Shown here piece after piece: positions 1-64,000 of a stretch of 64,000 nucleotides of DNA; the stretch's first letter is position 1, and each line of letters begins with the position of its first letter. This DNA is from Xylophilus sp. GW821-FHT01B05 (GTDB lineage Bacteria; Pseudomonadota; Gammaproteobacteria; Burkholderiales; Burkholderiaceae_C), in assembly GCA_038961845.1 (NCBI GenBank), contig CP152408.1, positions 868,001 to 932,000 on the forward strand. Reading direction: 5' to 3'. The notes beneath the pieces were generated by a model. The model was given only the letters and a program-made list of their open reading frames with translations. It had not been told where the DNA came from and did not search any database. A program made the position numbers and the translations under genes.

Positions 1-144
1 GTCGTCGGCAAGACCAACGCGCAGATCGCGGCCGAGCTGTTTATCAGCGTGCGCACGGTCGAGGTGCACCGCGCCAACCTGTTTCGCAAGCTGAACATCC
101 GCACAGCGGTAGAGCTGGTGCCTTTGGTGCCGCGCCAGGCGTAG
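1..144 (+). CDS. LuxR/NarL-type DNA-binding regulator, C-terminal fragment
   Basis: Open reading frame entering from the left edge and ending at the TAG at 142-144; 47 codons are visible. The peptide carries the second half of a LuxR-type helix-turn-helix: the stretch [20 protein letters not shown] is the typical scaffold and recognition helix pair, followed by [15 protein letters not shown]. The N-terminal sensing or receiver domain lies outside the window, so it cannot be told whether this is a two-component response regulator or an autoinducer-type regulator. It stands directly upstream of dctA on the same strand and could be its regulator, as C4-dicarboxylate uptake is often under two-component control; that link is inference. 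Confidence 0.8.
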
Positions 145-258
145 CGACTCCGTATAAACCCCTGGGCGGGTTTGTGGCCGCTACGTATGGGCCTGGTAAG
201 AGGCGCGCAGGAGACTGCGGGCCGTGCGCAGCGGCACTGCGCTACGGAGCCTCTTCCC

Positions 259-1527
259 ATGAAAAAACCAATCTACAAAATCCTCTACGTGCAGGTGCTG
301 GTGGCGATTGCCATCGGCATCACGCTGGGCCACTTCTATCCTGACCTGGCGGTCAAGATGAAGCCCCTGGGCGATGGCTTCATTGCGCTGATCCGCATGG
401 TCATCGGGCCGGTGATCTTCTGCACCGTGGTGTCTGGCATTGCCGGCATGCGCGACATGAAGAAGGTCGGCCGCGTGGGCGGCAAGGCGCTGCTGTACTT
501 CGAGGCCATGTCCACCGTGGCCTTGCTGGTCGGCTTTGCGGCGGCGCACCTGCTGCGGCCGGGCGCGGGCTTTAACGTGGACCCCGCCACGCTGGACGTA
601 AAGGCGGTGGCCAGCTATGCCACGCAGGCGCAGTCGCAGAACACGGTGGACTTCTTGCTGCACATCATCCCAGGCACGGTGGTCGATGCCTTCGCCAAGG
701 GCGACATCCTGCAGATCCTGCTGGTGGCGCTGCTGTTTGGCAGCGGCCTGTCTTTTGTGGGTGAGAAGGCGCAAGGACTGTTCGACGTGATCGACCAGGT
801 GTCCAAGGTGTTCTTTCGCATCGTCCACATCATCACCAAGGTCGCGCCGCTGGGTGCCTTTGGTGCCATGGCCTTCACCATCGGGCGCTACGGGCTGGGC
901 TCGCTGCTGCCGCTGCTCAAATTGATCGGCACCTTCTACATCACGGCCATCTTCTTCGTGCTGGTGGTGCTGGGCGCGGTGGCGCGGGCCACGGGCTTCT
1001 CCATCCTGCGCTTTATTGCCTACATCAAGGAAGAGCTGCTGATCGTGCTGGGCACCAGTTCGTCAGAGGCCGCGCTGCCACAGCTGATCGAGAAGATGGA
1101 GGGCCTGGGCTGCTCCAAGTCGGTGGTGGGGCTGGTGGTGCCCACGGGCTATTCGTTCAACCTGGACGGCACCAACATCTACATGACCCTGGCCGTGATC
1201 TTCATCGCGCAGGCGCTCAACATCGACCTCACGCTGACGCAGCAGGTGACCATCCTGGCCGTGGCCATGCTCACCTCCAAGGGCGCCAGCGGCGTGACCG
1301 GCTCCGGCTTCATCACCTTGGCCGCCACGCTGGCCGTGGTGCCTACGCTGCCGGTCGCCGGGCTGGTGCTGATCCTGGGCATTGACCGCTTCATGAGCGA
1401 GTGCCGCGCGCTCACCAACATCATCGGCAACGGCGTGGCCTGCGTGGTCGTGTCGGCCTGGGAGCGCGAGCTGGACCGCAAGAAGCTCAATCGCGTGATC
1501 CGCGAGGCCGAGCCTGAACTGGCCTGA
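259..1527 (+). CDS. dctA: C4-dicarboxylate/proton symporter DctA
   Basis: 422-aa inner-membrane carrier of the DAACS (SLC1-like) family that imports succinate, fumarate and malate with protons. I start at the ATG at 259 ([20 protein letters not shown]), which matches the usual DctA N-terminus; an in-frame ATG at 172 would add 29 residues lacking family character. Visible family marks are the serine-rich re-entrant motif [12 protein letters not shown], the substrate-binding segment [15 protein letters not shown] and the second hairpin [13 protein letters not shown], with hydrophobic membrane spans along the whole length. Length fits the family (about 420-440 aa). A dispersed palindromic repeat lies just past the stop. 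Confidence 0.96.
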
Positions 1528-1545
1528 TCTGCGGATTTTTTCGAG

Positions 1546-1600
1546 GAAATTGGCCTCTAGCCCAGGCTGTACCTGGGCTATAAGCTATCAAAAAAATAGC
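1546..1600. repeat. dispersed palindromic mini-repeat (family A, copy 1)
   Basis: Short element with the core TAGCCCAGG ... CCTGGGCT followed by AGCTATCAAA. The same layout (purine-rich lead GAAAAGTGG, palindromic core with arms AGCCCAGG/CCTGGGCT, then AGCTAT plus an AT-rich tail) recurs seven more times in the window. Here it sits between dctA and the convergent DUF3761 gene, and its A-rich tail merges with the terminator of the latter. Confidence 0.75.
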
Positions 1601-1622
1601 GGACGACTTTTCAGTCGCCCGC
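1590..1622 (-). terminator. Rho-independent terminator of the DUF3761 gene
   Basis: On the minus strand a GC-rich stem (GCGGGCGACT ... AGTCGTCCGC, loop GAAA) is followed by TATTTTTTT. It lies about 25 bp after the stop of the DUF3761 gene. In the plus direction there is no T-run, so it would serve the minus-strand gene mainly. Confidence 0.7.
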
Positions 1623-1647
1623 TTGCATTGGCAGATGGTTGTTAGTG

Positions 1648-2175
1648 CTAGCCGCTGCAACCCTTGTTGCGTGCGCCGTGGAAGCCCTTGGCCTTGGCGT
1701 CGGCCTCGCTCAGGTACTCGCCGGCCTTGGTCTTGCCGTAGTAGCGGTCGCCCTCGCAGTGGTAGACCTTGGTCGAGGAATTGACCCAGACCTTGCCGGC
1801 GCCGCCGCCCGGGGCTGCGGTGATGGTGGCGGGATTGGGCGCTGCCGGCGTCTTGCTGGCCGCGCCGGTAGGTGGCGCCACACCGGTCTTGTTCACCGAG
1901 GACGACTGGGTTTCCACCGCCGCCGTGGTGCCCGCGGCACCGGCCGCTGCCGCTGCAGCCGGCTTGGCGCCGCTGGCGGCGGTGCCGCCGTACCAGGTCT
2001 GAATGCCCTTGTGGCCACGGCAGGCGCCGGCCTTTTTGTCGGGGGAAGCGTAGCTGCCGTCCTTGCACTGGACTGTGGTGCCGGCCGGCGCATCGGCCGT
2101 CAGGGCTTGCGCCTGGACGGCGAATGCACCCAGCAGGCTGGCCGCAGCCAGCAGTACCTTGAGGGAGGAATTCAT
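1648..2175 (-). CDS. secreted DUF3761-domain protein
   Basis: 175-aa exported protein of unknown function. The start at 2175 gives a clean Sec signal peptide (MNSSLKVLLAAASLLGAFA, cleavage near AVQAQA); longer in-frame starts lack one. A small cysteine-containing domain follows (CKDGSYASPDKKAGACRGH, then KGIQTWYG), matching the DUF3761 pattern C-x-DG ... C-x2-H-x-G ... W. A low-complexity Ala/Pro/Thr linker leads to a C-terminal module with two cysteines (VYHCEGDRYYGKTKAGEY ... NKGCSG). The cysteines suggest periplasmic disulfides. A Shine-Dalgarno-like GGAG precedes the start. It has its own terminator and no operon partner. Confidence 0.8.
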   Translation of the reverse strand: MNSSLKVLLAAASLLGAFAVQAQALTADAPAGTTVQCKDGSYASPDKKAGACRGHKGIQTWYGGTAASGAKPAAAAAAGAAGTTAAVETQSSSVNKTGVAPPTGAASKTPAAPNPATITAAPGGGAGKVWVNSSTKVYHCEGDRYYGKTKAGEYLSEADAKAKGFHGARNKGCSG

Positions 2176-2424
2176 GGAAACGCTCCTGAAACGGTGTGGT
2201 GAGGTCGGGATCGTAGTAAGCCCCGCGCGCCGGGGCAAGTCAGCCAAAGGCGCAAGTTATTGCCAGCCGGGATGGGCGGCGCGGCGGTCTGGCGCGTTCG
2301 GGCTCCAGGGAAAGCACTAGGATGCGGGACCTTGAAGGCATGGCTGGCAACCCCAGATGGCCTGCCATGCGTCCCGGGAGCCCCGCGCGCCCATCTTTTC
2401 GTTTTTCTTTTTTCTATCGATTCC

Positions 2425-4386
2425 ATGGCAACGACCAAGACCACGCTTTCCTTCCAGGCCGAAGTCGCGCAACTGCTGCACCTCGTCACCCACTCGCTCT
2501 ACTCCAACAAGGAGATCTTCCTGCGCGAGCTGGTGTCCAACGCATCGGACGCCTGTGACAAGCTGCGCTTTGAGGCGCTTGACACCCCCGCGCTGTACGA
2601 AGACCAGCCCACGCTGGAAGTCCGCGTGTCCTTCGACAAGGACGCCAAGACCCTGACCATCGCCGACAACGGCATTGGCATGAGCCGGCAAGAAGCCATC
2701 GACCACCTGGGCACCATCGCCAAGAGCGGCACCAAGGACTTCATGGGCAAGCTCTCGGGCGACCAGAAGGCCGATGCACAGCTGATCGGCCAGTTTGGCG
2801 TGGGCTTCTACTCGGGCTTTATCGTGGCCGACAAGATCACGGTGGAATCGCGCCGGGCCGGCGTGCCGGCGTCCGAGGGCGTGCGCTGGATCAGCGGCGG
2901 CGCCGGTGATTTCGAGGTGGAAGACATCGCCCGCACCCAGCGCGGCACCGCCGTCACCCTGCACCTGCGCGAAGACGCAGCCGACTACCTGAACAGCTGG
3001 AAGCTCAAGCAGATCATCGGCAAATACTCCGACCACATCAGCCTGCCCATCCTCATGGAAAAGGAAGAGTGGAAGGAAGGCGAGAACGAGCAGCCCGGCG
3101 ACATGGCCAAGACCGGCGAATGGGAGCCGGTGAACCAGGCCAGCGCGCTCTGGGCCCGCCCCAAGAAGGACATCACCGAAGAGCAGTACACCGAGTTCTA
3201 CAAGCAGATCAGCCACGACCAGGACGCGCCGCTGGCCTGGAGCCACAACCGCGTGGAAGGCAGCACCGAGTACACGCAACTGCTCTACATCCCCGGCGCC
3301 GCGCCGCATGACCTGTGGAACCGCGACAAGACCGCCGGCGTCAAGCTCTACGTCAAGCGCGTCTTCATCATGGACGACGCCGAGGCCCTGCTGCCCAACT
3401 ACCTGCGCTTCGTCAAGGGCGTGATCGATTCGGCCGACCTGCCGCTCAACGTCAGCCGTGAGCTGCTGCAAGAAAGCCGCGACGTGCGCGCCATCCGCGA
3501 CGGCAGCACCAAGCGCGTGCTGTCCATGCTGGAAGACCTGGCCAAGAAGGACGCCGCACCGGCCGAAGCCGCTGCCGAAGGTGTGACCGATGTGGTCGAC
3601 AAGGCCGACGCCGCCGCGCCCGCCGACAGCGGCAAGTACGCCAAGTTCTATGCCGAGTTCGGCTCGGTGTTGAAAGAAGGCCTGGGCGAAGACTTTGCCA
3701 ACCGCGAGCGCCTGGCCAAGCTGCTGCGCTTTGCGTCCAGCACGACTGACAGCGTGAGCGTCTCCTTTGCCGACTACAAGGCGCGCATGAAGGACGGCCA
3801 GGACGCCATCTACTACATCACCGCCGACACCCTGGCCGCCGCCAAGAACAGCCCGCATCTTGAAGTCTTCAAGAAGAAGGGCATCGAGGTGCTGCTCATG
3901 ACCGACCGCGTCGACGAGTGGGCGCTCAACTACCTGAACGACTTCGACGGCACACCGCTGCAGTCCGTCGCCAAGGGCGCGGTAGACCTCGGCAAGCTGC
4001 AGGACGAGTCCGAGAAGAAAGCCGCCGAAGAAGCCGCCGAAAGCTTCAAGCCGTTGCTGGCCAAGCTCAAGGAAGCCCTGAAGGACAAGGCCGACGACGT
4101 GCGCGCCACCACCCGCCTGGTCGACTCCCCGGCCTGCCTGGTGGTGCAAGAGCACGGCATGAGCACCCAGCTCGCCCGCATGCTCAAACAAGCCGGCCAG
4201 AAGGCGCCCGAGAGCAAGCCCGTGCTGGAAGTCAACCCCGAGCACCCGCTGGTGAAAAAGCTCGAAGGCAGCGTGCACTTCCACGACCTCGCCAACATCC
4301 TGTTCGACCAGGCCCTGCTGGCCGAAGGCGGCCTGCCGGACGACCCGGCGGCGTATGTGAAGCGGGTGAATGCGCTATTGGTGTGA
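2425..4386 (+). CDS. htpG: molecular chaperone HtpG (bacterial Hsp90)
   Basis: 653-aa ATP-dependent cytosolic chaperone. The ATG at 2425 gives [20 protein letters not shown], the normal N-terminus; longer in-frame starts add 55 residues of non-family sequence. The GHKL ATPase domain shows [10 protein letters not shown] (metal/ATP-binding Asn), DNGIGM and [11 protein letters not shown]. The middle domain carries the NVSRELLQE region, and the C-terminal dimerisation domain ends near residue 653. An Ala/Asp-rich segment (about residues 380-410) replaces the charged linker. No strong ribosome-binding site is visible before the start; the upstream stretch is T-rich. A strong terminator follows at 4457. 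Confidence 0.97.
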
Positions 4387-4394
4387 TTGGGGTC

Positions 4395-4450
4395 GAAAAG
4401 TGGCTTTAGCCCAAGTACTTCCTGGGCTTTTAGCTACTGAATAAGTAGCA
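4395..4450. repeat. dispersed palindromic mini-repeat (family A, copy 2)
   Basis: GAAAAGTGGCTTTAGCCCAA followed by CTGGGCTTTTAGCTACT and an AT-rich tail; same layout as copy 1, with a degenerate left core arm. It occupies the gap between the htpG stop and its terminator. Confidence 0.75.
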
Positions 4451-4456
4451 AGCAAG

Positions 4457-4489
4457 AGCCCCGGCAGCGCATGCGCTGCCGGGGCTTTT
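4457..4489 (+). terminator. Rho-independent terminator after htpG
   Basis: Near-perfect stem AGCCCCGGCAGCGC / GCGCTGCCGGGGCT around ATGC followed by TTTT. It separates htpG from the ATPase gene that starts at 4529. Confidence 0.9.
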
Positions 4490-4528
4490 CCATAGGGCCT
4501 GAGCTGTCTCCAAGTAGCATTCATCGCC

Positions 4529-6175
4529 ATGCACACCTCGACCGAACAACTCCAGCAATGGCTGCTTGAGCCCGAAGGCTTGCGACTTGAGTTCAAAGAG
4601 GCCAAGCAGCGCTACGACTTCGAGAAGCTGCTGAAGTACTGCGTGGCCCTGGCCAATGAGGGCGGCGGCAAGGTCGTGCTGGGTGTGACCGACAAGCGCC
4701 CGCGCCGCATCGTGGGATCGCAGGCATTCGAAGACCCAGGCCGCACGGAGGCTGGCCTGCACCAGCGGCTGGGCCATCGCATTCCGGTGGAGGAGTTGCG
4801 CTTGCCGCAGGGGCGTGTACTGGTGGTGCACGTGCCAGCGCGCTTGCCGGGCACCGCCTGGGAGATCGATGGCTGTTACTTCAAGCGAGCGGGGGATGAC
4901 CTGGCGCCGCTGGGCCATCAGGAGTTGCAGGCGATGTTTGCGGAAGCGGGGCCTGACTTTTCGGCGCAGCCCTGTGCCGGCGCTTCCATCGCAGACCTGG
5001 CGCCGGCAGCCATCGCGCTGTTTCGCGAGCGCTGGGCACAGAAGTCGGCGGACCCGCGCAAGGCAAAGTGGACGGATGCCGAAACCCTGGGTAACGCGGA
5101 ATTGCTGGTCGATGGGCAACTCACCTATGCGGCGCTGATCCTGTTTGCTACCCGCGCCGCGCTGGGGCGCTGGCTGGCGCAGGCCGAACTCATCTTTGAA
5201 TACCGGTCTTCCGAGGCTTCCGGCCCTGCGGCTGATCGGGCGGAATACCGCGAAGGCTTTCTGCTCTGGCAGGACGCCTTGTGGGCGCAAATCAACCTGC
5301 GCAATGACAAGCAGAGTTTTCAGGATGACTTCTTTCGCATCGACATCGCCACTTTCGACGAGGTGCCTGTACGCGAGGCGGTGCTCAACGCGATTGCGCA
5401 TCGGGACTACCGGCTGGGTGGCTCGGTGTTCGTGCGGCAATACGCCAAGCGGCTGGAGGTGGTCAGCCCCGGTGGCCTGCCGCCGGGCATCACGCCCGAG
5501 AACATCGTGGACCAACAGAACCCGCGCAACCGCCGCCTTGCCGAAGCGTTGGCCAAATGCGGGCTGATCGAGCGTTCTGGCCAGGGCCTGAACCTGATGG
5601 TGGAGACCGCCATTCGCCAGGGCAAGCCCTTGCCCAGCTTTGCTGGCACTGCCGCCCATGAGGTCCGCCTGACGCTGGAGGGCGGCGTGCGCAACCCAGG
5701 CTTTGTGCGCTTCATGGAGCGCCTGGGTGATGAGGCCTTGCGCTCTTTCACCACGCGCGACTACCTGGCGCTGGAATGCCTGCAGCACGAGCGCGAGCTG
5801 CCGCCGCCGCTGAAAGACCGCCTTCCGGGACTGATGGCGGTGGGAGCCGTGGAGTCATTGGGTCGTGGCAAGGGCGTGCGCTACATGCTGTCGGAAGCGC
5901 TCTACGCGGCGCTTGGAGCCAAGGGCACACACACCCGCCAGCGGGGGCTTGATCGGGAAACCAACAAGGCTTTGCTGGTAACGCATTTGTCCAGGCAAAA
6001 AGAGCGGGGCGCTCCGTTGGCGGAGTTGCGGCAGGTGCTGCCGGCCTTGCCGGAAAGCGCGGTGCAGGATTTGCTGAGCGAGTTGCGTGCAGAGGGCAAA
6101 CTCGTGTTGCAAGGAACTCGCCGCTGGGCAAGATGGCATGTCAGCGGGCACCGGGCTGCTAAAGCCCTGGACTGA
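4529..6175 (+). CDS. AlbA/Schlafen-domain putative DNA-binding ATPase
   Basis: 548-aa protein of the AlbA_2 (Schlafen AAA_4) type. The N-terminal domain has LRLEFKEAK and the glycine-rich NEGGGKVVLGVTD (residues about 18-55), the hallmark of this fold. The middle region has a GHKL-like HATPase_c_4 segment (VREAVLNAIAHRDY ... LEVVSPGGLPPGI, about residues 283-330). The C-terminal part looks like winged helices. Such proteins are usually annotated as transcriptional regulators; some relatives act in phage defence or RNA cleavage. The gene stands alone after a terminator, with no partner. Molecular role unknown; the domain assignment is the firm part. Confidence 0.8.
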   Translation: MHTSTEQLQQWLLEPEGLRLEFKEAKQRYDFEKLLKYCVALANEGGGKVVLGVTDKRPRRIVGSQAFEDPGRTEAGLHQRLGHRIPVEELRLPQGRVLVVHVPARLPGTAWEIDGCYFKRAGDDLAPLGHQELQAMFAEAGPDFSAQPCAGASIADLAPAAIALFRERWAQKSADPRKAKWTDAETLGNAELLVDGQLTYAALILFATRAALGRWLAQAELIFEYRSSEASGPAADRAEYREGFLLWQDALWAQINLRNDKQSFQDDFFRIDIATFDEVPVREAVLNAIAHRDYRLGGSVFVRQYAKRLEVVSPGGLPPGITPENIVDQQNPRNRRLAEALAKCGLIERSGQGLNLMVETAIRQGKPLPSFAGTAAHEVRLTLEGGVRNPGFVRFMERLGDEALRSFTTRDYLALECLQHERELPPPLKDRLPGLMAVGAVESLGRGKGVRYMLSEALYAALGAKGTHTRQRGLDRETNKALLVTHLSRQKERGAPLAELRQVLPALPESAVQDLLSELRAEGKLVLQGTRRWARWHVSGHRAAKALD

Positions 6176-6273
6176 AAACGCAGCTTTAGACAGCGCTTTG
6201 GAAATTTAAAAAATCAATAAAAACAATGGCTTATAAAGGTTCTAACTTCGCCTTTCCGTCGCTGGGCTGGCTT

Positions 6274-6331
6274 TAGAACGTGTTTGCAATCTGTATGGGG
6301 ACCCCATAGAGATCGTAAACACGTTCTTAGA
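6274..6331. repeat. long inverted repeat, MITE-like or terminator
   Basis: Two arms of about 25 bp (AGAACGTGTTT.C.ATCT on the left, its complement ending AAACACGTTCT on the right) meet around TATGGGGACCCCATA. Three to four mismatches interrupt the arms. It lies in the 233-bp gap between the ATPase gene and the LysE gene. No open reading frame fits inside. It could be a non-autonomous mobile element or a strong hairpin. Confidence 0.7.
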
Positions 6332-6408
6332 CCGCTTCGATACGCCATAGCCGCGAACAAAAGGCGGCCAGTTTCTTTTTCAACCTGACGGTTCTCAACG
6401 GTATCCCC

Positions 6409-7035
6409 ATGTCCCACACACTGCTCCTCTTCGCTCTGGTCGCCTTCATCGGCATTGCCACGCCCGGCCCTACGGTGCTGCTGGCGCTCTCCAATGGCTC
6501 GCGCCTGGGCGTGCGGGCTTCGCTGCCGGGAGTGGCGGGGGCCGTGCTGTCGGACTTTGTGCTGATTGCCGCAGTCGCCATGGGCCTGGGGGCCTTGCTG
6601 GCGGCGTCGGAGTTCTGGTTCTCCGTGGTCAAGTGGGTGGGCGTGGCCTACCTGGCCTATCTGGGCCTGCGCATGCTGCGCTCCAAGGGCACGCTGGCGT
6701 TGCCAGATGCGGCGGCACCGGCTGGCCGCGCCTCTGCGCGCGCGGTGTTCCAGCGCAGCTTTTTGGTGGCCGTGACCAATCCCAAGGGCTATTTGTTCTT
6801 CTCGGCCTTTTTGCCGCAGTTCATCGTGCCGGGGCAGCCGCAGTTGGCGCAGTACGTGGCGTTGGCCCTGGTCTTTGCCAGCATCGATGCCATGGTCATG
6901 CTGGGCTACGCCGCTGCCGGCGCGCAGGCCATCCGCCTGCTGCGCGCGCATGGCGTGTTGTGGCTGGACCGGGTATGCGGCGGCGCCTTGCTGGCGCTGG
7001 CCGGCTCATTGGCTTTCTATCGTCGTCAAGCCTGA
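6409..7035 (+). CDS. LysE/RhtB-family amino-acid exporter (first copy)
   Basis: 208-aa inner-membrane exporter of the LysE superfamily. It carries the family motif near the N-terminus (GIATPGPTVLLALSNGSRLG), about six hydrophobic spans and the conserved NPKGYLFFSAFLPQF segment in the second half. Substrate is unknown; family members export amino acids such as homoserine, threonine or lysine. It is followed 14 bp later by a GNAT acetyltransferase, then by a second LysE-family gene (7568) and a LysR regulator, all on the same strand, suggesting one transcription unit for efflux or detoxification. Confidence 0.92.
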   Translation: MSHTLLLFALVAFIGIATPGPTVLLALSNGSRLGVRASLPGVAGAVLSDFVLIAAVAMGLGALLAASEFWFSVVKWVGVAYLAYLGLRMLRSKGTLALPDAAAPAGRASARAVFQRSFLVAVTNPKGYLFFSAFLPQFIVPGQPQLAQYVALALVFASIDAMVMLGYAAAGAQAIRLLRAHGVLWLDRVCGGALLALAGSLAFYRRQA

Positions 7036-7049
7036 TACCTTTCCCCACC

Positions 7050-7544
7050 ATGACCGTCATCCGCCATTTCCAAGAACAAGACTGGGCCAGCGTCTGGCCC
7101 CTGCTGCAATCGACCTTTGCCAGCGGTGACACCTACGCCTACGCACCCGACGCCACCGAGGCCGCCATCCGCACCGCCTGGATCGAACTGCCCCTGGCCA
7201 CCTACGTGGCCTGCGCAGACGACGGCACGCTGCTGGGCACCTACACCCTCAAGCCCAACCAGCCCGGCCTGGGCGGGCATGTCAGCAACTGCGGCTACGT
7301 GGTGGCGCCTGCGGCGCGGGGGCAGGGGTTGGCCTCGGCCATGTGCGAGCACTCGCAGGCCGAGGCGCGGCGCCTGGGCTTTCGGGCCATGCAGTTCAAC
7401 CTGGTGGTGTCCACCAACGAGGGCGCGGTGCGGCTCTGGCAGAAGCTGGGTTTTCGCATCGTCGGCACGCTGCCGGGGGCGTTCCAGCACCAGCGGCATG
7501 GCGATGTTGATGCTTACGTCATGTTCAAGTCGCTGGTAGCCTGA
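7050..7544 (+). CDS. GNAT-family N-acetyltransferase
   Basis: 164-aa cytosolic acyl-CoA-dependent N-acetyltransferase. The start at 7050 (MTVIRHFQEQDWASVWPLL) has the typical beta1-alpha1 opening; acetyl-CoA binding is shown by VVAPAARGQGLASAMCEHSQ (motif A, R/Q-x2-G-x-G/A) and FNLVVSTNEGAVRLWQKLGF (motif B). It sits between two LysE exporter genes with short gaps, so it may modify the same small molecules the exporters handle; that is inference. Acceptor substrate unknown. Confidence 0.9.
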   Translation: MTVIRHFQEQDWASVWPLLQSTFASGDTYAYAPDATEAAIRTAWIELPLATYVACADDGTLLGTYTLKPNQPGLGGHVSNCGYVVAPAARGQGLASAMCEHSQAEARRLGFRAMQFNLVVSTNEGAVRLWQKLGFRIVGTLPGAFQHQRHGDVDAYVMFKSLVA

Positions 7545-7567
7545 ACCCATCACCCAAGGAGCACCCC

Positions 7568-8194
7568 ATGTCCGTTGAACTCTGGCTTGCCTTTGTCGCC
7601 GCATCCGCGGTGCTGCTGATCATTCCCGGCCCGACCATCCTGACCGTCATCAGCTATTCGATGGCGCATGGCCGGCGCGCCAATGTGCCGCTGGTGGCGG
7701 CGGTGGCCTTGGGTGATTCGACCGCACTGGTGGTGTCGCTGCTGGGCCTGGGCGCGTTGCTGGCCACTTCGGCCTTCTGGTTCACGGCGGTGAAGTGGGC
7801 GGGCGGCCTGTACCTGCTGTACCTGGGCGCGAAGATGCTGCGCGCGGGCGTGTCCGCGGCCGAGCTGGCTGCACCGGCGGTGCCGGGCTCGCGCTGGCGG
7901 CTGTTTGCCAACACCTATCTGGTGACCGCGCTCAACCCCAAGGGCATCGTGTTCTTCGTGGCCTTTTTGCCGCAGTTCATCCAGCCTGGTGCAGCCGTCA
8001 CGCCGCAGCTCTGGGTGCTGGCCGCCACCTTCGTCACCATGGCCACGCTCAACGCCACGCTGTATGCGGTGTTTGCCGGCTCGGCGCGCCGGCTGCTGGC
8101 CTCGCCGCGTGCGCAGCGCGGCTTCAACCTGGGCGGCGGCTCGCTGCTGTCGGTGGCGGGTATCTGGGCGCTGCTGGCTCGGCGCGCGGTGTAG
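7568..8194 (+). CDS. LysE/RhtB-family amino-acid exporter (second copy)
   Basis: 208-aa membrane exporter, same length and layout as the first copy: LIIPGPTILTVISYSMAHG at the N-terminus and NPKGIVFFVAFLPQF in the second half. The two are divergent in sequence, so this is an old duplication or two independent family members rather than a recent tandem copy. AAGGAGCACC just upstream of the ATG is a good ribosome-binding site. The LysR gene begins 11 bp after its stop. Confidence 0.92.
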   Translation: MSVELWLAFVAASAVLLIIPGPTILTVISYSMAHGRRANVPLVAAVALGDSTALVVSLLGLGALLATSAFWFTAVKWAGGLYLLYLGAKMLRAGVSAAELAAPAVPGSRWRLFANTYLVTALNPKGIVFFVAFLPQFIQPGAAVTPQLWVLAATFVTMATLNATLYAVFAGSARRLLASPRAQRGFNLGGGSLLSVAGIWALLARRAV

Positions 8195-8205
8195 ATCAGC
8201 CTTCC

Positions 8206-9081
8206 ATGGAAACGCGCCACATGCGCTACCTGGTCGCGGTGGCCGACAGCGGCAGCCTGACGCAGGCGGCCGAGCGCCTGGGCGTGGCGCAGCCGGCGCT
8301 CACGCAAAGCCTGAACCGGCTGGAGGCCGAGCTGGGCGTGCGCCTGTTCGAGCGCTCACGGCGCGGGGCGGCGCTGACCGACGCGGGCCGCGCCGTGATC
8401 GACGACGTGCGGGCCAGCCTGGCGTTGGCCGAGTCCGCCACCCTGCGCGCGCAGGCGATCGCGGGCGGCAAGGCCGGGCGCTTGCACATCGGCTTTGTCA
8501 CGCATGCGGTCTATGACGTGCTGCCCGAGGCGCTGCGGCTGCTGCGCAGCGAGTTCCCCGGCGTCGAGGTGGTGCTGAGCGAGATGAGCAACGCCGACCA
8601 GCTAGAAGCCCTGGCCAAGGGCACGCTCGACCTGGCGATGCTGCACACGCCGGTGCCGCTGGCCGGCCGTGCGCGCGAAAAGCTGGTGCGGCGCGAGCGG
8701 CTGATGGCGGTGCTGCCGGCGGGTTATCCGCTGGGGCCCGATGGCCGCGCCGGGCTGGCCGACCTGGCGGCGCTGGGCCTGATCTGGTTTCCCGAGCGCC
8801 AGTTGCCGGCGCTGCGCGCAGGCATCGTCGGCGCCATCCGCCGTGCCGGCCACACGCCGCGCATCGTGCAAGAGGCGAATCGCTCGCTCACCGTGCTGTC
8901 CTGCGTGGCCGCAGGGCTGGGCGCCTCGCTGCTGCCGCAGTCGGCGGCGGTGCTGCAGCGCCAGGGCGTGCAGTTTGCCGAGCTGCGCGACGGCGAAGGC
9001 CTGCCGCATTTCGAGCTGAGCGTGCTGTGGCTGGCCGGCTCGCGCCCCACGCTGGCAGGGCAGCTTGCGGCGCGGTTGTAG
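8206..9081 (+). CDS. LysR-family transcriptional regulator
   Basis: 291-aa regulator. The N-terminal winged helix is METRHMRYLVAVADSGSLTQ... with the HTH core AAERLGVAQPALTQSLNRLE; a periplasmic-binding-protein-like effector domain covers residues about 90-290. The start at 8206 gives a normal LysR N-terminus. Position as last gene of the LysE-GNAT-LysE group on the same strand, 11 bp after the second exporter, suggests it controls that group. Inducer unknown. Confidence 0.93.
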   Translation: METRHMRYLVAVADSGSLTQAAERLGVAQPALTQSLNRLEAELGVRLFERSRRGAALTDAGRAVIDDVRASLALAESATLRAQAIAGGKAGRLHIGFVTHAVYDVLPEALRLLRSEFPGVEVVLSEMSNADQLEALAKGTLDLAMLHTPVPLAGRAREKLVRRERLMAVLPAGYPLGPDGRAGLADLAALGLIWFPERQLPALRAGIVGAIRRAGHTPRIVQEANRSLTVLSCVAAGLGASLLPQSAAVLQRQGVQFAELRDGEGLPHFELSVLWLAGSRPTLAGQLAARL

Positions 9082-9123
9082 GCCGCCTGTGCCGATCGGG
9101 GGCGAACCTCGCGCCACCCGGAC

Positions 9124-9237
9124 AGAAGGCCGCGGAGCAGGCCATGCCAGGACATCCGCGGAACCGGCTTTGCCGGGCCGCTGGATGTGCCCCCTGCAAG
9201 GGGGTTGGCGAAGACACGAAGTGCGTAGCCTGGGGGT
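9124..9237. repeat. dispersed intergenic repeat (family C, copy 1)
   Basis: About 114-bp element. It reads GAAGGCCGCGGAGCAGGCC, then a palindrome around CCGCGGAACCGGCTTTGCCG, then CCCCCTGCAAGGGGG, and ends GCGTAGCCTGGGGGT. The same blocks in the same order occur at 18448-18559 and, reversed, at 37158-37278. Its right end touches the stop codon of the Bug gene. Confidence 0.75.
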
Positions 9238-10232
9238 CAATCCAGTTGGATATTGGCCTGCTGCGCCAGCTTGCTCCACTTGGCGATCTCGGCCCGGCGG
9301 AACTTGTCCATCTCTGCCGGCGTGGAGCCGATCACCTCGGCGCCCAGCGCGATCAGGCGGGCGTTGACTTCGCGGTCGGCCAGCACGGCGGCGATGTCTT
9401 TCGATATCTGGGCCACGATGGCCGGCGGCGTGGCGGCAGGCGCCAGCACGGCATTCCACTCGTACATCTCGTAGCCCGGCACGCCGGCCTCGGCCACGGT
9501 GGGCACGTCGGGCAGCACCGGCGAGCGGCGCTGGCTGGACACCGCCACCGCGACCAGCTTGCCACCCTTCACGTAGGGCAGGGCCGAGGCCATGCTGGCA
9601 AAGAACAGCGGCACCTGCCCGGCCATCACATCCACCATGGCCGGGCCGCCACCCTTGTAAGACACGTGGGTCATCTGCGTGCCGGTCATCACGGCGAACA
9701 GTTCGCCCGCCAGATGCTGCGCAGAGCCATTGCCGGCCGATGCGTAGTTGAGGCGCCCCGGCGCGGCCTTGGCGAGCGCAATGATGTCCTTGACCGTCTT
9801 GGCCTCGAACTGCGGGTTCACCACGATCAGGTTGGGCACCTTCACCAGCAGCGACACCGGCGCCAGATCGCGCAGCGTGTCGAAGGGCATGTGCTTCTTC
9901 AGCGCCGGGTTCTGTGCGTGGTTGGAGGCATCGAACAGCAGCGTGTAGCCGTCGGCCGGGGCCGCCAGCACCGCATTGGCACCGATCAGGCCACCGGCGC
10001 CGGCGCGGTTGTCCACGATCACCGGCTGGCCCCAGCGCTGCGACAGCTTGGGCGCCAGGATGCGCGCCACCGCATCGACCGTGCCGCCAGGCGGGTAGGT
10101 CACCACCAGGCGCACGGCCTTGGTCGGGAAGGTCGCGGGCGCCTGGGCTGCAACGGGCAGGGCGGTGCCGCCCAGGGCAAATGCCAGCGCGGCGGTGGCC
10201 GCCAGCGCGTGGATGGATCGTTGGAATGGCAT
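9237..10232 (-). CDS. Bug/TctC-family periplasmic solute-binding protein
   Basis: 331-aa secreted binding protein of the tripartite tricarboxylate transporter (Bug) family. It has an N-terminal Sec signal peptide (ALAFALGGTALPVAAQA), then the family blocks VRLVVTYPPGGTVDAVAR, PVIVDNRAGAGG and GSAQHLAGELF. Bug proteins bind carboxylates or similar small ligands; the ligand cannot be told from sequence. No TctA/TctB membrane partners lie nearby, as is common for Bug genes in this family. It runs on the same strand as the amidohydrolase upstream (10273), 40 bp apart, suggesting linked uptake and breakdown of one compound. Confidence 0.94.
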   Translation of the reverse strand: MPFQRSIHALAATAALAFALGGTALPVAAQAPATFPTKAVRLVVTYPPGGTVDAVARILAPKLSQRWGQPVIVDNRAGAGGLIGANAVLAAPADGYTLLFDASNHAQNPALKKHMPFDTLRDLAPVSLLVKVPNLIVVNPQFEAKTVKDIIALAKAAPGRLNYASAGNGSAQHLAGELFAVMTGTQMTHVSYKGGGPAMVDVMAGQVPLFFASMASALPYVKGGKLVAVAVSSQRRSPVLPDVPTVAEAGVPGYEMYEWNAVLAPAATPPAIVAQISKDIAAVLADREVNARLIALGAEVIGSTPAEMDKFRRAEIAKWSKLAQQANIQLD

Positions 10233-10272
10233 GTCTGTCTCCTTGGAAAATAAAGGCGGCGGTACGGCCGCG

Positions 10273-11151
10273 CTAGCGAAAGCGGAACAGCGCGGCCGGT
10301 GTGTCCACCAAGATGGCCTGGCGCTGCGCCGCGTTGGGCACCCAGTCGTCCAGCAGCGCGCGGCTGTGGGCGAAATCGGTCAGGTCCTGGTGCTGGGTGT
10401 GCGGCCAGTCGCTGCCCCACAGCAGCCGCTCGGGGCCGAAGGCACGCAGCAGCGCGGCGGCAGTGGCGCGCACCTGGGGGGCGTCCTGCAAGGCGAGCGC
10501 GGCGCTGCGCTCTGCCAGCGGCAGGCGGCCGCTGCGGGTGTGGCGGTAGGCGGCAGACAGCTTGACCCACACGCGCCCGCTGCCGGCCGCGCGCAACAGG
10601 GCGGCAAAGGCCGGGTCGTCCGCGCCGCGCAACGGGTCGGGCCGGCCAAAGTGGTCGACCACCAGCGCGCAGCCGCTGGGCAGCAAGGCATCCAGAATGG
10701 CGGGCAGGTCTTGCGCGTCGCGGTGCAGCTCCACATGCCAGCCGAGCGCGCGGACCCGGGCGAACAACGTCTGCCAGTGGGCCGCGGCAAAGTCCGGCAG
10801 CGCCAGCCCGACCAGGTTCAGCCGGATGCCGACCACGCCCTGGGCATGAAGCGCCGCAAGCAGGTCTTCGCCGGCCTCGGGCGCCACCATGGCCACGCCA
10901 CGCAGGCGCTGCGGGTGCTGGCGGATGGCGTCAAGAAAGTAATGGTTGTCGGTGCCCAGAAAGCTGGGCTGCACCAGCACGCCGTGCGAGATGCCGTGGC
11001 GGTCAAGATGGGCCAGGTAGTCGGCCAGCAGCGCGTCGTAGTCGGGTGCGTGGCGGCGCTGCGCGGCCAGCGGCAGGCCGCGTATGAACACGTGTGCGTG
11101 GCTGTCGATGGCCGTGATGTGGGCCTGGGGCATGGCGCGTGCGCTAGGCAT
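10273..11151 (-). CDS. amidohydrolase-2 family TIM-barrel hydrolase
   Basis: Metal-dependent hydrolase of the amidohydrolase-2 family, related to 2-pyrone-4,6-dicarboxylate lactonase. Metal site: DSHAHVF (HxH on strand 1) near the N-terminus, VVDHFGRP in the middle and GSDWPHTQH (catalytic Asp) near the end. About 292 aa from the ATG at 11151; the ATG at 11133 is equally plausible, and neither has a clear ribosome-binding site. It precedes the Bug binding-protein gene on the same strand, a common pairing in catabolic modules. Substrate unknown, probably an aromatic-pathway lactone or carboxylate. Confidence 0.85.
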   Translation of the reverse strand: MPSARAMPQAHITAIDSHAHVFIRGLPLAAQRRHAPDYDALLADYLAHLDRHGISHGVLVQPSFLGTDNHYFLDAIRQHPQRLRGVAMVAPEAGEDLLAALHAQGVVGIRLNLVGLALPDFAAAHWQTLFARVRALGWHVELHRDAQDLPAILDALLPSGCALVVDHFGRPDPLRGADDPAFAALLRAAGSGRVWVKLSAAYRHTRSGRLPLAERSAALALQDAPQVRATAAALLRAFGPERLLWGSDWPHTQHQDLTDFAHSRALLDDWVPNAAQRQAILVDTPAALFRFR

Positions 11152-11366
11152 GGGCGTGCGCGTGCGCGTGCAAAGGTCTTGTGGGGGCTTGTGCCATGTC
11201 GTCTCCGGTGTCGTGGATGCGGCGCTCGGGGCCCGCATGGCGCGGAGTCTAGGAAGATGACGCTGCGGCCGTCAGTGCGACGCCGGCCTGTTGGCATAAG
11301 CCTGCGTTATGACCGTGTGTGCGTGGCGGTGGACTACGATCTGCGCCCCGTCACCGAAACCCCGCC

Positions 11367-12617
11367 ATGGCCTCTTCACCGCTTCTTCTGCAGCTGTTCG
11401 TCATCCTGGTGACGGCCCGTGCCTGCGGGCTGCTGCTGCGCTACGTGGGGCAGCCGGCAGTCATCGGCGAGATGGCAGCCGGGCTGGTGCTGGGGCCGAT
11501 CGTGTTCGGGGCGCTGTTCCCTGCGCTGCATGCGCAGCTTTTTGCGCCGGGCTCGCTGGGCGGTTTGTCATCCCTGTCGACGCTGGGGCTGGTGCTGTTT
11601 GCCTTCATCGTCGGGGTGGAGATGCGGGCGCCGGACGGCGTGCGGGCACAGGTCCGGGCGGCCGGGATGGTGGGGTTGTTGAGCGTGCTGGTGCCGGTGG
11701 TGCTGGGCCTGGCGGCGTCGCCGCTGCTCTACCCCACGCTGGCGCCGCGCGGCGTGGGCTTCTGGCCGTTTGCGCTGTTCATGGCGGCGGCGATGTCGAT
11801 CACGGCTTTTCCCGTGATGGCGCGCATCCTGAAAGACCGCCAGATGACGCACACCCGGCTTGGCCAGTTGGCGCTGAGCTCGGCCGCCATCGCCGATGTG
11901 TTTGCCTGGGTGTTGCTGGCGCTGGTGGTGGCCCTGACCGGCTCGGGCGATGGCTATCGCGGTTTTCTGCTGACGGCCGGCGGATCGCTGGGCTTGGCGG
12001 CCCTGGTCTTTCTGGTGCTCAAGCCCCTCTACGCCGGCCTGCTGCGGCGCCATGCGCCAGAGGGAAAACCTTCACCGATGGTGCTGGCGGCCCTGATGGC
12101 GGGCTTGCTGGCCTGCGCCGCCGCGACCGAATGGCTGCACCTGCATGCGGTGTTTGGCGCCTTCCTGTTCGGCGCCTGCCTGCCGCGCGACGAGCGCTTG
12201 CTGCGGGCATTGACCGAGCGGCTGGAGCCGGTGGCCCTGGTAGTGCTGATGCCGATCTTCTTTGCCCTGGCGGGGCTGGGCACCACGCGTGACGCCTTTG
12301 TCGGCGCGGGCATTGGGGCCATGGCGCTGATCCTGGCGGTGGCGGTGATTGGCAAGCTGGTTGGCGGCGCAGTGGGCGCCCGCCTGGCGGGCTTTGGCTG
12401 GCGCGACAGCCTGGCGACCGGCACGCTGATGAATGCGCGCGGCCTGATGGAGCTGATCGTGATGAAGGTCGGGCTGGACGCGGGGCTGATCGGCCCAGAA
12501 CTTTTCACCATGCTGCTGGTGATGGCGCTGGCCACCACTGTGATGACCGCGCCGCTGATCACACTGCTCACCGGCCGGGCGCCGCGCGCGGCGGCGGCCC
12601 CGCAAGCGGCGCGCTAG
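11367..12617 (+). CDS. CPA2-family cation/proton antiporter (KefB-like)
   Basis: 416-aa membrane protein of the monovalent cation:proton antiporter-2 family. About 12 hydrophobic spans; family marks are QPAVIGEMAAGLVLGP near the N-terminus and SITAFPVMARIL in the middle. The later GTLMNARGLMELIVM segment is typical of CPA2 antiporters. There is no C-terminal TrkA-N/RCK domain, so it is shorter than KefB/KefC and matches the short GerN/NapA-like class. It lies next to a Kbp-like K+ sensor and a CPA1 antiporter, suggesting a K+/Na+/pH homeostasis cluster. Confidence 0.92.
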   Translation: MASSPLLLQLFVILVTARACGLLLRYVGQPAVIGEMAAGLVLGPIVFGALFPALHAQLFAPGSLGGLSSLSTLGLVLFAFIVGVEMRAPDGVRAQVRAAGMVGLLSVLVPVVLGLAASPLLYPTLAPRGVGFWPFALFMAAAMSITAFPVMARILKDRQMTHTRLGQLALSSAAIADVFAWVLLALVVALTGSGDGYRGFLLTAGGSLGLAALVFLVLKPLYAGLLRRHAPEGKPSPMVLAALMAGLLACAAATEWLHLHAVFGAFLFGACLPRDERLLRALTERLEPVALVVLMPIFFALAGLGTTRDAFVGAGIGAMALILAVAVIGKLVGGAVGARLAGFGWRDSLATGTLMNARGLMELIVMKVGLDAGLIGPELFTMLLVMALATTVMTAPLITLLTGRAPRAAAAPQAAR

Positions 12618-12621
12618 CCCG

Positions 12622-13107
12622 TTAGCCAGCCAGCGGCGGAATGCGCAGCTTCTGGCCCGGGTAGATCTTGTTCGGGTCGCTCAGCATGGGCTTGTTGGCC
12701 TCGAAGATCTTGGGGTACTTGTTGGCGTCGCCGTAGTACTGCTTGGCAATGGCCGAGAGCGTGTCGCCGCGCACCACGTCGTGGTACTGCGAGGCATCGG
12801 CGGCGGCGGCCACGACCAGTTGGTTGTCGACCTGGGTCACGCTGCTGACGTTGCCGGCGGCCAGGCTGGCCTTTTCGCTGGCGGCCTGGGTGGGCGCGCC
12901 GCCCGTGATCGTCACCTTGCCGGAGCCGCCGTCGTAGGCGACGGCCAGGTTGGTGAGGCCAAGGTTCTGCGTCTCGATATAGGTGCGAATGGCGGCGCCG
13001 GCCTTGGCGTTGAGATCCTCGGACGAGGCCGCCGGTGTGGCGGCGGCGGCGCTGCTGCCGCCGAAGAGTTTTTCGCCCGCGTCCTTGATGAAGCTGATGA
13101 GACCCAT
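12622..13107 (-). CDS. kbp: Kbp-like potassium-binding BON-LysM protein
   Basis: 161-aa cytosolic protein. An N-terminal segment MGLISFIKDAGEKLFG is followed by a BON domain (about residues 35-95) and a C-terminal LysM domain (HDVVRGDTLSAIAKQYYGD ... NKIYPGQKLRIP). This matches YgaU/Kbp of E. coli (149 aa), which binds K+ and responds to potassium and osmotic stress. Chosen start at 13107 has GGAGG 9 bp upstream. It is antisense-oriented between two cation/proton antiporter genes, converging on the CPA2 gene with 4 bp between stops. Confidence 0.9.
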   Translation of the reverse strand: MGLISFIKDAGEKLFGGSSAAAATPAASSEDLNAKAGAAIRTYIETQNLGLTNLAVAYDGGSGKVTITGGAPTQAASEKASLAAGNVSSVTQVDNQLVVAAAADASQYHDVVRGDTLSAIAKQYYGDANKYPKIFEANKPMLSDPNKIYPGQKLRIPPLAG

Positions 13108-13343
13108 GCTGACATCCTCCAGGTGTTGTGGAAAAGCCGAATGTAGGCGACGCAAGGGCAAGAAATGTCAGCGGTTGTTTATTGCCCGGCCAGGGCGGGG
13201 CCAAGGCAGCGTGATGGCGGCGCGCGCAGCCTTCGGTTACCACGGCTTTGCGTGGCTTTCACACGCCGCGCGCAGGGCGCCCCCTACAGTGCCAGAGGCC
13301 TCTGGCCAAGGCTTTTTTGGCCTGCCTGCGCACCATTCCATCC

Positions 13344-15056
13344 ATGTCTTTTCTGCTGACCACCCTTGCCCTGCTGGCCCTTGTGGCGGGCGCCGGAACG
13401 GTGTCGCGCTTTCTGCCGCGCGTGCCTTTGCCGCTGCTGCAGATGGCGCTGGGCGCGGCCTGCGGCTGGCCGGCCGCGGGCCTGCATGTGGCGCTGGACC
13501 CGCAGCTGTTCATGCTGTTGTTCATCCCGCCCATGCTGTTTGCCGATGGCTGGCAGATCCCAAAGCGCGAGCTGGGCGCGCAGTTTGCGCTGGTGCTGTT
13601 GTTGTCGGTGGGCCTGGTGCTGGGCACGGTGCTGGTGGTGGGTTATGCGATTGCCTGGATGGTCCCGAGCATGCCGCTGTCGGTGGCATTTTTGTTGGCG
13701 GCGGTGCTGTCGCCCACCGACGCGGTGGCGGTGTCGGCCCTGGTGCAGCGCCAGCGCATGCCGGCACGGCTGCAGCACATCCTGGAGGGCGAATCGCTGA
13801 TGAACGACGCATCGGCGCTGGTGGCGGTGAAGTTCGCCATCCTGGCCGCGCTCACCCAGCGCTTTTCCCTGGCCCACGCCACGCTGGACTTTGTCTGGAT
13901 GGCCGCCGGCGGCGTGGCGGTGGGCGTGCTGTGCAGCCTGGCGTTGGACCGGCTGCAGCTGTGGATGCTGCATGGGCGCGAGAGCCGCGTCGAGATGCCG
14001 GGCGTGCTGCTGTTTCTGCTGATGCCCTTCCCGCCCTATTTGCTGGCCGAGCACTACGGCCTGTCGGGTGTGCTGGCGGCCGTGGCTGCGGGCATCACCG
14101 CCAGCCTGCTGGCGGTGCGGCGCAGCCGCTTCAATGCCAGCCATGTGCAGTCGCAGGCCACCTGGGGCGTGCTGCGCTACACCTTCGACGGGCTGGTGTT
14201 CCTGCTGCTGGGCCTGCAGTTGCCGCGCATCGTGCAGGCGCTGCCGCAGCAGCTCAACCTGCTCGATTCACCCTTCAGCCCGTACGCGCTGCAGTTGTGG
14301 GGCACGGGCCTGGCGATTGCGGCGCTGCTGCTGGTGCTGCGCTTTGCCGGCTTCTTCGTGGGTGGCCAGCTCAAGCGCCGCGTGCCCTGGCTGCGCCGGC
14401 GGACCTCGCCCGAGCCCTTGACGCTGGCCCTGGCCGGCGCCGGCGCGGTCGGCGGCATTCGCGGCGCCATCACCCTGGCGGCGGTGCTGAGCGTGCCGCT
14501 GACGTTGCCGGGCGGCACGGCCTTCCCGTTGCGCGGCCTGCTGGTGTTTCTGGCGGCGCTGGTGATTGTGCTGAGCATGGTGGTGGCGGCGCTGGCCTTG
14601 CCGCCGCTGCTGCGCCGCGTGGCGGCGTCGGCGCAGCGCGAGGCCGGCCACGGCGCCGGCCGCGAACGGCTATGGGCGCGCCGCCGGGCCTCGCGCGCGG
14701 CCCTGCGCAGCATCGCCGCCGCCGCATTGCGGGCCGAAACCGTGGGCCGTCTGGCACCGCGCGGCACGCACGCGGCGCAAGAGCCGGCCGACGCGGCATC
14801 GCACGCCGCGGTGTGCGCCCGCATAGACCACAGCTACCGGCACCGCCTGCAGCGTGACGGTTCGAATGTGCAGGCGCGTTCGGCCTCGCACCAGACGCTG
14901 GAGCTGGAGCGCCTGCTGCGGCTGCAGGCCTTGCAGGCCGAGCGCGACGAGCTGCTGCGCCTGCGCCTGCGGCACCGCATCAACGACGACACGCTGCGCT
15001 CGCTGGCGCATGAGCTGGATCTGGTCGAGGCGGTGCTGCGGCACGAGATGCAGTAG
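13344..15056 (+). CDS. CPA1-family Na+/H+ antiporter (NhaP/YjcE-like)
   Basis: 570-aa membrane protein. The first about 410 residues hold about 12 membrane spans with CPA1 signatures: VLSPTDAVAVSAL and EGESLMNDASALVAVKFA around the ion-binding site, and GGIRGAITLAAVLSVPL further on. The last about 160 residues are hydrophilic, Arg/Ala/Leu-rich, and look helical to coiled-coil (ELERLLRLQALQAERDELL), a cytoplasmic regulatory tail. It expels Na+ (or K+) in exchange for protons. Its stop is 1 bp from the stop of the convergent kinase gene. Confidence 0.93.
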   Translation: MSFLLTTLALLALVAGAGTVSRFLPRVPLPLLQMALGAACGWPAAGLHVALDPQLFMLLFIPPMLFADGWQIPKRELGAQFALVLLLSVGLVLGTVLVVGYAIAWMVPSMPLSVAFLLAAVLSPTDAVAVSALVQRQRMPARLQHILEGESLMNDASALVAVKFAILAALTQRFSLAHATLDFVWMAAGGVAVGVLCSLALDRLQLWMLHGRESRVEMPGVLLFLLMPFPPYLLAEHYGLSGVLAAVAAGITASLLAVRRSRFNASHVQSQATWGVLRYTFDGLVFLLLGLQLPRIVQALPQQLNLLDSPFSPYALQLWGTGLAIAALLLVLRFAGFFVGGQLKRRVPWLRRRTSPEPLTLALAGAGAVGGIRGAITLAAVLSVPLTLPGGTAFPLRGLLVFLAALVIVLSMVVAALALPPLLRRVAASAQREAGHGAGRERLWARRRASRAALRSIAAAALRAETVGRLAPRGTHAAQEPADAASHAAVCARIDHSYRHRLQRDGSNVQARSASHQTLELERLLRLQALQAERDELLRLRLRHRINDDTLRSLAHELDLVEAVLRHEMQ

Positions 15057-15057
15057 C

Positions 15058-16113
15058 TCACGCTGAAAGTGGGGCCTCTTGCATCGCTTCCGCCTGTTCC
15101 TCCAGCATCTGCACCTGGCCGCGCCAGTAGTCGCTGCTGCCAAACCAGGGGAAGTTGGCGGGGAAGATCGGGTCGTCCCAGCGCCGCGCCAGCCAGGCGC
15201 TGTAGTGGATCAGGCGCAGCGTGCGCAGCGGCTCGATCAGCGCCAGCTCGCGCCGGTCGAAGTCGCGCACCTGCTCGTAGCCGTCGAGCAGGGCCGACAG
15301 CTGCAGGGTGCGCTGGCGCCGGTCGCCCGACAGCAGCATCCACAGGTCCTGCACGGCCGGGCCGGTGCGGGCGTCGTCCAGGTCGACAAAGTGCGGGCCG
15401 CCGCCGGGCAGCTCGGTCGGCGTCCAGAGGATGTTGCCGGGGTGGCAGTCGCCGTGCAGGCGCAGCAGGCGTGGCGCGCCGTCTTCTGCCGGTTTATCTG
15501 AGGGAAAAGTGGCTTTAGCCCTTGCTGATAGGGGGCTTGCAGCTATTAAATCAAGAGCGACCGTGCAGGCGCGCTGCCAATCGCCCTGCACGTCCAGCGG
15601 CACCATCTTGTGCCCCAGCAGCCAGTCGCGCGAATCAAGGCCAAAGCTCTGCAGGTCGAGCGCCGGCCGCTGCGCAAAGGGCTGCGCGGCGCCCACGGTG
15701 TGCAGGCGCGCAAGAAAGCGGCCTATCCATTCCAGCACCTCGAAATCATCCAGCTCGGGCGCGCGGCCGCCGCGGCTCGGGCTCACGCTGAAGGCAAAGC
15801 CGGCGTGGTGGTGCAGCGTGGCGCCGTCCAGCACCAGCGGCGCCACCATGGGCACCTCGGCCGCGGCCAGCTCGGCGGCAAAGCTGTGCTCTTCGGCAAT
15901 CTGGGCGTCGCTCCAGCGGGCCGGGCGGTAGAACTTGGCGACCACCACCTGGCCGTCTTCCAGGCGCACCTGGTAGACGCGGTTCTCATAGGAGGAAAGG
16001 GCCATCAGCCGGCCGTCGCCGTGCAGGCCGACGCTGGCCAGGGCGTCCAGCACGGTGTCCGGGCCCAGGGTTTCGAAAGGGTGGCGCGCGTTGGCGCCTG
16101 AATCTGAATGCAT
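15058..16113 (-). CDS. srkA: SrkA/YihE-type Ser/Thr protein kinase with an in-frame repeat insertion
   Basis: 351-aa kinase of the APH-like fold (E. coli SrkA, 328 aa, acts in stress survival). Family features: ENRVYQVRLEDGQVVVAKFY (nucleotide-binding Lys), LLRLHGDCHPGNILW (catalytic loop with Asp and Asn) and HFVDLDDARTGP (metal-binding Asp). I start at 16113 (MHSDSGANARHPFETL); longer in-frame starts run into a repeat. Residues about 186-204, IAASPLSARAKATFPS, are the translation of a family-A mini-repeat (15504-15556) inserted just before the catalytic loop, accounting for much of the excess length over E. coli. Confidence 0.88.
   Translation of the reverse strand: MHSDSGANARHPFETLGPDTVLDALASVGLHGDGRLMALSSYENRVYQVRLEDGQVVVAKFYRPARWSDAQIAEEHSFAAELAAAEVPMVAPLVLDGATLHHHAGFAFSVSPSRGGRAPELDDFEVLEWIGRFLARLHTVGAAQPFAQRPALDLQSFGLDSRDWLLGHKMVPLDVQGDWQRACTVALDLIAASPLSARAKATFPSDKPAEDGAPRLLRLHGDCHPGNILWTPTELPGGGPHFVDLDDARTGPAVQDLWMLLSGDRRQRTLQLSALLDGYEQVRDFDRRELALIEPLRTLRLIHYSAWLARRWDDPIFPANFPWFGSSDYWRGQVQMLEEQAEAMQEAPLSA
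15504..15556. repeat. family-A mini-repeat inserted in frame in srkA (copy 3)
   Basis: GAAAAGTGGCTTTAGCCCTT, a shortened core, then GGGGCTTGCAGCTATTAAAT; same layout as the intergenic copies (compare 4395-4450). It lies wholly inside the srkA reading frame and leaves it open, adding roughly 18 residues between the alpha-helical lobe and the catalytic loop. Confidence 0.75.
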
Positions 16114-16140
16114 GCCGGCATTGTGGGGCTCGAGAAAAAA

Positions 16141-16212
16141 GGCCCCCACGCTCGTCACTGCGTGTACTGCGCTGCCCCCCGAGGGGGCGCTTTTTGTCTT
16201 GGGGCGGTCCGG
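16141..16212. repeat. intergenic repeat related to family C
   Basis: GCCCCCACGCTCGTCACTGC followed by CTGCCCCCCGAGGGGGCGC and TTGGGGCGGTCCGG. The CCCCCCGAGGGGG palindrome and the flanking CACTGCGTGT block resemble the left part of family-C copy 3 (37158-37278). It is a partial or variant copy upstream of srkA. Confidence 0.5.
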
Positions 16213-16228
16213 CGACAAAATCAGATAC

Positions 16229-16253
16229 AAAAAAGCCGGCGCGAGCGCCGGCT
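16229..16253 (-). terminator. Rho-independent terminator downstream of ohr
   Basis: On the minus strand AGCCGGCG CTCG CGCCGGCT is followed by TTTTT. It lies about 160 bp beyond the ohr stop with only a repeat between, so it would end the ohr transcript. Confidence 0.75.
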
Positions 16254-16287
16254 GGTACTGATGCCGAGTTGCATCCATCAGACAAGA

Positions 16288-16371
16288 ACCATTCGGGCTG
16301 AGCTTGTCGAAGCCGGGGAGCCCTTCGACAGGCTCAGGACATGCCTTTCGACAGGCTCAAGGCGAACGGTT
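16288..16371. repeat. REP-like palindrome (family B, copy 1)
   Basis: Three arms of the motif TTCGACAGGCTCAGG / GCTGAGCTTGTCGAA, opening with CCATTCGGGCTGAGC and closing with GGCGAACGG. This motif is found as intergenic palindromes throughout many proteobacterial genomes. Other copies here: 21650-21720 and 58922-58992. It lies between the ohr stop and its terminator. Confidence 0.85.
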
Positions 16372-16411
16372 CTATCTTCGAGCGCAACGCAGCATGCGAG
16401 CGCCTGGTCGC

Positions 16412-16840
16412 TCAGGCGATGCTCAGGTCCACCTCGATATTGCCGCGCGTGGCGTTGGAGTAGGGGCAGACTTGGTGCGCAGCGTCCACCAGCTTCTTCT
16501 TCTGCTCATCGTCCAGGCCCGGCAGGCTGATGGCCAGCTTGACGGCGATGCCGTAGGCTGCGCCGCCATCCGTCGGGCCAAGCGAAACGCTGGCGTCCAC
16601 GGCCACGTCTTCCGGCACCTTGACGCCGACCTTGCCGGCCACGGCCTTCAGCGCGCCGATGAAGCAGGCGGAGTAGCCCACGGCAAACAGCTGCTCGGGG
16701 TTGGTGCCGGGCTTGCCGGAGCCGGGTGGGTTCAGCTTGACGTCGAGCGCGCCGTCGCTGCTCTTGCCAGCGCCGCCGTCGCGGCCGCCGGTGGTGTGGG
16801 CTTCTGCGGTGTAGAGGACTTTGTCGAGAGGCTTGGTCAT
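16412..16840 (-). CDS. ohr: organic hydroperoxide resistance protein Ohr
   Basis: 142-aa OsmC/Ohr-family thiol peroxidase that reduces organic hydroperoxides in the cytosol using lipoylated proteins. Two catalytic cysteines are present: C59 in VGYSACFIGA and C125 in HQVCPYSNATRGN; R20 in GGRDGGAG is the conserved arginine. Length matches the family (about 140 aa). The gene lies 34 bp downstream of ohrR on the same strand, the usual arrangement in which the repressor responds to the same peroxides. Confidence 0.96.
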   Translation of the reverse strand: MTKPLDKVLYTAEAHTTGGRDGGAGKSSDGALDVKLNPPGSGKPGTNPEQLFAVGYSACFIGALKAVAGKVGVKVPEDVAVDASVSLGPTDGGAAYGIAVKLAISLPGLDDEQKKKLVDAAHQVCPYSNATRGNIEVDLSIA

Positions 16841-16874
16841 GGTGCTTCCTTTGGTGGTTGGGGGAGGGGAGGTG

Positions 16875-17330
16875 TCAACTGGCGTTGCGCAACTGGTCGC
16901 GCAGCGCCTGCAGTTGTTGGGTGAGTGCCTGCAGATCGGGCAGCGAGCACTGGCTGGCCTGCAGCAGGCATTCCGGCACGGCGCGGGCGCGGGCCTTCAG
17001 GCGGCGGCCGGCGGGGCTCAGGCTGACCAGCACGCGGCGCTCGTCGCTGGCGTCGCGCAGGCGGGCCAGCAGGCCCGCCGTCTCCATGCGCTTGAGCAGC
17101 GGCGTGAGCGTGCCGGAGTCCAGCGACAGCCGCGCGCCCAGCGCCGACACTGTCACGCCATCTTCTTCCCACAGTGCCAGCATCACCAGGTACTGCGGGT
17201 AGGTCAGGCCCAGCTTGTCGAGCTGCGGCTTGTAGAGCTTGGTCATGGCCAGCGACGCGGAATAGACGGCAAAGCACAACTGGTGGTCCAGCCGCAACAG
17301 CTCGTCGGTGGTCGTGGTCGTCGTGGGCAT
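16875..17330 (-). CDS. ohrR: MarR-family peroxide-sensing repressor OhrR
   Basis: 151-aa winged-helix repressor. The start at 17330 (MPTTTTTTDELLRLDHQLCF) puts the redox-active cysteine at C19 in the conserved context LDHQLCFAVYSAS. Further cysteines at C121 and C128 fit the two-Cys class that forms an intersubunit disulfide. The MarR wing is DASDERRVLVSLSPAG. It precedes ohr and both are probably transcribed from the region right of 17330, where an AT-rich palindromic operator candidate is seen. Confidence 0.94.
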   Translation of the reverse strand: MPTTTTTTDELLRLDHQLCFAVYSASLAMTKLYKPQLDKLGLTYPQYLVMLALWEEDGVTVSALGARLSLDSGTLTPLLKRMETAGLLARLRDASDERRVLVSLSPAGRRLKARARAVPECLLQASQCSLPDLQALTQQLQALRDQLRNAS

Positions 17331-17348
17331 GGCTGGTAATGTAGCTCT

Positions 17349-17369
17349 CAATTAAATTGTGTGCAATTG
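17349..17369 (-). promoter_or_regulatory. candidate OhrR operator
   Basis: CAATTAAATTG followed by TGTG and CAATTG: overlapping AT-rich palindromes about 20 bp upstream of the ohrR start, in a GC-rich background. OhrR-type repressors bind AT-rich inverted repeats with AATT/CAATT half-sites. Position and composition support the call; binding is untested. Confidence 0.6.
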
Positions 17370-17424
17370 AAATGGGAAGGCCGCGCAGCAAGCGCGGTCT
17401 TGCCCAGATGCATCAGGATTTTGA

Positions 17425-17481
17425 TGAAAAGTGGATTTTGCCCAGGCGGGGACTGGGCTTATAGCTATCTATTTGATAGTT
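17425..17481. repeat. dispersed palindromic mini-repeat (family A, copy 4)
   Basis: GAAAAGTGGATTTTGCCCAG, then GGGACTGGGCTTATAGCTAT and CTATTTGATAG. It lies between ohrR (divergent) and the 3' end of the hydroxybutyryl-CoA dehydrogenase gene. Confidence 0.8.
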
Positions 17482-17505
17482 GCTGCGCCTTGAAGGGCGC
17501 ATGCC

Positions 17506-18354
17506 TCAGTAGCTGTACACGCCGCGCCCGGTCTTGCGGCCCAGGCGGCCGGCGGCGACCATTTCCTTCAGCAGCGGGCAAGCGCGGTACTTGCTGTCGC
17601 CAAACTCGGTGAGGTAGACCTCCATCACTGCCAGGCACACGTCCAGCCCGATCATGTCGGCCAGCGCCAGCGGGCCGATCGGCTGGTTGCAGCCGAGCTT
17701 CATGCCGGCGTCTATGTCTTCGGCCGTGGCCACGCCCTCGGCCAGCACAAAGAAGGCCTCGTTGATCATGGGCACCAGGATGCGGTTGACGACAAAGCCC
17801 GGCGCGTTCTTTACCGTGATGGGTGATTTGCCGAGCTTCTCTGCCAGCGCCTTCACGGCGTCGTGCGTGGCGTCGCTGGTCTGCAGGCCGCGGATGATCT
17901 CCACCAGCGCCATCATCGGCACCGGGTTGAAGAAGTGCATGCCAATGAAGCGGTCGGCGCGGCTGGTGGCGGCGGCCAGCTTGGTGATGGAGATGGACGA
18001 GGTGTTGGAGGCCACGATCACCTCGGGCGCCAGCAGCGCGTCGGCCTGCTTCAGGATCTTCAGCTTGAGCTCGTAGTTCTCGGTGGCGGCTTCGATCACC
18101 AACTGCGCGGCCTGCAGGTCTTCGTAGCGGGTGGAGGTCTTGATGCGCGCCAGCGCCGCGTCCTTGTCGGCGGCGGTGAGCTTTTCTTTTTTGATGAGGC
18201 GGTCCAGGCTGCCGGCGATGGTGGCCAGGCCTTTTTGCACGGCGGCGTCGGAGATGTCGACCATGACGACGTCCACGCCCGACACGGCGCACGCTTGCGC
18301 GATGCCGTTGCCCATGGTGCCCGCGCCGATGATGCCTACGGTGGTGATCTGCAT
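17506..18354 (-). CDS. hbd: 3-hydroxybutyryl-CoA dehydrogenase
   Basis: 282-aa NAD(P)-dependent oxidoreductase that interconverts 3-hydroxybutyryl-CoA and acetoacetyl-CoA, cytosolic. Rossmann motif at the N-terminus: VGIIGAGTMGNGIAQA. The catalytic region is SNTSSISITKLAA and GMHFFNPVPMMALVEI, with the conserved Asn-Pro after the catalytic His. The C-terminal domain has PGFVVNRILVPMINEA. Length is standard for the single-domain form (about 282 aa). It stands alone, with a family-C repeat upstream. It could serve butyrate/PHB metabolism or beta-oxidation. Confidence 0.95.
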   Translation of the reverse strand: MQITTVGIIGAGTMGNGIAQACAVSGVDVVMVDISDAAVQKGLATIAGSLDRLIKKEKLTAADKDAALARIKTSTRYEDLQAAQLVIEAATENYELKLKILKQADALLAPEVIVASNTSSISITKLAAATSRADRFIGMHFFNPVPMMALVEIIRGLQTSDATHDAVKALAEKLGKSPITVKNAPGFVVNRILVPMINEAFFVLAEGVATAEDIDAGMKLGCNQPIGPLALADMIGLDVCLAVMEVYLTEFGDSKYRACPLLKEMVAAGRLGRKTGRGVYSY

Positions 18355-18447
18355 GACAGTGATTGGTCCAGGTGAAACGAAGAAGAAAGATGTCAGTTAT
18401 CCATAGCACTATGCATCACCTGCAGCGCGCACAACACAAAGGCACCG

Positions 18448-18559
18448 AAGGCCGCGGAGCAGGCCATGCCAAAAACACCGCGGAACCGGCTCAGCCGGGC
18501 CGCTGGTGTTGCCCCCTGCAAGGGGGTTGGCGAAGACGCGAAGCGCGTAGCCTGGGGGT
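18448..18559. repeat. dispersed intergenic repeat (family C, copy 2)
   Basis: Same ordered blocks as 9124-9237: GAAGGCCGCGGAGCAGGCC, CCGCGGAACCGGCTCAGCCG, CCCCCTGCAAGGGGG, GCGTAGCCTGGGGGT. It fills most of the gap between hbd and the 3' end of the ABC permease gene. Confidence 0.8.
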
Positions 18560-18567
18560 GTGCCATT

Positions 18568-19377
18568 TCAACCCCGGAAGCGCTTGCGCGTCATGGCCAG
18601 CGCAATCCAGAACGCCGCCAGCGCGTAGGCGGCCAGCACCGCCAGGTGCTGCAAGGGCGCGTCGGGCCAGCGGTCCATGAACAGCGGGCGCACCAGCGCC
18701 ACCGCATTGGTCAGCGGCAGCCATTGCGCCACCGCCTGCACCACGCGCGGCAGTTGCTCCAGCGGGAAGAAAACGCCGGAGAGAAACATCATCGGCGTCA
18801 TGAACAGCGTGAAGTAATAGGTGAAGAAGTCATAGCCCTTGGCCAGCGCATTGAAGATCAGCGCTATGCACGAGAAGGTGATGCCGGTGGCGGCCAGCAC
18901 CAGCCAGGCCACGGCCAGCTTGGGGCTCAGGCTGATCTGCAGCGCCATCATCACGCACAGGATGGCGCTGGCGGTAAACAGCGCCTTGAAGCCGGCCCAC
19001 AGCATTTCGGCCAGCAGGATGTCGTCCAGGCCGACTGGCGCATTCATGATGCCGTCCCAGGTGCGCTGCACATGCATGCGCGAGAAGGCCGAGTACAGCG
19101 CCTCGAAGGAGGCCGCCTGCATCGCGCTCATGCAGACCGAGCCGCTGGCCAGAAACAGCAGATAGGGCACCTTGGTGCCCTGCACCGACACCTGGCCAAC
19201 CAGCGCGCCCATGCCGTAGCCAAAGGCCACCAGCCAGATCAACGGCTCGGCGATGTTGCCGATCAGGCTGGGCAGTGCCAGCTTGCGCCAGACCAGGAAG
19301 TTGCGCAAAAACACCGGCCACCAGCGCGTGCTGATCTCGGGGGCGCGCCAGATGCTGGGGGCCTTGGCTTGGCTCAT
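18568..19377 (-). CDS. ABC-2 type permease (NodJ-like)
   Basis: 269-aa inner-membrane subunit of an ABC-2 exporter. Six hydrophobic spans; the ABC-2 membrane pattern and the segment MFLSGVFFPLEQLPRVVQ near the C-terminus are typical of NodJ/DrrB-like permeases. Its ATG overlaps the stop of the ATPase gene (ATGA), a translational coupling that makes the two one transporter. NodIJ-like pairs export lipo-oligosaccharides, drugs or other amphiphiles; the substrate here is unknown, and no nod genes are near. Confidence 0.93.
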   Translation of the reverse strand: MSQAKAPSIWRAPEISTRWWPVFLRNFLVWRKLALPSLIGNIAEPLIWLVAFGYGMGALVGQVSVQGTKVPYLLFLASGSVCMSAMQAASFEALYSAFSRMHVQRTWDGIMNAPVGLDDILLAEMLWAGFKALFTASAILCVMMALQISLSPKLAVAWLVLAATGITFSCIALIFNALAKGYDFFTYYFTLFMTPMMFLSGVFFPLEQLPRVVQAVAQWLPLTNAVALVRPLFMDRWPDAPLQHLAVLAAYALAAFWIALAMTRKRFRG

Positions 19378-20339
19378 GCATCCTCCCGGATCTGCCGGCC
19401 GGTGAGCTTGAGGAACAGGTCCTCCAGGTTGGCCGGCCGGTGCAGGGTGCGCTGCTGCGGGTGCGCCGCCAGGGCGTTGAGCAGGGCGCGCGCATCCTGG
19501 GTGTAGAAAAACACCGTCTCGCCGCTGACCTCGGTGCGCGCGGCGAGCGCGGTCAGCGCCGGGTCCTGCGCCAGCCGCAGCGCGCCGTTGCCATAGACCT
19601 CGACCACGTCGGGCTCCAGGTGCTCGGCGATCAGCGCGCGTGGCGCGCCTTCGGCGATCTTGTGGCCGTGGTCCAGCACCAGCAGGCGGTCGCACAGGCG
19701 CTCGGCCTCGTCCATGAAGTGCGTGGTCAGCAGTATCGATTTGCCCTGCTGCAGCAGTGTCTGCAGGCGCTCCCACATCAGGTGGCGTGCCTGCGGGTCG
19801 AGGCCGGTGGTGGGCTCGTCCAGCAGCAGCAGGGCCGGGTCGTTGACCAGCGCGCGTGCCAGCGACAGCCGGCGCTTCATGCCGCCCGACAGCGCGCCGG
19901 GCTTGGCGTCGGCCTTGTGCGCCAGCGCGGCGAAGTCCAGCAGTTGCGGCACGCGCGGCCGCATCGCGGCGCCGCCCAGGCCAAAGTAGCGGCCGTAGAC
20001 CAGCAGGTTCTCGGCGCAGCTGAAGTCCGGGTCCAGCGTGTCGAACTGGCTCACCACGCCCAGCCGCGCCTTGATGGCGCGCGCGTCTTGTGGCATCTGC
20101 AGGGCGGCGCCGCTGGCATCGGGAAAGTAGTGGATGCTGCCTTGGTCGGGCGCGGTCAGCCCCAGGCACATGCGGATGCTGGTGGTCTTGCCCGCGCCGT
20201 TGGGCCCGATCACGCCCAGGCATTCGCCGGGGGCAATGGCAAAGGAAAGGCGGTCGACAACGGTGCTGTCTGCGTAGCGCTTGGTCAGGTCCGTGGCCTG
20301 GAGCAGGGGGGCGGCGGGCATCGGGGCATTGTTACGCAT
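19374..20339 (-). CDS. ABC-2 exporter ATPase (NodI-like)
   Basis: 321-aa cytosolic ATPase of an ABC-2 exporter. Walker A GPNGAGKTT, signature LSGGMKRRLSLARAL, Walker B LLLLDEPTTGLDP, H-loop LLTTHFMDEA. The C-terminal about 80 residues form the extra domain seen in NodI/DrrA-type ATPases. The start may be at 20339 or at the ATG six codons later (MPAAPLLQATDLTKRY). It is translationally coupled to the permease gene and divergent from purT, with 59 bp between starts. Confidence 0.94.
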   Translation of the reverse strand: MRNNAPMPAAPLLQATDLTKRYADSTVVDRLSFAIAPGECLGVIGPNGAGKTTSIRMCLGLTAPDQGSIHYFPDASGAALQMPQDARAIKARLGVVSQFDTLDPDFSCAENLLVYGRYFGLGGAAMRPRVPQLLDFAALAHKADAKPGALSGGMKRRLSLARALVNDPALLLLDEPTTGLDPQARHLMWERLQTLLQQGKSILLTTHFMDEAERLCDRLLVLDHGHKIAEGAPRALIAEHLEPDVVEVYGNGALRLAQDPALTALAARTEVSGETVFFYTQDARALLNALAAHPQQRTLHRPANLEDLFLKLTGRQIREDA

Positions 20340-20398
20340 GTCGTTTAAAGTCCGGCTCTCGTTTTCCCCCCTCTTTTGCTTCGTAAAGGCCCCTGTTC

Positions 20399-21625
20399 AT
20401 GACCACCCTCGGTACGCCCCTGTCCCCCAACGCCACCCGCGTGATGCTGCTCGGCTCCGGCGAACTGGGCAAGGAGGTGCTGATCGCACTGCAGCGCCTG
20501 GGCGTGGAAACCATCGCCGTGGACCGCTACGACAACGCCCCGGGCCAGCAGGTGGCGCACCATGCGCGCACCATTTCCATGAGCGATCCGGCGCAACTGA
20601 AGGCGCTGATCGAGGCCGAACGCCCGATGCTGGTGGTGCCCGAGATCGAGGCCATCGCCACCCCCGTGCTGCAAGAGCTGGAAGCCGCCGGCGTAGTGCG
20701 CGTGGTGCCCACCGCCCGCGCTGCGCGCCTGACCATGGACCGCGAAGGCATCCGCCGCCTGGCCGCCGAAACCCTGCGCGTGCCCACCAGCCCCTACCAG
20801 TTCTGCGACTCGCTGGCCGAGCTGCAGGCCGCCATTGACGGCGGCATTGGTTACCCCTGCATCGTCAAGCCGGTCATGAGCAGCTCGGGCAAGGGCCAGA
20901 GCAAGATCGATGGCCCGGCCGATGTGCAGAAGGCCTGGGACTACGCCATGGCCGGTGGCCGCGTGAGCCACGACCGCGTCATCGTCGAAGGCTTCATCGA
21001 CTTCGACTACGAGATCACCCTGCTGACCGTGCGCGCACGCGACTCGGCTGGCGATATCCGCACCCGCTTCTGCGAGCCTATCGGCCACGTGCAGGTGGCG
21101 GGCGACTATGTCGAGAGCTGGCAGCCGCACCCCATGCACCCGACCGCGCTGGCACGCGCCCAGGACATTGCCTTGGCGGTTACCGGCAACCTCGGCATCG
21201 GCCACGACGGCGAGCCCGCCGGCCTGGGCCTGTTCGGCGTGGAGCTGTTCGTGAAGGGCGAAGAGGTCTGGTTCAGCGAGGTCAGCCCGCGCCCGCACGA
21301 CACCGGCATGGTCACCATGGCCACCCAGTGGCAGAACGAGTTCGAGCTGCATGCCCGCGCCATCCTGGGCCTGCCGGTAGACACCACGCTCAAGAGCCCG
21401 GGCGCCAGCGCCGTGATCTACGGCGGCGTCGATGCCCATGGCATCGTCTTTGACGGCGTGGCCGAGGCACTGGCCCAGCCGGGCGTGGATATTCGCCTGT
21501 TCGGCAAGCCCGAGAGCTTCGTCAAGCGCCGCATGGGCGTGGCGCTGGCGCACGCGGCAGATGTGGACACGGCGCGGCGCGTGGCCAAGGCGGCTGCGGC
21601 CAAGGTCGTGCCGCGCAAAGCCTGA
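20399..21625 (+). CDS. purT: formate-dependent GAR transformylase PurT
   Basis: 408-aa ATP-grasp enzyme of purine synthesis. It makes formylglycinamide ribonucleotide from GAR, formate and ATP, replacing the folate-dependent PurN step. Visible marks: [12 protein letters not shown] (substrate-binding N-domain), [13 protein letters not shown], the ATP-grasp segment [15 protein letters not shown], and [17 protein letters not shown]. The end has [12 protein letters not shown]. Length is close to E. coli PurT (392 aa). It is a single gene, divergent from the ABC exporter genes. Confidence 0.97.
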
Positions 21626-21649
21626 TCCCGTAACTGCTCAGCCCCCACA

Positions 21650-21720
21650 CCGTTCGGGCTGAGCATGTCGAAGCCCTGCCACCCATTGCCAAGCCCTTCG
21701 ACAGGCTCAGGGCGAACGGG
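21650..21720. repeat. REP-like palindrome (family B, copy 2)
   Basis: CCGTTCGGGCTGAGCATGTC ... CTTCGACAGGCTCAGGGCGA ending ACGG; near-perfect inverted repeat with a short spacer. It lies 24 bp after the purT stop. Confidence 0.9.
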
Positions 21721-21755
21721 GGGAGTAGTTACCTGATCCCTGCAAAAAAACAATG

Positions 21756-21785
21756 AAAGCCGTTGCCAGTCAACGGCTTTTTGCT
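21756..21785 (+). terminator. Rho-independent terminator after purT
   Basis: Stem AAAGCCGTTG / CAACGGCTTT around CCAGT, ending in TTTTT. Together with the REP element this closes the purT unit. Confidence 0.85.
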
Positions 21786-21851
21786 ATCTATTGGGTAGCA
21801 ATGGGCGAATGCCGCCGGGCATGATCGGCTGCCAGCTCGCGGCGGCATGTA

Positions 21852-21891
21852 CCTAGTTCTAGGGACAGACAAGAGCCTTTTGTCTCCCTAG
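21852..21891 (+). promoter_or_regulatory. two adjoining palindromes upstream of the large ATPase regulator
   Basis: CCTAGTTCTAGG (21852-21863) is a perfect 5-2-5 palindrome. It overlaps a second one, CTAGGGACAGACAA ... TTTTGTCTCCCTAG (21859-21891), with one base out of register. They lie about 120 bp upstream of the regulator start at 22008. The doubled CTAG-type half-sites suggest a binding site for a dimeric regulator, perhaps the nearby NarL-type response regulator. No test of this is possible from sequence. The rest of 21786-22007 shows nothing else I can name. Confidence 0.4.
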
Positions 21892-22007
21892 CATGGAAGA
21901 CATCGTCTGCCTGGAGTCTGCGCATGCTTCTTCCTACCGCCATCACGGCCCTGCCTGGCCCATCTGCCTGCGGTCTTGCGCACAGCGCAGCCGCCGGCCG
22001 CTAAACC

Positions 22008-24383
22008 ATGCCGCGCTCATCGCCTCCCCTGTTGCTGAGCCTGCGTGGCCGGGCAAGCCTGCACGCAGGCGCTGCGGCTTGCCTGCTGCCCTGCCGCTAC
22101 CGCAAGGGCCTGGCCGTGCTGGGCTACCTGGCGGCCCAACCGAACCGGGTGTTCCCGCGCGAAAGACTGGCCGCCTTGCTGTGGCCCGATCTGGAAACCA
22201 CGGCCGGGCGTGCCAACCTGCGAGTCGTGCTGTCGGACCTGGTCGGGGCCCTGCGCAAGCGAGGGCTGGAAGAGGCGCTGGATGTCCAGCGCGAGACGCT
22301 GGCATGGCGCCCCGGGACGCGCGTGCTGCTGGACCTGGATTGGCTCGCGTCCGCGGGTGTGCAGGAGACCGGGCCCTTCGATCGGGCGTTCCTGGCCCGC
22401 GAGGCATTGCAGGGCGCCTGGCTGCCCGGCGCGGGAGAAGGGTGCTCCGAGGAGTTCGTGGCCTGGCTTGCATGCCAGCGAACGCAGGCCGACGCGGCGC
22501 TGCAGCGGGCCATGCGTGCCAGCCGGGGAGAGGCGCCAGTAGTGGCCGCAGCCGACCCCGCAGGGCATGCGCTGCAGCCTTCCTCGCCCCCGCCGGTGGT
22601 CTATGCCGCGCTGGCGCTGCTGCGCGTCGAGCTGGCAGAGGTATCCGCCGGAGACAAGCAGGCCTGCGCGCCGGGCATGGCGCCCTTCCTGGACGCCTTG
22701 CGTACCGAAGCTGCTTTCTTCGACGGACTTCTGCTGGAGGCCGATGACGTCGGCTGCACCTTCGGCTTTGGCGTCCATGGCCACCACACCGGCCAGCGCT
22801 GGCAGGCGCTGCGTTGTGCCGCAGCACTGGCGGCCTTGCCCATGATGCGGTCCGGGCAGTTGCGGGCAGGTATCACTTTCGGCCGCGTATTGCTGGCGCG
22901 CGAAGGCGGGCTGCGTGTCGCGGGCTGGCGCACCCGGCTGGTGGAGCGCCTGGCCCAGCGCGCCGGGCCGGGCGAGATTGCCTGCGATGAAAGCCTGGCC
23001 GATCTGGCGGCCTACATCGGTTGCCGGGCAGACGGTGTACGCAGAATTCGCGGCCTGAGCCGTGACTTCTCCGTGTTCCGGCGCTTCCTGCCGGCGCCAC
23101 AGGAGCTCTGGCGCATGCTGCCGCCGCCCGGCGATTTTCCCGACGCCCACTTCGGGCGCGACGCGCTGGTGGCTGCCGTGCTGCAGGACTTCAGCCGCAT
23201 CGCTGGTGCGGCCTGCTGCCTTGTTGGAGAGGCCGGCACGGGCAAGACACGCACTGCGTGGGAATGCGCGCAGCGCCTGCGGCAACAGGGCCGGCGCGTG
23301 TTCTGGCTGGCCGGGCGGCCCGAAGGCCGCGCCGTGCCCTGGCGCGGGCTGCAGGACCTGGCCCGCGCGCTGGTGGGCGCCAGCCCCGCCAACCTGGTCA
23401 TTGCCCCGGCCGCGTGGCAGGCACTGTGCGACTTCGCCTCTACCGGCAAGCCGCCCCTGGAGGGGCGCGCCACCCTGGTCGATGCGCTGGGCTTGCTGCT
23501 GAGCGGCAGTGGCCGCGCGCCGGCGCTGGTGGTCATCGACGACGCGCACTGGCTCGACGAGGCGAGCGCCGGCTTCCTGCTGGAAGCCGCCCCGGCATGG
23601 GCCGCCACATGGCTGCTGACCTGCCCCAGCGGGCAGTCCCAGCCGCTGGCGCTGCCGCGCTTGCGCACGGCCGCCCTGCTGCCGCTGGATGACCACGCGG
23701 CACGCGCCGTGCTCGACAGCCTGCCCGGGACCGCAGCGCTGACACCGGCGCAGCGGCGTGGCCGTATCGCCAGTGCGCGCGGTATTCCCCTGTACCTGCT
23801 GGCCGACGCGGTCGTGCAAAGCCAGGGCAGCCATTTCTCGGAGTTCTGCGGCGCACTGTTTGCGGGGCTGGAACAGGCGCAGCCGGCCATGCTGGCTGCG
23901 GCAGCGCTCGGCATGCTGTTCTCCATGGAAGACTTGGCAAGTCTTTGCGGCAGGGAGCGTGCGCAGCAGGCGGTTGCGCGGGCGACGGCCGCCGGCCTGA
24001 TCGTCGCGCGCGGGCCTGAGCATGCGGCTTTCTTCCATGCGCGCCTGCGTTGCCGGCTGCTGGACGCGGCCCCGCGCGACGCGCTGGTCAGCTATGCAAC
24101 CGAGGCCGCTGCGCTGCGCGCCCGGCAGCAGTTGCATGCGCAGGCCGCCGCCTTGCTGGAGCTGGCAGGAGAGCCGCAGCTGGCATGCCGGGCCTGGCTC
24201 GACGCGGCGCAGCAGGCACTGGAGCAGGACGATGTCGACGCCGCCAGCAGCCACTGCGCGCAGATGGCTCGGCTGGGCCTTCCGAACGGGGCCGACGGCA
24301 TGCGTGCGCGCCGGCTGCAGGCGCAGTGCCAGCAGCGCAGCGCCGAGTACGCGCAGGCAGAGGACTGTCCCCTCACCAAGTGA
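22008..24383 (+). CDS. AfsR/LuxR-type large ATPase transcriptional regulator
   Basis: 791-aa multidomain protein. Residues about 30-110 look like a winged-helix domain of the AfsR/SARP kind (YLAAQPNRVFPRERLAALLW). Residues about 200-340 resemble a degenerate nucleotide-cyclase homology domain (LRAGITFGRVLLAREGG ... RAGPGEIACDESLADL). Residues about 400-620 form a STAND-type ATPase with Walker A GEAGTGKTRTAWE and Walker B LVVIDDAHWLDEAS. The tail has helical TPR-like stretches but stops earlier than most relatives, which run past 1000 aa, so it may be shortened. It converges on the histidine kinase gene with 3 bp between stops. Role unknown. Confidence 0.75.
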   Translation: MPRSSPPLLLSLRGRASLHAGAAACLLPCRYRKGLAVLGYLAAQPNRVFPRERLAALLWPDLETTAGRANLRVVLSDLVGALRKRGLEEALDVQRETLAWRPGTRVLLDLDWLASAGVQETGPFDRAFLAREALQGAWLPGAGEGCSEEFVAWLACQRTQADAALQRAMRASRGEAPVVAAADPAGHALQPSSPPPVVYAALALLRVELAEVSAGDKQACAPGMAPFLDALRTEAAFFDGLLLEADDVGCTFGFGVHGHHTGQRWQALRCAAALAALPMMRSGQLRAGITFGRVLLAREGGLRVAGWRTRLVERLAQRAGPGEIACDESLADLAAYIGCRADGVRRIRGLSRDFSVFRRFLPAPQELWRMLPPPGDFPDAHFGRDALVAAVLQDFSRIAGAACCLVGEAGTGKTRTAWECAQRLRQQGRRVFWLAGRPEGRAVPWRGLQDLARALVGASPANLVIAPAAWQALCDFASTGKPPLEGRATLVDALGLLLSGSGRAPALVVIDDAHWLDEASAGFLLEAAPAWAATWLLTCPSGQSQPLALPRLRTAALLPLDDHAARAVLDSLPGTAALTPAQRRGRIASARGIPLYLLADAVVQSQGSHFSEFCGALFAGLEQAQPAMLAAAALGMLFSMEDLASLCGRERAQQAVARATAAGLIVARGPEHAAFFHARLRCRLLDAAPRDALVSYATEAAALRARQQLHAQAAALLELAGEPQLACRAWLDAAQQALEQDDVDAASSHCAQMARLGLPNGADGMRARRLQAQCQQRSAEYAQAEDCPLTK

Positions 24384-24386
24384 TAC

Positions 24387-26333
24387 CTACACCACCGGCT
24401 GCGGCGCGCGGCACAGCGGCAGCCAGAGCGTGAAGCGCGTGCCGGCGGGGCTGGAGGTCCAGCGGACCTCTCCCTGGATCGCCTGGGCCCGGCGCTGCTG
24501 GTTGTGCAGGCCGCGGCCGTGGCTGGCGCCGGGGTGCAGCGCGGCCTGGGGATCGAAGCCGCGGCCGTTGTCCTCGATGGCCACCAGCACGCCGCCATCG
24601 GGCGCCAACCCCGTCTCCACCCGGATCTCGGTGGCCTGGGCGTGGCGCAGGATGTTGGCAAAGGCCTCTTGCAGGATACGCAGGATGTGCAGCGCGCTGG
24701 CGGGTTCGAGCCAGGGCAGTGCGGGCAAATCCTGCACCTGCCAGGACAGGCGTATGCCGGCGCTCTCGATGCGCGCAGCCAGGCGAAAGCGCAGCGTGGC
24801 CAGCAGCAGCAGCAGGTCGGCCTCGACCGGCTCCATGGAGTCGATCGCGAGCTTGAGGTCGTCCATGCAGTCCTGCAGCAGGCTGCTCACCTGCGTGTCG
24901 TCCAGGCTGCCGTGCTCGACCGAGTGGATCGCCATGGCCAGCGAGGAGCCAACGCCGTCATGCATGTCGCGCATCAGGCGCTGGCGCTCCTGGCTGAGCA
25001 TTTCGCGCTGCTCCACATCGCGCAGGCGCTGGTAGCTTTGCGCCAGCTCCGTCTCGCGCGCCTGCAGGCGCTCGGCCAGCCCGGCGTTGACCTGCTCGAC
25101 CTCGCGGATGGCCCCCACATAGCGCGTGAACATGATGTGGCTGAATATGTAGAACAGGCCAATCATGGCGTAGGGGAAGACGTACATGTTCTCCGGGCCG
25201 ATCCAGTTGTTCTGCAGCGAGACGTCGTGGAGGCCGCAGGCGGCGCTGGCAAAGATCCAGGCCGCCATCATCCATACCTCGCGCGAGCGGGTCTGCCAGG
25301 CGTTGCGCAGCGCGTAGGCAAAGACCAGCATCGCAACCGGCGTGAGCATCAAATAGAACAGCGGCGCCGTCAGGATCACGCTCGGCAAGGCTGACATGAC
25401 CGGCAGCATGACCACGCTGCAGGCCGTCGTCAGCACCAGCAGCGCCGCTGTCAGCCAGCGCTGAGGCCGCTTGTGCAGGCGTTGCAGGAACAGGTGGAAC
25501 AGCACGACCAGCCACAGCAGCGAGGCGATGGTGATCCACTCGAACCAGTCGTCTGCCACCGGCAGGCGCGCGATCCCCACGTAGTAGTGCAGCGTGCGTA
25601 TGTAGGCCACGACCGAGGTGACAAAGAACAGCAGGTACAGCGTTTCACGCCGCCGCCCCAGCCATGCGGCCAGGGAGAACGCCCCCACCGCCAGGAAGGC
25701 GGCGCTGCTCATGTAGGGCAACTGGGTCTGCAGCCATTCGCGCACCTGGTAGCGCCAGACCAGCGTGCGGGCATCGCCGGCCCATACCGTGGACAGCGCG
25801 CTGCCGCTGCCGCGCAGGCGGTCGATGCGGATCAGCACGGAGGCGGGCACGCCCGCCTCCGCCGTATCGTCCAGCCGCAACAGCAGGGGATGGTTGTAGC
25901 CGTTGTGCACAAAGCTGCTGTCGGAGCGATAAAGCAGCCTGCCGTCGCCATACACGGCGATCTGGCCAATGGTCTTCCAGCGCGGGATGTAGAGATAGTG
26001 CTGGCCCGGCGCCGGCGGCAGCCGGGGCATGTCCAGCCGGTACCAGTCGGTGGCGGTGAGCACATCGGCCTCGGCCTTGGGCACCAGGTCGCGCGATTGA
26101 ACGTGGGGCAGTGCTATCGCCGCCCACGGCCCCGCGGGCAATTGAGCATCATCGGCCCGCTGGGGTGGCGGCGTGAAGCCCGTGCCGGCCACCGAGGCGA
26201 ACTGCGCCTGCATCAGGCGCACGGCGCCATCGCCCGTGACGCGCCCGGTGCAAGCGCTGAGCGCCAGCAGGCTGGCCAGGACGATGCCCCACAGGCAGCT
26301 ACTCCGCCAGCAGGCCCCGGTTCCTGGCTTCAT
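24387..26333 (-). CDS. membrane sensor histidine kinase (NarL-system type)
   Basis: About 648 aa from the ATG at 26333 (MKPGTGACWRSSCLWG); an upstream ATG at 26372 is possible. N-terminal signal or lipobox-like LASLLALSACTG, then an extracytoplasmic domain with WYRLDMPRLPPAPGQHYLYI, like 7TMR-DISM sensors. About seven membrane spans follow (residues about 210-405), then a coiled coil. The dimerisation/phosphoacceptor motif is RQRLMRDMHDGVGSSLA (His in the HisKA_3 style) and the ATPase N and G boxes are EAFANILRHA and IEDNGRGFD. It overlaps the end of the response-regulator gene by 35 bp, so the two are translated together. Signal unknown. Confidence 0.88.
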   Translation of the reverse strand: MKPGTGACWRSSCLWGIVLASLLALSACTGRVTGDGAVRLMQAQFASVAGTGFTPPPQRADDAQLPAGPWAAIALPHVQSRDLVPKAEADVLTATDWYRLDMPRLPPAPGQHYLYIPRWKTIGQIAVYGDGRLLYRSDSSFVHNGYNHPLLLRLDDTAEAGVPASVLIRIDRLRGSGSALSTVWAGDARTLVWRYQVREWLQTQLPYMSSAAFLAVGAFSLAAWLGRRRETLYLLFFVTSVVAYIRTLHYYVGIARLPVADDWFEWITIASLLWLVVLFHLFLQRLHKRPQRWLTAALLVLTTACSVVMLPVMSALPSVILTAPLFYLMLTPVAMLVFAYALRNAWQTRSREVWMMAAWIFASAACGLHDVSLQNNWIGPENMYVFPYAMIGLFYIFSHIMFTRYVGAIREVEQVNAGLAERLQARETELAQSYQRLRDVEQREMLSQERQRLMRDMHDGVGSSLAMAIHSVEHGSLDDTQVSSLLQDCMDDLKLAIDSMEPVEADLLLLLATLRFRLAARIESAGIRLSWQVQDLPALPWLEPASALHILRILQEAFANILRHAQATEIRVETGLAPDGGVLVAIEDNGRGFDPQAALHPGASHGRGLHNQQRRAQAIQGEVRWTSSPAGTRFTLWLPLCRAPQPVV

Positions 26334-26988
26334 AGATGGCTTCCGCCTTGGAGGTGACTTTGAGCTTGGCATAGATGCGCCGCACGAAGGTCAGCACCGT
26401 GTGCCGGGACACCTGCATGAGGTGGGCGATTTCTTCGGCGGTAAAGCCCTTGGTGATGAAGGCCAGCACTTCCTGCTCGCGGCCCGACAGCGTTGCCTGT
26501 GGGTCGGCCACGGCAGTGGGTGCGGCCGGCGGCGCGTAGCGAAAGCGCTGCAGCACCTGCCGCGCGATCATTGGGCTGATCGGGCTGCCGCCCGCAGCCA
26601 GGCTGCGGATCTCGTCCGTCATGCGCTCGGGCGTGCTGTCCTTGATCAGGTAGCCGGCGGCCCCGGCCTCGATCGACTGCATCACATGCGTCTCGTCGCC
26701 AAAGGTGGTGCTGACCATCACCCCGCAGTCCGGCCAGCGCGCGAGCGCCGCCCGGATCACGTCGATGCCCGAGCCGTCGGGCAGGCCCAGGTCCACCAGC
26801 AGCACGTCGGCGGGGGCCTGCTCCAGCAGCGCCAGCCCGTCGGCCCGGGTGTCGGCCACGCCCGTCAGCCGCATGTCCGGCGCCGACTGTATGGCCCTGA
26901 CGAAGGCATTCTGGAAATGCGGATCGTCTTCGACCACCGCAACGCGAATGCACGCGCCGTGATCCACGGGGCAGGAGGGGGAGGACAT
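26299..26988 (-). CDS. NarL/FixJ-type response regulator
   Basis: 229-aa response regulator. Receiver domain: VAVVEDDPHF (acidic pair), DVLLVDLGLPDGSG (phosphoacceptor Asp), STTFGDE (switch Thr), IKDSTPERM (Lys). The C-terminal LuxR-type HTH is LSGREQEVLAFITKGFTAEE...SRHTVLTFVRRIYAKL. The start at 26988 gives MSSPSCPVDHGACIRVAVVE, with GGAGG-like purines upstream. It begins 5 bp after the amn stop and overlaps the kinase gene, so amn-regulator-kinase may share a transcript. Confidence 0.92.
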   Translation of the reverse strand: MSSPSCPVDHGACIRVAVVEDDPHFQNAFVRAIQSAPDMRLTGVADTRADGLALLEQAPADVLLVDLGLPDGSGIDVIRAALARWPDCGVMVSTTFGDETHVMQSIEAGAAGYLIKDSTPERMTDEIRSLAAGGSPISPMIARQVLQRFRYAPPAAPTAVADPQATLSGREQEVLAFITKGFTAEEIAHLMQVSRHTVLTFVRRIYAKLKVTSKAEAIYEARNRGLLAE

Positions 26989-26993
26989 GGGGG

Positions 26994-28502
26994 CTACTGG
27001 AACGCCACTTCCGCAAAGCTGCGCAGCTTGCGGCTGTGCAGCCGGTTGACGCCGCCTTCGCGCAGGATGTCGATGGCGCGCATGCCGATGCGCAGGTGCT
27101 GGTCCACGCGCTCGCGGTAGAAGTGGTTGGCCATGCCCGGCAGCTTGATCTCGCCGTGCAGCGGCTTGTCGGACACGCACAGCAGGGTGCCATAGGGCAC
27201 ACGGAAGCGGAAACCGTTGGCGGCGATGGTGGCGCTCTCCATGTCCAGCGCGATGGCGCGGCTCTGGCTGAAGCGGCGCTGCGGCTCGTTGTCGGGCAGC
27301 AGCTCCCAGTTGCGGTTGTCGGTGCTGGCCACGGTGCCGGTACGCATGATGCGTTTCAGGGCTGGGCCGTCCAGGCCGGTGACCTCGGCCACGGCCTTCT
27401 CCAGCGCCACCTGGATTTCTGCCAGCGCGGGAATCGGCACCCACAGCGGCAGCTCTTCGTCCAGCACGTGGTCTTCACGCACATAGCCGTGGGCCAGCAC
27501 GTAGTCGCCCAACTGCTGGCTGTTGCGCAGGCCGGCGCAGTGGCCCAGCATCATCCAGGCGTGCGGGCGCAGCACGGCGATGTGGTCGGTAATGGTCTTG
27601 GCATTGGACGGGCCCACGCCGATGTTGACCATGGTGATGCCGCTGTGATCGGCGCGCACCAGGTGGTAGGCCGGCATCTGCGGCAGCCGGGGCGGGGAGG
27701 CGCCCTGGGTCTGCTCCAGCAACTGGCCAAACTCGTCGCCCGGCGCGGCGGGCGGCAGGCCGCGCCGGCGCGTGACCACGTTGCCCGGCTCGATGAATGC
27801 GATGTATTCGCTGCCGGGGTCGTTCATGGCCTCGTGGCCCAGGCGCACGAACTCGTCTATGTAGAACTGGTAGTTGGTGAACAGCACGAAGTTCTGGAAC
27901 CACTCCGGCCCGGTGCCGGTGTAGTGGCGCAGCCGGTGCAGCGAATAGTCCACGCGCGGCGCGGTGAACAGCGATAGCGGCAGGGCCTCGCTGGGCGTGG
28001 CGCGCTGCGTGCCGTTGGCAATGCCGTCGTCCATCGCGGCCAGGTCGGGCAGGTCGAACAGGTCGCGCATCAGCATGCGGCGGGTGGGCGACAGCATGCC
28101 TTCGACATGGTCGTTCTGCGCAAAGGAGAAATGCAGCGGGATCGGCTGGGCGCTGGTGCCAACCTCCAGTTCCACGCCATGGCTGCGGCGCAGCAGGCGG
28201 AACTGCTCGGCGTAGTAGTGGGCAAACAGGTCCGGGCGGGTCAGCGTGGTTTCGTAGGTGCCAGGGCCTTCCACGAAGCCGTAGGCCAGCGGCGAGTCGG
28301 CGCGCACCACGGTGTCGGTGTGCACCCGCACGAACGGGTAGCAGGCGCGTACGTGGCCGGGCAGCTCTTCGCCGGCGACAAAGCGCTGCATGGCGTCGCG
28401 CAGATGCGCAAGGCTGGCGTCGTAGATGGCACGGACCTGGGCCAGCGCGGCATCGACATCGGTGAAGCGCTGGCTGGCAATGAAGGGCGGCATGTAGGGC
28501 AT
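26994..28502 (-). CDS. amn: AMP nucleosidase
   Basis: 502-aa cytosolic enzyme that hydrolyses AMP to adenine and ribose 5-phosphate, buffering the adenylate pool. The N-terminal domain is typical of Amn (YPFVRVHTDTVV). The C-terminal nucleoside-phosphorylase-like domain shows GVGPSNAKTITDHIAVLRPH, MLGHCAGLR, and the ribose-binding DMESATIAANGFR with its catalytic Asp in CVSDKPLHGE. E. coli Amn is 484 aa. Start at 28502 chosen (MPYMPPFIASQRFTD); the ATG three codons in is possible. The two-component genes follow 5 bp downstream. Confidence 0.95.
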   Translation of the reverse strand: MPYMPPFIASQRFTDVDAALAQVRAIYDASLAHLRDAMQRFVAGEELPGHVRACYPFVRVHTDTVVRADSPLAYGFVEGPGTYETTLTRPDLFAHYYAEQFRLLRRSHGVELEVGTSAQPIPLHFSFAQNDHVEGMLSPTRRMLMRDLFDLPDLAAMDDGIANGTQRATPSEALPLSLFTAPRVDYSLHRLRHYTGTGPEWFQNFVLFTNYQFYIDEFVRLGHEAMNDPGSEYIAFIEPGNVVTRRRGLPPAAPGDEFGQLLEQTQGASPPRLPQMPAYHLVRADHSGITMVNIGVGPSNAKTITDHIAVLRPHAWMMLGHCAGLRNSQQLGDYVLAHGYVREDHVLDEELPLWVPIPALAEIQVALEKAVAEVTGLDGPALKRIMRTGTVASTDNRNWELLPDNEPQRRFSQSRAIALDMESATIAANGFRFRVPYGTLLCVSDKPLHGEIKLPGMANHFYRERVDQHLRIGMRAIDILREGGVNRLHSRKLRSFAEVAFQ

Positions 28503-28689
28503 GGCGCCATTGTGCATCCGTGTAACAGCCGGAAACGTCCTACACGTTGGCGCGCCGCCCCCTGACCCGGAGCCTTGGCGCACCTGCTTACATTTTGTCC
28601 GTCGCCTCTGTAAATGGTCTCGAAAGGCCCGGTTTGCAAGGCACCCCAAACCCGCCGGCACTGTCCGGTCATTTCTGGAAGGACCCAGC

Positions 28690-28947
28690 ATGAGCACGAC
28701 CGCCACGGCCACCAACCCCTTCGCCCTCATCATGGACCCTGATGCGGTGCTGCAGGCGATGGAGCATTCCGATGCGCTGCGTAGCCTCAAGCTGCGTCGC
28801 ATTCAGCCGCTTGACGAAATGCCAATGGCCCGCAAGGGCGTGGTAGCGGCGGTGATCGACAAAGACATCGATCAAGCCAACTTCCCGCTGTGGCGTGACC
28901 TGATCTCCAGCACCGATCCAGATTTTTTCTCGCAACTGTTCAACTGA
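28690..28947 (+). CDS. small conserved-looking hypothetical protein (85 aa)
   Basis: 85-aa acidic-to-neutral protein with no recognised domain and no signal peptide or membrane span. The start has GGAAGGACC upstream as a fair ribosome-binding site, and a strong terminator follows 51 bp after the stop, so it looks like a real monocistronic gene. The sequence is hydrophilic with two amphipathic helices (DAVLQAMEHSDALRSLKL, then PLWRDLISSTDPDFFSQLF). Such short proteins occur near amn/gor in related genomes as far as I recall; function unknown. Confidence 0.7.
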   Translation: MSTTATATNPFALIMDPDAVLQAMEHSDALRSLKLRRIQPLDEMPMARKGVVAAVIDKDIDQANFPLWRDLISSTDPDFFSQLFN

Positions 28948-28998
28948 GACCGAGCTTCAAGGGCCGCTGAGACGGCACCTGGGATAACTCCAGACTGG

Positions 28999-29030
28999 CC
29001 CGCAGGGTTCGCGCTCTGCGGGTTTTTTTT
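28999..29030 (+). terminator. Rho-independent terminator after the 85-aa gene
   Basis: Stem CCCGCAG / CTGCGGG with loop GGTTCGCGCT, followed by eight T. It also separates this gene from the convergent gor gene. Confidence 0.9.
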
Positions 29031-29037
29031 GGCCGGC

Positions 29038-30402
29038 TCAAGCCGTGGGGGCGACGGGCGTGCGCAGCGTCACCAGCTCTTCGGCCAGCGTCGGGTGGAT
29101 GCCCACCGTGCTGTCGAACAGCGCCTTGGTGGTGCCGGCGCGCAGGGCCACGGCAAAGCCCTGCACGATCTCGCCCGCGTCCGGTCCGACCACGTGCAGC
29201 CCCACCACCCGGTCGCTGGCCGTGTCCACCACCAGCTTGACCAGCGTGCGCTCATCCCGGCCCGACAAGGTGTGGCGCAGCGCCCGGAAGTCGCTGCGGA
29301 AGATCGTCACCTGGCCATAGCGCTCACGCGCGGCGGCCTCGGTCAGGCCCACAGTGCCGATGTTGGGGTGGGTGAAGACGGCCGTCGGGATGTAGTCGTA
29401 ATCCATGCGGCGCTGGCCGTTGCCAAACAGGTGATCGACCAGCGCCATCGCCTCGCCCAGCGCCACTGGTGTGAGCTGCAGGCGCGAGGACACATCACCA
29501 ATCGCGTAGATCGAGGGCACGCTGCTGCGGTACTGCGCATCGACCTCGATCGCACCGCCGGCGGTGGTGCGCAGGCCCACGTTCTCCAGCCCCAGGCCCG
29601 CAGTGTTGGGCACGCGGCCGGTGGCATACAGCACCGCGTCGGCGCTGAGCTGGCTGCCGTCGGCAAGTGTCAGCTGCAGCGTGCCGTCGGGTGTCTTTGT
29701 GATGCTGCTGACCTGGCTGTGCAGGCGTATGTCCACGCCGGCCTTGCCCATCTCGGTGGCGATAAAGGACTGCACGTCATGGTCGAAGCCACGCAACAGC
29801 GCGCCGCTGCGCTGCAACTGCGTGACCTGCGCACCCAGGCCGTGAAAGATCGAGGCGAACTCGCAGGCGATGTAGCCGCCGCCCACCACCACCAGCCGGC
29901 GCGGGAACGGGTCCAGGTCGAACATGGCGTCTGAGGTCTGTATCCATTCGCGTCCCGGCAGCTCAGGCACCTGCGGCCGGCCGCCGGTGGCGATCAGGAT
30001 GGTCTTGGCGCTGAAGCGCTGTTCGCCCACGGCCACCTCGTGCGGGCCGCGGATCTGCGCCCAACCCTCGATGATTTGCGCCCCGGCGCCTTGCAGCAAC
30101 TGGCCGTAGATGCCGTTGAGCCGCGCGATCTCCTTGGCCCGTGCGGCTTTCAGTGCGGACCAGTCGAACACCGGCGGCTCCAGCCGCCAGCCAAAGCCGG
30201 CGGCCTCCTCGAAGGCCTCGGCATAGCCAGCGGCATAGCTGTAGAGCTTCTTCGGGATGCAGCCCACGTTCACGCAGGTACCGCCCAGCGCGCCTGCCTC
30301 GGCCACCGCCACGCGGGCACCGCGCTGCGCCGCCATGCGCGCCGCGCGCACGCCGCCGCTGCCGGCGCCAATCACGAAAAGGTCGAAGTCGTAGCGCGTC
30401 AT
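29038..30402 (-). CDS. gor: glutathione-disulfide reductase
   Basis: 454-aa FAD- and NADPH-dependent cytosolic enzyme that keeps glutathione reduced. The start at 30402 gives MTRYDFDLFVIGAGSGG with the FAD dinucleotide fold. The redox-active disulfide is in GGTCVNVGCIPKK. The second dinucleotide fold is LVVVGGGYIACEFASIF, the FAD-binding ATGRVPNT and AIGDVS segments follow, and the catalytic His is in the C-terminal VGIHPTLAEE. Length matches Gor (about 450 aa). Divergent from dbpA. Confidence 0.95.
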   Translation of the reverse strand: MTRYDFDLFVIGAGSGGVRAARMAAQRGARVAVAEAGALGGTCVNVGCIPKKLYSYAAGYAEAFEEAAGFGWRLEPPVFDWSALKAARAKEIARLNGIYGQLLQGAGAQIIEGWAQIRGPHEVAVGEQRFSAKTILIATGGRPQVPELPGREWIQTSDAMFDLDPFPRRLVVVGGGYIACEFASIFHGLGAQVTQLQRSGALLRGFDHDVQSFIATEMGKAGVDIRLHSQVSSITKTPDGTLQLTLADGSQLSADAVLYATGRVPNTAGLGLENVGLRTTAGGAIEVDAQYRSSVPSIYAIGDVSSRLQLTPVALGEAMALVDHLFGNGQRRMDYDYIPTAVFTHPNIGTVGLTEAAARERYGQVTIFRSDFRALRHTLSGRDERTLVKLVVDTASDRVVGLHVVGPDAGEIVQGFAVALRAGTTKALFDSTVGIHPTLAEELVTLRTPVAPTA

Positions 30403-30462
30403 GGAATGCCTCGTGCCTGGCACCAATACGGCACCGTGGGCCGTGGTGCGGATAATCGGACG

Positions 30463-31881
30463 ATGAACGATACCCGCGATTCCTCCCCCGCCGCTGCGGC
30501 AGGGGCTTCTGATTTCTCACGCCTGGCACTGGCGCCGCACGTGCTGGCCAACCTGGAGGCGCTGGGTTACCGCAGCATGACGCCGATCCAGGCCGCCAGC
30601 TTGCCGCCCGCGTTGCTGGGCAAGGACATCATTGCCCAGGCCGCCACCGGCAGCGGCAAGACGGCCGCCTTTGGCCTGGCGCTGCTGGCCCAGCTCAACC
30701 CGCGCCGCTTTGCCATACAAGCGCTGGTGCTGTGCCCCACGCGCGAGCTGGCCGACCAGGTCAGCACCGAGATCCGCCGCCTGGCCCGCGCCGAAGACAA
30801 CGTGAAGCTGGTCACGCTCTGCGGCGGCGTGCCGCTGCGCGCGCAGACCGCCAGCCTGGAGCACGGCGCCCACATCGTGGTCGGCACGCCCGGCCGCATC
30901 ATGGACCACCTGGACCGCGGCCACCTGGACCTGTCCGCGCTCAACACCCTGGTGCTGGACGAGGCCGACCGCATGCTGGACATGGGCTTTGTCGATGACA
31001 TCGCCAAGGTGGCCAAGCAATGCCCGGTGAACCGCCAGACGCTGCTGTTCTCCGCCACCTACCCCGAGGGCATCGCCCAGCTCGCGCAGAAGTTCATGCG
31101 CGACCCGCAGCAGGTGACGGTCAAGGCGCAGCACAGTGCGGCCAAGATCCGCCAGTACTGGTACGAGGTGCGCGACAGCGAGCGCCTGCACACCGTGTCG
31201 CTGCTGCTGGACCACTTCCGCCCGGCCAGCACGCTGGCCTTCTGCAATACCAAGCAGCAGTGCCGAGACCTGTCTGACGTGCTGCAGGCGCAAGGCATCG
31301 TGGCGCTGGCGCTGCACGGCGAGCTGGAGCAGCGCGACCGCGATCAGGTGCTGGTGCAGTTCGCCAACGGCAGTTGCTCGGTATTGGTGGCGACCGACGT
31401 GGCCGCGCGCGGGCTGGACATTGCCCAGCTTGAAGCGGTGATCAATGTCGACACCACGCCTGATTCTGAAGTGCACATCCACCGCATCGGCCGCACCGGC
31501 CGTGGCGACGCCGAAGGCCTGGTACTGAACCTGGCCAGCCTGAACGAGATGGGCAGCGTCGGCAAGATCGAGCAATTGCAGGGCCGTGAATCGGATTGGC
31601 ATGCGCTGGCCGAGCTGACCCCCGCCGGCGGCGCGCCGCTGGTGCCGCCCATGGCCACGCTGCAGATATCCGGCGGCCGCAAGGAAAAGATCCGCGCCGG
31701 CGACGTGCTGGGCGCACTCACCGGCGATGCCGGCTTTGCCAAGGAGCAGGTCGGCAAGATCAGCGTGAATGACTTCTCCACCTACGTGGCGGTGTCGCGC
31801 GGCATTGCGCGTGAGGCGGTCAAGCGCCTGTCGGCGGGGCGCATCAAGGGCAAGAGCGTCAAGGTGCGGCTGCTGGAGTAG
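30463..31881 (+). CDS. dbpA: ATP-dependent RNA helicase DbpA
   Basis: 472-aa DEAD-box helicase acting in 50S ribosome assembly. Motifs in order: Q motif MTPIQAASLPP, Walker A AATGSGKTAAFG, PTRELADQ, TPGRIMDHL, LDEADRMLDMGF (DEAD), FSATYPEG (SAT), ATDVAARGLDI and HRIGRTGRG (motif VI). The C-terminal about 75 residues (SGGRKEKIRAGDVLGALT ... KGKSVKVRLLE) are the DbpA RNA-binding domain specific for 23S rRNA hairpin 92. The start at 30463 is the first ATG matching the family length (E. coli 457 aa). Confidence 0.95.
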   Translation: MNDTRDSSPAAAAGASDFSRLALAPHVLANLEALGYRSMTPIQAASLPPALLGKDIIAQAATGSGKTAAFGLALLAQLNPRRFAIQALVLCPTRELADQVSTEIRRLARAEDNVKLVTLCGGVPLRAQTASLEHGAHIVVGTPGRIMDHLDRGHLDLSALNTLVLDEADRMLDMGFVDDIAKVAKQCPVNRQTLLFSATYPEGIAQLAQKFMRDPQQVTVKAQHSAAKIRQYWYEVRDSERLHTVSLLLDHFRPASTLAFCNTKQQCRDLSDVLQAQGIVALALHGELEQRDRDQVLVQFANGSCSVLVATDVAARGLDIAQLEAVINVDTTPDSEVHIHRIGRTGRGDAEGLVLNLASLNEMGSVGKIEQLQGRESDWHALAELTPAGGAPLVPPMATLQISGGRKEKIRAGDVLGALTGDAGFAKEQVGKISVNDFSTYVAVSRGIAREAVKRLSAGRIKGKSVKVRLLE

Positions 31882-31999
31882 GCCGTGCAGCAGTGCCGCG
31901 CAAATATTTTTCGCGCCACTGCATCCAGAGGGCCCGCTCGCGGGTAGTACCCACAGCGGCAGAGATTGCCGCTGCACCATCAACCCTCTGGAGAAGACC

Positions 32000-32575
32000 A
32001 TGCAACGCTCGTCCCTGTCCCGCTCTGCCGCCGTCCTTGGCACGGTGTCTGCCGCCGCGCTGCTCGCCGCCTGCGGCTCCATGAACCCCACGACGCGGGC
32101 CAGCAGCTATTCGCAGGCCAGCCTGCCGCCCACGATCCAGGTGCCCGATGGCCACAAGGTGGCCTGGGAAACCGTGGGCAGCGGCGACATCACCTATGAA
32201 TGCCGCGACAAGGCCAATGCGCCGGGCCAGACGGAATGGGTCTTTATCGGCCCGGACGCCGTGCTGAAGGACCGCAGCGGCAAGCAGGTCGGCCGCTACT
32301 ACGGCCCGCCCGCCACCTGGGAGGCGCAAGACGGCTCCAAGCTCACGGCCACGCAACTGGCCGTGGCGCCATCCAGCCCGGGCAGCCTGCCCTATCAATT
32401 GGTCAAGGCCAACCCGGCCGTGGGCAGTGGCGCGCTGACGGGCGTCACCTACATCCAGCGCGTGGCCCTGCAGGGCGGTGTGGCGCCTGCGGCGCTGCCT
32501 TGCGGCGCGAGCAACAAGGGCCAGAAGACCATCGTCAAGTACCAGGCCGACTACATCTTCTGGAAGCCCGCCTGA
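32000..32575 (+). CDS. DUF3455-domain lipoprotein
   Basis: 191-aa exported protein of unknown function. The signal peptide ends in a lipobox, AALLAACGSM, so it is probably anchored to a membrane through Cys. The mature part carries the DUF3455 pattern: PDGHKVAWETVGSGDITYEC, then FIGPDAVLKDRSGKQVGRYY, GPPATWEAQDGSKLTA and GVTYIQRVALQGG. CTGGAGAAGACC gives a good ribosome-binding site. An ECF sigma factor and anti-sigma factor follow on the same strand, so it may belong to their regulon. Confidence 0.85.
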   Translation: MQRSSLSRSAAVLGTVSAAALLAACGSMNPTTRASSYSQASLPPTIQVPDGHKVAWETVGSGDITYECRDKANAPGQTEWVFIGPDAVLKDRSGKQVGRYYGPPATWEAQDGSKLTATQLAVAPSSPGSLPYQLVKANPAVGSGALTGVTYIQRVALQGGVAPAALPCGASNKGQKTIVKYQADYIFWKPA

Positions 32576-32639
32576 TTGCAGACCCGTTTGAAAGCTGGGG
32601 GCGGCTACCATCGGCGGACTCGCCCCCTGCCGCCCACGC

Positions 32640-33242
32640 GTGGCGCAGGGCCGATTCCTTCCGACGCCGCCGCCGACCGTGCCCATCACCGACGACGCCT
32701 TCGACCACAACGCTGCGCTGCAGGCCTGTGCCCGCGGCGACCGCCTGGCGCTGCAGCGCATCTACCAGCGCGAGGCGCGCTTTCTGCTGGGTGTGGCGCT
32801 GCGCATCGTGCGCGAGCGCCAGCAGGCAGAAGACGTGCTGCACGACGCCTTCGTCGCCATCTGGAGCCGCGCCGCCAGCTTTGATCCGCAGCGCGGCGAT
32901 GGCCGCGGCTGGATCTACAGCGTGGTGCGGCATGCGGCGCTGAACCATGTGCGCGACGGCGCGCGCGAGGTGGCGCTGGACGAAGACGCCGCCGCCGCGG
33001 TGGATGACGAGGCCGCGCTGCAGGCCTACCGGGCCGGCGATGCCTTCGAGCTGCATGCCGACCTGGGCCGCCTGCACGATTGCCTGACGCAACTGGCGCC
33101 GGCGCGGCGCGATTGCATCCTGTATGCCTATGTGGAAGGTTGTTCGCACGGCGAGATCGCGGCGCGCCTGAAGACGCCGCTGGGCACCGTCAAGGCCTGG
33201 ATCCAGCGTGGCATGGGCGCGCTGCGGGAATGCATGGCATGA
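32640..33242 (+). CDS. ECF sigma factor (SigK-like)
   Basis: 200-aa extracytoplasmic-function sigma factor. Region 2: RVERQQAEDVLHDAFVAIW-type sequence at about residues 60-80 (-10 recognition), region 2.4 near GRGWIYSVVRHAALN. Region 4 HTH: CSHGEIAARLKTPLGTVKAWIQRGMG (-35 recognition). An alternative GTG start at 32679 (VPITDDAFDHNAAL) is more usual for the family and would give about 187 aa. The stop overlaps the anti-sigma start (ATGA), the standard arrangement for a sigma/anti-sigma pair. Confidence 0.9.
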   Translation: MAQGRFLPTPPPTVPITDDAFDHNAALQACARGDRLALQRIYQREARFLLGVALRIVRERQQAEDVLHDAFVAIWSRAASFDPQRGDGRGWIYSVVRHAALNHVRDGAREVALDEDAAAAVDDEAALQAYRAGDAFELHADLGRLHDCLTQLAPARRDCILYAYVEGCSHGEIAARLKTPLGTVKAWIQRGMGALRECMA

Positions 33243-33946
33243 GCACCACAACCAATACTCCTGAAGCACTGCAGGCACTGGCCGGCGACTACGTGCTGGG
33301 CACGCTGCCCGCCGCGCGCCGGCGCGAGGTCGAGGCGCGCATGGCGCAAGAGCCCGCGCTGCGTGCCGCGGTGGACGCCTGGGAAGCGCGCTTGCTGCCG
33401 CTGACGGCGTTGGCGCCGGCGGTGGAGCCCTCGGCGCCGTTGTGGGGCCGCATTGCGCGTAGCGTGGGCGCGCCGGCACCCGTCCACCGCGTGCGCGACT
33501 GGTGGAGCAGCCTGTTCCTGTGGCGCGGCATGGCCGGCGCCGGTTTTGCCCTTGCGGCCATCCTGGCGGCGGTGCTGCTGCGGCAGATGGCCGTGCCGCC
33601 CGCCACGCCGCAGTACCTGGTGGTGCTGGTCGCGCCACAAGACAAGGCGCCGGGCTGGGTGGTGCAGGCGCGCTCGCCACAGACGCTGGACCTGATCCCG
33701 CTGGCCACCACGGCGGTGCCGGCGGAGAAGACGCTGCAGTTCTGGACCAAGGCCGACGGCTGGTCTGGCCCCAAGTCGCTGGGCCTGGTGCAGCCGGGCC
33801 AGGTGATCCACGTGCCGCTGGACCAGCTGCCGCCGCTGGAGCCCAACCAGTTGTTCGAACTGACGCTGGAGCCCGCCGGTGGCTCGCCGCTGGACCGCCC
33901 GACCGGGCCGATCCAGTTCATCGGCCGCGCGGTGAAAGTCACCTGA
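33239..33946 (+). CDS. RskA-type membrane anti-sigma factor
   Basis: 235-aa single-span anti-sigma factor. The N-terminal cytoplasmic part has the typical LAGDYVLGTLPAARRREVEARM block. One membrane span, MAGAGFALAAILAAVLL, sits at about residues 98-115, and the C-terminal periplasmic domain (RskA-C) has VVQARSPQTLDLIPLAT and LGLVQPGQVIHVPL. It holds the co-encoded ECF sigma factor inactive until an envelope signal leads to its cleavage (family knowledge). Start at 33239 overlaps the sigma stop by 4 bp. Confidence 0.9.
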   Translation: MSTTTNTPEALQALAGDYVLGTLPAARRREVEARMAQEPALRAAVDAWEARLLPLTALAPAVEPSAPLWGRIARSVGAPAPVHRVRDWWSSLFLWRGMAGAGFALAAILAAVLLRQMAVPPATPQYLVVLVAPQDKAPGWVVQARSPQTLDLIPLATTAVPAEKTLQFWTKADGWSGPKSLGLVQPGQVIHVPLDQLPPLEPNQLFELTLEPAGGSPLDRPTGPIQFIGRAVKVT

Positions 33947-33970
33947 GCCGCTTGCTTACAAAATTATGGG

Positions 33971-34027
33971 TCAAATGGGCCTTTAGCCCAGGTGGGGCCT
34001 GGGCTTATAGCTATCAAATACGTAGTG
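33971..34027. repeat. dispersed palindromic mini-repeat (family A, copy 5)
   Basis: TCAAATGGGCCTTTAGCCCA, GGTGGGGCCTGGGCTTATAG, CTATCAAATACGTAG: a near-consensus copy with intact core arms. It fills the gap between the anti-sigma gene and the convergent OmpA-like gene, touching the latter's stop. Confidence 0.85.
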
Positions 34028-34031
34028 GGCT

Positions 34032-34643
34032 TTAGCGCACGATGATTTCGACGCGCCGGTTGCGCTGCTCGGCCACGGCGTCGCGTGTGGGCACCGCCGG
34101 GTCGCGCTTGCCGCGGCCCGAGGCCTCCAGGCGCTCGGCCGGGAACTGGCGGGCGATCAGCATGTCGCGCACCTCGTTGGCGCGCTGCAGTGACAGCCGG
34201 TCGTTCAGCTCCAGCGTGCCCAGGGTGTCGGTGTGGCCGATCACCAGAATCTCGCCGCCCGGATGCTGGGTGGCGGCGTCCAGGATGGCGCTGAGGGTGT
34301 GGGCCGATTCCAGCGTGAGCTGGGTGGTGCCGAACTGGAAGTACAGCACGAAGCGCTGGCTGGCCGGCGGCGCGGTGGCGAACAACGGCGCATAGCTGCG
34401 TTGCACCGTGTCGGCCGGCAATTGGTCGGTGCGCGGGGCCTGGCCTGCGGCGGCGCTGGCGCGCTCGAACGGGGTGTCCAGCTTTTGCTCGGTGCCGCCC
34501 GAGCGCAGTACCACGGCCGAGGCCGATCCATCGGCCTGCGGCAGCAGCAGCACGCGTGTGGTCGGGCCGGGGGGGCTGGCACAGCCGCCCAGCGCAGCCA
34601 CCAAGGCCGCAGCGGCCAGCGCCTTGGCCCGCGCAGGCCTCAC
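34032..34643 (-). CDS. OmpA-domain peptidoglycan-associated lipoprotein
   Basis: 203-aa envelope lipoprotein. The signal peptide ends in the lipobox ALGGCAS, then a short variable domain, then a C-terminal OmpA-like domain (about residues 98-203). Peptidoglycan-contact motif [20 protein letters not shown], followed by [12 protein letters not shown] and the end NRRVEIIVR, as in Pal/OmpA proteins. It overlaps the end of the FecR-domain gene by 4 bp, so the two are co-translated and probably work together at the cell wall. Confidence 0.9.
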
Positions 34644-35122
34644 TGCAGTTTTCCTGCGGCTGCCGGCTCCTCGACCTCCACGATGAAATCGGTGCCGAGG
34701 ATGCCTACGGTCGAGGTCGGCGTGTCGACCTTGACCGCGTCGTGCCGGGTCTTGCCGATCAGGCCGGTGACCATGCGCATGGTGCCGCGCAGCACCGATA
34801 CCGCCAGGTTGCCCTCATGCGTGGTGGAGTCGAAGCTGAAGGCCTTCAGCTCCAGGCGGCTGCCGGGGCCGATCACCATCACCGTGCCGTCGCGCAGCAC
34901 CACGCTGGCCGAACTGTCGGCGCCCGTCACGATGCGGTCGGCCGCAGTCAGCGCATCGCCCGACTGCAGGGCGCGCTCGCCATTGCTGTTTTGCACGACC
35001 ACGCTGCCATTGACCAACTTCACGGTGCCGGCGCGCGCAGCCGGCTCTGCGGCCCTCGCGGGGATGGCCATGGCCCACAGCATGAGCAGCACAGCCGCAG
35101 TGCGGATGCCTGTAGTCTTCAT
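34640..35122 (-). CDS. FecR-domain periplasmic protein
   Basis: 160-aa exported protein with a Sec signal peptide ([16 protein letters not shown]) and a FecR-type beta domain: [56 protein letters not shown] and [17 protein letters not shown]. The start at 35122 is the one that gives a signal peptide. FecR/OmpA pairs often sit with a CHASE2-adenylate cyclase gene; none is present here. Function unknown, likely envelope sensing. Confidence 0.85.
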
Positions 35123-35213
35123 TCTTTTTCTTCCAGGACAGGAAACCGCGCATGCTAAGGCAAATCGACATTCCGGCTCTTTCGTTACATCCGGCGCGGC
35201 CGGGCCTGCTGCC

Positions 35214-35660
35214 GTGATCGCGCTGCTGCAGCGGGTGTCGGAGGCCCGCGTGCGCATCGCGGGCGAGACGGTGGGCGAGATCGGCGCCGGCCTGCTGGTG
35301 TTGCTCTGCGCCGAGCGTGGCGATACCGAGTCCGAGGCGGACCGGCTGCTGGCCAAGCTGTTGAAGCTGCGCATCTTTGGCGACGACGCCGGCAAGATGA
35401 ACCGCAGCGTGCAGGATGTGGCAGGGGGCCTGCTCGTCGTCAGCCAGTTCACGCTGGCAGCCGATACCTCCAGCGGCACGCGGCCGGGTTTCTCCAACGC
35501 TGCCGCGCCTGCGGACGGCCAGCGGCTGTACGACTACTTCGTGCAGCGCGCACAGGCCGCACACGCGCCGGTGCAAACAGGCCGTTTTGGCGCAGACATG
35601 CAGGTGCAGCTGACCAACGACGGGCCGGTGACGATTCCGCTGACGGTGCGGCCTCAGTAG
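35214..35660 (+). CDS. dtd: D-aminoacyl-tRNA deacylase
   Basis: 148-aa enzyme that removes D-amino acids (and glycine) wrongly attached to tRNA. GTG start at 35214 gives (M)[14 protein letters not shown], the normal N-terminus; there is no in-frame ATG nearby. Catalytic motifs are [17 protein letters not shown] (SQFTL) and [12 protein letters not shown] (cross-subunit NxGPxT). Length matches the family (145-150 aa). Its 3' end overlaps the convergent ybeY gene by 7 bp. Confidence 0.95.
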
Positions 35661-36103
35661 GGGCTCTTGTAGCCCAGGCCCGCCAGGATCTCGATCTCGC
35701 GCGCTTCCATGGCCTCGGCGTCTTCCTCGCCGGTCTCGTGGTCCCAGCCTTGCGCGTGCAAGGTGCCGTGCACCAGCAGGTGCGCGTAGTGGGCCTGCAG
35801 CGTCTTGCGCTGCTCCTTGGCCTCGCGCGCAATCACTGGCGCGCACAGCACCAGGTCGGCGGTGACGAAGGGCGCCTGCGTGTAGTCGAAGGTCAGCACA
35901 TTGGTGGCGTAGTCCTTGCCACGGTAGTCGCGGTTGAGCGCCTGGCCTTCTTCGGCATCGACGATGCGCACGGTGATCTCGCCATCGGCTTCCAGCGCGT
36001 GGCGAATCCAACGCGCCACCTTGTGCCGCGGCAGCGCGGCGCGGTGCAGGGCCGCCTCGGGGAAGCGGGCGAACTGCAGGGATAGGGTCAGGTCATTCAG
36101 CAT
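35654..36103 (-). CDS. ybeY: rRNA maturation endoribonuclease YbeY
   Basis: 149-aa zinc-dependent endoribonuclease in 16S rRNA 3'-end maturation and ribosome quality control. The zinc site is [11 protein letters not shown] (H-x3-H-x5-H) near the C-terminus, preceded by [19 protein letters not shown], another family block. It follows phoH on the same strand, the standard phoH-ybeY order; a family-A repeat exactly fills the gap between them. Confidence 0.95.
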
Positions 36104-36157
36104 GAAATATGGCTCTAGCCCAGGTGGATCCTGGGCTTATAGCTATTATTTTTGATA
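36104..36157. repeat. family-A mini-repeat filling the phoH-ybeY gap (copy 6)
   Basis: GAAATATGGCTCTAGCCCAG, GTGGATCCTGGGCTTATAGC, TATTATTTTTGATAT. It covers every base between the phoH stop and the ybeY start codon. In the direction of transcription its AT-rich tail comes first and the purine-poor CTTTTC-type end abuts the ybeY ATG, so it separates the two genes without supplying an obvious ribosome-binding site. Confidence 0.8.
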
Positions 36158-37114
36158 TCAGGCCGCACTGCGCTTGCGCGCGGCGGCTGGCCGGCTGGCG
36201 GCGTCATAGGCATCGACGATGCGCGCCACCAGCGGGTGGCGCACCACGTCGGCGGTGGTGAAGCGGGTCACGGCGATGCCCTTGACCCGCTGCAGCACCC
36301 GCTCGGCCTCGACCAGGCCGCTCATGGCGCCCTTGGGCAGGTCGATCTGGCTCACGTCGCCGGTCACCACCGCGCGCGCGCCAAAGCCGATGCGGGTCAG
36401 GAACATCTTCATCTGCTCGGCCGTGGTGTTCTGCGCCTCGTCCAGGATGACGAAGGCATTGGTGAGCGTGCGCCCGCGCATGAAGGCCAGCGGCGCGATC
36501 TCCAGCGCGTTGCGCTCGAAGGCCTTGACCACGCGGTCAAAGCCCATCAGGTCGTACAGCGCGTCGTAGAGCGGGCGCAGATACGGGTCCACCTTCTGGT
36601 TCAGGTCGCCCGGCAGAAAGCCCAGGCGTTCGCCGGCCTCTACCGCCGGGCGTGTGAGCACGATGCGCTGCACCGCGTTGCGCTCCAGCGCATCGACCGC
36701 GCAGGCCACCGCCAGGTAGGTCTTGCCGGTGCCGGCCGGGCCGATGCCAAAGGTGATGTCGTGGTTGGCGATGTTGTCCAGGTACAGCGCCTGGGTCGGG
36801 GTGCGCGCGCGCAGGTCGGTGCGGCGCGTGGCCAGCGGCGAGCCGCCGTCCTCGCCCATGCCGCTGTCGCCGGCCAGCATCAGCTGTATCGTGCGCGGCT
36901 CGATCGGGCGGTCGGCCAGTTCATACAGCGCCTGCAGCAGCTCCAGCGCCTGGTTCGCCTTGGCCTTGGGGCCATCCACCTTGAACTGCTCGTGCCGGTG
37001 GGCAATGGAGACATCCAGCGCCGCCTCGATGCTGCGCAAGTGCGCATCGGTCGGGCCGCACAGATGCGACAGGCGGTTGTTGTTGAGGGGGGTGAAGGTG
37101 TGGCGGACGATCAT
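36158..37114 (-). CDS. phoH: PhoH-like ATPase (YbeZ)
   Basis: 318-aa cytosolic P-loop ATPase partnered with YbeY in rRNA processing. Walker A is [13 protein letters not shown], Walker [11 protein letters not shown]; other family blocks are [29 protein letters not shown] and [14 protein letters not shown]. The start at 37114 gives [20 protein letters not shown], typical of the proteobacterial form; the longer frame runs into a repeat. Precedes ybeY. Confidence 0.94.
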
Positions 37115-37157
37115 TGGAGTGGCGGCAGGTAGGCGCCTATTGTCACCAGAACGAGCC

Positions 37158-37278
37158 CACCCCCAGGCTGCGCGCACTGCGTGTCGCTCCGCCTCCCCCC
37201 TTCGAGGGGGCACATCCGGCGGCCCGGCGGAGCCGGCTCCGCGGATGTCTTGGCATGGCCTGCTCCGCGGCCTTCTGT
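37158..37278. repeat. dispersed intergenic repeat (family C, copy 3, reversed)
   Basis: ACCCCCAGGCTGCGCGC, a CCTCCCCCCTTCGAGGGGG palindrome, CGGAGCCGGCTCCGCGGATG, then GGCATGGCCTGCTCCGCGGC: the family-C blocks in inverted order and orientation. It occupies the divergent gap between phoH and ruvA. Confidence 0.8.
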
Positions 37279-37365
37279 CTCTTTATGGGGCGCACGCCGC
37301 TAACATGCCCCCATGCTGATGCCCCATTCCTCCCCCCGCTTCGCTCCCACACCAGGAGCCCGCCC

Positions 37366-37938
37366 ATGATCGGCCGCCTGCAAGGCGTGCTCGCCGAGAA
37401 GAACCCGCCGCAGGTGGTGCTGGACGTGCAAGGCGTGGGCTACGAGGTGGATGTGCCCATGAGCACTTTCTACAACCTGCCCGCCACCGGCGAGCGGGTG
37501 ACTTTGCTCACCCACTTCGTGGTGCGTGAGGATGCGCAGCTGCTCTACGGCTTTCTCACGGCACAGGAGCGCGATGCTTTCCGGCTGCTGGTGAAGATAT
37601 CGGGCATAGGCCCGCGCATGGCGCTGTCGGTGCTGTCGGGCATGAGCGTGCCCGAGCTGGCCCAGGTGGTCTCGCTGCAAGAGGCCGGCCGCCTGGTCAA
37701 GGTGCCCGGCATCGGCAAGAAGACCGCCGAGCGCCTGCTGCTGGAGCTCAAGGGCAAGCTCGGCGCTGACATCGGCGTGCGCGCCGACGCCGCCAACGAC
37801 GCCCAGATCGACATCCTGCAAGCCCTGGTGGCCCTGGGCTACAGCGACCGTGAGGCCAGCGCCGCCCTCAAGGCCTTGCCGCCAGAGGTGGGCGTGAGCG
37901 AGGGCATCAAGCTGGCGCTGAAAGCACTGGCAAAGTAG
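37366..37938 (+). CDS. ruvA: Holliday junction protein RuvA
   Basis: 190-aa DNA-binding subunit of the RuvAB branch-migration motor. N-terminal OB fold [20 protein letters not shown], two helix-hairpin-helix motifs ([16 protein letters not shown] and [16 protein letters not shown]), and the RuvB-contacting C-terminal domain [20 protein letters not shown]. Start at 37366 has AGGAG 10 bp upstream. In most proteobacteria ruvB follows directly; here a secreted protease gene lies between them. Confidence 0.97.
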
Positions 37939-38038
37939 GGCGTTTGCGGCGATGCTGTCCGCGCCTGTAGGGCGCGGGTTTCATGGTTGGTTGTTTCAAA
38001 TTGTGTACATTTCTGTCTTCATTTGAAGGGAGAGAACA

Positions 38039-40006
38039 ATGCTGCGCAGGTTTGGGCAATGGTGGGCGACAGGGGTACTGGCCGGCGTGCTGGCTGCATG
38101 CGGTGGCGGCGGAGACGGTGCAGGCACCGCAACCAGCCTGGCGGCACAAAGCGCCCCAGAGGCAACATCGCCGGCCACACCGCATGTGGCGGTCGACCGC
38201 GCGGAATCCTTCGTGCAGACCGATGCCGGCGCGTCCGAGCTGCACGCCCCGCGTGCGCGCAGCCTCCGCGCTGCGCCACGGGCCAGCGCCGTTGCGCTGC
38301 AACCGCTATCCACCGCCCGCGCCGCCGCTGAAGCACCGGTGCCGGGTACGCCCCGCCGCATCGGCGTGGGCCGTGTCCTGTCTGAGACCGCCGACAGCGC
38401 CGGCACCCGCAGCCGCCTGCGCTGGTCGCCTGCCGCCGGCGGCGGGCAGATCGCGGCGCTGAGCTTTACCTCGCCCGGCGCGGTTGAGCTGCGCCTGGGC
38501 CTGCTGGTGCGCCAGCTGCCTACCGATGCCGTGCTGCGCATCTACGCCCAGAAGGCCGACACCGCCTACGAAGTGTCGGGCCGTGAAGTTCTGGCCACCA
38601 TCCAGCGCAACCTGGACGCTGGCGACAGCGGCGACGCCGCCCGCACCTGGTGGGCGCCCGCCGTCACCGGCGAGGAAGCCACCGTGGAAATCCTGCTGCC
38701 TGCCGGGGCCAAGCCATCGGCGGTGGAGCTGTCGGTGCCGCGGCTCTCGCACCTGTATGCCTCGGCGGCTGACAGCGAGGTCAACCTGGCCAAGATCGGC
38801 CAATCGGCCAGCTGCGAGATCGACGTGACCTGCACCAGCGGCAACGACGACCAGAGCAATGCCACGGCGCGGCTGTCCTTTGTCGACTCCAGCGATGGCG
38901 GCAGCTACCTGTGCACCGGCACCCTGGTGGCCGACAGCGCGGCCAGCGGCATTCCCTATCTGCTCACGGCCAACCACTGCATCTCGAACCAGTCGACCGC
39001 CTCGACCCTGACCACCAATTGGTTCTATCGCGCGGCGTCTTGCGGGCGCCTGGTTACCAGCGCCAGCGTCCGCACCTTGACCGGCGGTGCGGCACTGCTC
39101 TACGCCACGTCCGATACCGACACGGCTTTTCTGCGCTTGAACGCCCAGCCGCCGGCCGGCGTGGTGTATGCGGGTTGGTCGTCCAGCGTCCAGTCGCTGA
39201 ACACCTCCGCCGTCAGCGTGCACCATCCGGAGGGCGACCTGCAGAAGTTCACCAGCGGCTATCTGCAGTCCTTCCTGAGCTGCGGCACGGGGCTGAGGTT
39301 CTCTTGCTACCCCGCCACGTCGCAGACCGGCAACTACCTCAACGCCATCTGGACCTCGGGCACCACCGAGTCGGGCAGCAGCGGCTCGGGCCTGTTCTCG
39401 GTCATTGGTGGCAAGCGCTACCTGGTCGGCCAGCTCTATGGCGGCAGCGCCAGTTGCAGCTTGCCCAGCGGCTCGAACATCTACGGCCGCCTGGACGTTG
39501 CCTACAACGCGGCACTGAGCCAGTGGCTCAACCCGGTGCCCGCAGCGACGACCACGGCCACGCGCACTCCGGTCTACCGCTTCTACAACGGCAGCACGCG
39601 CGCCCACTTCTACACCACCAACGCGGCCGAGCGCGACTACGTCATCGCCAACTATTCGGCTTTCAGCTATGAGGGCCCGGCCTTCTATGCCTATGCCAAC
39701 ACGGGTTCAGGCCTGTCGCCGGTCTACCGTTTCTTCAACACCCGCACCGGGGCGCACTTCTTCACCATCTCCGCCAGCGAGCGCGACTACGTGGTGGCGA
39801 CCTACCCCGAATATGCATACGAAGGCCCGGCCTGGTATGCGCAGACCGGCGAGGGCAATGGTGCGCAGGCGGTCTACCGCTTCTACAACACCGGCTCGGC
39901 CACGCACTTCTACACCATCAACCAGGCCGAGCGGGACTACGTGCAGCAGAACTATTCCGCCTTTAACTACGAAGGCGTCGGCTACTACGCCTGGACGGCG
40001 CAGTAA
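38039..40006 (+). CDS. secreted trypsin-like serine protease with three DUF5648 repeats
   Basis: 655-aa exported lipoprotein-type protein. Signal peptide with lipobox at [12 protein letters not shown] (Cys21). The chymotrypsin-fold protease domain (about residues 255-495) resembles lysyl endopeptidase: catalytic His313 in [10 protein letters not shown], Asp361 in [10 protein letters not shown], Ser448 in [10 protein letters not shown]. Its cysteines (C259, C265, C292, C314, C335, C415, C423, C473) suit disulfides. Three tandem repeats of about 49 aa follow (508-655): [48 protein letters not shown], each with ERDYV and YEGP-type ends, matching DUF5648, thought to bind surfaces or sugars. It separates ruvA from ruvB. 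Confidence 0.88.
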
Positions 40007-40086
40007 GTTTTCCGGCATGGGTGAGGGCAGGGTGTCAGCCTCGGTATAGTGGCCGGCTGCCCCGAGTAGCCCGCCCCGCCCGTGCC

Positions 40087-41149
<1,063 letters not shown>

Positions 41150-41151
<2 letters not shown>

Positions 41152-42080
41152 GCTGGGCTGCCTATCTGGCAGTGAACATGCCGTCGTCGAGGCAGTGTTG
41201 GCTGGAGATTTTCTGAGCTGCCTATCCGGCAGTGAACCTGCGGGGATTTTTGGCGGCGGCGGTGGGCAGTTTCTGAGCGGCCTATCCGGCAGTGAACCAG
41301 GCTCAGGCCGAGGCCCTGCAGATGCAGCATTTCTGAGCTGCCTATCCGGCAGTGAACAAACGCGGGGTTAGCTCCCAGCGCAGCGAGTTTTTCTGAGCTG
41401 CCTATCCGGCAGTGAACCCAGGAGATTGCCCGCGAGGCGCTGGTGGTTGATTTCTGAGCTGCCTATCCGGCAGTGAACGGCGACTGATCGGGTTTCACCG
41501 ATGTCCCGCATTTCTGAGCTGCCTATCCGGCAGTGAACCCATGCTTACTCCGTCCAGATGAATTCGATGCTTTCTGAGGTGCCTATCCGGCAGTGAACGA
41601 CAAGGCGGTGGAGCTGGGCAATGCTGCATACTTTCTGAGCTGCCTATCCGGCAGTGAACATCGATACGGCGCCGCGCCTTGCGGCCTTCCTGTTTCTGAG
41701 CTGGCTATCCGGCAGTGAACGTAAAACGTGCCGATGATGGCGCGGCTGGAGATTTCTGAGCTGCCTATCCGGCAGTGAACTTTGCGCGCGCGCGGGCTAT
41801 TGCATGCGTCGTTTTCTGAGCTGCCTATCCGGCAGTGAACGTGGTGGCAAATCCACTACCCGCCCAACGGCTTTTCTGAGCTGCCTATCCGGCAGTGAAC
41901 TCAAACATGGCCGTTTTTGAGACCGAGGGTTTTTTCTGAGCTGCCTATCCGGCAGTGAACATCCGGGCCAGTTGGACCGCATGTATCCAACGTTTCTGAG
42001 CTGCCTATCCGGCAGTGAACCGCTGGTTGGTGTAGAAGTTCTGGCTCTGGGCTTTCTGAGCTGCCTATCCGGCAGTGAAC
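41150..42080 (-). CRISPR. type I-F CRISPR array, leader-distal segment (16 repeats)
   Basis: Sixteen 28-bp repeats, minus-strand consensus GTTCACTGCCGGATAGGCAG then CTCAGAAA, with 15 spacers of 32-33 bp. Repeat starts: 41150, 41210, 41270, 41330, 41390, 41451, 41511, 41571, 41632, 41693, 41753, 41813, 41873, 41933, 41993, 42053. The repeat at 41150 is degenerate (five changes), marking the trailer end. Three others carry one change each, at 41270, 41571 and 41693, all in the stem. This segment was cut from its leader by the IS66 element at 42092. Confidence 0.97.
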
Positions 42081-42091
42081 GCCGAAGGGAT
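42081..42091 (-). other. left part of the IS-split spacer plus target duplication
   Basis: GCC then GAAGGGAT. The last 8 bases (42084-42091) are repeated at 44596-44603 on the other side of the IS, the 8-bp target duplication of IS66-type elements. Joined with 44604-44625 this makes a 33-bp spacer. Confidence 0.93.
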
Positions 42092-42143
42092 GTAAGCGCG
42101 CGGCAAACCCATGTTGACCGCCGCTGGCGGTCATGGCTGATGA

Positions 42144-43664
42144 TCAGATGCTGGCAGGTTGCCAGCGATGTGGCAGCAGCTCATCGATGCGGCCGGCCTT
42201 GTGCGTGGGCAGCCGGGTCAGCACATCCTTGAGGTAGGCATACGGGTCATGCTCGTTCATGCGCGCCGACTGGATCAGGCTCATCACGGCAGCTGCCCGC
42301 TGGCCCGCGCGCAGGCTACCGGCAAACAACCAGTTCGAGCGCCCAAGGGCAATGGGCCGGATCTGATTCTCGATCCAATTGTTATCCGCCGGCAGCTGCG
42401 GGTCATCGACGAAGCGCGTGAGCGCAGCCCATCTTTTGAGGCTGTAGTCCAGTGCCTTGGCCGTCGCCGAGTTGCCCGCCACCTGCTGGCGCTGCAGCAC
42501 CATCCATTGATGCAAGGCATCCAGTATCGGTCGGCTGTATTGCTGGCGTACCTGCAGCCGCTCTGGTGCCGCTAGGCTCTGAGCTTGCCGTTCGATCTCA
42601 TAGACCCGGGCGAACTGCGCCAGGGCCAATTCGGCGATCTGGCTCTTGCCCGCCGCGTGCAGCTCGAAGAACTTGCGCCGGGCATGCGCCAGGCAGCCGG
42701 CCTCCGTCACGCCTTGAGCAAAGCTGGCTTTGTACCCGGCGTAGTCGTCGCAGATCAGACTGCCGCGCCAGTCCCCCAGGAAGATGCGGGCATGTTCCCC
42801 GGCGCGTGACTCGCAGAAGTCATAGACCACGGCACGCGTGGCTTCAAACGCTCCTGGGGCATACGCCCACAGGTAGGCCCGGTGCGTTTTACCGTTGCCC
42901 GGCTTGAGCATGGCCACCGGGGTCTCATCACCGTGCAACACCCGGTGGCCGAGCACCTCGGCCTTCAGGGCATCGACCAGCGGTTGCAGCCGCGCACCGC
43001 AGGTGCCCACCCATTGCGCCAAGGTGGATCTTGGAATCGCCAGACCGGCGCGACCAAAGATGTTCTCCTGCCGGTACAAGGGCTGGTGATCGGCGTACTT
43101 GGCCACCAGCACCTGGGCCAGCAGGCCGGCTGTCGGGATGCCTTTGTCGATGACGTGGGCGCCCACCGGCGCCTGGGTGATCGTCTGGCACTGGGCGCAG
43201 GCCCACTTGCCACGGATGTGGCGCTCCACCGTGAAGACGCCGGGCACGTAGTCCAGCTTCTCGGCCACGTCCTGGCCGATGCGCTTGAGCTGACAGCCGC
43301 AACCGAGCGTGCCGCAGGTGGTGGATTCGGGTTCATGGAGGATCTCGCGCCTGGGCAGGTTCGCCGGCAGCGGCGTGCGCTTGGGCTGCTGTTTGTCGGT
43401 GGCAGGTTGAGCCGCTCGTAACTGCTCGATCTCGTGAGAGACGGCGGCCAGATCGCTGTCGAGCTCTTCTTCCAGCAGGCTCCTCTGATCGGCGCTGTGC
43501 CGCTCGGATTGGGCGGCGAACTTCAACTGCTTGAGCAGCGCGCACTCATAGGTGAGCTTCTCGTTGAGCGCGCGCTGGTGACGCAGTTCGGCCAGCAGGC
43601 GCTGGGTCACTTCGCGCAGTTGCTCTGCGTCCAGTTCGCTCAGGGCCTGCTCGTCGATCACCAT
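42144..43664 (-). CDS. tnpC: IS66 transposase TnpC (DDE enzyme)
   Basis: 506-aa transposase. N-terminal coiled coil LREVTQRLLAELRHQRALNE, a zinc-ribbon-like block (CGTLGCGC, then CAQC) at about residues 115-160, and the DDE catalytic core: first Asp in HRVLHGDETPVAM, second in LICDDYAGY, Glu in DNNWIENQIRPIALGR. The C-terminal extension HDPYAYLKDVLTRLP is typical of IS66. Full length, no frameshift. Ends 50 bp from the left terminus of the IS. Confidence 0.96.
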   Translation of the reverse strand: MVIDEQALSELDAEQLREVTQRLLAELRHQRALNEKLTYECALLKQLKFAAQSERHSADQRSLLEEELDSDLAAVSHEIEQLRAAQPATDKQQPKRTPLPANLPRREILHEPESTTCGTLGCGCQLKRIGQDVAEKLDYVPGVFTVERHIRGKWACAQCQTITQAPVGAHVIDKGIPTAGLLAQVLVAKYADHQPLYRQENIFGRAGLAIPRSTLAQWVGTCGARLQPLVDALKAEVLGHRVLHGDETPVAMLKPGNGKTHRAYLWAYAPGAFEATRAVVYDFCESRAGEHARIFLGDWRGSLICDDYAGYKASFAQGVTEAGCLAHARRKFFELHAAGKSQIAELALAQFARVYEIERQAQSLAAPERLQVRQQYSRPILDALHQWMVLQRQQVAGNSATAKALDYSLKRWAALTRFVDDPQLPADNNWIENQIRPIALGRSNWLFAGSLRAGQRAAAVMSLIQSARMNEHDPYAYLKDVLTRLPTHKAGRIDELLPHRWQPASI

Positions 43665-43746
43665 GGCTGGCAGTGTGCCCGCTCACCCTGGGTCCGGCCA
43701 TTGACGCATCTCCCGATTGCCACGGCCACGCCCCTACGCCGACGAT

Positions 43747-44079
43747 TCAGACCACGGTGATGGCACCTTGCGAGCCCACACGCTGCCAGGGCAGGCCCAG
43801 CACCAGGGCGTTGAGCTGGGCGTGTTCCAACGCCACGTTCGGACTGCCTGCCGGTGCCCAGACGAACTTGCCCTGGTGCAGTCGGCGCGCAGCCAGCCAC
43901 AGTCCCACGCCGTCGTGCACTAGCACCTTCAGGCGATTGGCGCGCTGGTTGGCAAAGACGTAAGCGTGGTGCGGCTGGGCAGAGCCGAAGGTGGCGATCA
44001 CCCGCGCCAGCGCGGTGTCGGTGCCTGCGCGCATATCCAGCGGGGTGGTGGCCAGCCAAGCCGCGTCAATCCTGATCAT
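43747..44079 (-). CDS. tnpB: IS66 accessory protein TnpB
   Basis: 110-aa IS66 Orf2-like protein needed for transposition. Family blocks: MRAGTDTALARVIATFG and RANRLKVLVHDGVGLWLAARRLHQGKFVW. Lies 7 bp after tnpA and 82 bp before tnpC on the same strand. Not related to the TnpB of IS200/IS605. Confidence 0.93.
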   Translation of the reverse strand: MIRIDAAWLATTPLDMRAGTDTALARVIATFGSAQPHHAYVFANQRANRLKVLVHDGVGLWLAARRLHQGKFVWAPAGSPNVALEHAQLNALVLGLPWQRVGSQGAITVV

Positions 44080-44086
44080 GTGCGGA

Positions 44087-44524
44087 TCACCGCAGTAATT
44101 CGCGCAGCATCTGGGCGCACTCGGTAGCAGCGGATAAGGGCCAGTGCACGGTCACGGACATGCCGGGGCGCTGGCATTCGATGCGGATGCCGTCCGCTGA
44201 CGTTGGCAAGGGCGCTGATGGTAGCTCCCCAGTAGACGCCGGCGGTACTACGCTCAGCTCGATGGGGATAAAGGCCGGGGGTTGGGAAGCAACGACCGCA
44301 GTGCTGACGCCAACTTCAAGACGGTGAAGTCCCTGCGCCCATTCCTTGAGCCAGCGGTGCAGTACGTTGGCGTTCATGCCATGTTGCAGGGCTACCGCAG
44401 CAATGGACGTCCCGGGCTGTCGGCAGGCGGCCACCAGTTCGGCCTTGAACTGCGGGGTATAGGTGCGGTGCGTACGCCGCTGCGCATAGCGCGGTGTCTG
44501 AGGGTCTTTGAGCATCGTGTCCAC
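44087..44524 (-). CDS. tnpA: IS66 transposase subunit TnpA (HTH)
   Basis: 145-aa IS66 Orf1-like helix-turn-helix protein: RTYTPQFKAELVAACRQPG followed by SIAAVALQHGMNANVLHRWL, the IS3/IS66 Orf1-type HTH. First gene of the element, starting 71 bp inside the right terminal repeat. Confidence 0.93.
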   Translation of the reverse strand: MDTMLKDPQTPRYAQRRTHRTYTPQFKAELVAACRQPGTSIAAVALQHGMNANVLHRWLKEWAQGLHRLEVGVSTAVVASQPPAFIPIELSVVPPASTGELPSAPLPTSADGIRIECQRPGMSVTVHWPLSAATECAQMLRELLR

Positions 44525-44595
44525 GCCAATGTTGCGTGCACACGATCTTGCTCAGCCTCACCACCTCATTCAAGATGGGTTCGCCAGCCGCTTAC

Positions 44596-44625
44596 GAAGG
44601 GATCGCCGCGGGCAACGCGCAGACA
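44596..44625 (-). other. right part of the IS-split spacer, with target duplication
   Basis: GAAGGGAT (44596-44603, duplicate of 42084-42091) followed by 22 bp up to the first repeat of the leader-proximal segment. Removing the IS and one duplicate restores a spacer of 33 bp, the normal size in this array. Confidence 0.93.
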
Positions 44626-45735
44626 TTTCTGAGCTGCCTATCCGGCAGTGAACACAAGCGTCACTCGGAGTTTGACGCCGAGCACTTTCTGAGCTGCCTA
44701 TCCGGCAGTGAACATTCATGGCGTCGCCGATGGTCTGCGCCGTTTTTTCTGAGCTGCCTATCCGGCAGTGAACTGCCCGGTATCGGTGGATCGGGCCGCT
44801 CGGGCGTTTCTGAGCTGCCTATCCGGCAGTGAACCGCGCAGCCAGGCCTTCTGCGCTGGCGCGGGTTTTCTGAGCTGCCTATCCGGCAGTGAACCGGGCG
44901 CGGGCCTGGTTGGTAGCGCGATGAGTTTTCTGAGCTGCCTATCCGGCAGTGAACAGTTCGAATGTTTGGGCATGGCAAGCACTCTATTTCTGAGCTGCCT
45001 ATCCGGCAGTGAACATGAATGAAATCGCCGCGACGCAGCGTGCAAATTTCTGAGCTGCCTATCCGGCAGTGAACTTCTGCGTCTCGCGTTCGTCTGCGCT
45101 GGAAATTTTCTGAGCTGCCTATCCGGCAGTGAACATGGTGGAGGGGGTGGGGAGCGGTGCGGCGCGTTTCTGAGCTGCCTATCCGGCAGTGAACCGTCCA
45201 CGATGGAGGCGTCGACGGCCAGGGCATTTCTGAGCTGCCTATCCGGCAGTGAACGCAGTGCCAGGGTGTTGGCGTGGCCGTCGTACTTTTCTGAGCTGCC
45301 TATCCGGCAGTGAACATCTCGAATATCAGGGCACGCGTTCGACCCTTTTTCTGAGCTGCCTATCCGGCAGTGAACTCTTGAACATGTTGGGTTTTGGTGG
45401 CGGTGGCTTTCTGAGCTGCCTATCCGGCAGTGAACCATCACCACGGCGCGCTGCAGCCTGGGCTGGCTTTCTGAGCTGCCTATCCGGCAGTGAACCTGGA
45501 TGCCGCGACGTTGCAGGACTGCCTGCTTTTCTGAGCTGCCTATCCGGCAGTGAACGCCGCCTACGGTTCTCTACCCTTTGCCGAGCATTTCTGAGCTGCC
45601 TATCCGGCAGTGAACGCGGGCGCACTTCGAAGCCCGCTGGCGCAGGTTTTCTGAGCTGCCTATCCGGCAGTGAACGCATGCTCAGGCCTCGATCTTGGCC
45701 CCGGCCATTTCTGAGCTGCCTATCCGGCAGTGAAC
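44626..45735 (-). CRISPR. type I-F CRISPR array, leader-proximal segment (19 repeats)
   Basis: Nineteen 28-bp repeats, all identical by eye (minus strand GTTCACTGCCGGATAGGCAG then CTCAGAAA), with 18 spacers of 32-33 bp. Repeat starts: 44626, 44686, 44746, 44807, 44867, 44927, 44987, 45047, 45107, 45167, 45227, 45288, 45348, 45408, 45468, 45528, 45588, 45648, 45708. The stem CTGCC/GGCAG is the Csy4 site. The array is transcribed leftward from the leader at 45736-45872. Confidence 0.98.
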
Positions 45736-45872
45736 TAGACAGGAAAACCCGCAAGCCATTGACTAGAAAAGGAAATATTGGAAATCTCCAGGTTTCCCCC
45801 TTTCACCCGCGGGATCTATAAGTCCTTGTTTTTATTGAACTTCTCGTATCGGCCGAAAAAAGGGTCAAGAAA
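45736..45872 (-). promoter_or_regulatory. CRISPR leader
   Basis: 137-bp AT-rich stretch (much lower GC than its surroundings) between csy4 and the first perfect repeat. On the minus strand it carries TTGACCCTTTTTTCGGCC (45851-45868), a TTGACC -35-like hexamer, and further in CAATAAAAACAAGGAC and CCAATATTTCC. New spacers are expected to enter at its left edge. No convincing -10 with correct spacing could be fixed, so the exact promoter is open. Confidence 0.8.
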
Positions 45873-46436
45873 TCAGAACCAGGGAACGGTGGCGTTGGGG
45901 CTCAGTCCGTAGGCTGAGAATTTCCCGCCCACCGGGGCGGCCTGCACTGCCAGATGCTCAATGAACAGTGCAAAGTTCTGGCCTGTACTGCTGCTGCGTA
46001 GGTGGACGTGGGGCAGTGGCAGCAAGCGTTCTACCGTGTCCGGGATGTGCTGGCACGCCTCTTCATAGGTCCATCCCTTGCGGCGCATCTGTCGCCGGCG
46101 GATGCGATCGGCACTGGAATGTGCTTGCACCCGGCGGACGATGCGGTGCCGGGCGTTCTCCGGCGCAGGCCGCGCCGGGGACGAAATGACGTGATCCTGC
46201 ATGCCTTGCAACCAGTCTTGGGTAGATAGCACTTGCAGCCTCTTCTGCGTACCGTGCAGGCGCAGGCTATCGCCTAGCGTGATGCGCTGGGCGTCGAACT
46301 GCGGAAAGCTGATGCCGATGTCGTCGGCCTGCAGTTGCACCAGCGCGCGGTGCAGTTTGGCGAATAGCGTCTCCATCAATTGCACTGCCGGCAACTCAGG
46401 ATCCGGGCGCAGGCGGATGTCGAGGTAGTGGTCCAT
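45873..46436 (-). CDS. csy4: Cas6f/Csy4 crRNA endoribonuclease
   Basis: 187 aa from 46436 (MDHYLDIRLRPDPELPAVQL), the same length as the Pseudomonas aeruginosa protein. It cleaves pre-crRNA after G20 of the repeat and stays on the crRNA 3' hairpin. Key residues fall at the same numbers as I recall for P. aeruginosa Csy4: His29 (FAKLH) and Ser148 (HLRSSS) for catalysis, Arg102 and Gln104 (RRVQ) for base contacts, an arginine-rich helix (DRIRRRQMRRK, 110-120) for the RNA groove, and Phe155. Begins 10 bp after csy3. Confidence 0.97.
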   Translation of the reverse strand: MDHYLDIRLRPDPELPAVQLMETLFAKLHRALVQLQADDIGISFPQFDAQRITLGDSLRLHGTQKRLQVLSTQDWLQGMQDHVISSPARPAPENARHRIVRRVQAHSSADRIRRRQMRRKGWTYEEACQHIPDTVERLLPLPHVHLRSSSTGQNFALFIEHLAVQAAPVGGKFSAYGLSPNATVPWF

Positions 46437-46446
46437 GGTTGGCCCC

Positions 46447-47484
46447 TCAGTCCTTGCCGGAGTCACCAAAGACGCCGCCGCGCACCAGTGTGGCAATCAC
46501 AAAGTGCTGCTGCTCCGCAGTGGGCACCTTGTCCTTGAGGATCCAGTTGTCCAGCAGCGAGTAGAAGTCTTCATTGCCCTTGGGCACGCGATAGGCTTTG
46601 CCGTGCGTGGTGACGGAGCCATAGGGCTCTACCGCGATAGGGCCCAACTCGCCTGCGCCGGCATACCAGTTGTCGATGGTGCGCAGAGCATTGCCGATCT
46701 TTTGCGAGTGAATGGCAGCGATTTCGCTCACGTGGTACAGCGTTTTGCTCTTGTCGCCACGCCCGCGATCCAGGATCAGCTCCTGCGAGGGGAAAACTTC
46801 TTGCCCGGCGCCCAAGCGTACGAAAGCCGTCACCTCCAACAGCACATGTTGTGTACCCGACAGGCCTTTTGCGATCAGTGCGGCCACTTCGGCCAACGCT
46901 GCCCCGTGGTGAGCCGGCATGTCGAAGCCGCGCAGCGACAGCGCCAACGCGTCGAAGGTCCAGCTCGCTGCTGCCTTCCCGTCCACCAAGTGGGCAATGC
47001 GCACCTCCACTTGCTCTGCTCCTACACGGTTGCGCCACAGGAAGCGGCCATTGGCCAGATTGGTGGCATAGCGCCGTGCCAACTCGGTAAAGCTGTGCGT
47101 TTGGACATAGCCTTGTACTGTTTCCAGCAACTTCTTGCGGTAGTCGGCCTCATTGCAGGCAGAGGGGGTGCCGGTGCCGGCCAGCACACGTAGCGTGAAG
47201 CGAGTCTGCAAGGTGTCAGCATCGCTGGGAAGGGTTGCCACGTCCACCGTTTGCAGATTCGGATTCTGAATGGCGGCATCGAGCTTGGCGGGATCTTGCT
47301 GATTGGCTTTGAGGCGATTGGAGATGGTGCCGCGCACGGATTTCTCGCGCACGGCCACGGGTGTCCAGCGGGTGGCGTCGTCGCGATGGGCCCAGGCGCC
47401 GGCGAAGAGCAACGCGTCGGACGGGTCTAGCTTGCGTTCGAAGGCGAGGACGGAGGCGGTTTTGAGGGAAGTGGTGGTTGCCAT
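46447..47484 (-). CDS. csy3: Cas7f/Csy3 backbone subunit
   Basis: 345-aa protein (342 aa in P. aeruginosa) that forms the helical crRNA-binding backbone of the Csy surveillance complex. Start at 47484, [20 protein letters not shown], typical of the family. Other family blocks: [38 protein letters not shown] and [14 protein letters not shown]. Six copies per full complex, each spacing the guide in 6-nt steps (family knowledge). Lies 19 bp after csy2. Confidence 0.97.
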
Positions 47485-47503
47485 GATGGTCGGTCCCGTG
47501 AAA

Positions 47504-48565
47504 TCAGTTGAAGGAGAGCAGCTCGTCGGCCGCATGACCGGTTGGTGCGTTCTGTGGCACCGGCACCAGCGGCCGGTAGTCGTTGCGGCAGCGGTACAAG
47601 CCGGCATCGGGCTGGTGGTTGGCGTACCACAGCAAATCAGCCAGTCGCGTCAGGCGGTGTGGTGCGATCCACTGGCCGGTGGAGTACAGGCTTTCCACAA
47701 AGCGCATGCGCGTGGTCTGGTCGCGGCCATGGCGAACGGCTCCGGCGGGGTAGAGACTTGACAGCGCGCCGTACCCGACGGGGATAGGCACGATCCAGCC
47801 ATCGTCATGGTCGTGCTGCCATTCCACCTTGCCGTCGGGGGGCGGCGCGCCACCAGAGGCAGGGCGTGGCCGCCAGTTGAACCGCGCCAGATCGAGCCAT
47901 GCATCCAGCGCATGCGCCTGGGGATCCTGGGCGCGAAGCTGGGCCAGGCGTTGCTGCAGCAGGTCATCGCGGCTGACCAGCGCGAAGCCCGGTAGCCACT
48001 GCCGACGCAGTGCCCTGAACTGCTTCGCCGCATCTTCCGGGTCTTGTGCAATGCGAACCAGCTCAGGGCGGATGCGCCGCCCAGGGCCGCGTACAGGCGG
48101 AAGCACGCTACCGCCAGCCACCCGCATGGATGCCACGATTTCCCCCACCCGCCGGGCCAGTGCTTCTTGCGCAGCTTCCTCCCGCAGCAAAGGGTTGTCC
48201 GACGGGCTGCCGTTGACACCAATCACTAGTGTGATGTCCAGGTGGATACGGCCTTCTTCCACGATGGCGGCCGTGCTTCCATCCTTGCCCACCGGGTTGC
48301 GGCTTAGGTGGAAAGTACGCACGTAGCCCGCGTCGTTGACCTGTTCCTGGTGTGCATGGCAGATGGCGCCAATACCGACCGGTCGCAGTGGAATGTTCTC
48401 TGCGGCCAATTTGCGCCCCAACGCCCATGCAAAGCCCAAAAAGGCGCTCATGGCGGGAAAGCCATGCGTCATGGGGCTGGATATGGCATTGGCGTTCTGG
48501 ATACGCAGGTGGGGCAGCACGAGTAGGCCCCCACAGTGCGGCAGAACTGCTGTGGTGCCAGTCAT
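47504..48565 (-). CDS. csy2: Cas5f/Csy2 subunit
   Basis: 353-aa Csy-complex subunit that, with Csy1, forms the tail holding the crRNA 5' handle. Family blocks: [49 protein letters not shown] and the late [15 protein letters not shown]. Somewhat longer than the 327-aa P. aeruginosa protein. ATG at 48565 overlaps the csy1 stop (ATGA). Confidence 0.95.
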
Positions 48566-49941
48566 GCTTTTCCCTCCCGTGCAGGGATGTAGGTGGGGGC
48601 GCCGAGCCGGCCGCGCATGCCATGCAATTCGCTGGCCCAGCCCGTATCGCGCTCGTCCACCAGCAAAGCCTTCTTCCACTCGCGCTGAGTCACTTCGCTG
48701 CCGTGCAGCAAGTTGTCCAACTGCTTGTTGAGCCAGTTGCCGAAGCGGTGGCCAATCTGTGCAGGCCAGTCCTGCTGCATCCACTGGGCAAGAAAGTCGG
48801 CTTCGTCCGCCAGCGCTGCACGCTCCGGGTCCAGCCATAGCCGCTCGGCTTCGTGCAAGTCGCAGCGCTTGTCCGCACTCCAGCCGGCCTCAAGCCCGTG
48901 CTGGAATCGGCCGGCCATTTCCAGCAGCTCATCAATCAGTGCCTCGATGGCTTCGTCCACCCGGTTACGGGTGTCTTTGTTGGGGGACGGGTCGGATTTC
49001 AAAAAATAGAGGAGGTCTCGCACGATGGTGCGGACTTCCTTGCGGTACCCGTACACCTTCTCGAATACCGAGTCCATGTGCCACGGTGTGCTCACGTCCT
49101 GCGATTTCCACGACGGTGGCAGCGATCCCAACAGATAGTTGCTGCCGCCCCGTTCGCTGTTGAGCTGCGAGATGTTCTGGGGCTTGGTACCCCCGAGCTT
49201 TTGCACGGCCAGGTTGGGGTAATCGTGGTAGGCGCGACCATGCGCCCGTTTGTCGCGGCGGGCCTGCCGCGCTTCCTTGTTGGCATCGCCAAAGCGGTCG
49301 TCCTGCAGTGTCAGGAACGCAGCATGGGCCAGAGAGCTGGCATACAGCGGAGCCAGCAGATGGTAGGCGTCGTCGTATGTGGGATCGGTGCCTTCGGCCA
49401 GCCAGTACAACTGCTTGGCCTGCGTGTGGCTGGAGACCGCATCGCCGCGTGGTTGAGTAAGGCCCACAAACGCGTCACGCCACGCCGTGGCCTGCGCGGC
49501 ATCGTCGCTCAATGCGGCCTGCGCGTCGGCATCGCCCGTCAGCAGCCATTCGAGCAACGTGCGGCCATCCACGTCCAGCTTGAGCAGCTTGTAAACGTCG
49601 AGCGCGGCGGCGTTGCCCACCACGTCGCTGGCGAACTGCGGGCCCAGTACGTGGCTGCCCAGTTCTGTGCGCTGAGGCAACTGGCTGGGCGGAACATACA
49701 GGTTGGTGCCCCGCGCATCGGGATGGATGGGCTTGAGCGAATGGGTCACCGCTTGGATCTGCGCCACACGGCGAGCCGCGTCAGCCAGCCATGTACTGCG
49801 CTGATGCTGTGCCGTCAGTGCTGTACGTTGAGGGTCGTCGGGCGGGAGCTTGTCGGTCTTGGTAGCCAAGCGTACTTGCAAGAACGCTTCAATGGCCGCG
49901 TGGACGCGCTCACGCCGCCCTGAAGAAGGGGGGGCAGACAT
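48562..49941 (-). CDS. csy1: Cas8f/Csy1 large subunit
   Basis: 459-aa Csy-complex large subunit that recognises the CC PAM and starts R-loop formation. Start at 49941 (MSAPPSSGRRERVHAAIEAF) with AAAGGAAT upstream. Family blocks include KTDKLPPDDPQRTALTAQH, YWLAEGTDPTYDDAYHLLAP, KLGGTKPQNISQLNSERGG and PPSWKSQ. It is preceded by a 370-bp regulatory gap with a predicted promoter, hairpin and mini-CRISPR. Confidence 0.95.
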   Translation of the reverse strand: MSAPPSSGRRERVHAAIEAFLQVRLATKTDKLPPDDPQRTALTAQHQRSTWLADAARRVAQIQAVTHSLKPIHPDARGTNLYVPPSQLPQRTELGSHVLGPQFASDVVGNAAALDVYKLLKLDVDGRTLLEWLLTGDADAQAALSDDAAQATAWRDAFVGLTQPRGDAVSSHTQAKQLYWLAEGTDPTYDDAYHLLAPLYASSLAHAAFLTLQDDRFGDANKEARQARRDKRAHGRAYHDYPNLAVQKLGGTKPQNISQLNSERGGSNYLLGSLPPSWKSQDVSTPWHMDSVFEKVYGYRKEVRTIVRDLLYFLKSDPSPNKDTRNRVDEAIEALIDELLEMAGRFQHGLEAGWSADKRCDLHEAERLWLDPERAALADEADFLAQWMQQDWPAQIGHRFGNWLNKQLDNLLHGSEVTQREWKKALLVDERDTGWASELHGMRGRLGAPTYIPAREGKA

Positions 49942-50044
49942 AAGATTCCTTTGCTCTTGACGAGCAGAAAGTAGAATCCCCTGAGCAACCAATGCCCAGG
50001 GGCGTTGAGAAAACGGGTTAAGCCGTGATCAACGTAATAACTTT

Positions 50045-50063
50045 TCGTGTTTGATAAACACAG
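50045..50063 (-). promoter_or_regulatory. short palindrome in the csy1 5' region
   Basis: GTGTTTGATAAACAC (6-bp arms, 3-bp centre) about 105 bp upstream of csy1, in an AT-rich stretch. It could be a regulator site; no partner is known. Confidence 0.3.
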
Positions 50064-50103
50064 GGTCCTCCTATCGGCGCAGCTACGCAGCTATTGGTTG
50101 TAG

Positions 50104-50138
50104 AACTGCCCAGACCGCTCCAACGGTCTGGGCAGTTT
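50104..50138 (-). promoter_or_regulatory. perfect 14-bp inverted repeat at the csy transcript start
   Basis: AACTGCCCAGACCG, six bases, then the exact complement CGGTCTGGGCAGTT. It overlaps the expected start point (about 50134) of the promoter at 50141-50169. It may act as an operator or a 5'-end hairpin of the csy mRNA. No T-run follows on either strand beyond TTT, so it is a poor terminator. Confidence 0.65.
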
Positions 50139-50140
50139 GC

Positions 50141-50169
50141 ATTGTGGGGGTCTTCGGCTGATTGGTCAA
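50141..50169 (-). promoter_or_regulatory. csy1: predicted promoter of the csy operon
   Basis: On the minus strand TTGACC (50164-50169; 5 of 6 to the -35 consensus) and CACAAT (50141-50146; 4 of 6 to -10) are 17 bp apart, the best sigma-70-like match in the gap. The start point would be near 50134, about 190 bp before csy1. The CC PAM of the mini-CRISPR target site at 50172-50199 lies 2 bp upstream of the -35 box. Confidence 0.65.
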
Positions 50170-50171
50170 TA

Positions 50172-50199
50172 CCACTGCTCTTTTTCTTTCAGACCACTG
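50172..50199 (+). promoter_or_regulatory. self-target site A of the mini-CRISPR guide (CC PAM + protospacer)
   Basis: PAM CC at 50172-50173, protospacer from 50174. Against the mini-CRISPR spacer (50266-50291), positions 1-5, 7-11, 13-17 and 19 are identical; 6, 12 and 18 differ; from 20 on the match is lost. Positions 6, 12 and 18 are those displaced from pairing in Cascade-type complexes. The site abuts the csy -35 box. Confidence 0.7.
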
Positions 50200-50221
50200 C
50201 TCTTTCGCTTGATGGTACATG
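50194..50221 (+). promoter_or_regulatory. self-target site B of the mini-CRISPR guide (CC PAM + protospacer)
   Basis: PAM CC at 50194-50195, protospacer from 50196. Spacer positions 1-5, 7-10, 12-15 and 19-23 match; 6, 11, 16, 17, 18 and 24 differ. It shares the 13-base direct repeat ACCACTGCTCTTT with site A, 22 bp away, and lies 17-42 bp upstream of the first mini-CRISPR repeat, where that RNA's own promoter is expected. Confidence 0.5.
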
Positions 50222-50237
50222 CGGCAGCTACACTGTG

Positions 50238-50313
50238 CGGCACTGCCGCATAGGCAGCTCAGAAAACTGCCCTTTTGCTTTCGGGTACTTTGTTCACTGC
50301 CGCATAGGCAGCT
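50238..50313 (+). ncRNA. creR: CreR-like mini-CRISPR guide RNA (two degenerate repeats, one 26-nt spacer)
   Basis: Repeat-like unit 1 (50238-50265) keeps CACTGCCGCATAGGCAG and the complete 5' handle CTCAGAAA; only its first three bases and one loop base differ from the array repeat. Unit 2 (50292-50313) keeps GTTCACTGCCGCATAGGCAG, i.e. the full Csy4 hairpin up to the cleavage site, then diverges. Both have the same G-to-C loop change (GGATA to GCATA), so they evolved together. The spacer is 26 nt, exactly 6 (one Csy3 footprint) shorter than 32. Cleavage by Csy4 would yield a normal-ended short crRNA. Orientation is opposite to the array and antisense to the cas2-3 3' end; unit 2 overlaps the cas2-3 stop. 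No clear promoter seen. Confidence 0.7.
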
Positions 50314-53300
50314 ACCGTTCCTTGGAGAACCCTAGCAGGGGGTGGAATCTCCACCCTTGCGTCGCGTCCGGCAAACTGACTACCGCAAAGCGGCGCGCGC
50401 ATTCATAGAGCGAAAGATCCAGTGCCTCGGCATGCTCACGCAGCGCCGCCATGAAATCGACCTCGCCCCATGGCGCAATGCGTTCGCCTTGAACCGCCGT
50501 TGGTGGCACACGGTGGTTCTGGCTACCATCCACCAGCACATAGTCCAGTTCTCCCCGGCGATCCCCTTTGACGACCCGGTGTAGCTCATAGTCTTCTTCA
50601 TCCTCATTGGGGAGCAACACCAGGTCCAGACGGAGAAGCGGGTCGTACCGGAAAGGCTGTTGCTGCGCCAACACGCCGGACAGATGCGCATCGGGCGAAA
50701 GCCAAGAGGTGGCGGCGTTGAGTGGTGCAGCAAGGGCCGACGGTGTAATTGCTTGCGGCAGCATGCGCGCTGCCAGCCGCGCATGTTCCAGGTCGACCAA
50801 TCGCTCCCGCGGGGCCAGCGGCGCATCGGTGCGCGGCAGGATGCGCGGGCGGGCGTCGATGACGTCGCGCTCTTCAGGTGCCAACAGGCGTTGAAGGTCA
50901 TGGTGCATGAGGCGGAAATCGTGGTCGTTCTCAAACCCCGGTTTGCAGAATGCAGCTTGCCCTGGGTGATCGAAGTGACGCAGGTTGTGATTGAAGATCA
51001 GCAGGTTGGGTTTTTCCACGGGCGCGGGCCGATGGCGTCGGATACGGCCGGCCAACTGGATCAAGGAGCGCATGGAGGATGGCTCTGCCACGGCCCAGTC
51101 GTAATCATGGTTGCGGCCCACGTCCGCAATAGGAGACCCCAGCACGATAAAGAGCTGATCCTGCTCCGCATAGCCATCCAGCCGCTGCCGGATGTCGGGC
51201 AAGTCGAATACCGAAAATTCCTTTTGGCGGTCGAGTGCTGTGTCGAGCCGGTACTCGATGGCCGAGCGCATCAGCAGTGGAAATTGCGAGTGGTACACGC
51301 ACAGATGGATGCGCGTGTTCTTGAGGGCGTCTTGGGCATACAAGGCCAGCGCCACGTCAAAGAGCGGATCGATGTTGGCCATGCGTACCAACCCAAAGCT
51401 CACGCGCTTGCCGCTGTGCGGGTCGATGCTGCGGTGTTGTTGGTGCAGGTGCCATGCCGCTCCACGCACTTGGTGCGCGAACTGGCCGCGGCGCTCGCCG
51501 CGCTCCAGGCCGGAAAACGGCGCATCGATGAGCTGGGCTCGCCGACGCACGGTTTCCTGCCCCAGTCGTGTGTGGCGCGCCTGTGCAAATTGCAAATGCG
51601 CGACCCGGTAGGCTGTGGCGTCTGCACAGTTGTGTGCCGCGGTGCCGAACTCATCGAACCACGCGCAAACGATGGCGGGTTCTCGTCTGGCCCGCTCACC
51701 TCGGTGGCGCTGAAAGGCCCGCCGGCCCTCCAGGTAGGCCAGGAACAGGCCCTCGACCAGCGCCGGTGGCAAGGTGGCCGACGACAGCAGCACGCGGCTG
51801 CCCAGCAGGCCAGCCCAATGCACGAGCCGGGTCAAGGCGGGCAGGTCGTCGATATCGAAGTCGTCGATCTCATCAAGCACCAGGTCGCTGCTCATGAGTC
51901 GCAGCATCGGCGCTATCTGGTGCCCGCCACGCAGGCTCTCGGTAGCTGGGACCAGGTGGTCCACGGTGCATACCAACATAGGCGCAGCCAGCAGCGAGCG
52001 TACCTGCGGATCGGCACTGAGCCGTTGCAGCAAAGGGTGCTGGTCATTGCCTTCGAAGAGCACGCGGCCATCCTCGGGCAGCAGGTCCTGGCGCGATGCG
52101 GAGCCTTGCTGTTCGGCCTGTTCCGCGTAGAGATTGAACAAGGCGCGGCTGGCGGCGCCGCCCACCTTGATGGCCAGCTCGTCACCCGACAAATTCAGCA
52201 TGTCCCGGAAGGCGCGTCCTGTCTGCAGTGTCAGGGTGCGCAGGCCCATGGCGAAGGCGCAACGCATGCCTTGCTGAGGGTTCGACAGCGCGTGCATGAT
52301 GCGCGCGTTGGCCAGCGTCTTGCCGCAGCCGGTGGACGCCATGTTGACCAGGAATGCTCCCTGGCTGTCCGCACGTTCGCGCAGCGATGCCGCCAGATCG
52401 GTCGCCTTGTCCTGCCAGCGAAAGTGTTCGCTGTCGCTGCGCTTCTTGAGGCCCTTGTGGCGCAGCCGGGGCAGGTGACGCTCGATGCTCGGCAATGCAT
52501 GGATGGCCAGGCCCGCCTGCCGCTCCACACCGAGCAGATGCTCATCCAGCGTCTGGCAGAGGATCGATTGCTGGCTGGTGCCACGGCGGGTATTGGCCCA
52601 GAGCGGGTACGACGGGTTGAGCAAGGGCTTGCGTTCAGGCGCTGTGTCGTTCTGGAGGCTGGAGTAGTGGTGGTCGGCCAGCATCAAGCCCAGTCTGGCA
52701 ATGTGGGCGATGTATGGATCGTTCTGCCAATCGCTCGCTGCTGGCTGGTCCGCGAAAGCCAGCAGCCTCTTTGCCAGGCTCGCTGCGCGTTTGCGCCATG
52801 GTGTTGTGGTTACTGGCAAGCCATGGGGGAAGTCCCAGTAGGGCTCGATGGCTGCTCGGTCAGTGGTGTCGCAAGGCTCATTCCAGTGAGCGTCAATGCG
52901 TGCGGGCAGGTTGTGCAGCAATTCGGACTGAAAGTCGGGCACTCGTGTGCCCTGCCGCTTGTAGCCGCCATTTGTTCTATCGGGCACGGGGATCACCGGC
53001 AGGCGGTGGTGCGTCAGCACCAGCCAGCCGACGAGGCGCGCCAACGGCGGCATGGCTGCCAGGGGTCTGTTGTTCGCCGCCAGGCTGTCCAGCCCGTCGC
53101 GCAGCAAATGGTCTTCGGCTAGCCAGCTTTGGTCGTCTCCCGGTGTGGGGGCCATCAGCCGCTGCAGCCACTGGGCATCGCTGTCCTTTCCCACGAAGGC
53201 CTGAAAAAGACGGAGCGAAATCCATTCGTGGCGGTACAGGTTCTTGCTGCGGGGGCCGGTTGCTATCAGCATGCTCTGGAATACTTGGCAGGCTTTGCCC

Positions 53301-53674
53301 AAGTCATGCAGCAGTGCAGCGAGGGCCGTCACCAGGTAGATCAGGTCCAGACTGTGCCAATCGTTCTCGCTGTCTCGTCGCAGCACGTTGCGTGCGGTGG
53401 TATTAGTTGGCACCGCGCCTTGCGCATTGAAACGCCCCGTGTCCCCCACCACCCAAAGCAACTCGCTGTGATCCAGACCGCGGATCCAATGGCAGGCCAC
53501 GGCCGTGTTCTTGCGCGCGGTCTTGCGCAGCAGTCGGCGCAGCGTGTCCAGACCATCCTTGGTGATGGGCGTTTGCCAGGTACGGTCGCCGCGCCGCTCG
53601 GCGAACTGGTCGAGGATGCGGCGCGTTTCGGTCAACGCCCGCTTGTCGCACTGGGAGATCAGCAGGATGTTCAT
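50312..53674 (-). CDS. cas2-3: Cas2-Cas3 fusion nuclease-helicase (type I-F)
   Basis: 1120-aa type I-F fusion. Residues about 1-95 are a Cas2 domain (MNILLISQCDKRALTETRRI). The HD nuclease has His123-Asp124 in LLHDLGKACQ. The superfamily-2 helicase has Walker A ASTGCGKT (446-453), the DEID box at 601-604 and SSAT at 631-634, then SPIADVGRNHDYDWA and LIQLAGRIRRHRP (motif VI). It acts with Cas1 in spacer acquisition and is recruited by the Csy complex to degrade target DNA. P. aeruginosa has 1076 aa. Its ATG overlaps the cas1 stop by 4 bp. Confidence 0.97.
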   Translation of the reverse strand: MNILLISQCDKRALTETRRILDQFAERRGDRTWQTPITKDGLDTLRRLLRKTARKNTAVACHWIRGLDHSELLWVVGDTGRFNAQGAVPTNTTARNVLRRDSENDWHSLDLIYLVTALAALLHDLGKACQVFQSMLIATGPRSKNLYRHEWISLRLFQAFVGKDSDAQWLQRLMAPTPGDDQSWLAEDHLLRDGLDSLAANNRPLAAMPPLARLVGWLVLTHHRLPVIPVPDRTNGGYKRQGTRVPDFQSELLHNLPARIDAHWNEPCDTTDRAAIEPYWDFPHGLPVTTTPWRKRAASLAKRLLAFADQPAASDWQNDPYIAHIARLGLMLADHHYSSLQNDTAPERKPLLNPSYPLWANTRRGTSQQSILCQTLDEHLLGVERQAGLAIHALPSIERHLPRLRHKGLKKRSDSEHFRWQDKATDLAASLRERADSQGAFLVNMASTGCGKTLANARIMHALSNPQQGMRCAFAMGLRTLTLQTGRAFRDMLNLSGDELAIKVGGAASRALFNLYAEQAEQQGSASRQDLLPEDGRVLFEGNDQHPLLQRLSADPQVRSLLAAPMLVCTVDHLVPATESLRGGHQIAPMLRLMSSDLVLDEIDDFDIDDLPALTRLVHWAGLLGSRVLLSSATLPPALVEGLFLAYLEGRRAFQRHRGERARREPAIVCAWFDEFGTAAHNCADATAYRVAHLQFAQARHTRLGQETVRRRAQLIDAPFSGLERGERRGQFAHQVRGAAWHLHQQHRSIDPHSGKRVSFGLVRMANIDPLFDVALALYAQDALKNTRIHLCVYHSQFPLLMRSAIEYRLDTALDRQKEFSVFDLPDIRQRLDGYAEQDQLFIVLGSPIADVGRNHDYDWAVAEPSSMRSLIQLAGRIRRHRPAPVEKPNLLIFNHNLRHFDHPGQAAFCKPGFENDHDFRLMHHDLQRLLAPEERDVIDARPRILPRTDAPLAPRERLVDLEHARLAARMLPQAITPSALAAPLNAATSWLSPDAHLSGVLAQQQPFRYDPLLRLDLVLLPNEDEEDYELHRVVKGDRRGELDYVLVDGSQNHRVPPTAVQGERIAPWGEVDFMAALREHAEALDLSLYECARRFAVVSLPDATQGWRFHPLLGFSKER

Positions 53675-54678
53675 GGTGCGGGTGGCGGGGGCGTGGCGGC
53701 GGCCTGCGCCTGGCGGCCGACCTGCAGTGCCACGGCCTGGATCGTCTCGATCATGAAGTCCAGCGCTTCGCCGCGCGTCAGGCTCTCGATGCAGGCGCGG
53801 CGGAAGTCCTGCTCTTCTTCACCGCGCACCGCCGAGAGGAAGGCCTGCGGCAGGATGTGCGCGTCCTTGACGAGGTCTGCCACGTCGAACACCAGGCCGC
53901 CGCGTCGTGTCTTGCCGTGCAGTACGGCCAGGCCATGGGGCAGGCCCAGCACCCAGGTGGCTGTGGCGCCCAGTCCGTAGGCCAGGTAGTTGCCATGGTC
54001 CAGGAAGCCGTTGGCGGGATCCGTGCCGGTGCCACGTTTGGCACGGGTGAAGTCACCGTACTTCGTGGCTTGGGTTGCGAGCTTGAACAGGAGCTTGGTC
54101 AGGCGTGCCTCCTCGGTCAGCAGCGCGGTGTTGTCTGGTGCTGCTGCTACGTTGTGAGCGGAGGCATCCAGCGCTTTCTGCAGCGATTCGGCATCGATCG
54201 CAAAGCCGGCATCGCGCAATGCCCGGTTGCTGGTCCATTGCTGGCGGATACGCTGTAGTCGCGCTTGCTGGAAGGCCTTGGCGGCTGCCAGCCGCAGCGC
54301 GTCGTCGAACCAAAAGCGTACCCAGTGCTGTAGGTATTCCGTGGGGCGGTATTCACTTTGCGGAGAGAACCACGCCACTTCCACATCGACCTCATTGGCG
54401 GTGAAGAGCGGGGTACCGCCACCGCCGCAAAACCCGACCAGCACGCCGGCCTTGGCCAGATCGCGCATGGCGGCCTGGGTGACGGAGGTGCCTGTGCCCA
54501 GCAACACCGTGGTGGTGTTGGCAATGGGAATGTTCCAGTAGAGCGAGCGCTTGCCCTCGTCCGTCACATACTCGACACGGCCGCCGTTGACCAGTACACG
54601 GCAGTGTTCAAGGTAGTAGAGGTTGGCTCGTTTGGAATGCAGGATGGTCTTGAGGTCAGAGGCGGTGATGTCTTGCAT
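53671..54678 (-). CDS. cas1: Cas1 integrase (type I-F)
   Basis: 335-aa spacer-acquisition integrase. Metal ligands Glu190 (LLTEEARL), His254 (LAVLHGKT), Asp265 and Asp268 (LVFDVADL) sit at the same numbers as in P. aeruginosa Cas1. Other family blocks: RANLYYLEHCRVLVNGGRVE and GVLVGFCGGGGTP. First gene of the cas operon on the minus strand; 4-bp overlap with cas2-3 shows co-translation. The promoter must lie in the 36-bp gap to the phosphatase gene or within it. Confidence 0.97.
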   Translation of the reverse strand: MQDITASDLKTILHSKRANLYYLEHCRVLVNGGRVEYVTDEGKRSLYWNIPIANTTTVLLGTGTSVTQAAMRDLAKAGVLVGFCGGGGTPLFTANEVDVEVAWFSPQSEYRPTEYLQHWVRFWFDDALRLAAAKAFQQARLQRIRQQWTSNRALRDAGFAIDAESLQKALDASAHNVAAAPDNTALLTEEARLTKLLFKLATQATKYGDFTRAKRGTGTDPANGFLDHGNYLAYGLGATATWVLGLPHGLAVLHGKTRRGGLVFDVADLVKDAHILPQAFLSAVRGEEEQDFRRACIESLTRGEALDFMIETIQAVALQVGRQAQAAATPPPPAP

Positions 54679-54714
54679 GGCGACTGCCAGTCTGCCACTA
54701 CCGCCGCTATGTGC

Positions 54715-55356
54715 TCAAGCCGTCGAATCGTCCAGCTCACCGCGCGCCAGATGCGCGTCGTCGGCCCAGCCGACCAATGACAGCCCTTCGGGTGTCCACA
54801 GCAGTCGGTTGATGGCGGCGTTGCCCAGTTTCCAGGTGCGGGGGGCTTGCAGTTCCTGGCCGGTGGCGGCGCGGTAGAGCACGTCCATCACGCCGCCGTG
54901 GCCGACCACCACGATCTGCTCGCCCACATGGCGTTCTGCCACGGCATGGACGGCGGTGGTTACGCGCTCGCGGAACTGCAGCAGGGATTCGCCGGTGTCG
55001 CCAGGACGGAAGGCGGGTTCCCGCGTGCGCCAGAGGCGGGCCTGCTCGGGCAGCTTGGCTTCTATGTCGGCGAAGGTCAGACCCTCGAAGCTGCCAAAGG
55101 CGCGTTCGCGCAGGCCGGGGGTTGGTTGCAGTTGCAGGGCGTGCACGTCGGCCACGGCGCGGGCGGTTTCGAAGGCGCGTTGCAGGTCGCTGGCGTAGAC
55201 CGCCGTGATGGGCTCGTCTGCCAGTGCCCGCGCGAGCTGCCCGGCCTGCCAGACGCCAGTGGCGTTGAGCGGGATGTCCAACTGGCCCTGGATGCGGGTG
55301 TCCACGTTCCAGGCCGTTTCGCCGTGGCGGATGGCAATGATGCGGGTGGCGTCCAT
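54715..55356 (-). CDS. histidine phosphatase family protein (phosphoglycerate-mutase-like)
   Basis: 213-aa cytosolic phosphatase. Catalytic RHG motif in IAIRHGETAWNVDTRIQGQ; conserved Glu in LRERAFGSFEGLTFADIE; second catalytic His in VVVGHGGVMDVLYR. Start at 55356 (MDATRIIAIRHG). It resembles broad-specificity phosphatases and cobalamin/GpmB-like members; the substrate is unknown. It precedes cas1 on the same strand by 36 bp and might supply read-through transcription to the cas genes. Confidence 0.92.
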   Translation of the reverse strand: MDATRIIAIRHGETAWNVDTRIQGQLDIPLNATGVWQAGQLARALADEPITAVYASDLQRAFETARAVADVHALQLQPTPGLRERAFGSFEGLTFADIEAKLPEQARLWRTREPAFRPGDTGESLLQFRERVTTAVHAVAERHVGEQIVVVGHGGVMDVLYRAATGQELQAPRTWKLGNAAINRLLWTPEGLSLVGWADDAHLARGELDDSTA

Positions 55357-55416
55357 GGGGTCAGGCCGCAGTGGCCGCGCTGGCCAAGCGGTGGCCACCG
55401 TCTGCTTGCCGCCGCG

Positions 55417-56040
55417 TCATTGGGACGGCAGGGTGGTGCTGACCTGGCGCACGCCCTGTGGTGCAACCGGGAAGCCATGCAGTGCGGCGTCGAGCATCAC
55501 GGTCAAAACGGTGTTGTTGGCAGGCCGCAGGTCTTCGCTGCTGGCGTGGGTCTCGTACACGACCTGGCCGGTGGCAAGGTCGCGCAGTACGACGTTGACC
55601 TGCTGCTGGTAGAGCACGCGATCAGGGAAGCCCCCGCCGCCCCAGCCGCCGTAGTAGCCCCAGCCGCCTCGCCGCCAATAGCCGCCGCCCCAGCCTGGCC
55701 CCCAACCGGGGCCCCAGCCTGGACCGCCCCACGGGTCATAGCTGACCTGGCGCTGGCCGTTGAAGCTGACCTGCACGCTGTACTTGGCGGCCGCGTCGTC
55801 GCGCCGCAGGCCTACGCGTTCCAGCGCGCCTTGGGCGACCTGCTCCAACTGGTCCTGCATTTGCGGCCGGGTTTGCTGGGAGGGCAGGCGCTCGAAGCGG
55901 TAGCTGGCGTTGGCGGGGACTGTCGTCAGCGTGGAGAAGGCCTGGACATCGCTGTCCACGACGCGGGTGGTGGCGCAGCCGGCCAGCAGCAGGGCGGCAC
56001 CCAGGGCGCCGGCAAGGAGGATGGCTTTCTTTGGTGTCAT
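55417..56040 (-). CDS. DUF4136 lipoprotein
   Basis: 207-aa envelope lipoprotein. Lipobox LLLAGCATT near residue 20, then a DUF4136 domain (VDSDVQAFSTLTTVPANASY ... RFERLPSQQ). An unusual Gly/Trp/Tyr-rich insert of about 40 residues (PWGGPGWGPGWGPGW and WGYYGGWGGGGF) lies in the middle, then DLATGQVVYETHASSED. Of two ATGs three codons apart, 56040 has GGAG at a better distance. Function unknown. Confidence 0.85.
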   Translation of the reverse strand: MTPKKAILLAGALGAALLLAGCATTRVVDSDVQAFSTLTTVPANASYRFERLPSQQTRPQMQDQLEQVAQGALERVGLRRDDAAAKYSVQVSFNGQRQVSYDPWGGPGWGPGWGPGWGGGYWRRGGWGYYGGWGGGGFPDRVLYQQQVNVVLRDLATGQVVYETHASSEDLRPANNTVLTVMLDAALHGFPVAPQGVRQVSTTLPSQ

Positions 56041-56179
56041 GGGCATGCTCCGGTAGTCTTGGATGGGCTTGGGGCCCTGTAAAAAGCTTAGACCCGGTTG
56101 GCTAGCGCAGTTCCTGCGTGGCGGGCGGGGAGTGCGCTATTTGTACGCGCCAAGCGTAAACCACGTGTATCTCGCGGCT

Positions 56180-56974
56180 TCAGCCTAACAACAGCGCGTC
56201 GTCCGCCAGCACCTCGCCGCGGGTCTTCTCGAACATGCGCAGCAGGTCGGGCACGTCCAGGCCGGCGCGTTCGGGGCCGGAGACATCCAGCACCACCCGG
56301 CCCTGGTGCAGCATCACGGTGCGGGTGCCGTAGTCCAGTGCCTGGCGCATGCTGTGGGTGACCATCATGGCGGTGAGCTGGCCCTCGGCCACGATGCGCG
56401 CGGTCAGCTCCAGCACGAAGGCAGCGGTTTTGGGGTCGAGCGCGGCGGTGTGCTCGTCCAGCAGCAGGATGCGCGAGGGCTGGAGCGAGGCCATCAGCAG
56501 GCTGACCGCCTGGCGCTGCCCGCCAGAGAGCAGGCCGATGCGGTCGCTCAGCCGGTTCTCCAGGCCCAGGCCGAGGATGGCGAGCTTGTCGCGGAACAGC
56601 GCGCGCATGTCGCGCCGGATGGCGAAGCGAAAGCCGCGGCGCCGGCCGCGTGCCAGGGCCAGCGCCATGTTCTCTTCGATGGTCAGCGCCTCGCAGGTGC
56701 CGGCCATTGGGTCCTGGAACACGCGGGCCACTTTGTCGGCGCGCTGCCAGGCGGACAGGCGGGTGACATCGGCGTTGTCGATGGCGATGCGGCCCTCGTC
56801 CACCCCGAGGTCGCCCGACACGGCATTGAGCAGCGTCGACTTGCCCGCGCCGTTGGAGCCAATGACCGAGACGAACTGCCCCGTGGGGATTTGCAGCGAG
56901 AGCCCGCGCAGCGCCCGGTTCTCGATGGGCGTGCCGGCGTTGAAGGTGATGTGCAGGTCTTGGACGTCAAGCAT
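56180..56974 (-). CDS. ABC transporter ATPase (TrpZ-like)
   Basis: 264-aa cytosolic ATPase of an importer. Walker A GSNGAGKSTLL, Q-loop VFQDPMAGTCE, signature LSGGQRQAVSLLMAS, Walker B ILLLDEHTAALDP, H-loop VTHSMRQALD. It follows the permease gene by 5 bp and completes a three-gene importer with the PF04392-type binding protein. Such systems (TrpXYZ-like) take up aromatic amino acids or related compounds; the substrate here is unproven. Confidence 0.93.
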   Translation of the reverse strand: MLDVQDLHITFNAGTPIENRALRGLSLQIPTGQFVSVIGSNGAGKSTLLNAVSGDLGVDEGRIAIDNADVTRLSAWQRADKVARVFQDPMAGTCEALTIEENMALALARGRRRGFRFAIRRDMRALFRDKLAILGLGLENRLSDRIGLLSGGQRQAVSLLMASLQPSRILLLDEHTAALDPKTAAFVLELTARIVAEGQLTAMMVTHSMRQALDYGTRTVMLHQGRVVLDVSGPERAGLDVPDLLRMFEKTRGEVLADDALLLG

Positions 56975-56979
56975 GGCGT

Positions 56980-57873
56980 TCAGACTCCCTTGGCGGCACG
57001 CGGTGCGCGCCGGCGTTTCAGGCGCGGCAGTACCAGCGCCAGGGCCACCAGCACGGCGGTCACCAGGTTCAGGTCCTGTGCCTTCAGGCCAATGAATTCG
57101 CTGTTGAGCGCCAGCGCGATGAACAGGCGGTAGAGCACCGCGCCCAGCACCACGGCCAGCGTGGTCAAGACCAGGCGGCGCGCCGGCAGCACGCTTTCGC
57201 CGACGATGACTGCGGCCAGCCCGATCACGATGGTGCCTATGCCCATGGAGATGTCGGCGCCGCCCTGGCTCTGCGCAAAGACCGCACCGGCCAGCGCCAC
57301 CAGGGCGTTGGACAAGGCCATGCCGACCAGCGTGGCGGTGCCGGTGGCCACGCCCTGGGCGCGCGCCATGCGGGCGTTGGCGCCGGTGGCACGCAGTGCC
57401 AGGCCGATCTCGGATGAGAAGAACCAGTCCAGCAGCAGCTTGGCTACGGCGACCAGCGCCAGCATGGCCAGCGGCCGCTCGATGTAGTCAGGCAGCCAGC
57501 CCGGCAGCACCGAGAAGATGGTGGGCTCGGTGATCAGCGGCACATTGGGCTTGCCCATGATGCGCAGGTTGATCGAGTAGAGCGCGATCATGACCAGGAT
57601 GCCCGCGAGCAGGTCCATGATCTTCAGCCGCACATGCAGCCAGCCGGTGAGAAAGCCTGCGGCCGCGCCAGCGGCGATTGCTGTGGCGGTGGCCAAGAAC
57701 GGGTTGACGCCGCTGGCGATCAGCGTGGCCGCGACTGCGGCGCCCAGCGGAAAGCTGCCGTCCACCGTCAGGTCGGGGAAGTTGAGGACGCGAAAGGTGA
57801 TGAAGACGCCAAGCGCGACCAGGCCGAAGATCAGCCCGATCTCTAGCGCCCCCCAAAGGGAGTACAGCGACAC
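56980..57873 (-). CDS. ABC transporter permease (TrpY-like)
   Basis: 297-aa inner-membrane permease of the branched-chain/ribose-type superfamily with 8-9 hydrophobic spans. Typical segments: FGLVALGVFITFRVLNFPDL, TVDGSFPLGAAVAA and GLALRATGANARMARAQGV (coupling-helix region). It starts 1 bp after the binding-protein stop and ends 5 bp before the ATPase gene. Confidence 0.93.
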   Translation of the reverse strand: MSLYSLWGALEIGLIFGLVALGVFITFRVLNFPDLTVDGSFPLGAAVAATLIASGVNPFLATATAIAAGAAAGFLTGWLHVRLKIMDLLAGILVMIALYSINLRIMGKPNVPLITEPTIFSVLPGWLPDYIERPLAMLALVAVAKLLLDWFFSSEIGLALRATGANARMARAQGVATGTATLVGMALSNALVALAGAVFAQSQGGADISMGIGTIVIGLAAVIVGESVLPARRLVLTTLAVVLGAVLYRLFIALALNSEFIGLKAQDLNLVTAVLVALALVLPRLKRRRAPRAAKGV

Positions 57874-57874
57874 T

Positions 57875-58861
57875 TTATTCGAGCACCGTCTTGGCGGATT
57901 GGCGCAGTTCGGGCGACAGCTTCACACCCTGTTTGGCGGCGGCCGATGCGTTCAGCACCAGTTCGAGCTTGCTGCTGGTCTCGCTGGCGATGGCACCGGG
58001 TGCCTCGCCCTTCAGGATGCGTACCACCTGGCGGCCGGTCTGGCGCCCCAGGTCGCGGTAGTCGATGCCCAGGGCCGCCACCGCGCCGCGCTTGACGCTG
58101 TCGGTATCGGCCGCGATCAGCGGAATCTTGGCGTCATTGCCGACCTTGACCAGCGCCTCGTAGGCCGAGACCACGTTGTTGTCGGTGTTGGTGTAGATCA
58201 CATCGACCTTGCCCACCAGCGTGCGTGCCGCAGCCCCCACGTCGACCGAGCGCGGCGCAGCGGCCTCGACCAGCGTCATGCCGGATTGGCCGAGCAGTTC
58301 CTTGAGCTGCTTGACGACCACGGCCGAGTTCGCCTCGCCCGGGTTGTAGACCATGCCCACGCGCTTGGCGTTGGGCACCAGTTGCTTGATCAGGGCCAGT
58401 TGCTTGTCCAGCGCCAGCAGGTCCGACACGCCGGTGACATTGGTGCCCGAAGGCTTCCAGTCCTTCACCAGTTGCGCCGCGACCGGGTCGGTCACGCCGG
58501 AGTACACCACCGGAATGGTCTTGGTGGCGGCCACCACGGCCTGGGCCGAGGGCGTGGCGATGGCGACGATGACATCGGGCTTGTCGCCGATGAACTTGCG
58601 TGCGATCTGCGCGGCCGTGCCCGGGTTGCCCTGGGCGCTCTGGTATTCCCACTTGAGGTTCTTGCCGGCCTCGTAGCCGGCGGCCTGCAGCTCGTCCTTC
58701 ACGCCGTCGCGGATCGCGTCCAGTGCCGGGTGCTCGACGATGGCGGTGATGGACACGGCCTTGGTCTGCGCCAGGGCGGGCAGGGCGCTGGCGGCGAGCA
58801 GCAGGGCGGCGCCGGCGGACAGCAGCGGGCGGCGGCGAAGGGCGGGAAGGCGGATGGTCAT
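57875..58861 (-). CDS. ABC transporter substrate-binding protein (PF04392 type)
   Basis: 328-aa periplasmic binding protein. Sec signal peptide LLSAGAALLLAASALPALAQ; mature start KAVSITAIVEHPALDAIRDG, then the family blocks GDKPDVIVAIATPSAQA, VVYSGVTDPVAAQLV and VGMVYNPGEANS. Start at 58861, with AAGGAGAG upstream; the longer frame runs into a REP element. First gene of the three-gene importer operon. Confidence 0.94.
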   Translation of the reverse strand: MTIRLPALRRRPLLSAGAALLLAASALPALAQTKAVSITAIVEHPALDAIRDGVKDELQAAGYEAGKNLKWEYQSAQGNPGTAAQIARKFIGDKPDVIVAIATPSAQAVVAATKTIPVVYSGVTDPVAAQLVKDWKPSGTNVTGVSDLLALDKQLALIKQLVPNAKRVGMVYNPGEANSAVVVKQLKELLGQSGMTLVEAAAPRSVDVGAAARTLVGKVDVIYTNTDNNVVSAYEALVKVGNDAKIPLIAADTDSVKRGAVAALGIDYRDLGRQTGRQVVRILKGEAPGAIASETSSKLELVLNASAAAKQGVKLSPELRQSAKTVLE

Positions 58862-58921
58862 GCAGTCTCTCCTTGGGATAGCGTTTGTTATGGGTTCAGA
58901 ACCAATGCTGCTCTGTGGGCG

Positions 58922-58992
58922 CCGTTCGCCCTGAGCTTGTCGAGGGGCTGCTGGCGGTGGCGCCAAGGCTTCGACAAGCTCAGCCCGAACGG
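58922..58992. repeat. REP-like palindrome (family B, copy 3)
   Basis: CCGTTCGCCCTGAGCTTGTC ... GCTTCGACAAGCTCAGCCCG ending AACGG; inverted repeat with a 20-bp centre, between the ABC operon start and the ttcA stop. Confidence 0.9.
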
Positions 58993-59010
58993 GGCTTTAC
59001 GGTGTGGGGC

Positions 59011-59955
59011 TTAGAGCGCCACGATTTGCAGCGCGGGCAGGCCGGAGGCCGCGGGCGGTGCCGCAAAGCTCTCCGGGTCGAAGGCCTTGTCGCCGTCCTC
59101 GCGGGCGACGCCATCGGCCTTCAGGCCGGCGAAATCGTACAACGCGCGGTCGGCCAGGTGCGAAGGCACCACGCTCTGCAGCGCGCTGAACATGTTTTCT
59201 ACGCGGCCGGGGAATTTCTTCTCCCAGTCGCGCAGCATTTCACCGACCTGCTTGCGCTGCAGGTTCTCCTGGCTGCCGCACAGGGTGCAGGGAATGATGG
59301 GGAACTGGCGGTGCTGGGCCCAGCGCACCAGGTCTTTCTCGGCCACGTAGGCCAGCGGGCGGATGACGATGTGCTTGCCGTCGTCGCTCACCAGCTTGGG
59401 CGGCATGCTCTTGAGCTTGGCGCCAAAGAACATGTTGAGCAGGAAGGTCTGCAGGATGTCGTCGCGGTGGTGGCCCAGCGCGACCTTGGTGGCGCCCAGC
59501 TCGTCGGCCACGCGGTACAGGATGCCGCGGCGCAGCCGGCTGCACAGGCCACAGGTGGTCTTGCCCTCAGGAATGACGCGCTTGACGATGCTGTAGGTGT
59601 CCTGGTTCTCGATGTGGAAGGGCACGCCCAGCTTGGCCAGGTACTCGGGCAGCACGTGTTCGGGGAAGCCGGGCTGCTTCTGGTCGAGGTTGACGGCAAT
59701 GATGTCGAAGTGGATGGGCGCGCGCGCCTTGAGCTTCAACAGAATGTCCAGCATGGCGTAGCTGTCTTTGCCGCCAGACATGCAGACCATGACCTTGTCG
59801 CCTTCCTCAACCATGTTGAAGTCGACGATGGCGCGGCCCATCTCGCGGCACAGGCGCTTTTCGAGCTTGTGGGTTTCGCGCTCGATCTTGAAGTTGGTGG
59901 CGGCGGCCGTGTCGGCAGCGGTTTCGTTTTCGGTTTCAGTCCAGACGGCGCTCAT
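59011..59955 (-). CDS. ttcA: tRNA 2-thiocytidine synthetase TtcA
   Basis: 314-aa enzyme that thiolates C32 of tRNA. PP-loop [15 protein letters not shown]; two CxxC pairs (CGLC and CTLC) that with the family's iron-sulfur cluster make the active site; [14 protein letters not shown]. Length matches E. coli TtcA (311 aa). Start at 59955 with GAAAGATCTGCC upstream. Confidence 0.96.
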
Positions 59956-59980
59956 GGCAGATCTTTCGGGGCGGCAGGCA

Positions 59981-60394
59981 TCAGGCCGGGTTCAAGGCGA
60001 GCCATTGCTCGGGGGTGTAGGCGCGCACCGGACTGGCGGCAAAGTCGCGCAGGTTGCGGGTGACGATGGCAGTGGCGCCGCTGGCCTGTGCGGCATGGGC
60101 CAGCACGGCGTCTTCGAAGTCGGCCATGCCGCTGGCGAGGGCGGTATCGACCACGGTGCGGCCTACGGCGGCGACGTCGAACAGCTTGAGCAACTGCCGC
60201 AGCGCACCCCGGCTGGTATCGCGGTCAAATTCGCGGCTGAGGTAGTAGTCGATGGTGGTTACCGTCGTGGCGCACAGCAGGGCGCGTGCTGCTCCAAGCT
60301 CGACCCGCTTGAACACCAGCCGTGCGGAATCGATGAAGGCCGCGCGCTGCAGCAGCACATCCAGCACGATGTTGGTATCGACCAGAATGCTCAT
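59981..60394 (-). CDS. PIN-domain toxin (VapC-like)
   Basis: 137-aa PIN-domain ribonuclease. First catalytic Asp in [15 protein letters not shown], then Asp in [13 protein letters not shown] and TRNLRDF near the end. It overlaps the upstream antitoxin gene by 4 bp. Toxins of this family cleave RNA, often tRNA or rRNA, when the antitoxin is lost. Confidence 0.9.
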
Positions 60395-60672
60395 CGAACC
60401 GAGCCGTGCAGGTGTTTTGCGCGGATGTGCTGGTAATAGCCGTCGTCTGCCAGCGCCTCGGGCGGCTGCTTTGCGGTCTTCAGCAGACCGACCAAGCCGT
60501 CGGTGATCGGGGTGACACCGGCTTCCTGGGAGTCGGCGGGCGATTGGCGCACGGCCAATGCCGCGAAGTAATCCGCGACCAATTGCGAGAGCGAGCGGCC
60601 GTGCTCGGCCGCGTAGGTCTTGGCGCTTTCGATCAGCTCTTCATCCAGGCGCAGGGTGAGTTTGGTGTTCAT
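60391..60672 (-). CDS. antitoxin of a PIN toxin (DUF6364/RHH-like)
   Basis: 93-aa antitoxin. The N-terminus MNTKLTLRLDEELIESAKTY plus AAEHGRSLSQLVADYFAAL has the ribbon-helix-helix pattern of DUF6364 antitoxins. The C-terminal tail is disordered-looking and likely wraps the toxin. Its ATG is preceded by a palindromic operator candidate. Confidence 0.85.
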   Translation of the reverse strand: MNTKLTLRLDEELIESAKTYAAEHGRSLSQLVADYFAALAVRQSPADSQEAGVTPITDGLVGLLKTAKQPPEALADDGYYQHIRAKHLHGSVR

Positions 60673-60694
60673 GGCATGCCATCACAGACGGGTG

Positions 60695-60720
60695 ACGTAC
60701 AAATTCCATATATTGTACGT
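60695..60720 (-). promoter_or_regulatory. palindromic operator upstream of the PIN toxin-antitoxin genes
   Basis: ACGTACAA ... TTGTACGT: perfect 8-bp arms, 10 bp apart, in an AT-rich stretch 23 bp before the antitoxin start. Typical position for autoregulation by an RHH antitoxin-toxin complex. Confidence 0.65.
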
Positions 60721-60735
60721 CTCTGTGATTTTCCC

Positions 60736-61107
60736 CTACCACTGCCCGGTTTCCATCCGTATCGCCACTTCGCAGTCGTCAAAAATCTCCAGCTTGGCGA
60801 TCTTCACCCGCACGCCCAGCACGCCGGGCAGTTGCATCAGCCGGTGCGCGACCTTGCCGATCAGGCTCTCCAGCAGGTTCACGTGCACGGCGTTGCACTC
60901 GTCGATGATGATCTTGCGCACCTTGCGGTAGTCCAGCACGTGCAGGATCTCGTCGTCGCGCGGCAGTAGGTCTTGCGTGCCGAGGTTCAGTTCGGCGTCC
61001 ACCTGGATCGGCTGGGGCGAGGTCTTCTCAAAATCGAGGATGCCCAGGTTGGCGTCAAAGCGCAGGCCGGCAAGGGTGAGGATCTGGGTGCCTTTGGTGG
61101 TGGACAT
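60736..61107 (-). CDS. folB: dihydroneopterin aldolase FolB
   Basis: 123-aa enzyme of folate synthesis that converts dihydroneopterin to hydroxymethyl-dihydropterin. Family blocks: LTLAGLRFDANLGILDFEK (catalytic Glu region) and HVLDYRKVRKIIIDE, and NLLESLIGKVAHRLM with the conserved lysine later in RVKIAKLEIFDD. It sits 21 bp downstream of folM, the pteridine reductase gene. Confidence 0.93.
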   Translation of the reverse strand: MSTTKGTQILTLAGLRFDANLGILDFEKTSPQPIQVDAELNLGTQDLLPRDDEILHVLDYRKVRKIIIDECNAVHVNLLESLIGKVAHRLMQLPGVLGVRVKIAKLEIFDDCEVAIRMETGQW

Positions 61108-61128
61108 GGTGTGGGCTTAAAAAGGGGC

Positions 61129-61914
61129 TTACATCAAGGAGAAGTCGCGCTCGAACTTCATCAGGTGCTGGCCGCCGTCCACCAGCAGCGTGGTGCCGGT
61201 GATGGATCGGTTCTCCAGCGCGAACCTGACCGTGGCGGCCACGTCTTCGGGCGAAGACGAGCGGCCCAGCGGCGACTGCTGGTGCAGCACGGCAAATTTC
61301 TCTTCCGACAGCATGTGGCTGGTGAGCGTGAGTCCCGGTGCCACGCCCACCACCCGCAGCAGCGGCGCCAGCGCCTGGGCCAGCAGCGTGCCGGCGGTTT
61401 CCAGCGCGGCCTTGGACAGCGTGTAGCTCAGGAAGTCGGGGTTGGGGTTCCACAGCTTCTGGTCCAGCAGGTTGACCACCGCGCCCAGGCCGGGCTCGGC
61501 GCCGCGCGCCTGCAGGTGGGCGTGCAGCGCCTGCGCCAACAGGATGGGCGCAGCGGTATTGCTGCGCAGGTGGCGCTCCAACGCGGCAAAGCCAAAGCTC
61601 TGCACGTCGTCATGCTCGAACAATGAAGCGTTGTTGACCACCGCGTCGAGCTGGCCGAACTGCGCCACCACCTGCGGCACCAGGGCGCGCACGGCGGCTT
61701 CGTCTTCTAAATCTGCATGAAAAGTGGCTGAAGCCGAGGCGTGGAGCCGGCATTCAGCTATTGTTTTGGTAGCGTCGTCTGCAGAGTACCGGTAATGCAG
61801 GGCCACCTGCCAGCCGCCTGCGGCCAGCGCCAGCGCGATCTCGCGGCCCAGGCGCTTGGCGCCCCCGGTGACGAGGACGGTGCGTGGCGATGGGGTGGCG
61901 GTGGGGTGGGGCAC
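61129..61914 (-). CDS. folM: FolM-like pteridine reductase (SDR) with an in-frame repeat insertion
   Basis: About 261-aa short-chain dehydrogenase that reduces dihydromonapterin/dihydrofolate. NADPH motif VLVTGGAKRLGREIALALA, NNASLFEHDD, and catalytic YTLSKAALETA. The start is uncertain: GTG at 61914 (VPHPTATPSPRT) fits the divergent methyltransferase start at 61934; longer ATG starts overlap that gene. Residues about 45-65 (SADDATKTIAECRLHASASA) translate a family-A repeat (61719-61773) placed after the first beta-alpha unit, where related enzymes are shorter. Confidence 0.87.
   Translation of the reverse strand: MPHPTATPSPRTVLVTGGAKRLGREIALALAAGGWQVALHYRYSADDATKTIAECRLHASASATFHADLEDEAAVRALVPQVVAQFGQLDAVVNNASLFEHDDVQSFGFAALERHLRSNTAAPILLAQALHAHLQARGAEPGLGAVVNLLDQKLWNPNPDFLSYTLSKAALETAGTLLAQALAPLLRVVGVAPGLTLTSHMLSEEKFAVLHQQSPLGRSSSPEDVAATVRFALENRSITGTTLLVDGGQHLMKFERDFSLM
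61719..61773. repeat. family-A mini-repeat inserted in frame in folM (copy 7)
   Basis: GAAAAGTGGCTGAAGCCGAG, GCGTGGAGCCGGCATTCAGC, TATTGTTTTGGTAG: recognisable lead and AGCTAT tail, core partly diverged. Wholly inside the folM frame, which stays open. Confidence 0.65.
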
Positions 61915-61933
61915 GGCAGGGGACAATCCGGGG

Positions 61934-63052
61934 ATGACGACGAGACCCGAGAGTTTATCGAGCGCCCCGCACGGGGCTTTGCATGGCCAGATCGCCAGCG
62001 CCATTGCCCAGGCGGGCGGCTGGATCGGCTTTGACCGCTTCATGGCCATGGCGCTGTATGCGCCCGGCCTGGGCTACTACGCGCGCAGCAGCCCCAAGTT
62101 TGGCGCCATGCCGCAATCGGGCAGCGACTTTGTCACCGCCCCCGAGCTGTCGCCGCTGTTTGGCCGCACGCTGGCGGCGCAGGTGGCCGAGGCGCTGCAG
62201 GCCACCGGCACGGACGAGGTCTGGGAGTTTGGCGCCGGCTCCGGCGCGCTGGCCCAGCAACTGCTGGAGGCGCTGGGCGACCGTGTGCGGCGCTACGTCA
62301 TCGTCGATGTGTCTGGCAGCCTGCGTGCGCGCCAGCAGGCGCGGCTGGCGGCCTGGGGCGACAAGGTGCAGTGGCTGGCCGAACTGCCCGCGCGCATCGA
62401 GGGCGTGGTGGTCGGCAACGAGGTGCTGGACGCCATGCCGGTGCAACTGCTGGCGCGCCACGGCGGCCAGGCGGATGGTGTGTGGCACGAGCGCGGCGTG
62501 GTGCTGCAAGACGGCGCCTTTGCCTGGGCCGACCGGCTGACCGATTTGCGCCCGCCGCTGGACATCGAAGGCCCGCAGGACTACCTGACCGAAATCCACC
62601 CGCAAGGCCAGGCCTTCGTGCGCACCCTGGCCGACCGGCTGGCGCGCGGTGCGGCCTTTTTGCTGGACTACGGCTTTGGCGAATCCGAGTACTACCACCC
62701 GCAGCGCCACATGGGCACGGTGATGTGCCACCGCGGCCATGTCGCCGACAGCGATCCATTGGCCGATGTGGGCGAGAAGGACATCACCGCCCATGTCGAC
62801 TTCACCGGCATTGCGCTGGCGGCGCAAGAGGCGGGGCTGGAGGTGCTGGGCTACACCACGCAGGCGCACTTTCTCTACAACTGCGGGTTGGGGCCCTTGC
62901 TGGACCAGGCCAGCCCGGTGGAGCGCGCCGCTGCCGCCAAGCTGGTGCTGGAGCACGAAATGGGCGAGCTGTTCAAGGTGATCGCCCTGGGCCGGGGCGA
63001 GGCCTGGGAGCCCATGGGTTTTGCGCAGGGCGACCGCAGCCATCGGCTGTAG
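61934..63052 (+). CDS. MidA/NDUFAF7-family SAM-dependent methyltransferase
   Basis: 372-aa class I methyltransferase of the MidA (DUF185) family, related to the mitochondrial complex I assembly factor NDUFAF7. Start at 61934 (MTTRPESLSSAPHG). The family N-terminus GWIGFDRFMAMALYAPGLGY is followed by FVTAPELSPLFGRTLAAQ, motif I EFGAGSGALAQQL, and VVGNEVLDAMPVQLL. The bacterial substrate is unknown. Divergent from folM with 19 bp between starts. Confidence 0.92.
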   Translation: MTTRPESLSSAPHGALHGQIASAIAQAGGWIGFDRFMAMALYAPGLGYYARSSPKFGAMPQSGSDFVTAPELSPLFGRTLAAQVAEALQATGTDEVWEFGAGSGALAQQLLEALGDRVRRYVIVDVSGSLRARQQARLAAWGDKVQWLAELPARIEGVVVGNEVLDAMPVQLLARHGGQADGVWHERGVVLQDGAFAWADRLTDLRPPLDIEGPQDYLTEIHPQGQAFVRTLADRLARGAAFLLDYGFGESEYYHPQRHMGTVMCHRGHVADSDPLADVGEKDITAHVDFTGIALAAQEAGLEVLGYTTQAHFLYNCGLGPLLDQASPVERAAAAKLVLEHEMGELFKVIALGRGEAWEPMGFAQGDRSHRL

Positions 63053-63068
63053 TCGGGGGTTTTTAAGG

Positions 63069-63124
63069 GAAATAGGCCTCTAGCCCAGGTGTAGCCTGGG
63101 CTAGTAGCTATCTATTTGATAGTT
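63069..63124. repeat. dispersed palindromic mini-repeat (family A, copy 8)
   Basis: GAAATAGGCCTCTAGCCCAG, GTGTAGCCTGGGCTAGTAGC, TATCTATTTGATAG. Very close to copy 1 in its lead and to copy 4 in its tail. It lies between the convergent methyltransferase and gamma-glutamyltranspeptidase genes, ending 2 bp from the latter's stop. Confidence 0.85.
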
Positions 63125-63126
63125 AA

Positions 63127-64000
63127 TCAATAGCCCAAAGCCAAGCCGGTATTGCGCCGCGGATCATTCGCCCCATAAAACCGGTTGTTCCCCACCGGCT
63201 TGCCCCCCAGCGAGGGCGCGCCGACGATGATGGCGGCCAGGTGGTTGGCCGGCTGCGGGGCGCCCAGCTTGTGGCCCATCTGCTCCAGCAGCTTGCGCGT
63301 GTCGGGCGACAGCGCATAGGGCTCGACATTGGTCAGGTCGGGCAGCCATTGCTGGTGGAAGCGTGGCGCGTCCACCGCCTCTTGCACGTTCATGCCGTAG
63401 TCGATGGCGTTGAGCATGGTCAGCAGCACGGCGGTGATGATGCGGCTGCCGCCCGGCGTGCCCAGCACCATCACCGGCTTGCCGTCTTTGCTGACGATGG
63501 TCGGGCTCATGGACGACAGGGGGCGTTTGCCCGGGGCGATGGCATTGGCCTCGCCCTGCACCAGGCCGTAGATGTTGGGCACGCCGATCTTGGCGGTGAA
63601 GTCGTCCATCTCGTCGTTCAGCAGCACGCCAGTGCCGCCGGCCGTCACGCGCGCGCCAAACCAGTCGTTGAGCGTGTAGGTGACCGACACCGCATTGCCC
63701 CATTTGTCGGCAATCGAGTAGTGCGTGGTGTTGCTGCCCTCATGCGGCGCCACGCCGGGCTTGATGTCTTGCGAGACGCCGGCCTTGGCCGGGTCGATCA
63801 CGGCGCGGATCTTTTCCGCATAGGCCTTGTCCAGCAGGCGGTCGAGCGGGTTCTTCACGAAGTCCGGGTCGCCCAGGTAGCTGTTGCGGTCCACGTAGGC
63901 GTGGCGCATGGCCTCGATCTGGTAGTGCACCGCCTGCGCAGCGCCCCAGCCCAGCTCCTTCAGCGGGTAGCCCTCGAGGATGTTGAGCATCTCGCAGATC
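63127..64000 (-). CDS. ggt: gamma-glutamyltranspeptidase, C-terminal part (runs off the window)
   Basis: 291 codons of the 3' end are visible; the start lies beyond 64000. The self-cleavage site and catalytic Thr of the small subunit are in EGSNTTHYSIADKWG. The GTGVLLNDEMDDFT and ANAIAPGKRPLSSMSPTIV blocks bind the glutamyl group; LGTPGGSRIITAVLLTMLN follows. It is a periplasmic enzyme that hydrolyses or transfers gamma-glutamyl groups of glutathione. The signal peptide cannot be seen. Confidence 0.95.
   Translation of the reverse strand, partial: ICEMLNILEGYPLKELGWGAAQAVHYQIEAMRHAYVDRNSYLGDPDFVKNPLDRLLDKAYAEKIRAVIDPAKAGVSQDIKPGVAPHEGSNTTHYSIADKWGNAVSVTYTLNDWFGARVTAGGTGVLLNDEMDDFTAKIGVPNIYGLVQGEANAIAPGKRPLSSMSPTIVSKDGKPVMVLGTPGGSRIITAVLLTMLNAIDYGMNVQEAVDAPRFHQQWLPDLTNVEPYALSPDTRKLLEQMGHKLGAPQPANHLAAIIVGAPSLGGKPVGNNRFYGANDPRRNTGLALGY

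What the first reader, a model, noticed from the sequence alone, without database searches (positions are those of the whole stretch)
50166..50319. A mini-CRISPR next to csy1 whose spacer targets the csy promoter region: a CreR-type autoregulator of a type I-F system
Seen: two degenerate repeats with intact Csy4 stems flank a 26-nt spacer, in the orientation opposite to the array. That spacer matches 50174 onward, next to a CC PAM, at positions 1-5, 7-11, 13-17 and 19. The only mismatches up to 19 are 6, 12 and 18. Known: in Cascade-type complexes every sixth guide base is flipped out and need not pair; the I-F PAM is CC; Cas-regulating RNAs (CreR) that guide Cascade to cas promoters by partial pairing have been described in several CRISPR types. 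Inference: a Csy complex loaded with this short guide binds beside the csy -35 box and represses it without triggering cleavage, because pairing stops at about 19 and the guide is one Csy3 unit short. Mismatches confined to the three free positions are very unlikely by chance.
Basis: partly seen in the sequence, partly recalled or inferred. Interest (0 to 1): 0.95.

Follow-up and report, generated by a model that had tools for sequence, protein, structure and literature searches.

The report
CRISPR-guarded RNA toxin with leucine codons
Beside a bacterial type I-F CRISPR system lies a two-repeat mini-CRISPR whose guide matches, in blocks of five bases, the predicted promoter of a tiny gene of ten codons that include two in a row of the codon rarest in the surrounding genes; the mini-CRISPR is predicted to keep this likely toxin switched off only while the CRISPR proteins work.

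Summary
In detail: R1 50238-50265, a 26-nt guide 50266-50291, R2 50292-50319 on +, and a CC-PAM target at 50174 matched at 1-5, 7-11, 13-17 and 19. It and a second copy (50196) are the two best of 11,687 CC sites in the window. The layout recurs in 40 of 133 csy1 upstream regions, guide and target changing together; swapped guides reach the threshold in 2 of 1482 trials.

The interpretation needs changing. Between the target promoter and csy1 lie a 5' hairpin, AGGAGG, a 33-nt ORF (GTG TTT ATC AAA CAC GAA AAG TTA TTA CGT TGA) whose start codon sits in a hairpin, and a 3' hairpin: the anatomy of CreT, the RNA toxin of CreTA, published from the same cas3-csy1 gap of Acinetobacter. In 32 non-redundant ORFs AGA/AGG/ATA/TTA fill 54 of 63 places at codons 8-9 and 5 of 237 elsewhere. 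Here the pair is TTA-TTA, the rarest codon of the window's genes: a predicted leucine-type CreT, met in no paper I saw. A CreR-like effect on csy remains possible, since no csy1 promoter was found after creT. Toxicity and tRNA capture are untested; tRNA-Leu(UAA) was not located.

The parts
50238..50265 (+). creA psi-R1: degenerate first repeat with intact Csy4 stem and full 5' handle CTCAGAAA
   Evidence: Rfam CRISPR-DR4 E 2e-5
50266..50291 (+). creA guide, 26 nt
50292..50319 (+). creA psi-R2: 3'-handle part 19 of 20 as in the array, last 8 bases decayed; overlaps the last 8 bases of cas3
50229..50234 (+). predicted creA -10 (TACACT), 9 nt before R1
   Evidence: best -10-like hexamer lies 7-12 nt before R1 in 24 of 39 loci
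50172..50199 (+). target T1: PAM CC 50172-50173 and protospacer 50174-50199
   Evidence: best CC site of the window, score 15 of 15
50194..50221 (+). target T2: PAM CC 50194-50195 and protospacer 50196-50221; lies where a creA -35 would be expected
   Evidence: score 12, second-best CC site
50164..50169 (-). predicted -35 of PcreT (TTGACC), 2 nt from the T1 PAM
50141..50146 (-). predicted -10 of PcreT (CACAAT)
50106..50135 (-). 5' hairpin at the predicted start of the creT RNA
50067..50072 (-). Shine-Dalgarno AGGAGG, 5 nt before the ORF
50029..50061 (-). creT mini-ORF, 33 nt, GTG TTT ATC AAA CAC GAA AAG TTA TTA CGT TGA; bases 1-6 pair with 10-15
50035..50040 (-). tandem TTA-TTA, codons 8-9 of creT
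   Evidence: TTA is the rarest of 61 sense codons in 38 window ORFs (6 of 15,941)
49972..50002 (-). 3' hairpin followed by ATTCTA, the last element before the csy1 ribosome site
48562..49941 (-). csy1 (cas8f)
   Evidence: TIGR02564
47504..48838 (-). csy2 (longest ORF; the model starts at residue 105)
   Evidence: TIGR02565
46447..47607 (-). csy3 (longest ORF; the model starts at residue 49)
   Evidence: TIGR02566
45873..46496 (-). csy4 (cas6f), predicted to process CreA
   Evidence: TIGR02563
50312..53674 (-). cas3f
   Evidence: TIGR02562
53671..54678 (-). cas1f
   Evidence: TIGR03637

Best explanation
The mini-CRISPR at 50238-50319 is most likely creA, the RNA antitoxin of a CreTA module in the cas3-csy1 gap, whose guide matches the predicted promoter of a 33-nt ORF with tandem TTA codons (creT) and would hold that predicted RNA toxin off as long as the Csy complex works. 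Predicted steps: creA is transcribed rightward from a -10 beside R1; Csy4 cuts at both stems to give an 8-nt handle, a 26-nt guide and a 20-nt hairpin; Csy binds T1 behind the CC PAM, next to the -35 of PcreT, pairing in 5-base blocks to about position 19, and blocks RNA polymerase without cleaving. If Csy is lost, inhibited or titrated, creT RNA is made; its strong SD and GUG start often, ribosomes stall at UUA-UUA (codons 8-9), and the scarce tRNA-Leu(UAA) would be tied up, arresting the cell and punishing loss of the CRISPR system. Because no csy1 promoter was found after creT, the same binding may also tune csy expression (CreR-like). Shown: sequence anatomy, guide-target co-variation, codon-doublet conservation, rarity of TTA. 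Inferred: transcription, processing, repression, toxicity, tRNA capture.
For: (1) 40 of 133 csy1 upstream regions have a handle+stem guide with a CC-flanked match scoring 11 or more of 15 (41 by rule; L048 dropped by judgement as a GC-rich opposite-strand match). Guides of other loci reach 11 in 2 of 1482 trials, shuffled guides in 8 of 2000; with no PAM demanded the best site follows CC in 40 of 40. In 34 non-redundant guides positions 1-5 match in 100%, 7-11 in 82-100%, 13-17 in 71-91%, and 6, 12, 18 in 6, 26 and 21%. (2) A rule blind to codons finds 36 mini-ORFs in 171 regions, 32 non-redundant; AGA/AGG/ATA/TTA stand at codons 8-9 in 54 of 63, elsewhere in 5 of 237 (Fisher P 6e-44, relatedness ignored). 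With exact AGGAGG and no hairpin criterion: codon 8 21 of 25, codon 9 22 of 24, other positions 2 of 181. (3) TTA is the rarest of 61 codons in 38 window ORFs, 6 of 15,941, and no other in-frame TTA-TTA occurs in them. (4) Positive control: Acinetobacter sp. LoGeW2-3 (L249), one of three published I-F CreTA loci (PMC10097628, section 6), is recovered with score 14; its 33-nt ORF has AGA-AGG at codons 8-9 (ORF read by eye). (5) The window's start codon pairs 1-15, 2-14, 3-13, 4-12, the register in which mutations killed WCHA45 CreT (section 11). (6) In the sister Xylophilus sp. ASV27 the SD and ORF are identical and the guide differs only at 21 and 24, outside the block-paired part. (7) Archaeal CreT needs an SD, an efficient start, two consecutive rare codons and a stem-loop (PMC8501985, section 16); all have counterparts here.
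Against: In WCHA45 CreT each codon was changed synonymously and only changes at 2, 3 and 5 are reported to end toxicity, and its authors favour ribosomal RNA as target. The window's loop is shorter (3 nt on a 6-bp stem) and codon 3 is ATC where AGC, GGC or GAC is common. tRNA-Leu(UAA) was not found in the window's genome: of 47 Rfam tRNA hits I read 45 anticodons (Leu only CAG, CAA, UAG, GAG; the two unread are 73 and 76 bases long), and four patterns and one blastn with ARAGORN on their hits gave none. Not every mini-ORF has the doublet: both codons 8 and 9 are in the set in 28 of 36. Nine of the 36 have no guide found by my rule (L213 and L215 have one). TTA doublets: 7 of 23 low-TTA loci, 0 of 6 others, P 0.29. 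The 3' hairpin is terminator-like only weakly (1 found, 0.4 expected). No expression data.
Confidence: 0.76

Rival explanations
1. CreR only: the guide represses the csy operon itself, and the stretch between promoter and csy1 is just its leader.
For: csy1 lies directly downstream; no promoter scoring 9 or more between creT stop and csy1 in any of 36 loci; 15 of 40 loci have guide and target but no mini-ORF, nine with the target touching a -10-like hexamer 45-80 nt from csy1 (by eye). CreR is published for I-B, I-E and V-A (passage in PMC13131331); a I-F1 regulatory mini-array is recalled from Shmakov 2023, not read.
Against: Leaves unexplained a strong SD, a 33-nt ORF and rare codons fixed at codons 8-9 in many lineages, and an ORF identical in the sister.
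Confidence: 0.12
2. CreTA, but the toxin works as in WCHA45, by its start-codon hairpin poisoning translation initiation, and the codon doublet is secondary.
For: Same gap, same ORF length and hairpin register; in WCHA45 loop and stem changes, not codons 8-9, ended toxicity.
Against: The loop varies widely over the family while codons 8-9 stay rare; three different rare tRNAs are used, hard to explain by one RNA motif.
Confidence: 0.25
3. Leader-peptide attenuator: ribosome stalling at the tandem rare codons switches downstream hairpins and so csy1 transcription.
For: Tandem rare codons in a short leader ORF, a hairpin after it and csy1 behind it.
Against: The codons swap among Arg, Ile and Leu without a metabolic link to csy; the published relative in the same gap is toxic by itself; I did not find a clear terminator and did not look for an antiterminator.
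Confidence: 0.07
4. A decayed self-targeting array remnant with no function.
For: Repeats are degenerate at one end each.
Against: Exactly the functional ends are kept, and guides and targets co-vary in 40 loci.
Confidence: 0.01

Closest known systems
I-F CreTA of Acinetobacter sp. WCHA45, LoGeW2-3 and ANC3789 (PMC10097628; passages and sections 6, 10, 11, 15 read; supplements not seen)
   Same: cas3-csy1 gap; creA with two degenerate repeats, divergent from creT; CC PAM; mismatches at 6 and 18; 33-nt ORF with SD; start codon in a hairpin of the same register; AGA-AGG at codons 8-9 in LoGeW2-3.
   Different: Guide 26 nt here, 20 nt in WCHA45; TTA-TTA; 3-nt loop; two targets; target beside the -35 rather than downstream of the promoter; the parts I read report neither tRNA capture nor a codon 8-9 rule. 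The paper mentions about a dozen further homologs near related csy1 genes (supplement not seen), so some of my loci may be among them.
Haloarchaeal CreTA: H. hispanica (AGA-AGA) and H. hubeiense (AUA-AUA) (PMC8501985; abstract, passages, sections 16 and 19 read)
   Same: SD and start codon (SD in H. hispanica), two consecutive rare codons, stem-loop after the ORF, repression by a Cascade guided with partial pairing.
   Different: Type I-B, near cas6; rare codons right after or two codons after the start, not at 8-9; arginine and isoleucine, no leucine version seen.
CreR (known to me from passages in PMC12737573, PMC13131331, PMC12948488; the primary paper was not read)
   Same: crRNA-like guide with partial pairing to a promoter at the cas locus.
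   Different: Not coupled to a toxin gene (PMC12737573 passage); here a creT-like gene lies between promoter and csy1.
CRISPR-derived regulatory mini-arrays, Shmakov et al. 2023 (title seen in reference lists; content recalled, paper not held)
   Same: As recalled: mini-arrays with partial match to cas8 promoters or to cargo such as toxins, one I-F1 case tested.
   Different: Cannot compare loci without the paper; this locus or its relatives may be listed there.

Membership tests
CreTA (CRISPR-regulated toxin-antitoxin) | creA: degenerate repeat(s) that keep the 5' and 3' handles around a guide | tested here: met
CreTA (CRISPR-regulated toxin-antitoxin) | Guide partly matches a PAM-flanked site at the promoter of a small divergent gene at the cas locus | tested here: met
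CreTA (CRISPR-regulated toxin-antitoxin) | creT: strong translation start signals and a mini-ORF, as in the characterised toxins | tested here: met
   AGGAGG, GTG, 33-nt ORF
CreTA (CRISPR-regulated toxin-antitoxin) | Two consecutive rare codons (tRNA-sequestering type) | tested here: met
   TTA-TTA, rarest of 61 codons in 38 window ORFs
CreTA (CRISPR-regulated toxin-antitoxin) | The cognate rare tRNA exists and is limiting | tested here: inconclusive
   tRNA-Leu(UAA) not located
CreTA (CRISPR-regulated toxin-antitoxin) | CreT is toxic and is repressed by CreA with the Cas effector | not testable with these tools
   needs expression in cells
CreR | crRNA-like guide with partial pairing at the promoter that drives cas genes | tested here: inconclusive
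   csy1 is downstream and no other promoter was found, but creT lies between; use by csy1 untested
CreR | No toxin gene coupled to the guide (as in the PMC12737573 passage) | tested here: not met
   creT-like ORF in between; its toxicity is untested
Canonical CRISPR array | Near-identical repeats and 32-nt spacers | tested here: not met
   R1 and R2 differ from the array repeat at 4 and 7 of 28 bases; spacer 26 nt
I-F3 CRISPR-associated transposon guide | Transposition genes, no cas1 or cas3 | tested here: not met
   cas1f and cas3f are present

The most novel reading that the evidence does not exclude
A family of I-F addiction modules spread over Beta- and Gammaproteobacteria, in which the Csy complex holds down an RNA toxin that carries a scarce codon twice at codons 8-9 and has switched between arginine, isoleucine and, newly, leucine tRNAs; in the window toxin and csy operon share one promoter, so one guide both restrains the toxin and sets the Csy level, with a second target placed to limit the antitoxin's own promoter.
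Probability: 0.48. Interest if true: 0.86.

Novelty: new variant of a known kind. Interest (0 to 1): 0.75.

Why it matters
CreT and CreA RNAs are described as too small and too poorly conserved for systematic discovery (discussions of PMC8501985 and PMC10097628). The combined signature found here (block-of-five guide match behind CC, SD, start-codon hairpin, rare doublet at codons 8-9) makes them findable at I-F loci, names a tRNA to test for each, and separates CreTA-type from CreR-type loci in the same gap. If right, losing a I-F system is punished in many environmental Proteobacteria, which bears on why CRISPR systems persist and on what anti-CRISPR proteins set off. The natural targets also show how Csy treats its sixth positions: 6 is matched in only 2 of 34, fewer than the 25% of chance (P 0.004).

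Tried and rejected
Promoter for csy1 between creT and csy1: none scoring 9 or more in 36 loci, 4.2% in shuffles. Terminator reading of the 3' hairpin: only weak. Rfam family for creT: none; apart from the two repeats only isrG at E 0.69, chance. tRNA-Leu(UAA): not located; an intron, a masked stretch or a miss are possible. Link of TTA doublets with low TTA usage: 7 of 23 against 0 of 6, P 0.29. Guide length in strict 6-nt steps: rejected; by a relaxed rule 26 nt is the mode (13 of 36) but lengths run from 14 to 38. The promoter scan does not back the -10 reading of the nine CreR-like loci well: it picks the hexamer next to the PAM in 2 of the 9 (L030, L102), so that reading is by eye. Start-codon hairpin: pairs 2-14 and 3-13 do no better than re-dealt partners and 0-16 and 6-10 hardly or not.

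Held-out check: 38 further regions, many very distant. 10 have a strong guide-target pair, of which L216 (opposite strand, far off) is probably false. Two have a rule-based mini-ORF: L215 AGA-AGA at codons 8-9, L213 TTA-TTA at codons 7-8. L250 has guide and target but no ORF by the rule. The ORF of LoGeW2-3 (L249) is not caught by the rule, since its SD is AAGGGGGG; I read it by eye.

Sampling limits: csy1 was found in 42 of 399 family genomes (30 loci taken), 32 of 369 class genomes (30 taken), 20 of 399 order genomes and 23 of 398 phylum genomes; of 516 relatives in genome contigs the 80 best were kept. The sample leans to close relatives. L048 was dropped by judgement. Counts of co-variation were not corrected for relatedness beyond removing near-identical guides or ORFs.

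Full report
What is there. The window holds a type I-F locus on the minus strand: cas1, cas3, a gap of 370 bases, csy1, csy2, csy3, csy4 and the array. The nearest named relative found is Xylophilus sp. ASV27, Csy1 98% identical. In the gap, on the plus strand, lies the mini-CRISPR of the finding: R1 50238-50265, guide 50266-50291, R2 50292-50319. R1 keeps the 5' handle in full and R2 keeps 19 of 20 bases of the 3'-handle part, the divergent decay described for two-repeat creA genes (PMC8501985, section 19).

Guide and target. A second CC-flanked copy lies at 50196. They are the first and second of 11,687 CC sites of the window. T1 lies 2 nt from the -35 of the only promoter-like site of the gap. 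T2 covers the place where a -35 of creA would be expected, given the predicted -10 TACACT at 50229-50234; that it limits creA is a guess.

Related loci. From csy1 searches came 133 non-identical csy1 upstream regions. A rule asking for a Csy4-like stem, a handle and a CC-flanked match gave 41 loci; I dropped L048 (GC-rich, opposite strand) and kept 40. Guides from other loci reach the threshold in 2 of 1482 trials and shuffled guides in 8 of 2000; with no PAM demanded the best site still follows CC in 40 of 40. Over 34 non-redundant guides the match is 100% at positions 1-5, 82-100% at 7-11, 71-91% at 13-17, and 6%, 26% and 21% at 6, 12 and 18. Promoter-like sites near the target score 9 or more in 17 of 39 loci against 8.5% of shuffles, most often with the -35 two to five bases from the PAM.

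What the target promoter drives. In 25 of the 40 loci, the window among them, an SD and a mini-ORF stand between the promoter and csy1 (24, L127; recount). In the window: 5' hairpin 50135-50106, AGGAGG 50072-50067, ORF 50061-50029, 3' hairpin with ATTCTA 50002-49972. The stretch from the predicted RNA start to csy1 folds far better than shuffles (z -5.37, 0 of 200 as good). The window's start codon sits in a 6-bp stem of register 1-15, 2-14, 3-13, 4-12. Over 32 ORFs picked without a hairpin criterion, five core pairs of this register are formed in 81% of cells, slid registers in 15-66%. Pairs 4-12 and 5-11 exceed re-dealt partners (0.69 against 0.47, 0.62 against 0.37) and 1-15 slightly (0.94 against 0.81); 2-14 and 3-13 do not, since the start codon cannot vary. 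Support for the hairpin as a family trait is moderate.

Codons. By a rule blind to codons, 36 mini-ORFs were found in 171 regions; in 32 non-redundant ones AGA, AGG, ATA or TTA fill 54 of 63 places at codons 8-9 and 5 of 237 elsewhere. The pairs include AGA-AGA (12), TTA-TTA (4) and ATA-ATA (2). Both codons belong to the set in 28 of all 36; exceptions include L081, L130, L036 and L135. In the window the pair is TTA-TTA; TTA is the rarest of 61 codons in 38 window ORFs, 6 of 15,941, with no other tandem TTA in frame. By the few genes of each locus the doublet codons are usually, not always, among the rarest; L057 (CGG-AGG) and L113 (AGG-AGG) are exceptions.

Known relatives. The Acinetobacter I-F CreTA lies in the same gap, with creA divergent from a 33-nt ORF with SD, a CC PAM and a start codon in a hairpin (PMC10097628, sections 6, 10, 11). 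As positive control I read the LoGeW2-3 locus named in that paper (L249): the rule recovers guide and target with score 14, and its ORF, read by eye, has AGA-AGG at codons 8-9, which the parts of the paper that I read do not discuss. Archaeal CreT sequesters tRNAs through AGA-AGA or AUA-AUA (PMC8501985, sections 16 and 19). I met no leucine version in the listings and passages of my 10 paper searches; Shmakov 2023 is not held, and the primary CreR paper (known from passages) was not read.

CreR or CreTA. Fifteen of the 40 loci have no mini-ORF by the rule. In nine of them the target touches a -10-like hexamer next to the PAM (TATCAT, CATCAT, TATGAT or TACGAT) 45-80 nt from the csy1 match start; this is by eye, and the scan chose that hexamer in only 2 of the 9. 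Those loci fit CreR. The window does not; but as no promoter scoring 9 or more was found between creT and csy1 in 36 loci, csy1 is probably read from PcreT or from cas3, so CreA may also act on csy. I file the window as CreTA with a possible CreR side effect.

Limits. Transcription, processing, repression, toxicity and tRNA capture are inferred. Data on WCHA45 speak against a simple codon effect in that relative. tRNA-Leu(UAA) was not located: 45 of 47 tRNA hits were read by anticodon and none is Leu(UAA), and four patterns and a blastn found none. Counts ignore relatedness beyond removal of near-identical guides or ORFs.

Noticed in passing
window 41150-45735: The CRISPR array is split by an IS66-type element (transposase 42144-43664): exact repeats at 41210-42053 (12) and 44626-45708 (19), with four more degenerate repeats at 41150, 41270, 41571 and 41693.
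   Followed up: partly
window's genome (G000): tRNA-Leu(UAA) was not found among the 45 of 47 tRNA hits read, nor by four patterns and a blastn, although TTA codons occur in genes. Intron, masked stretch or miss.
   Followed up: partly
34 non-redundant guide-target pairs: Position 6 looks actively mismatched: match in 2 of 34, target base A in 28 of 34; 12 also favours A in the target.
   Followed up: partly
creT loci, e.g. window 50002-49972: The hairpin between creT and csy1 is often followed by ATTCTA or a near variant; perhaps a processing site rather than a terminator.
   Followed up: no
L066 (Lampropedia cohaerens): Guide and target are kept, but the leader looks like that of L057 and L072 with the creT ORF deleted, a possible step from CreTA to CreR.
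   Followed up: no
L034 (G313): The guide matches its promoter target at 24 of 26 positions behind CC, far more than elsewhere, with no obvious escape from self-cleavage.
   Followed up: no
L030, L039, L080, L094, L098, L099: The target starts 36-38 nt before the guide and so runs into R1 itself.
   Followed up: no
L057, L072: Their mini-ORFs read MRRKRKRRR, arginine and lysine throughout, ending in CGG-AGG or AGA-AGA.
   Followed up: no
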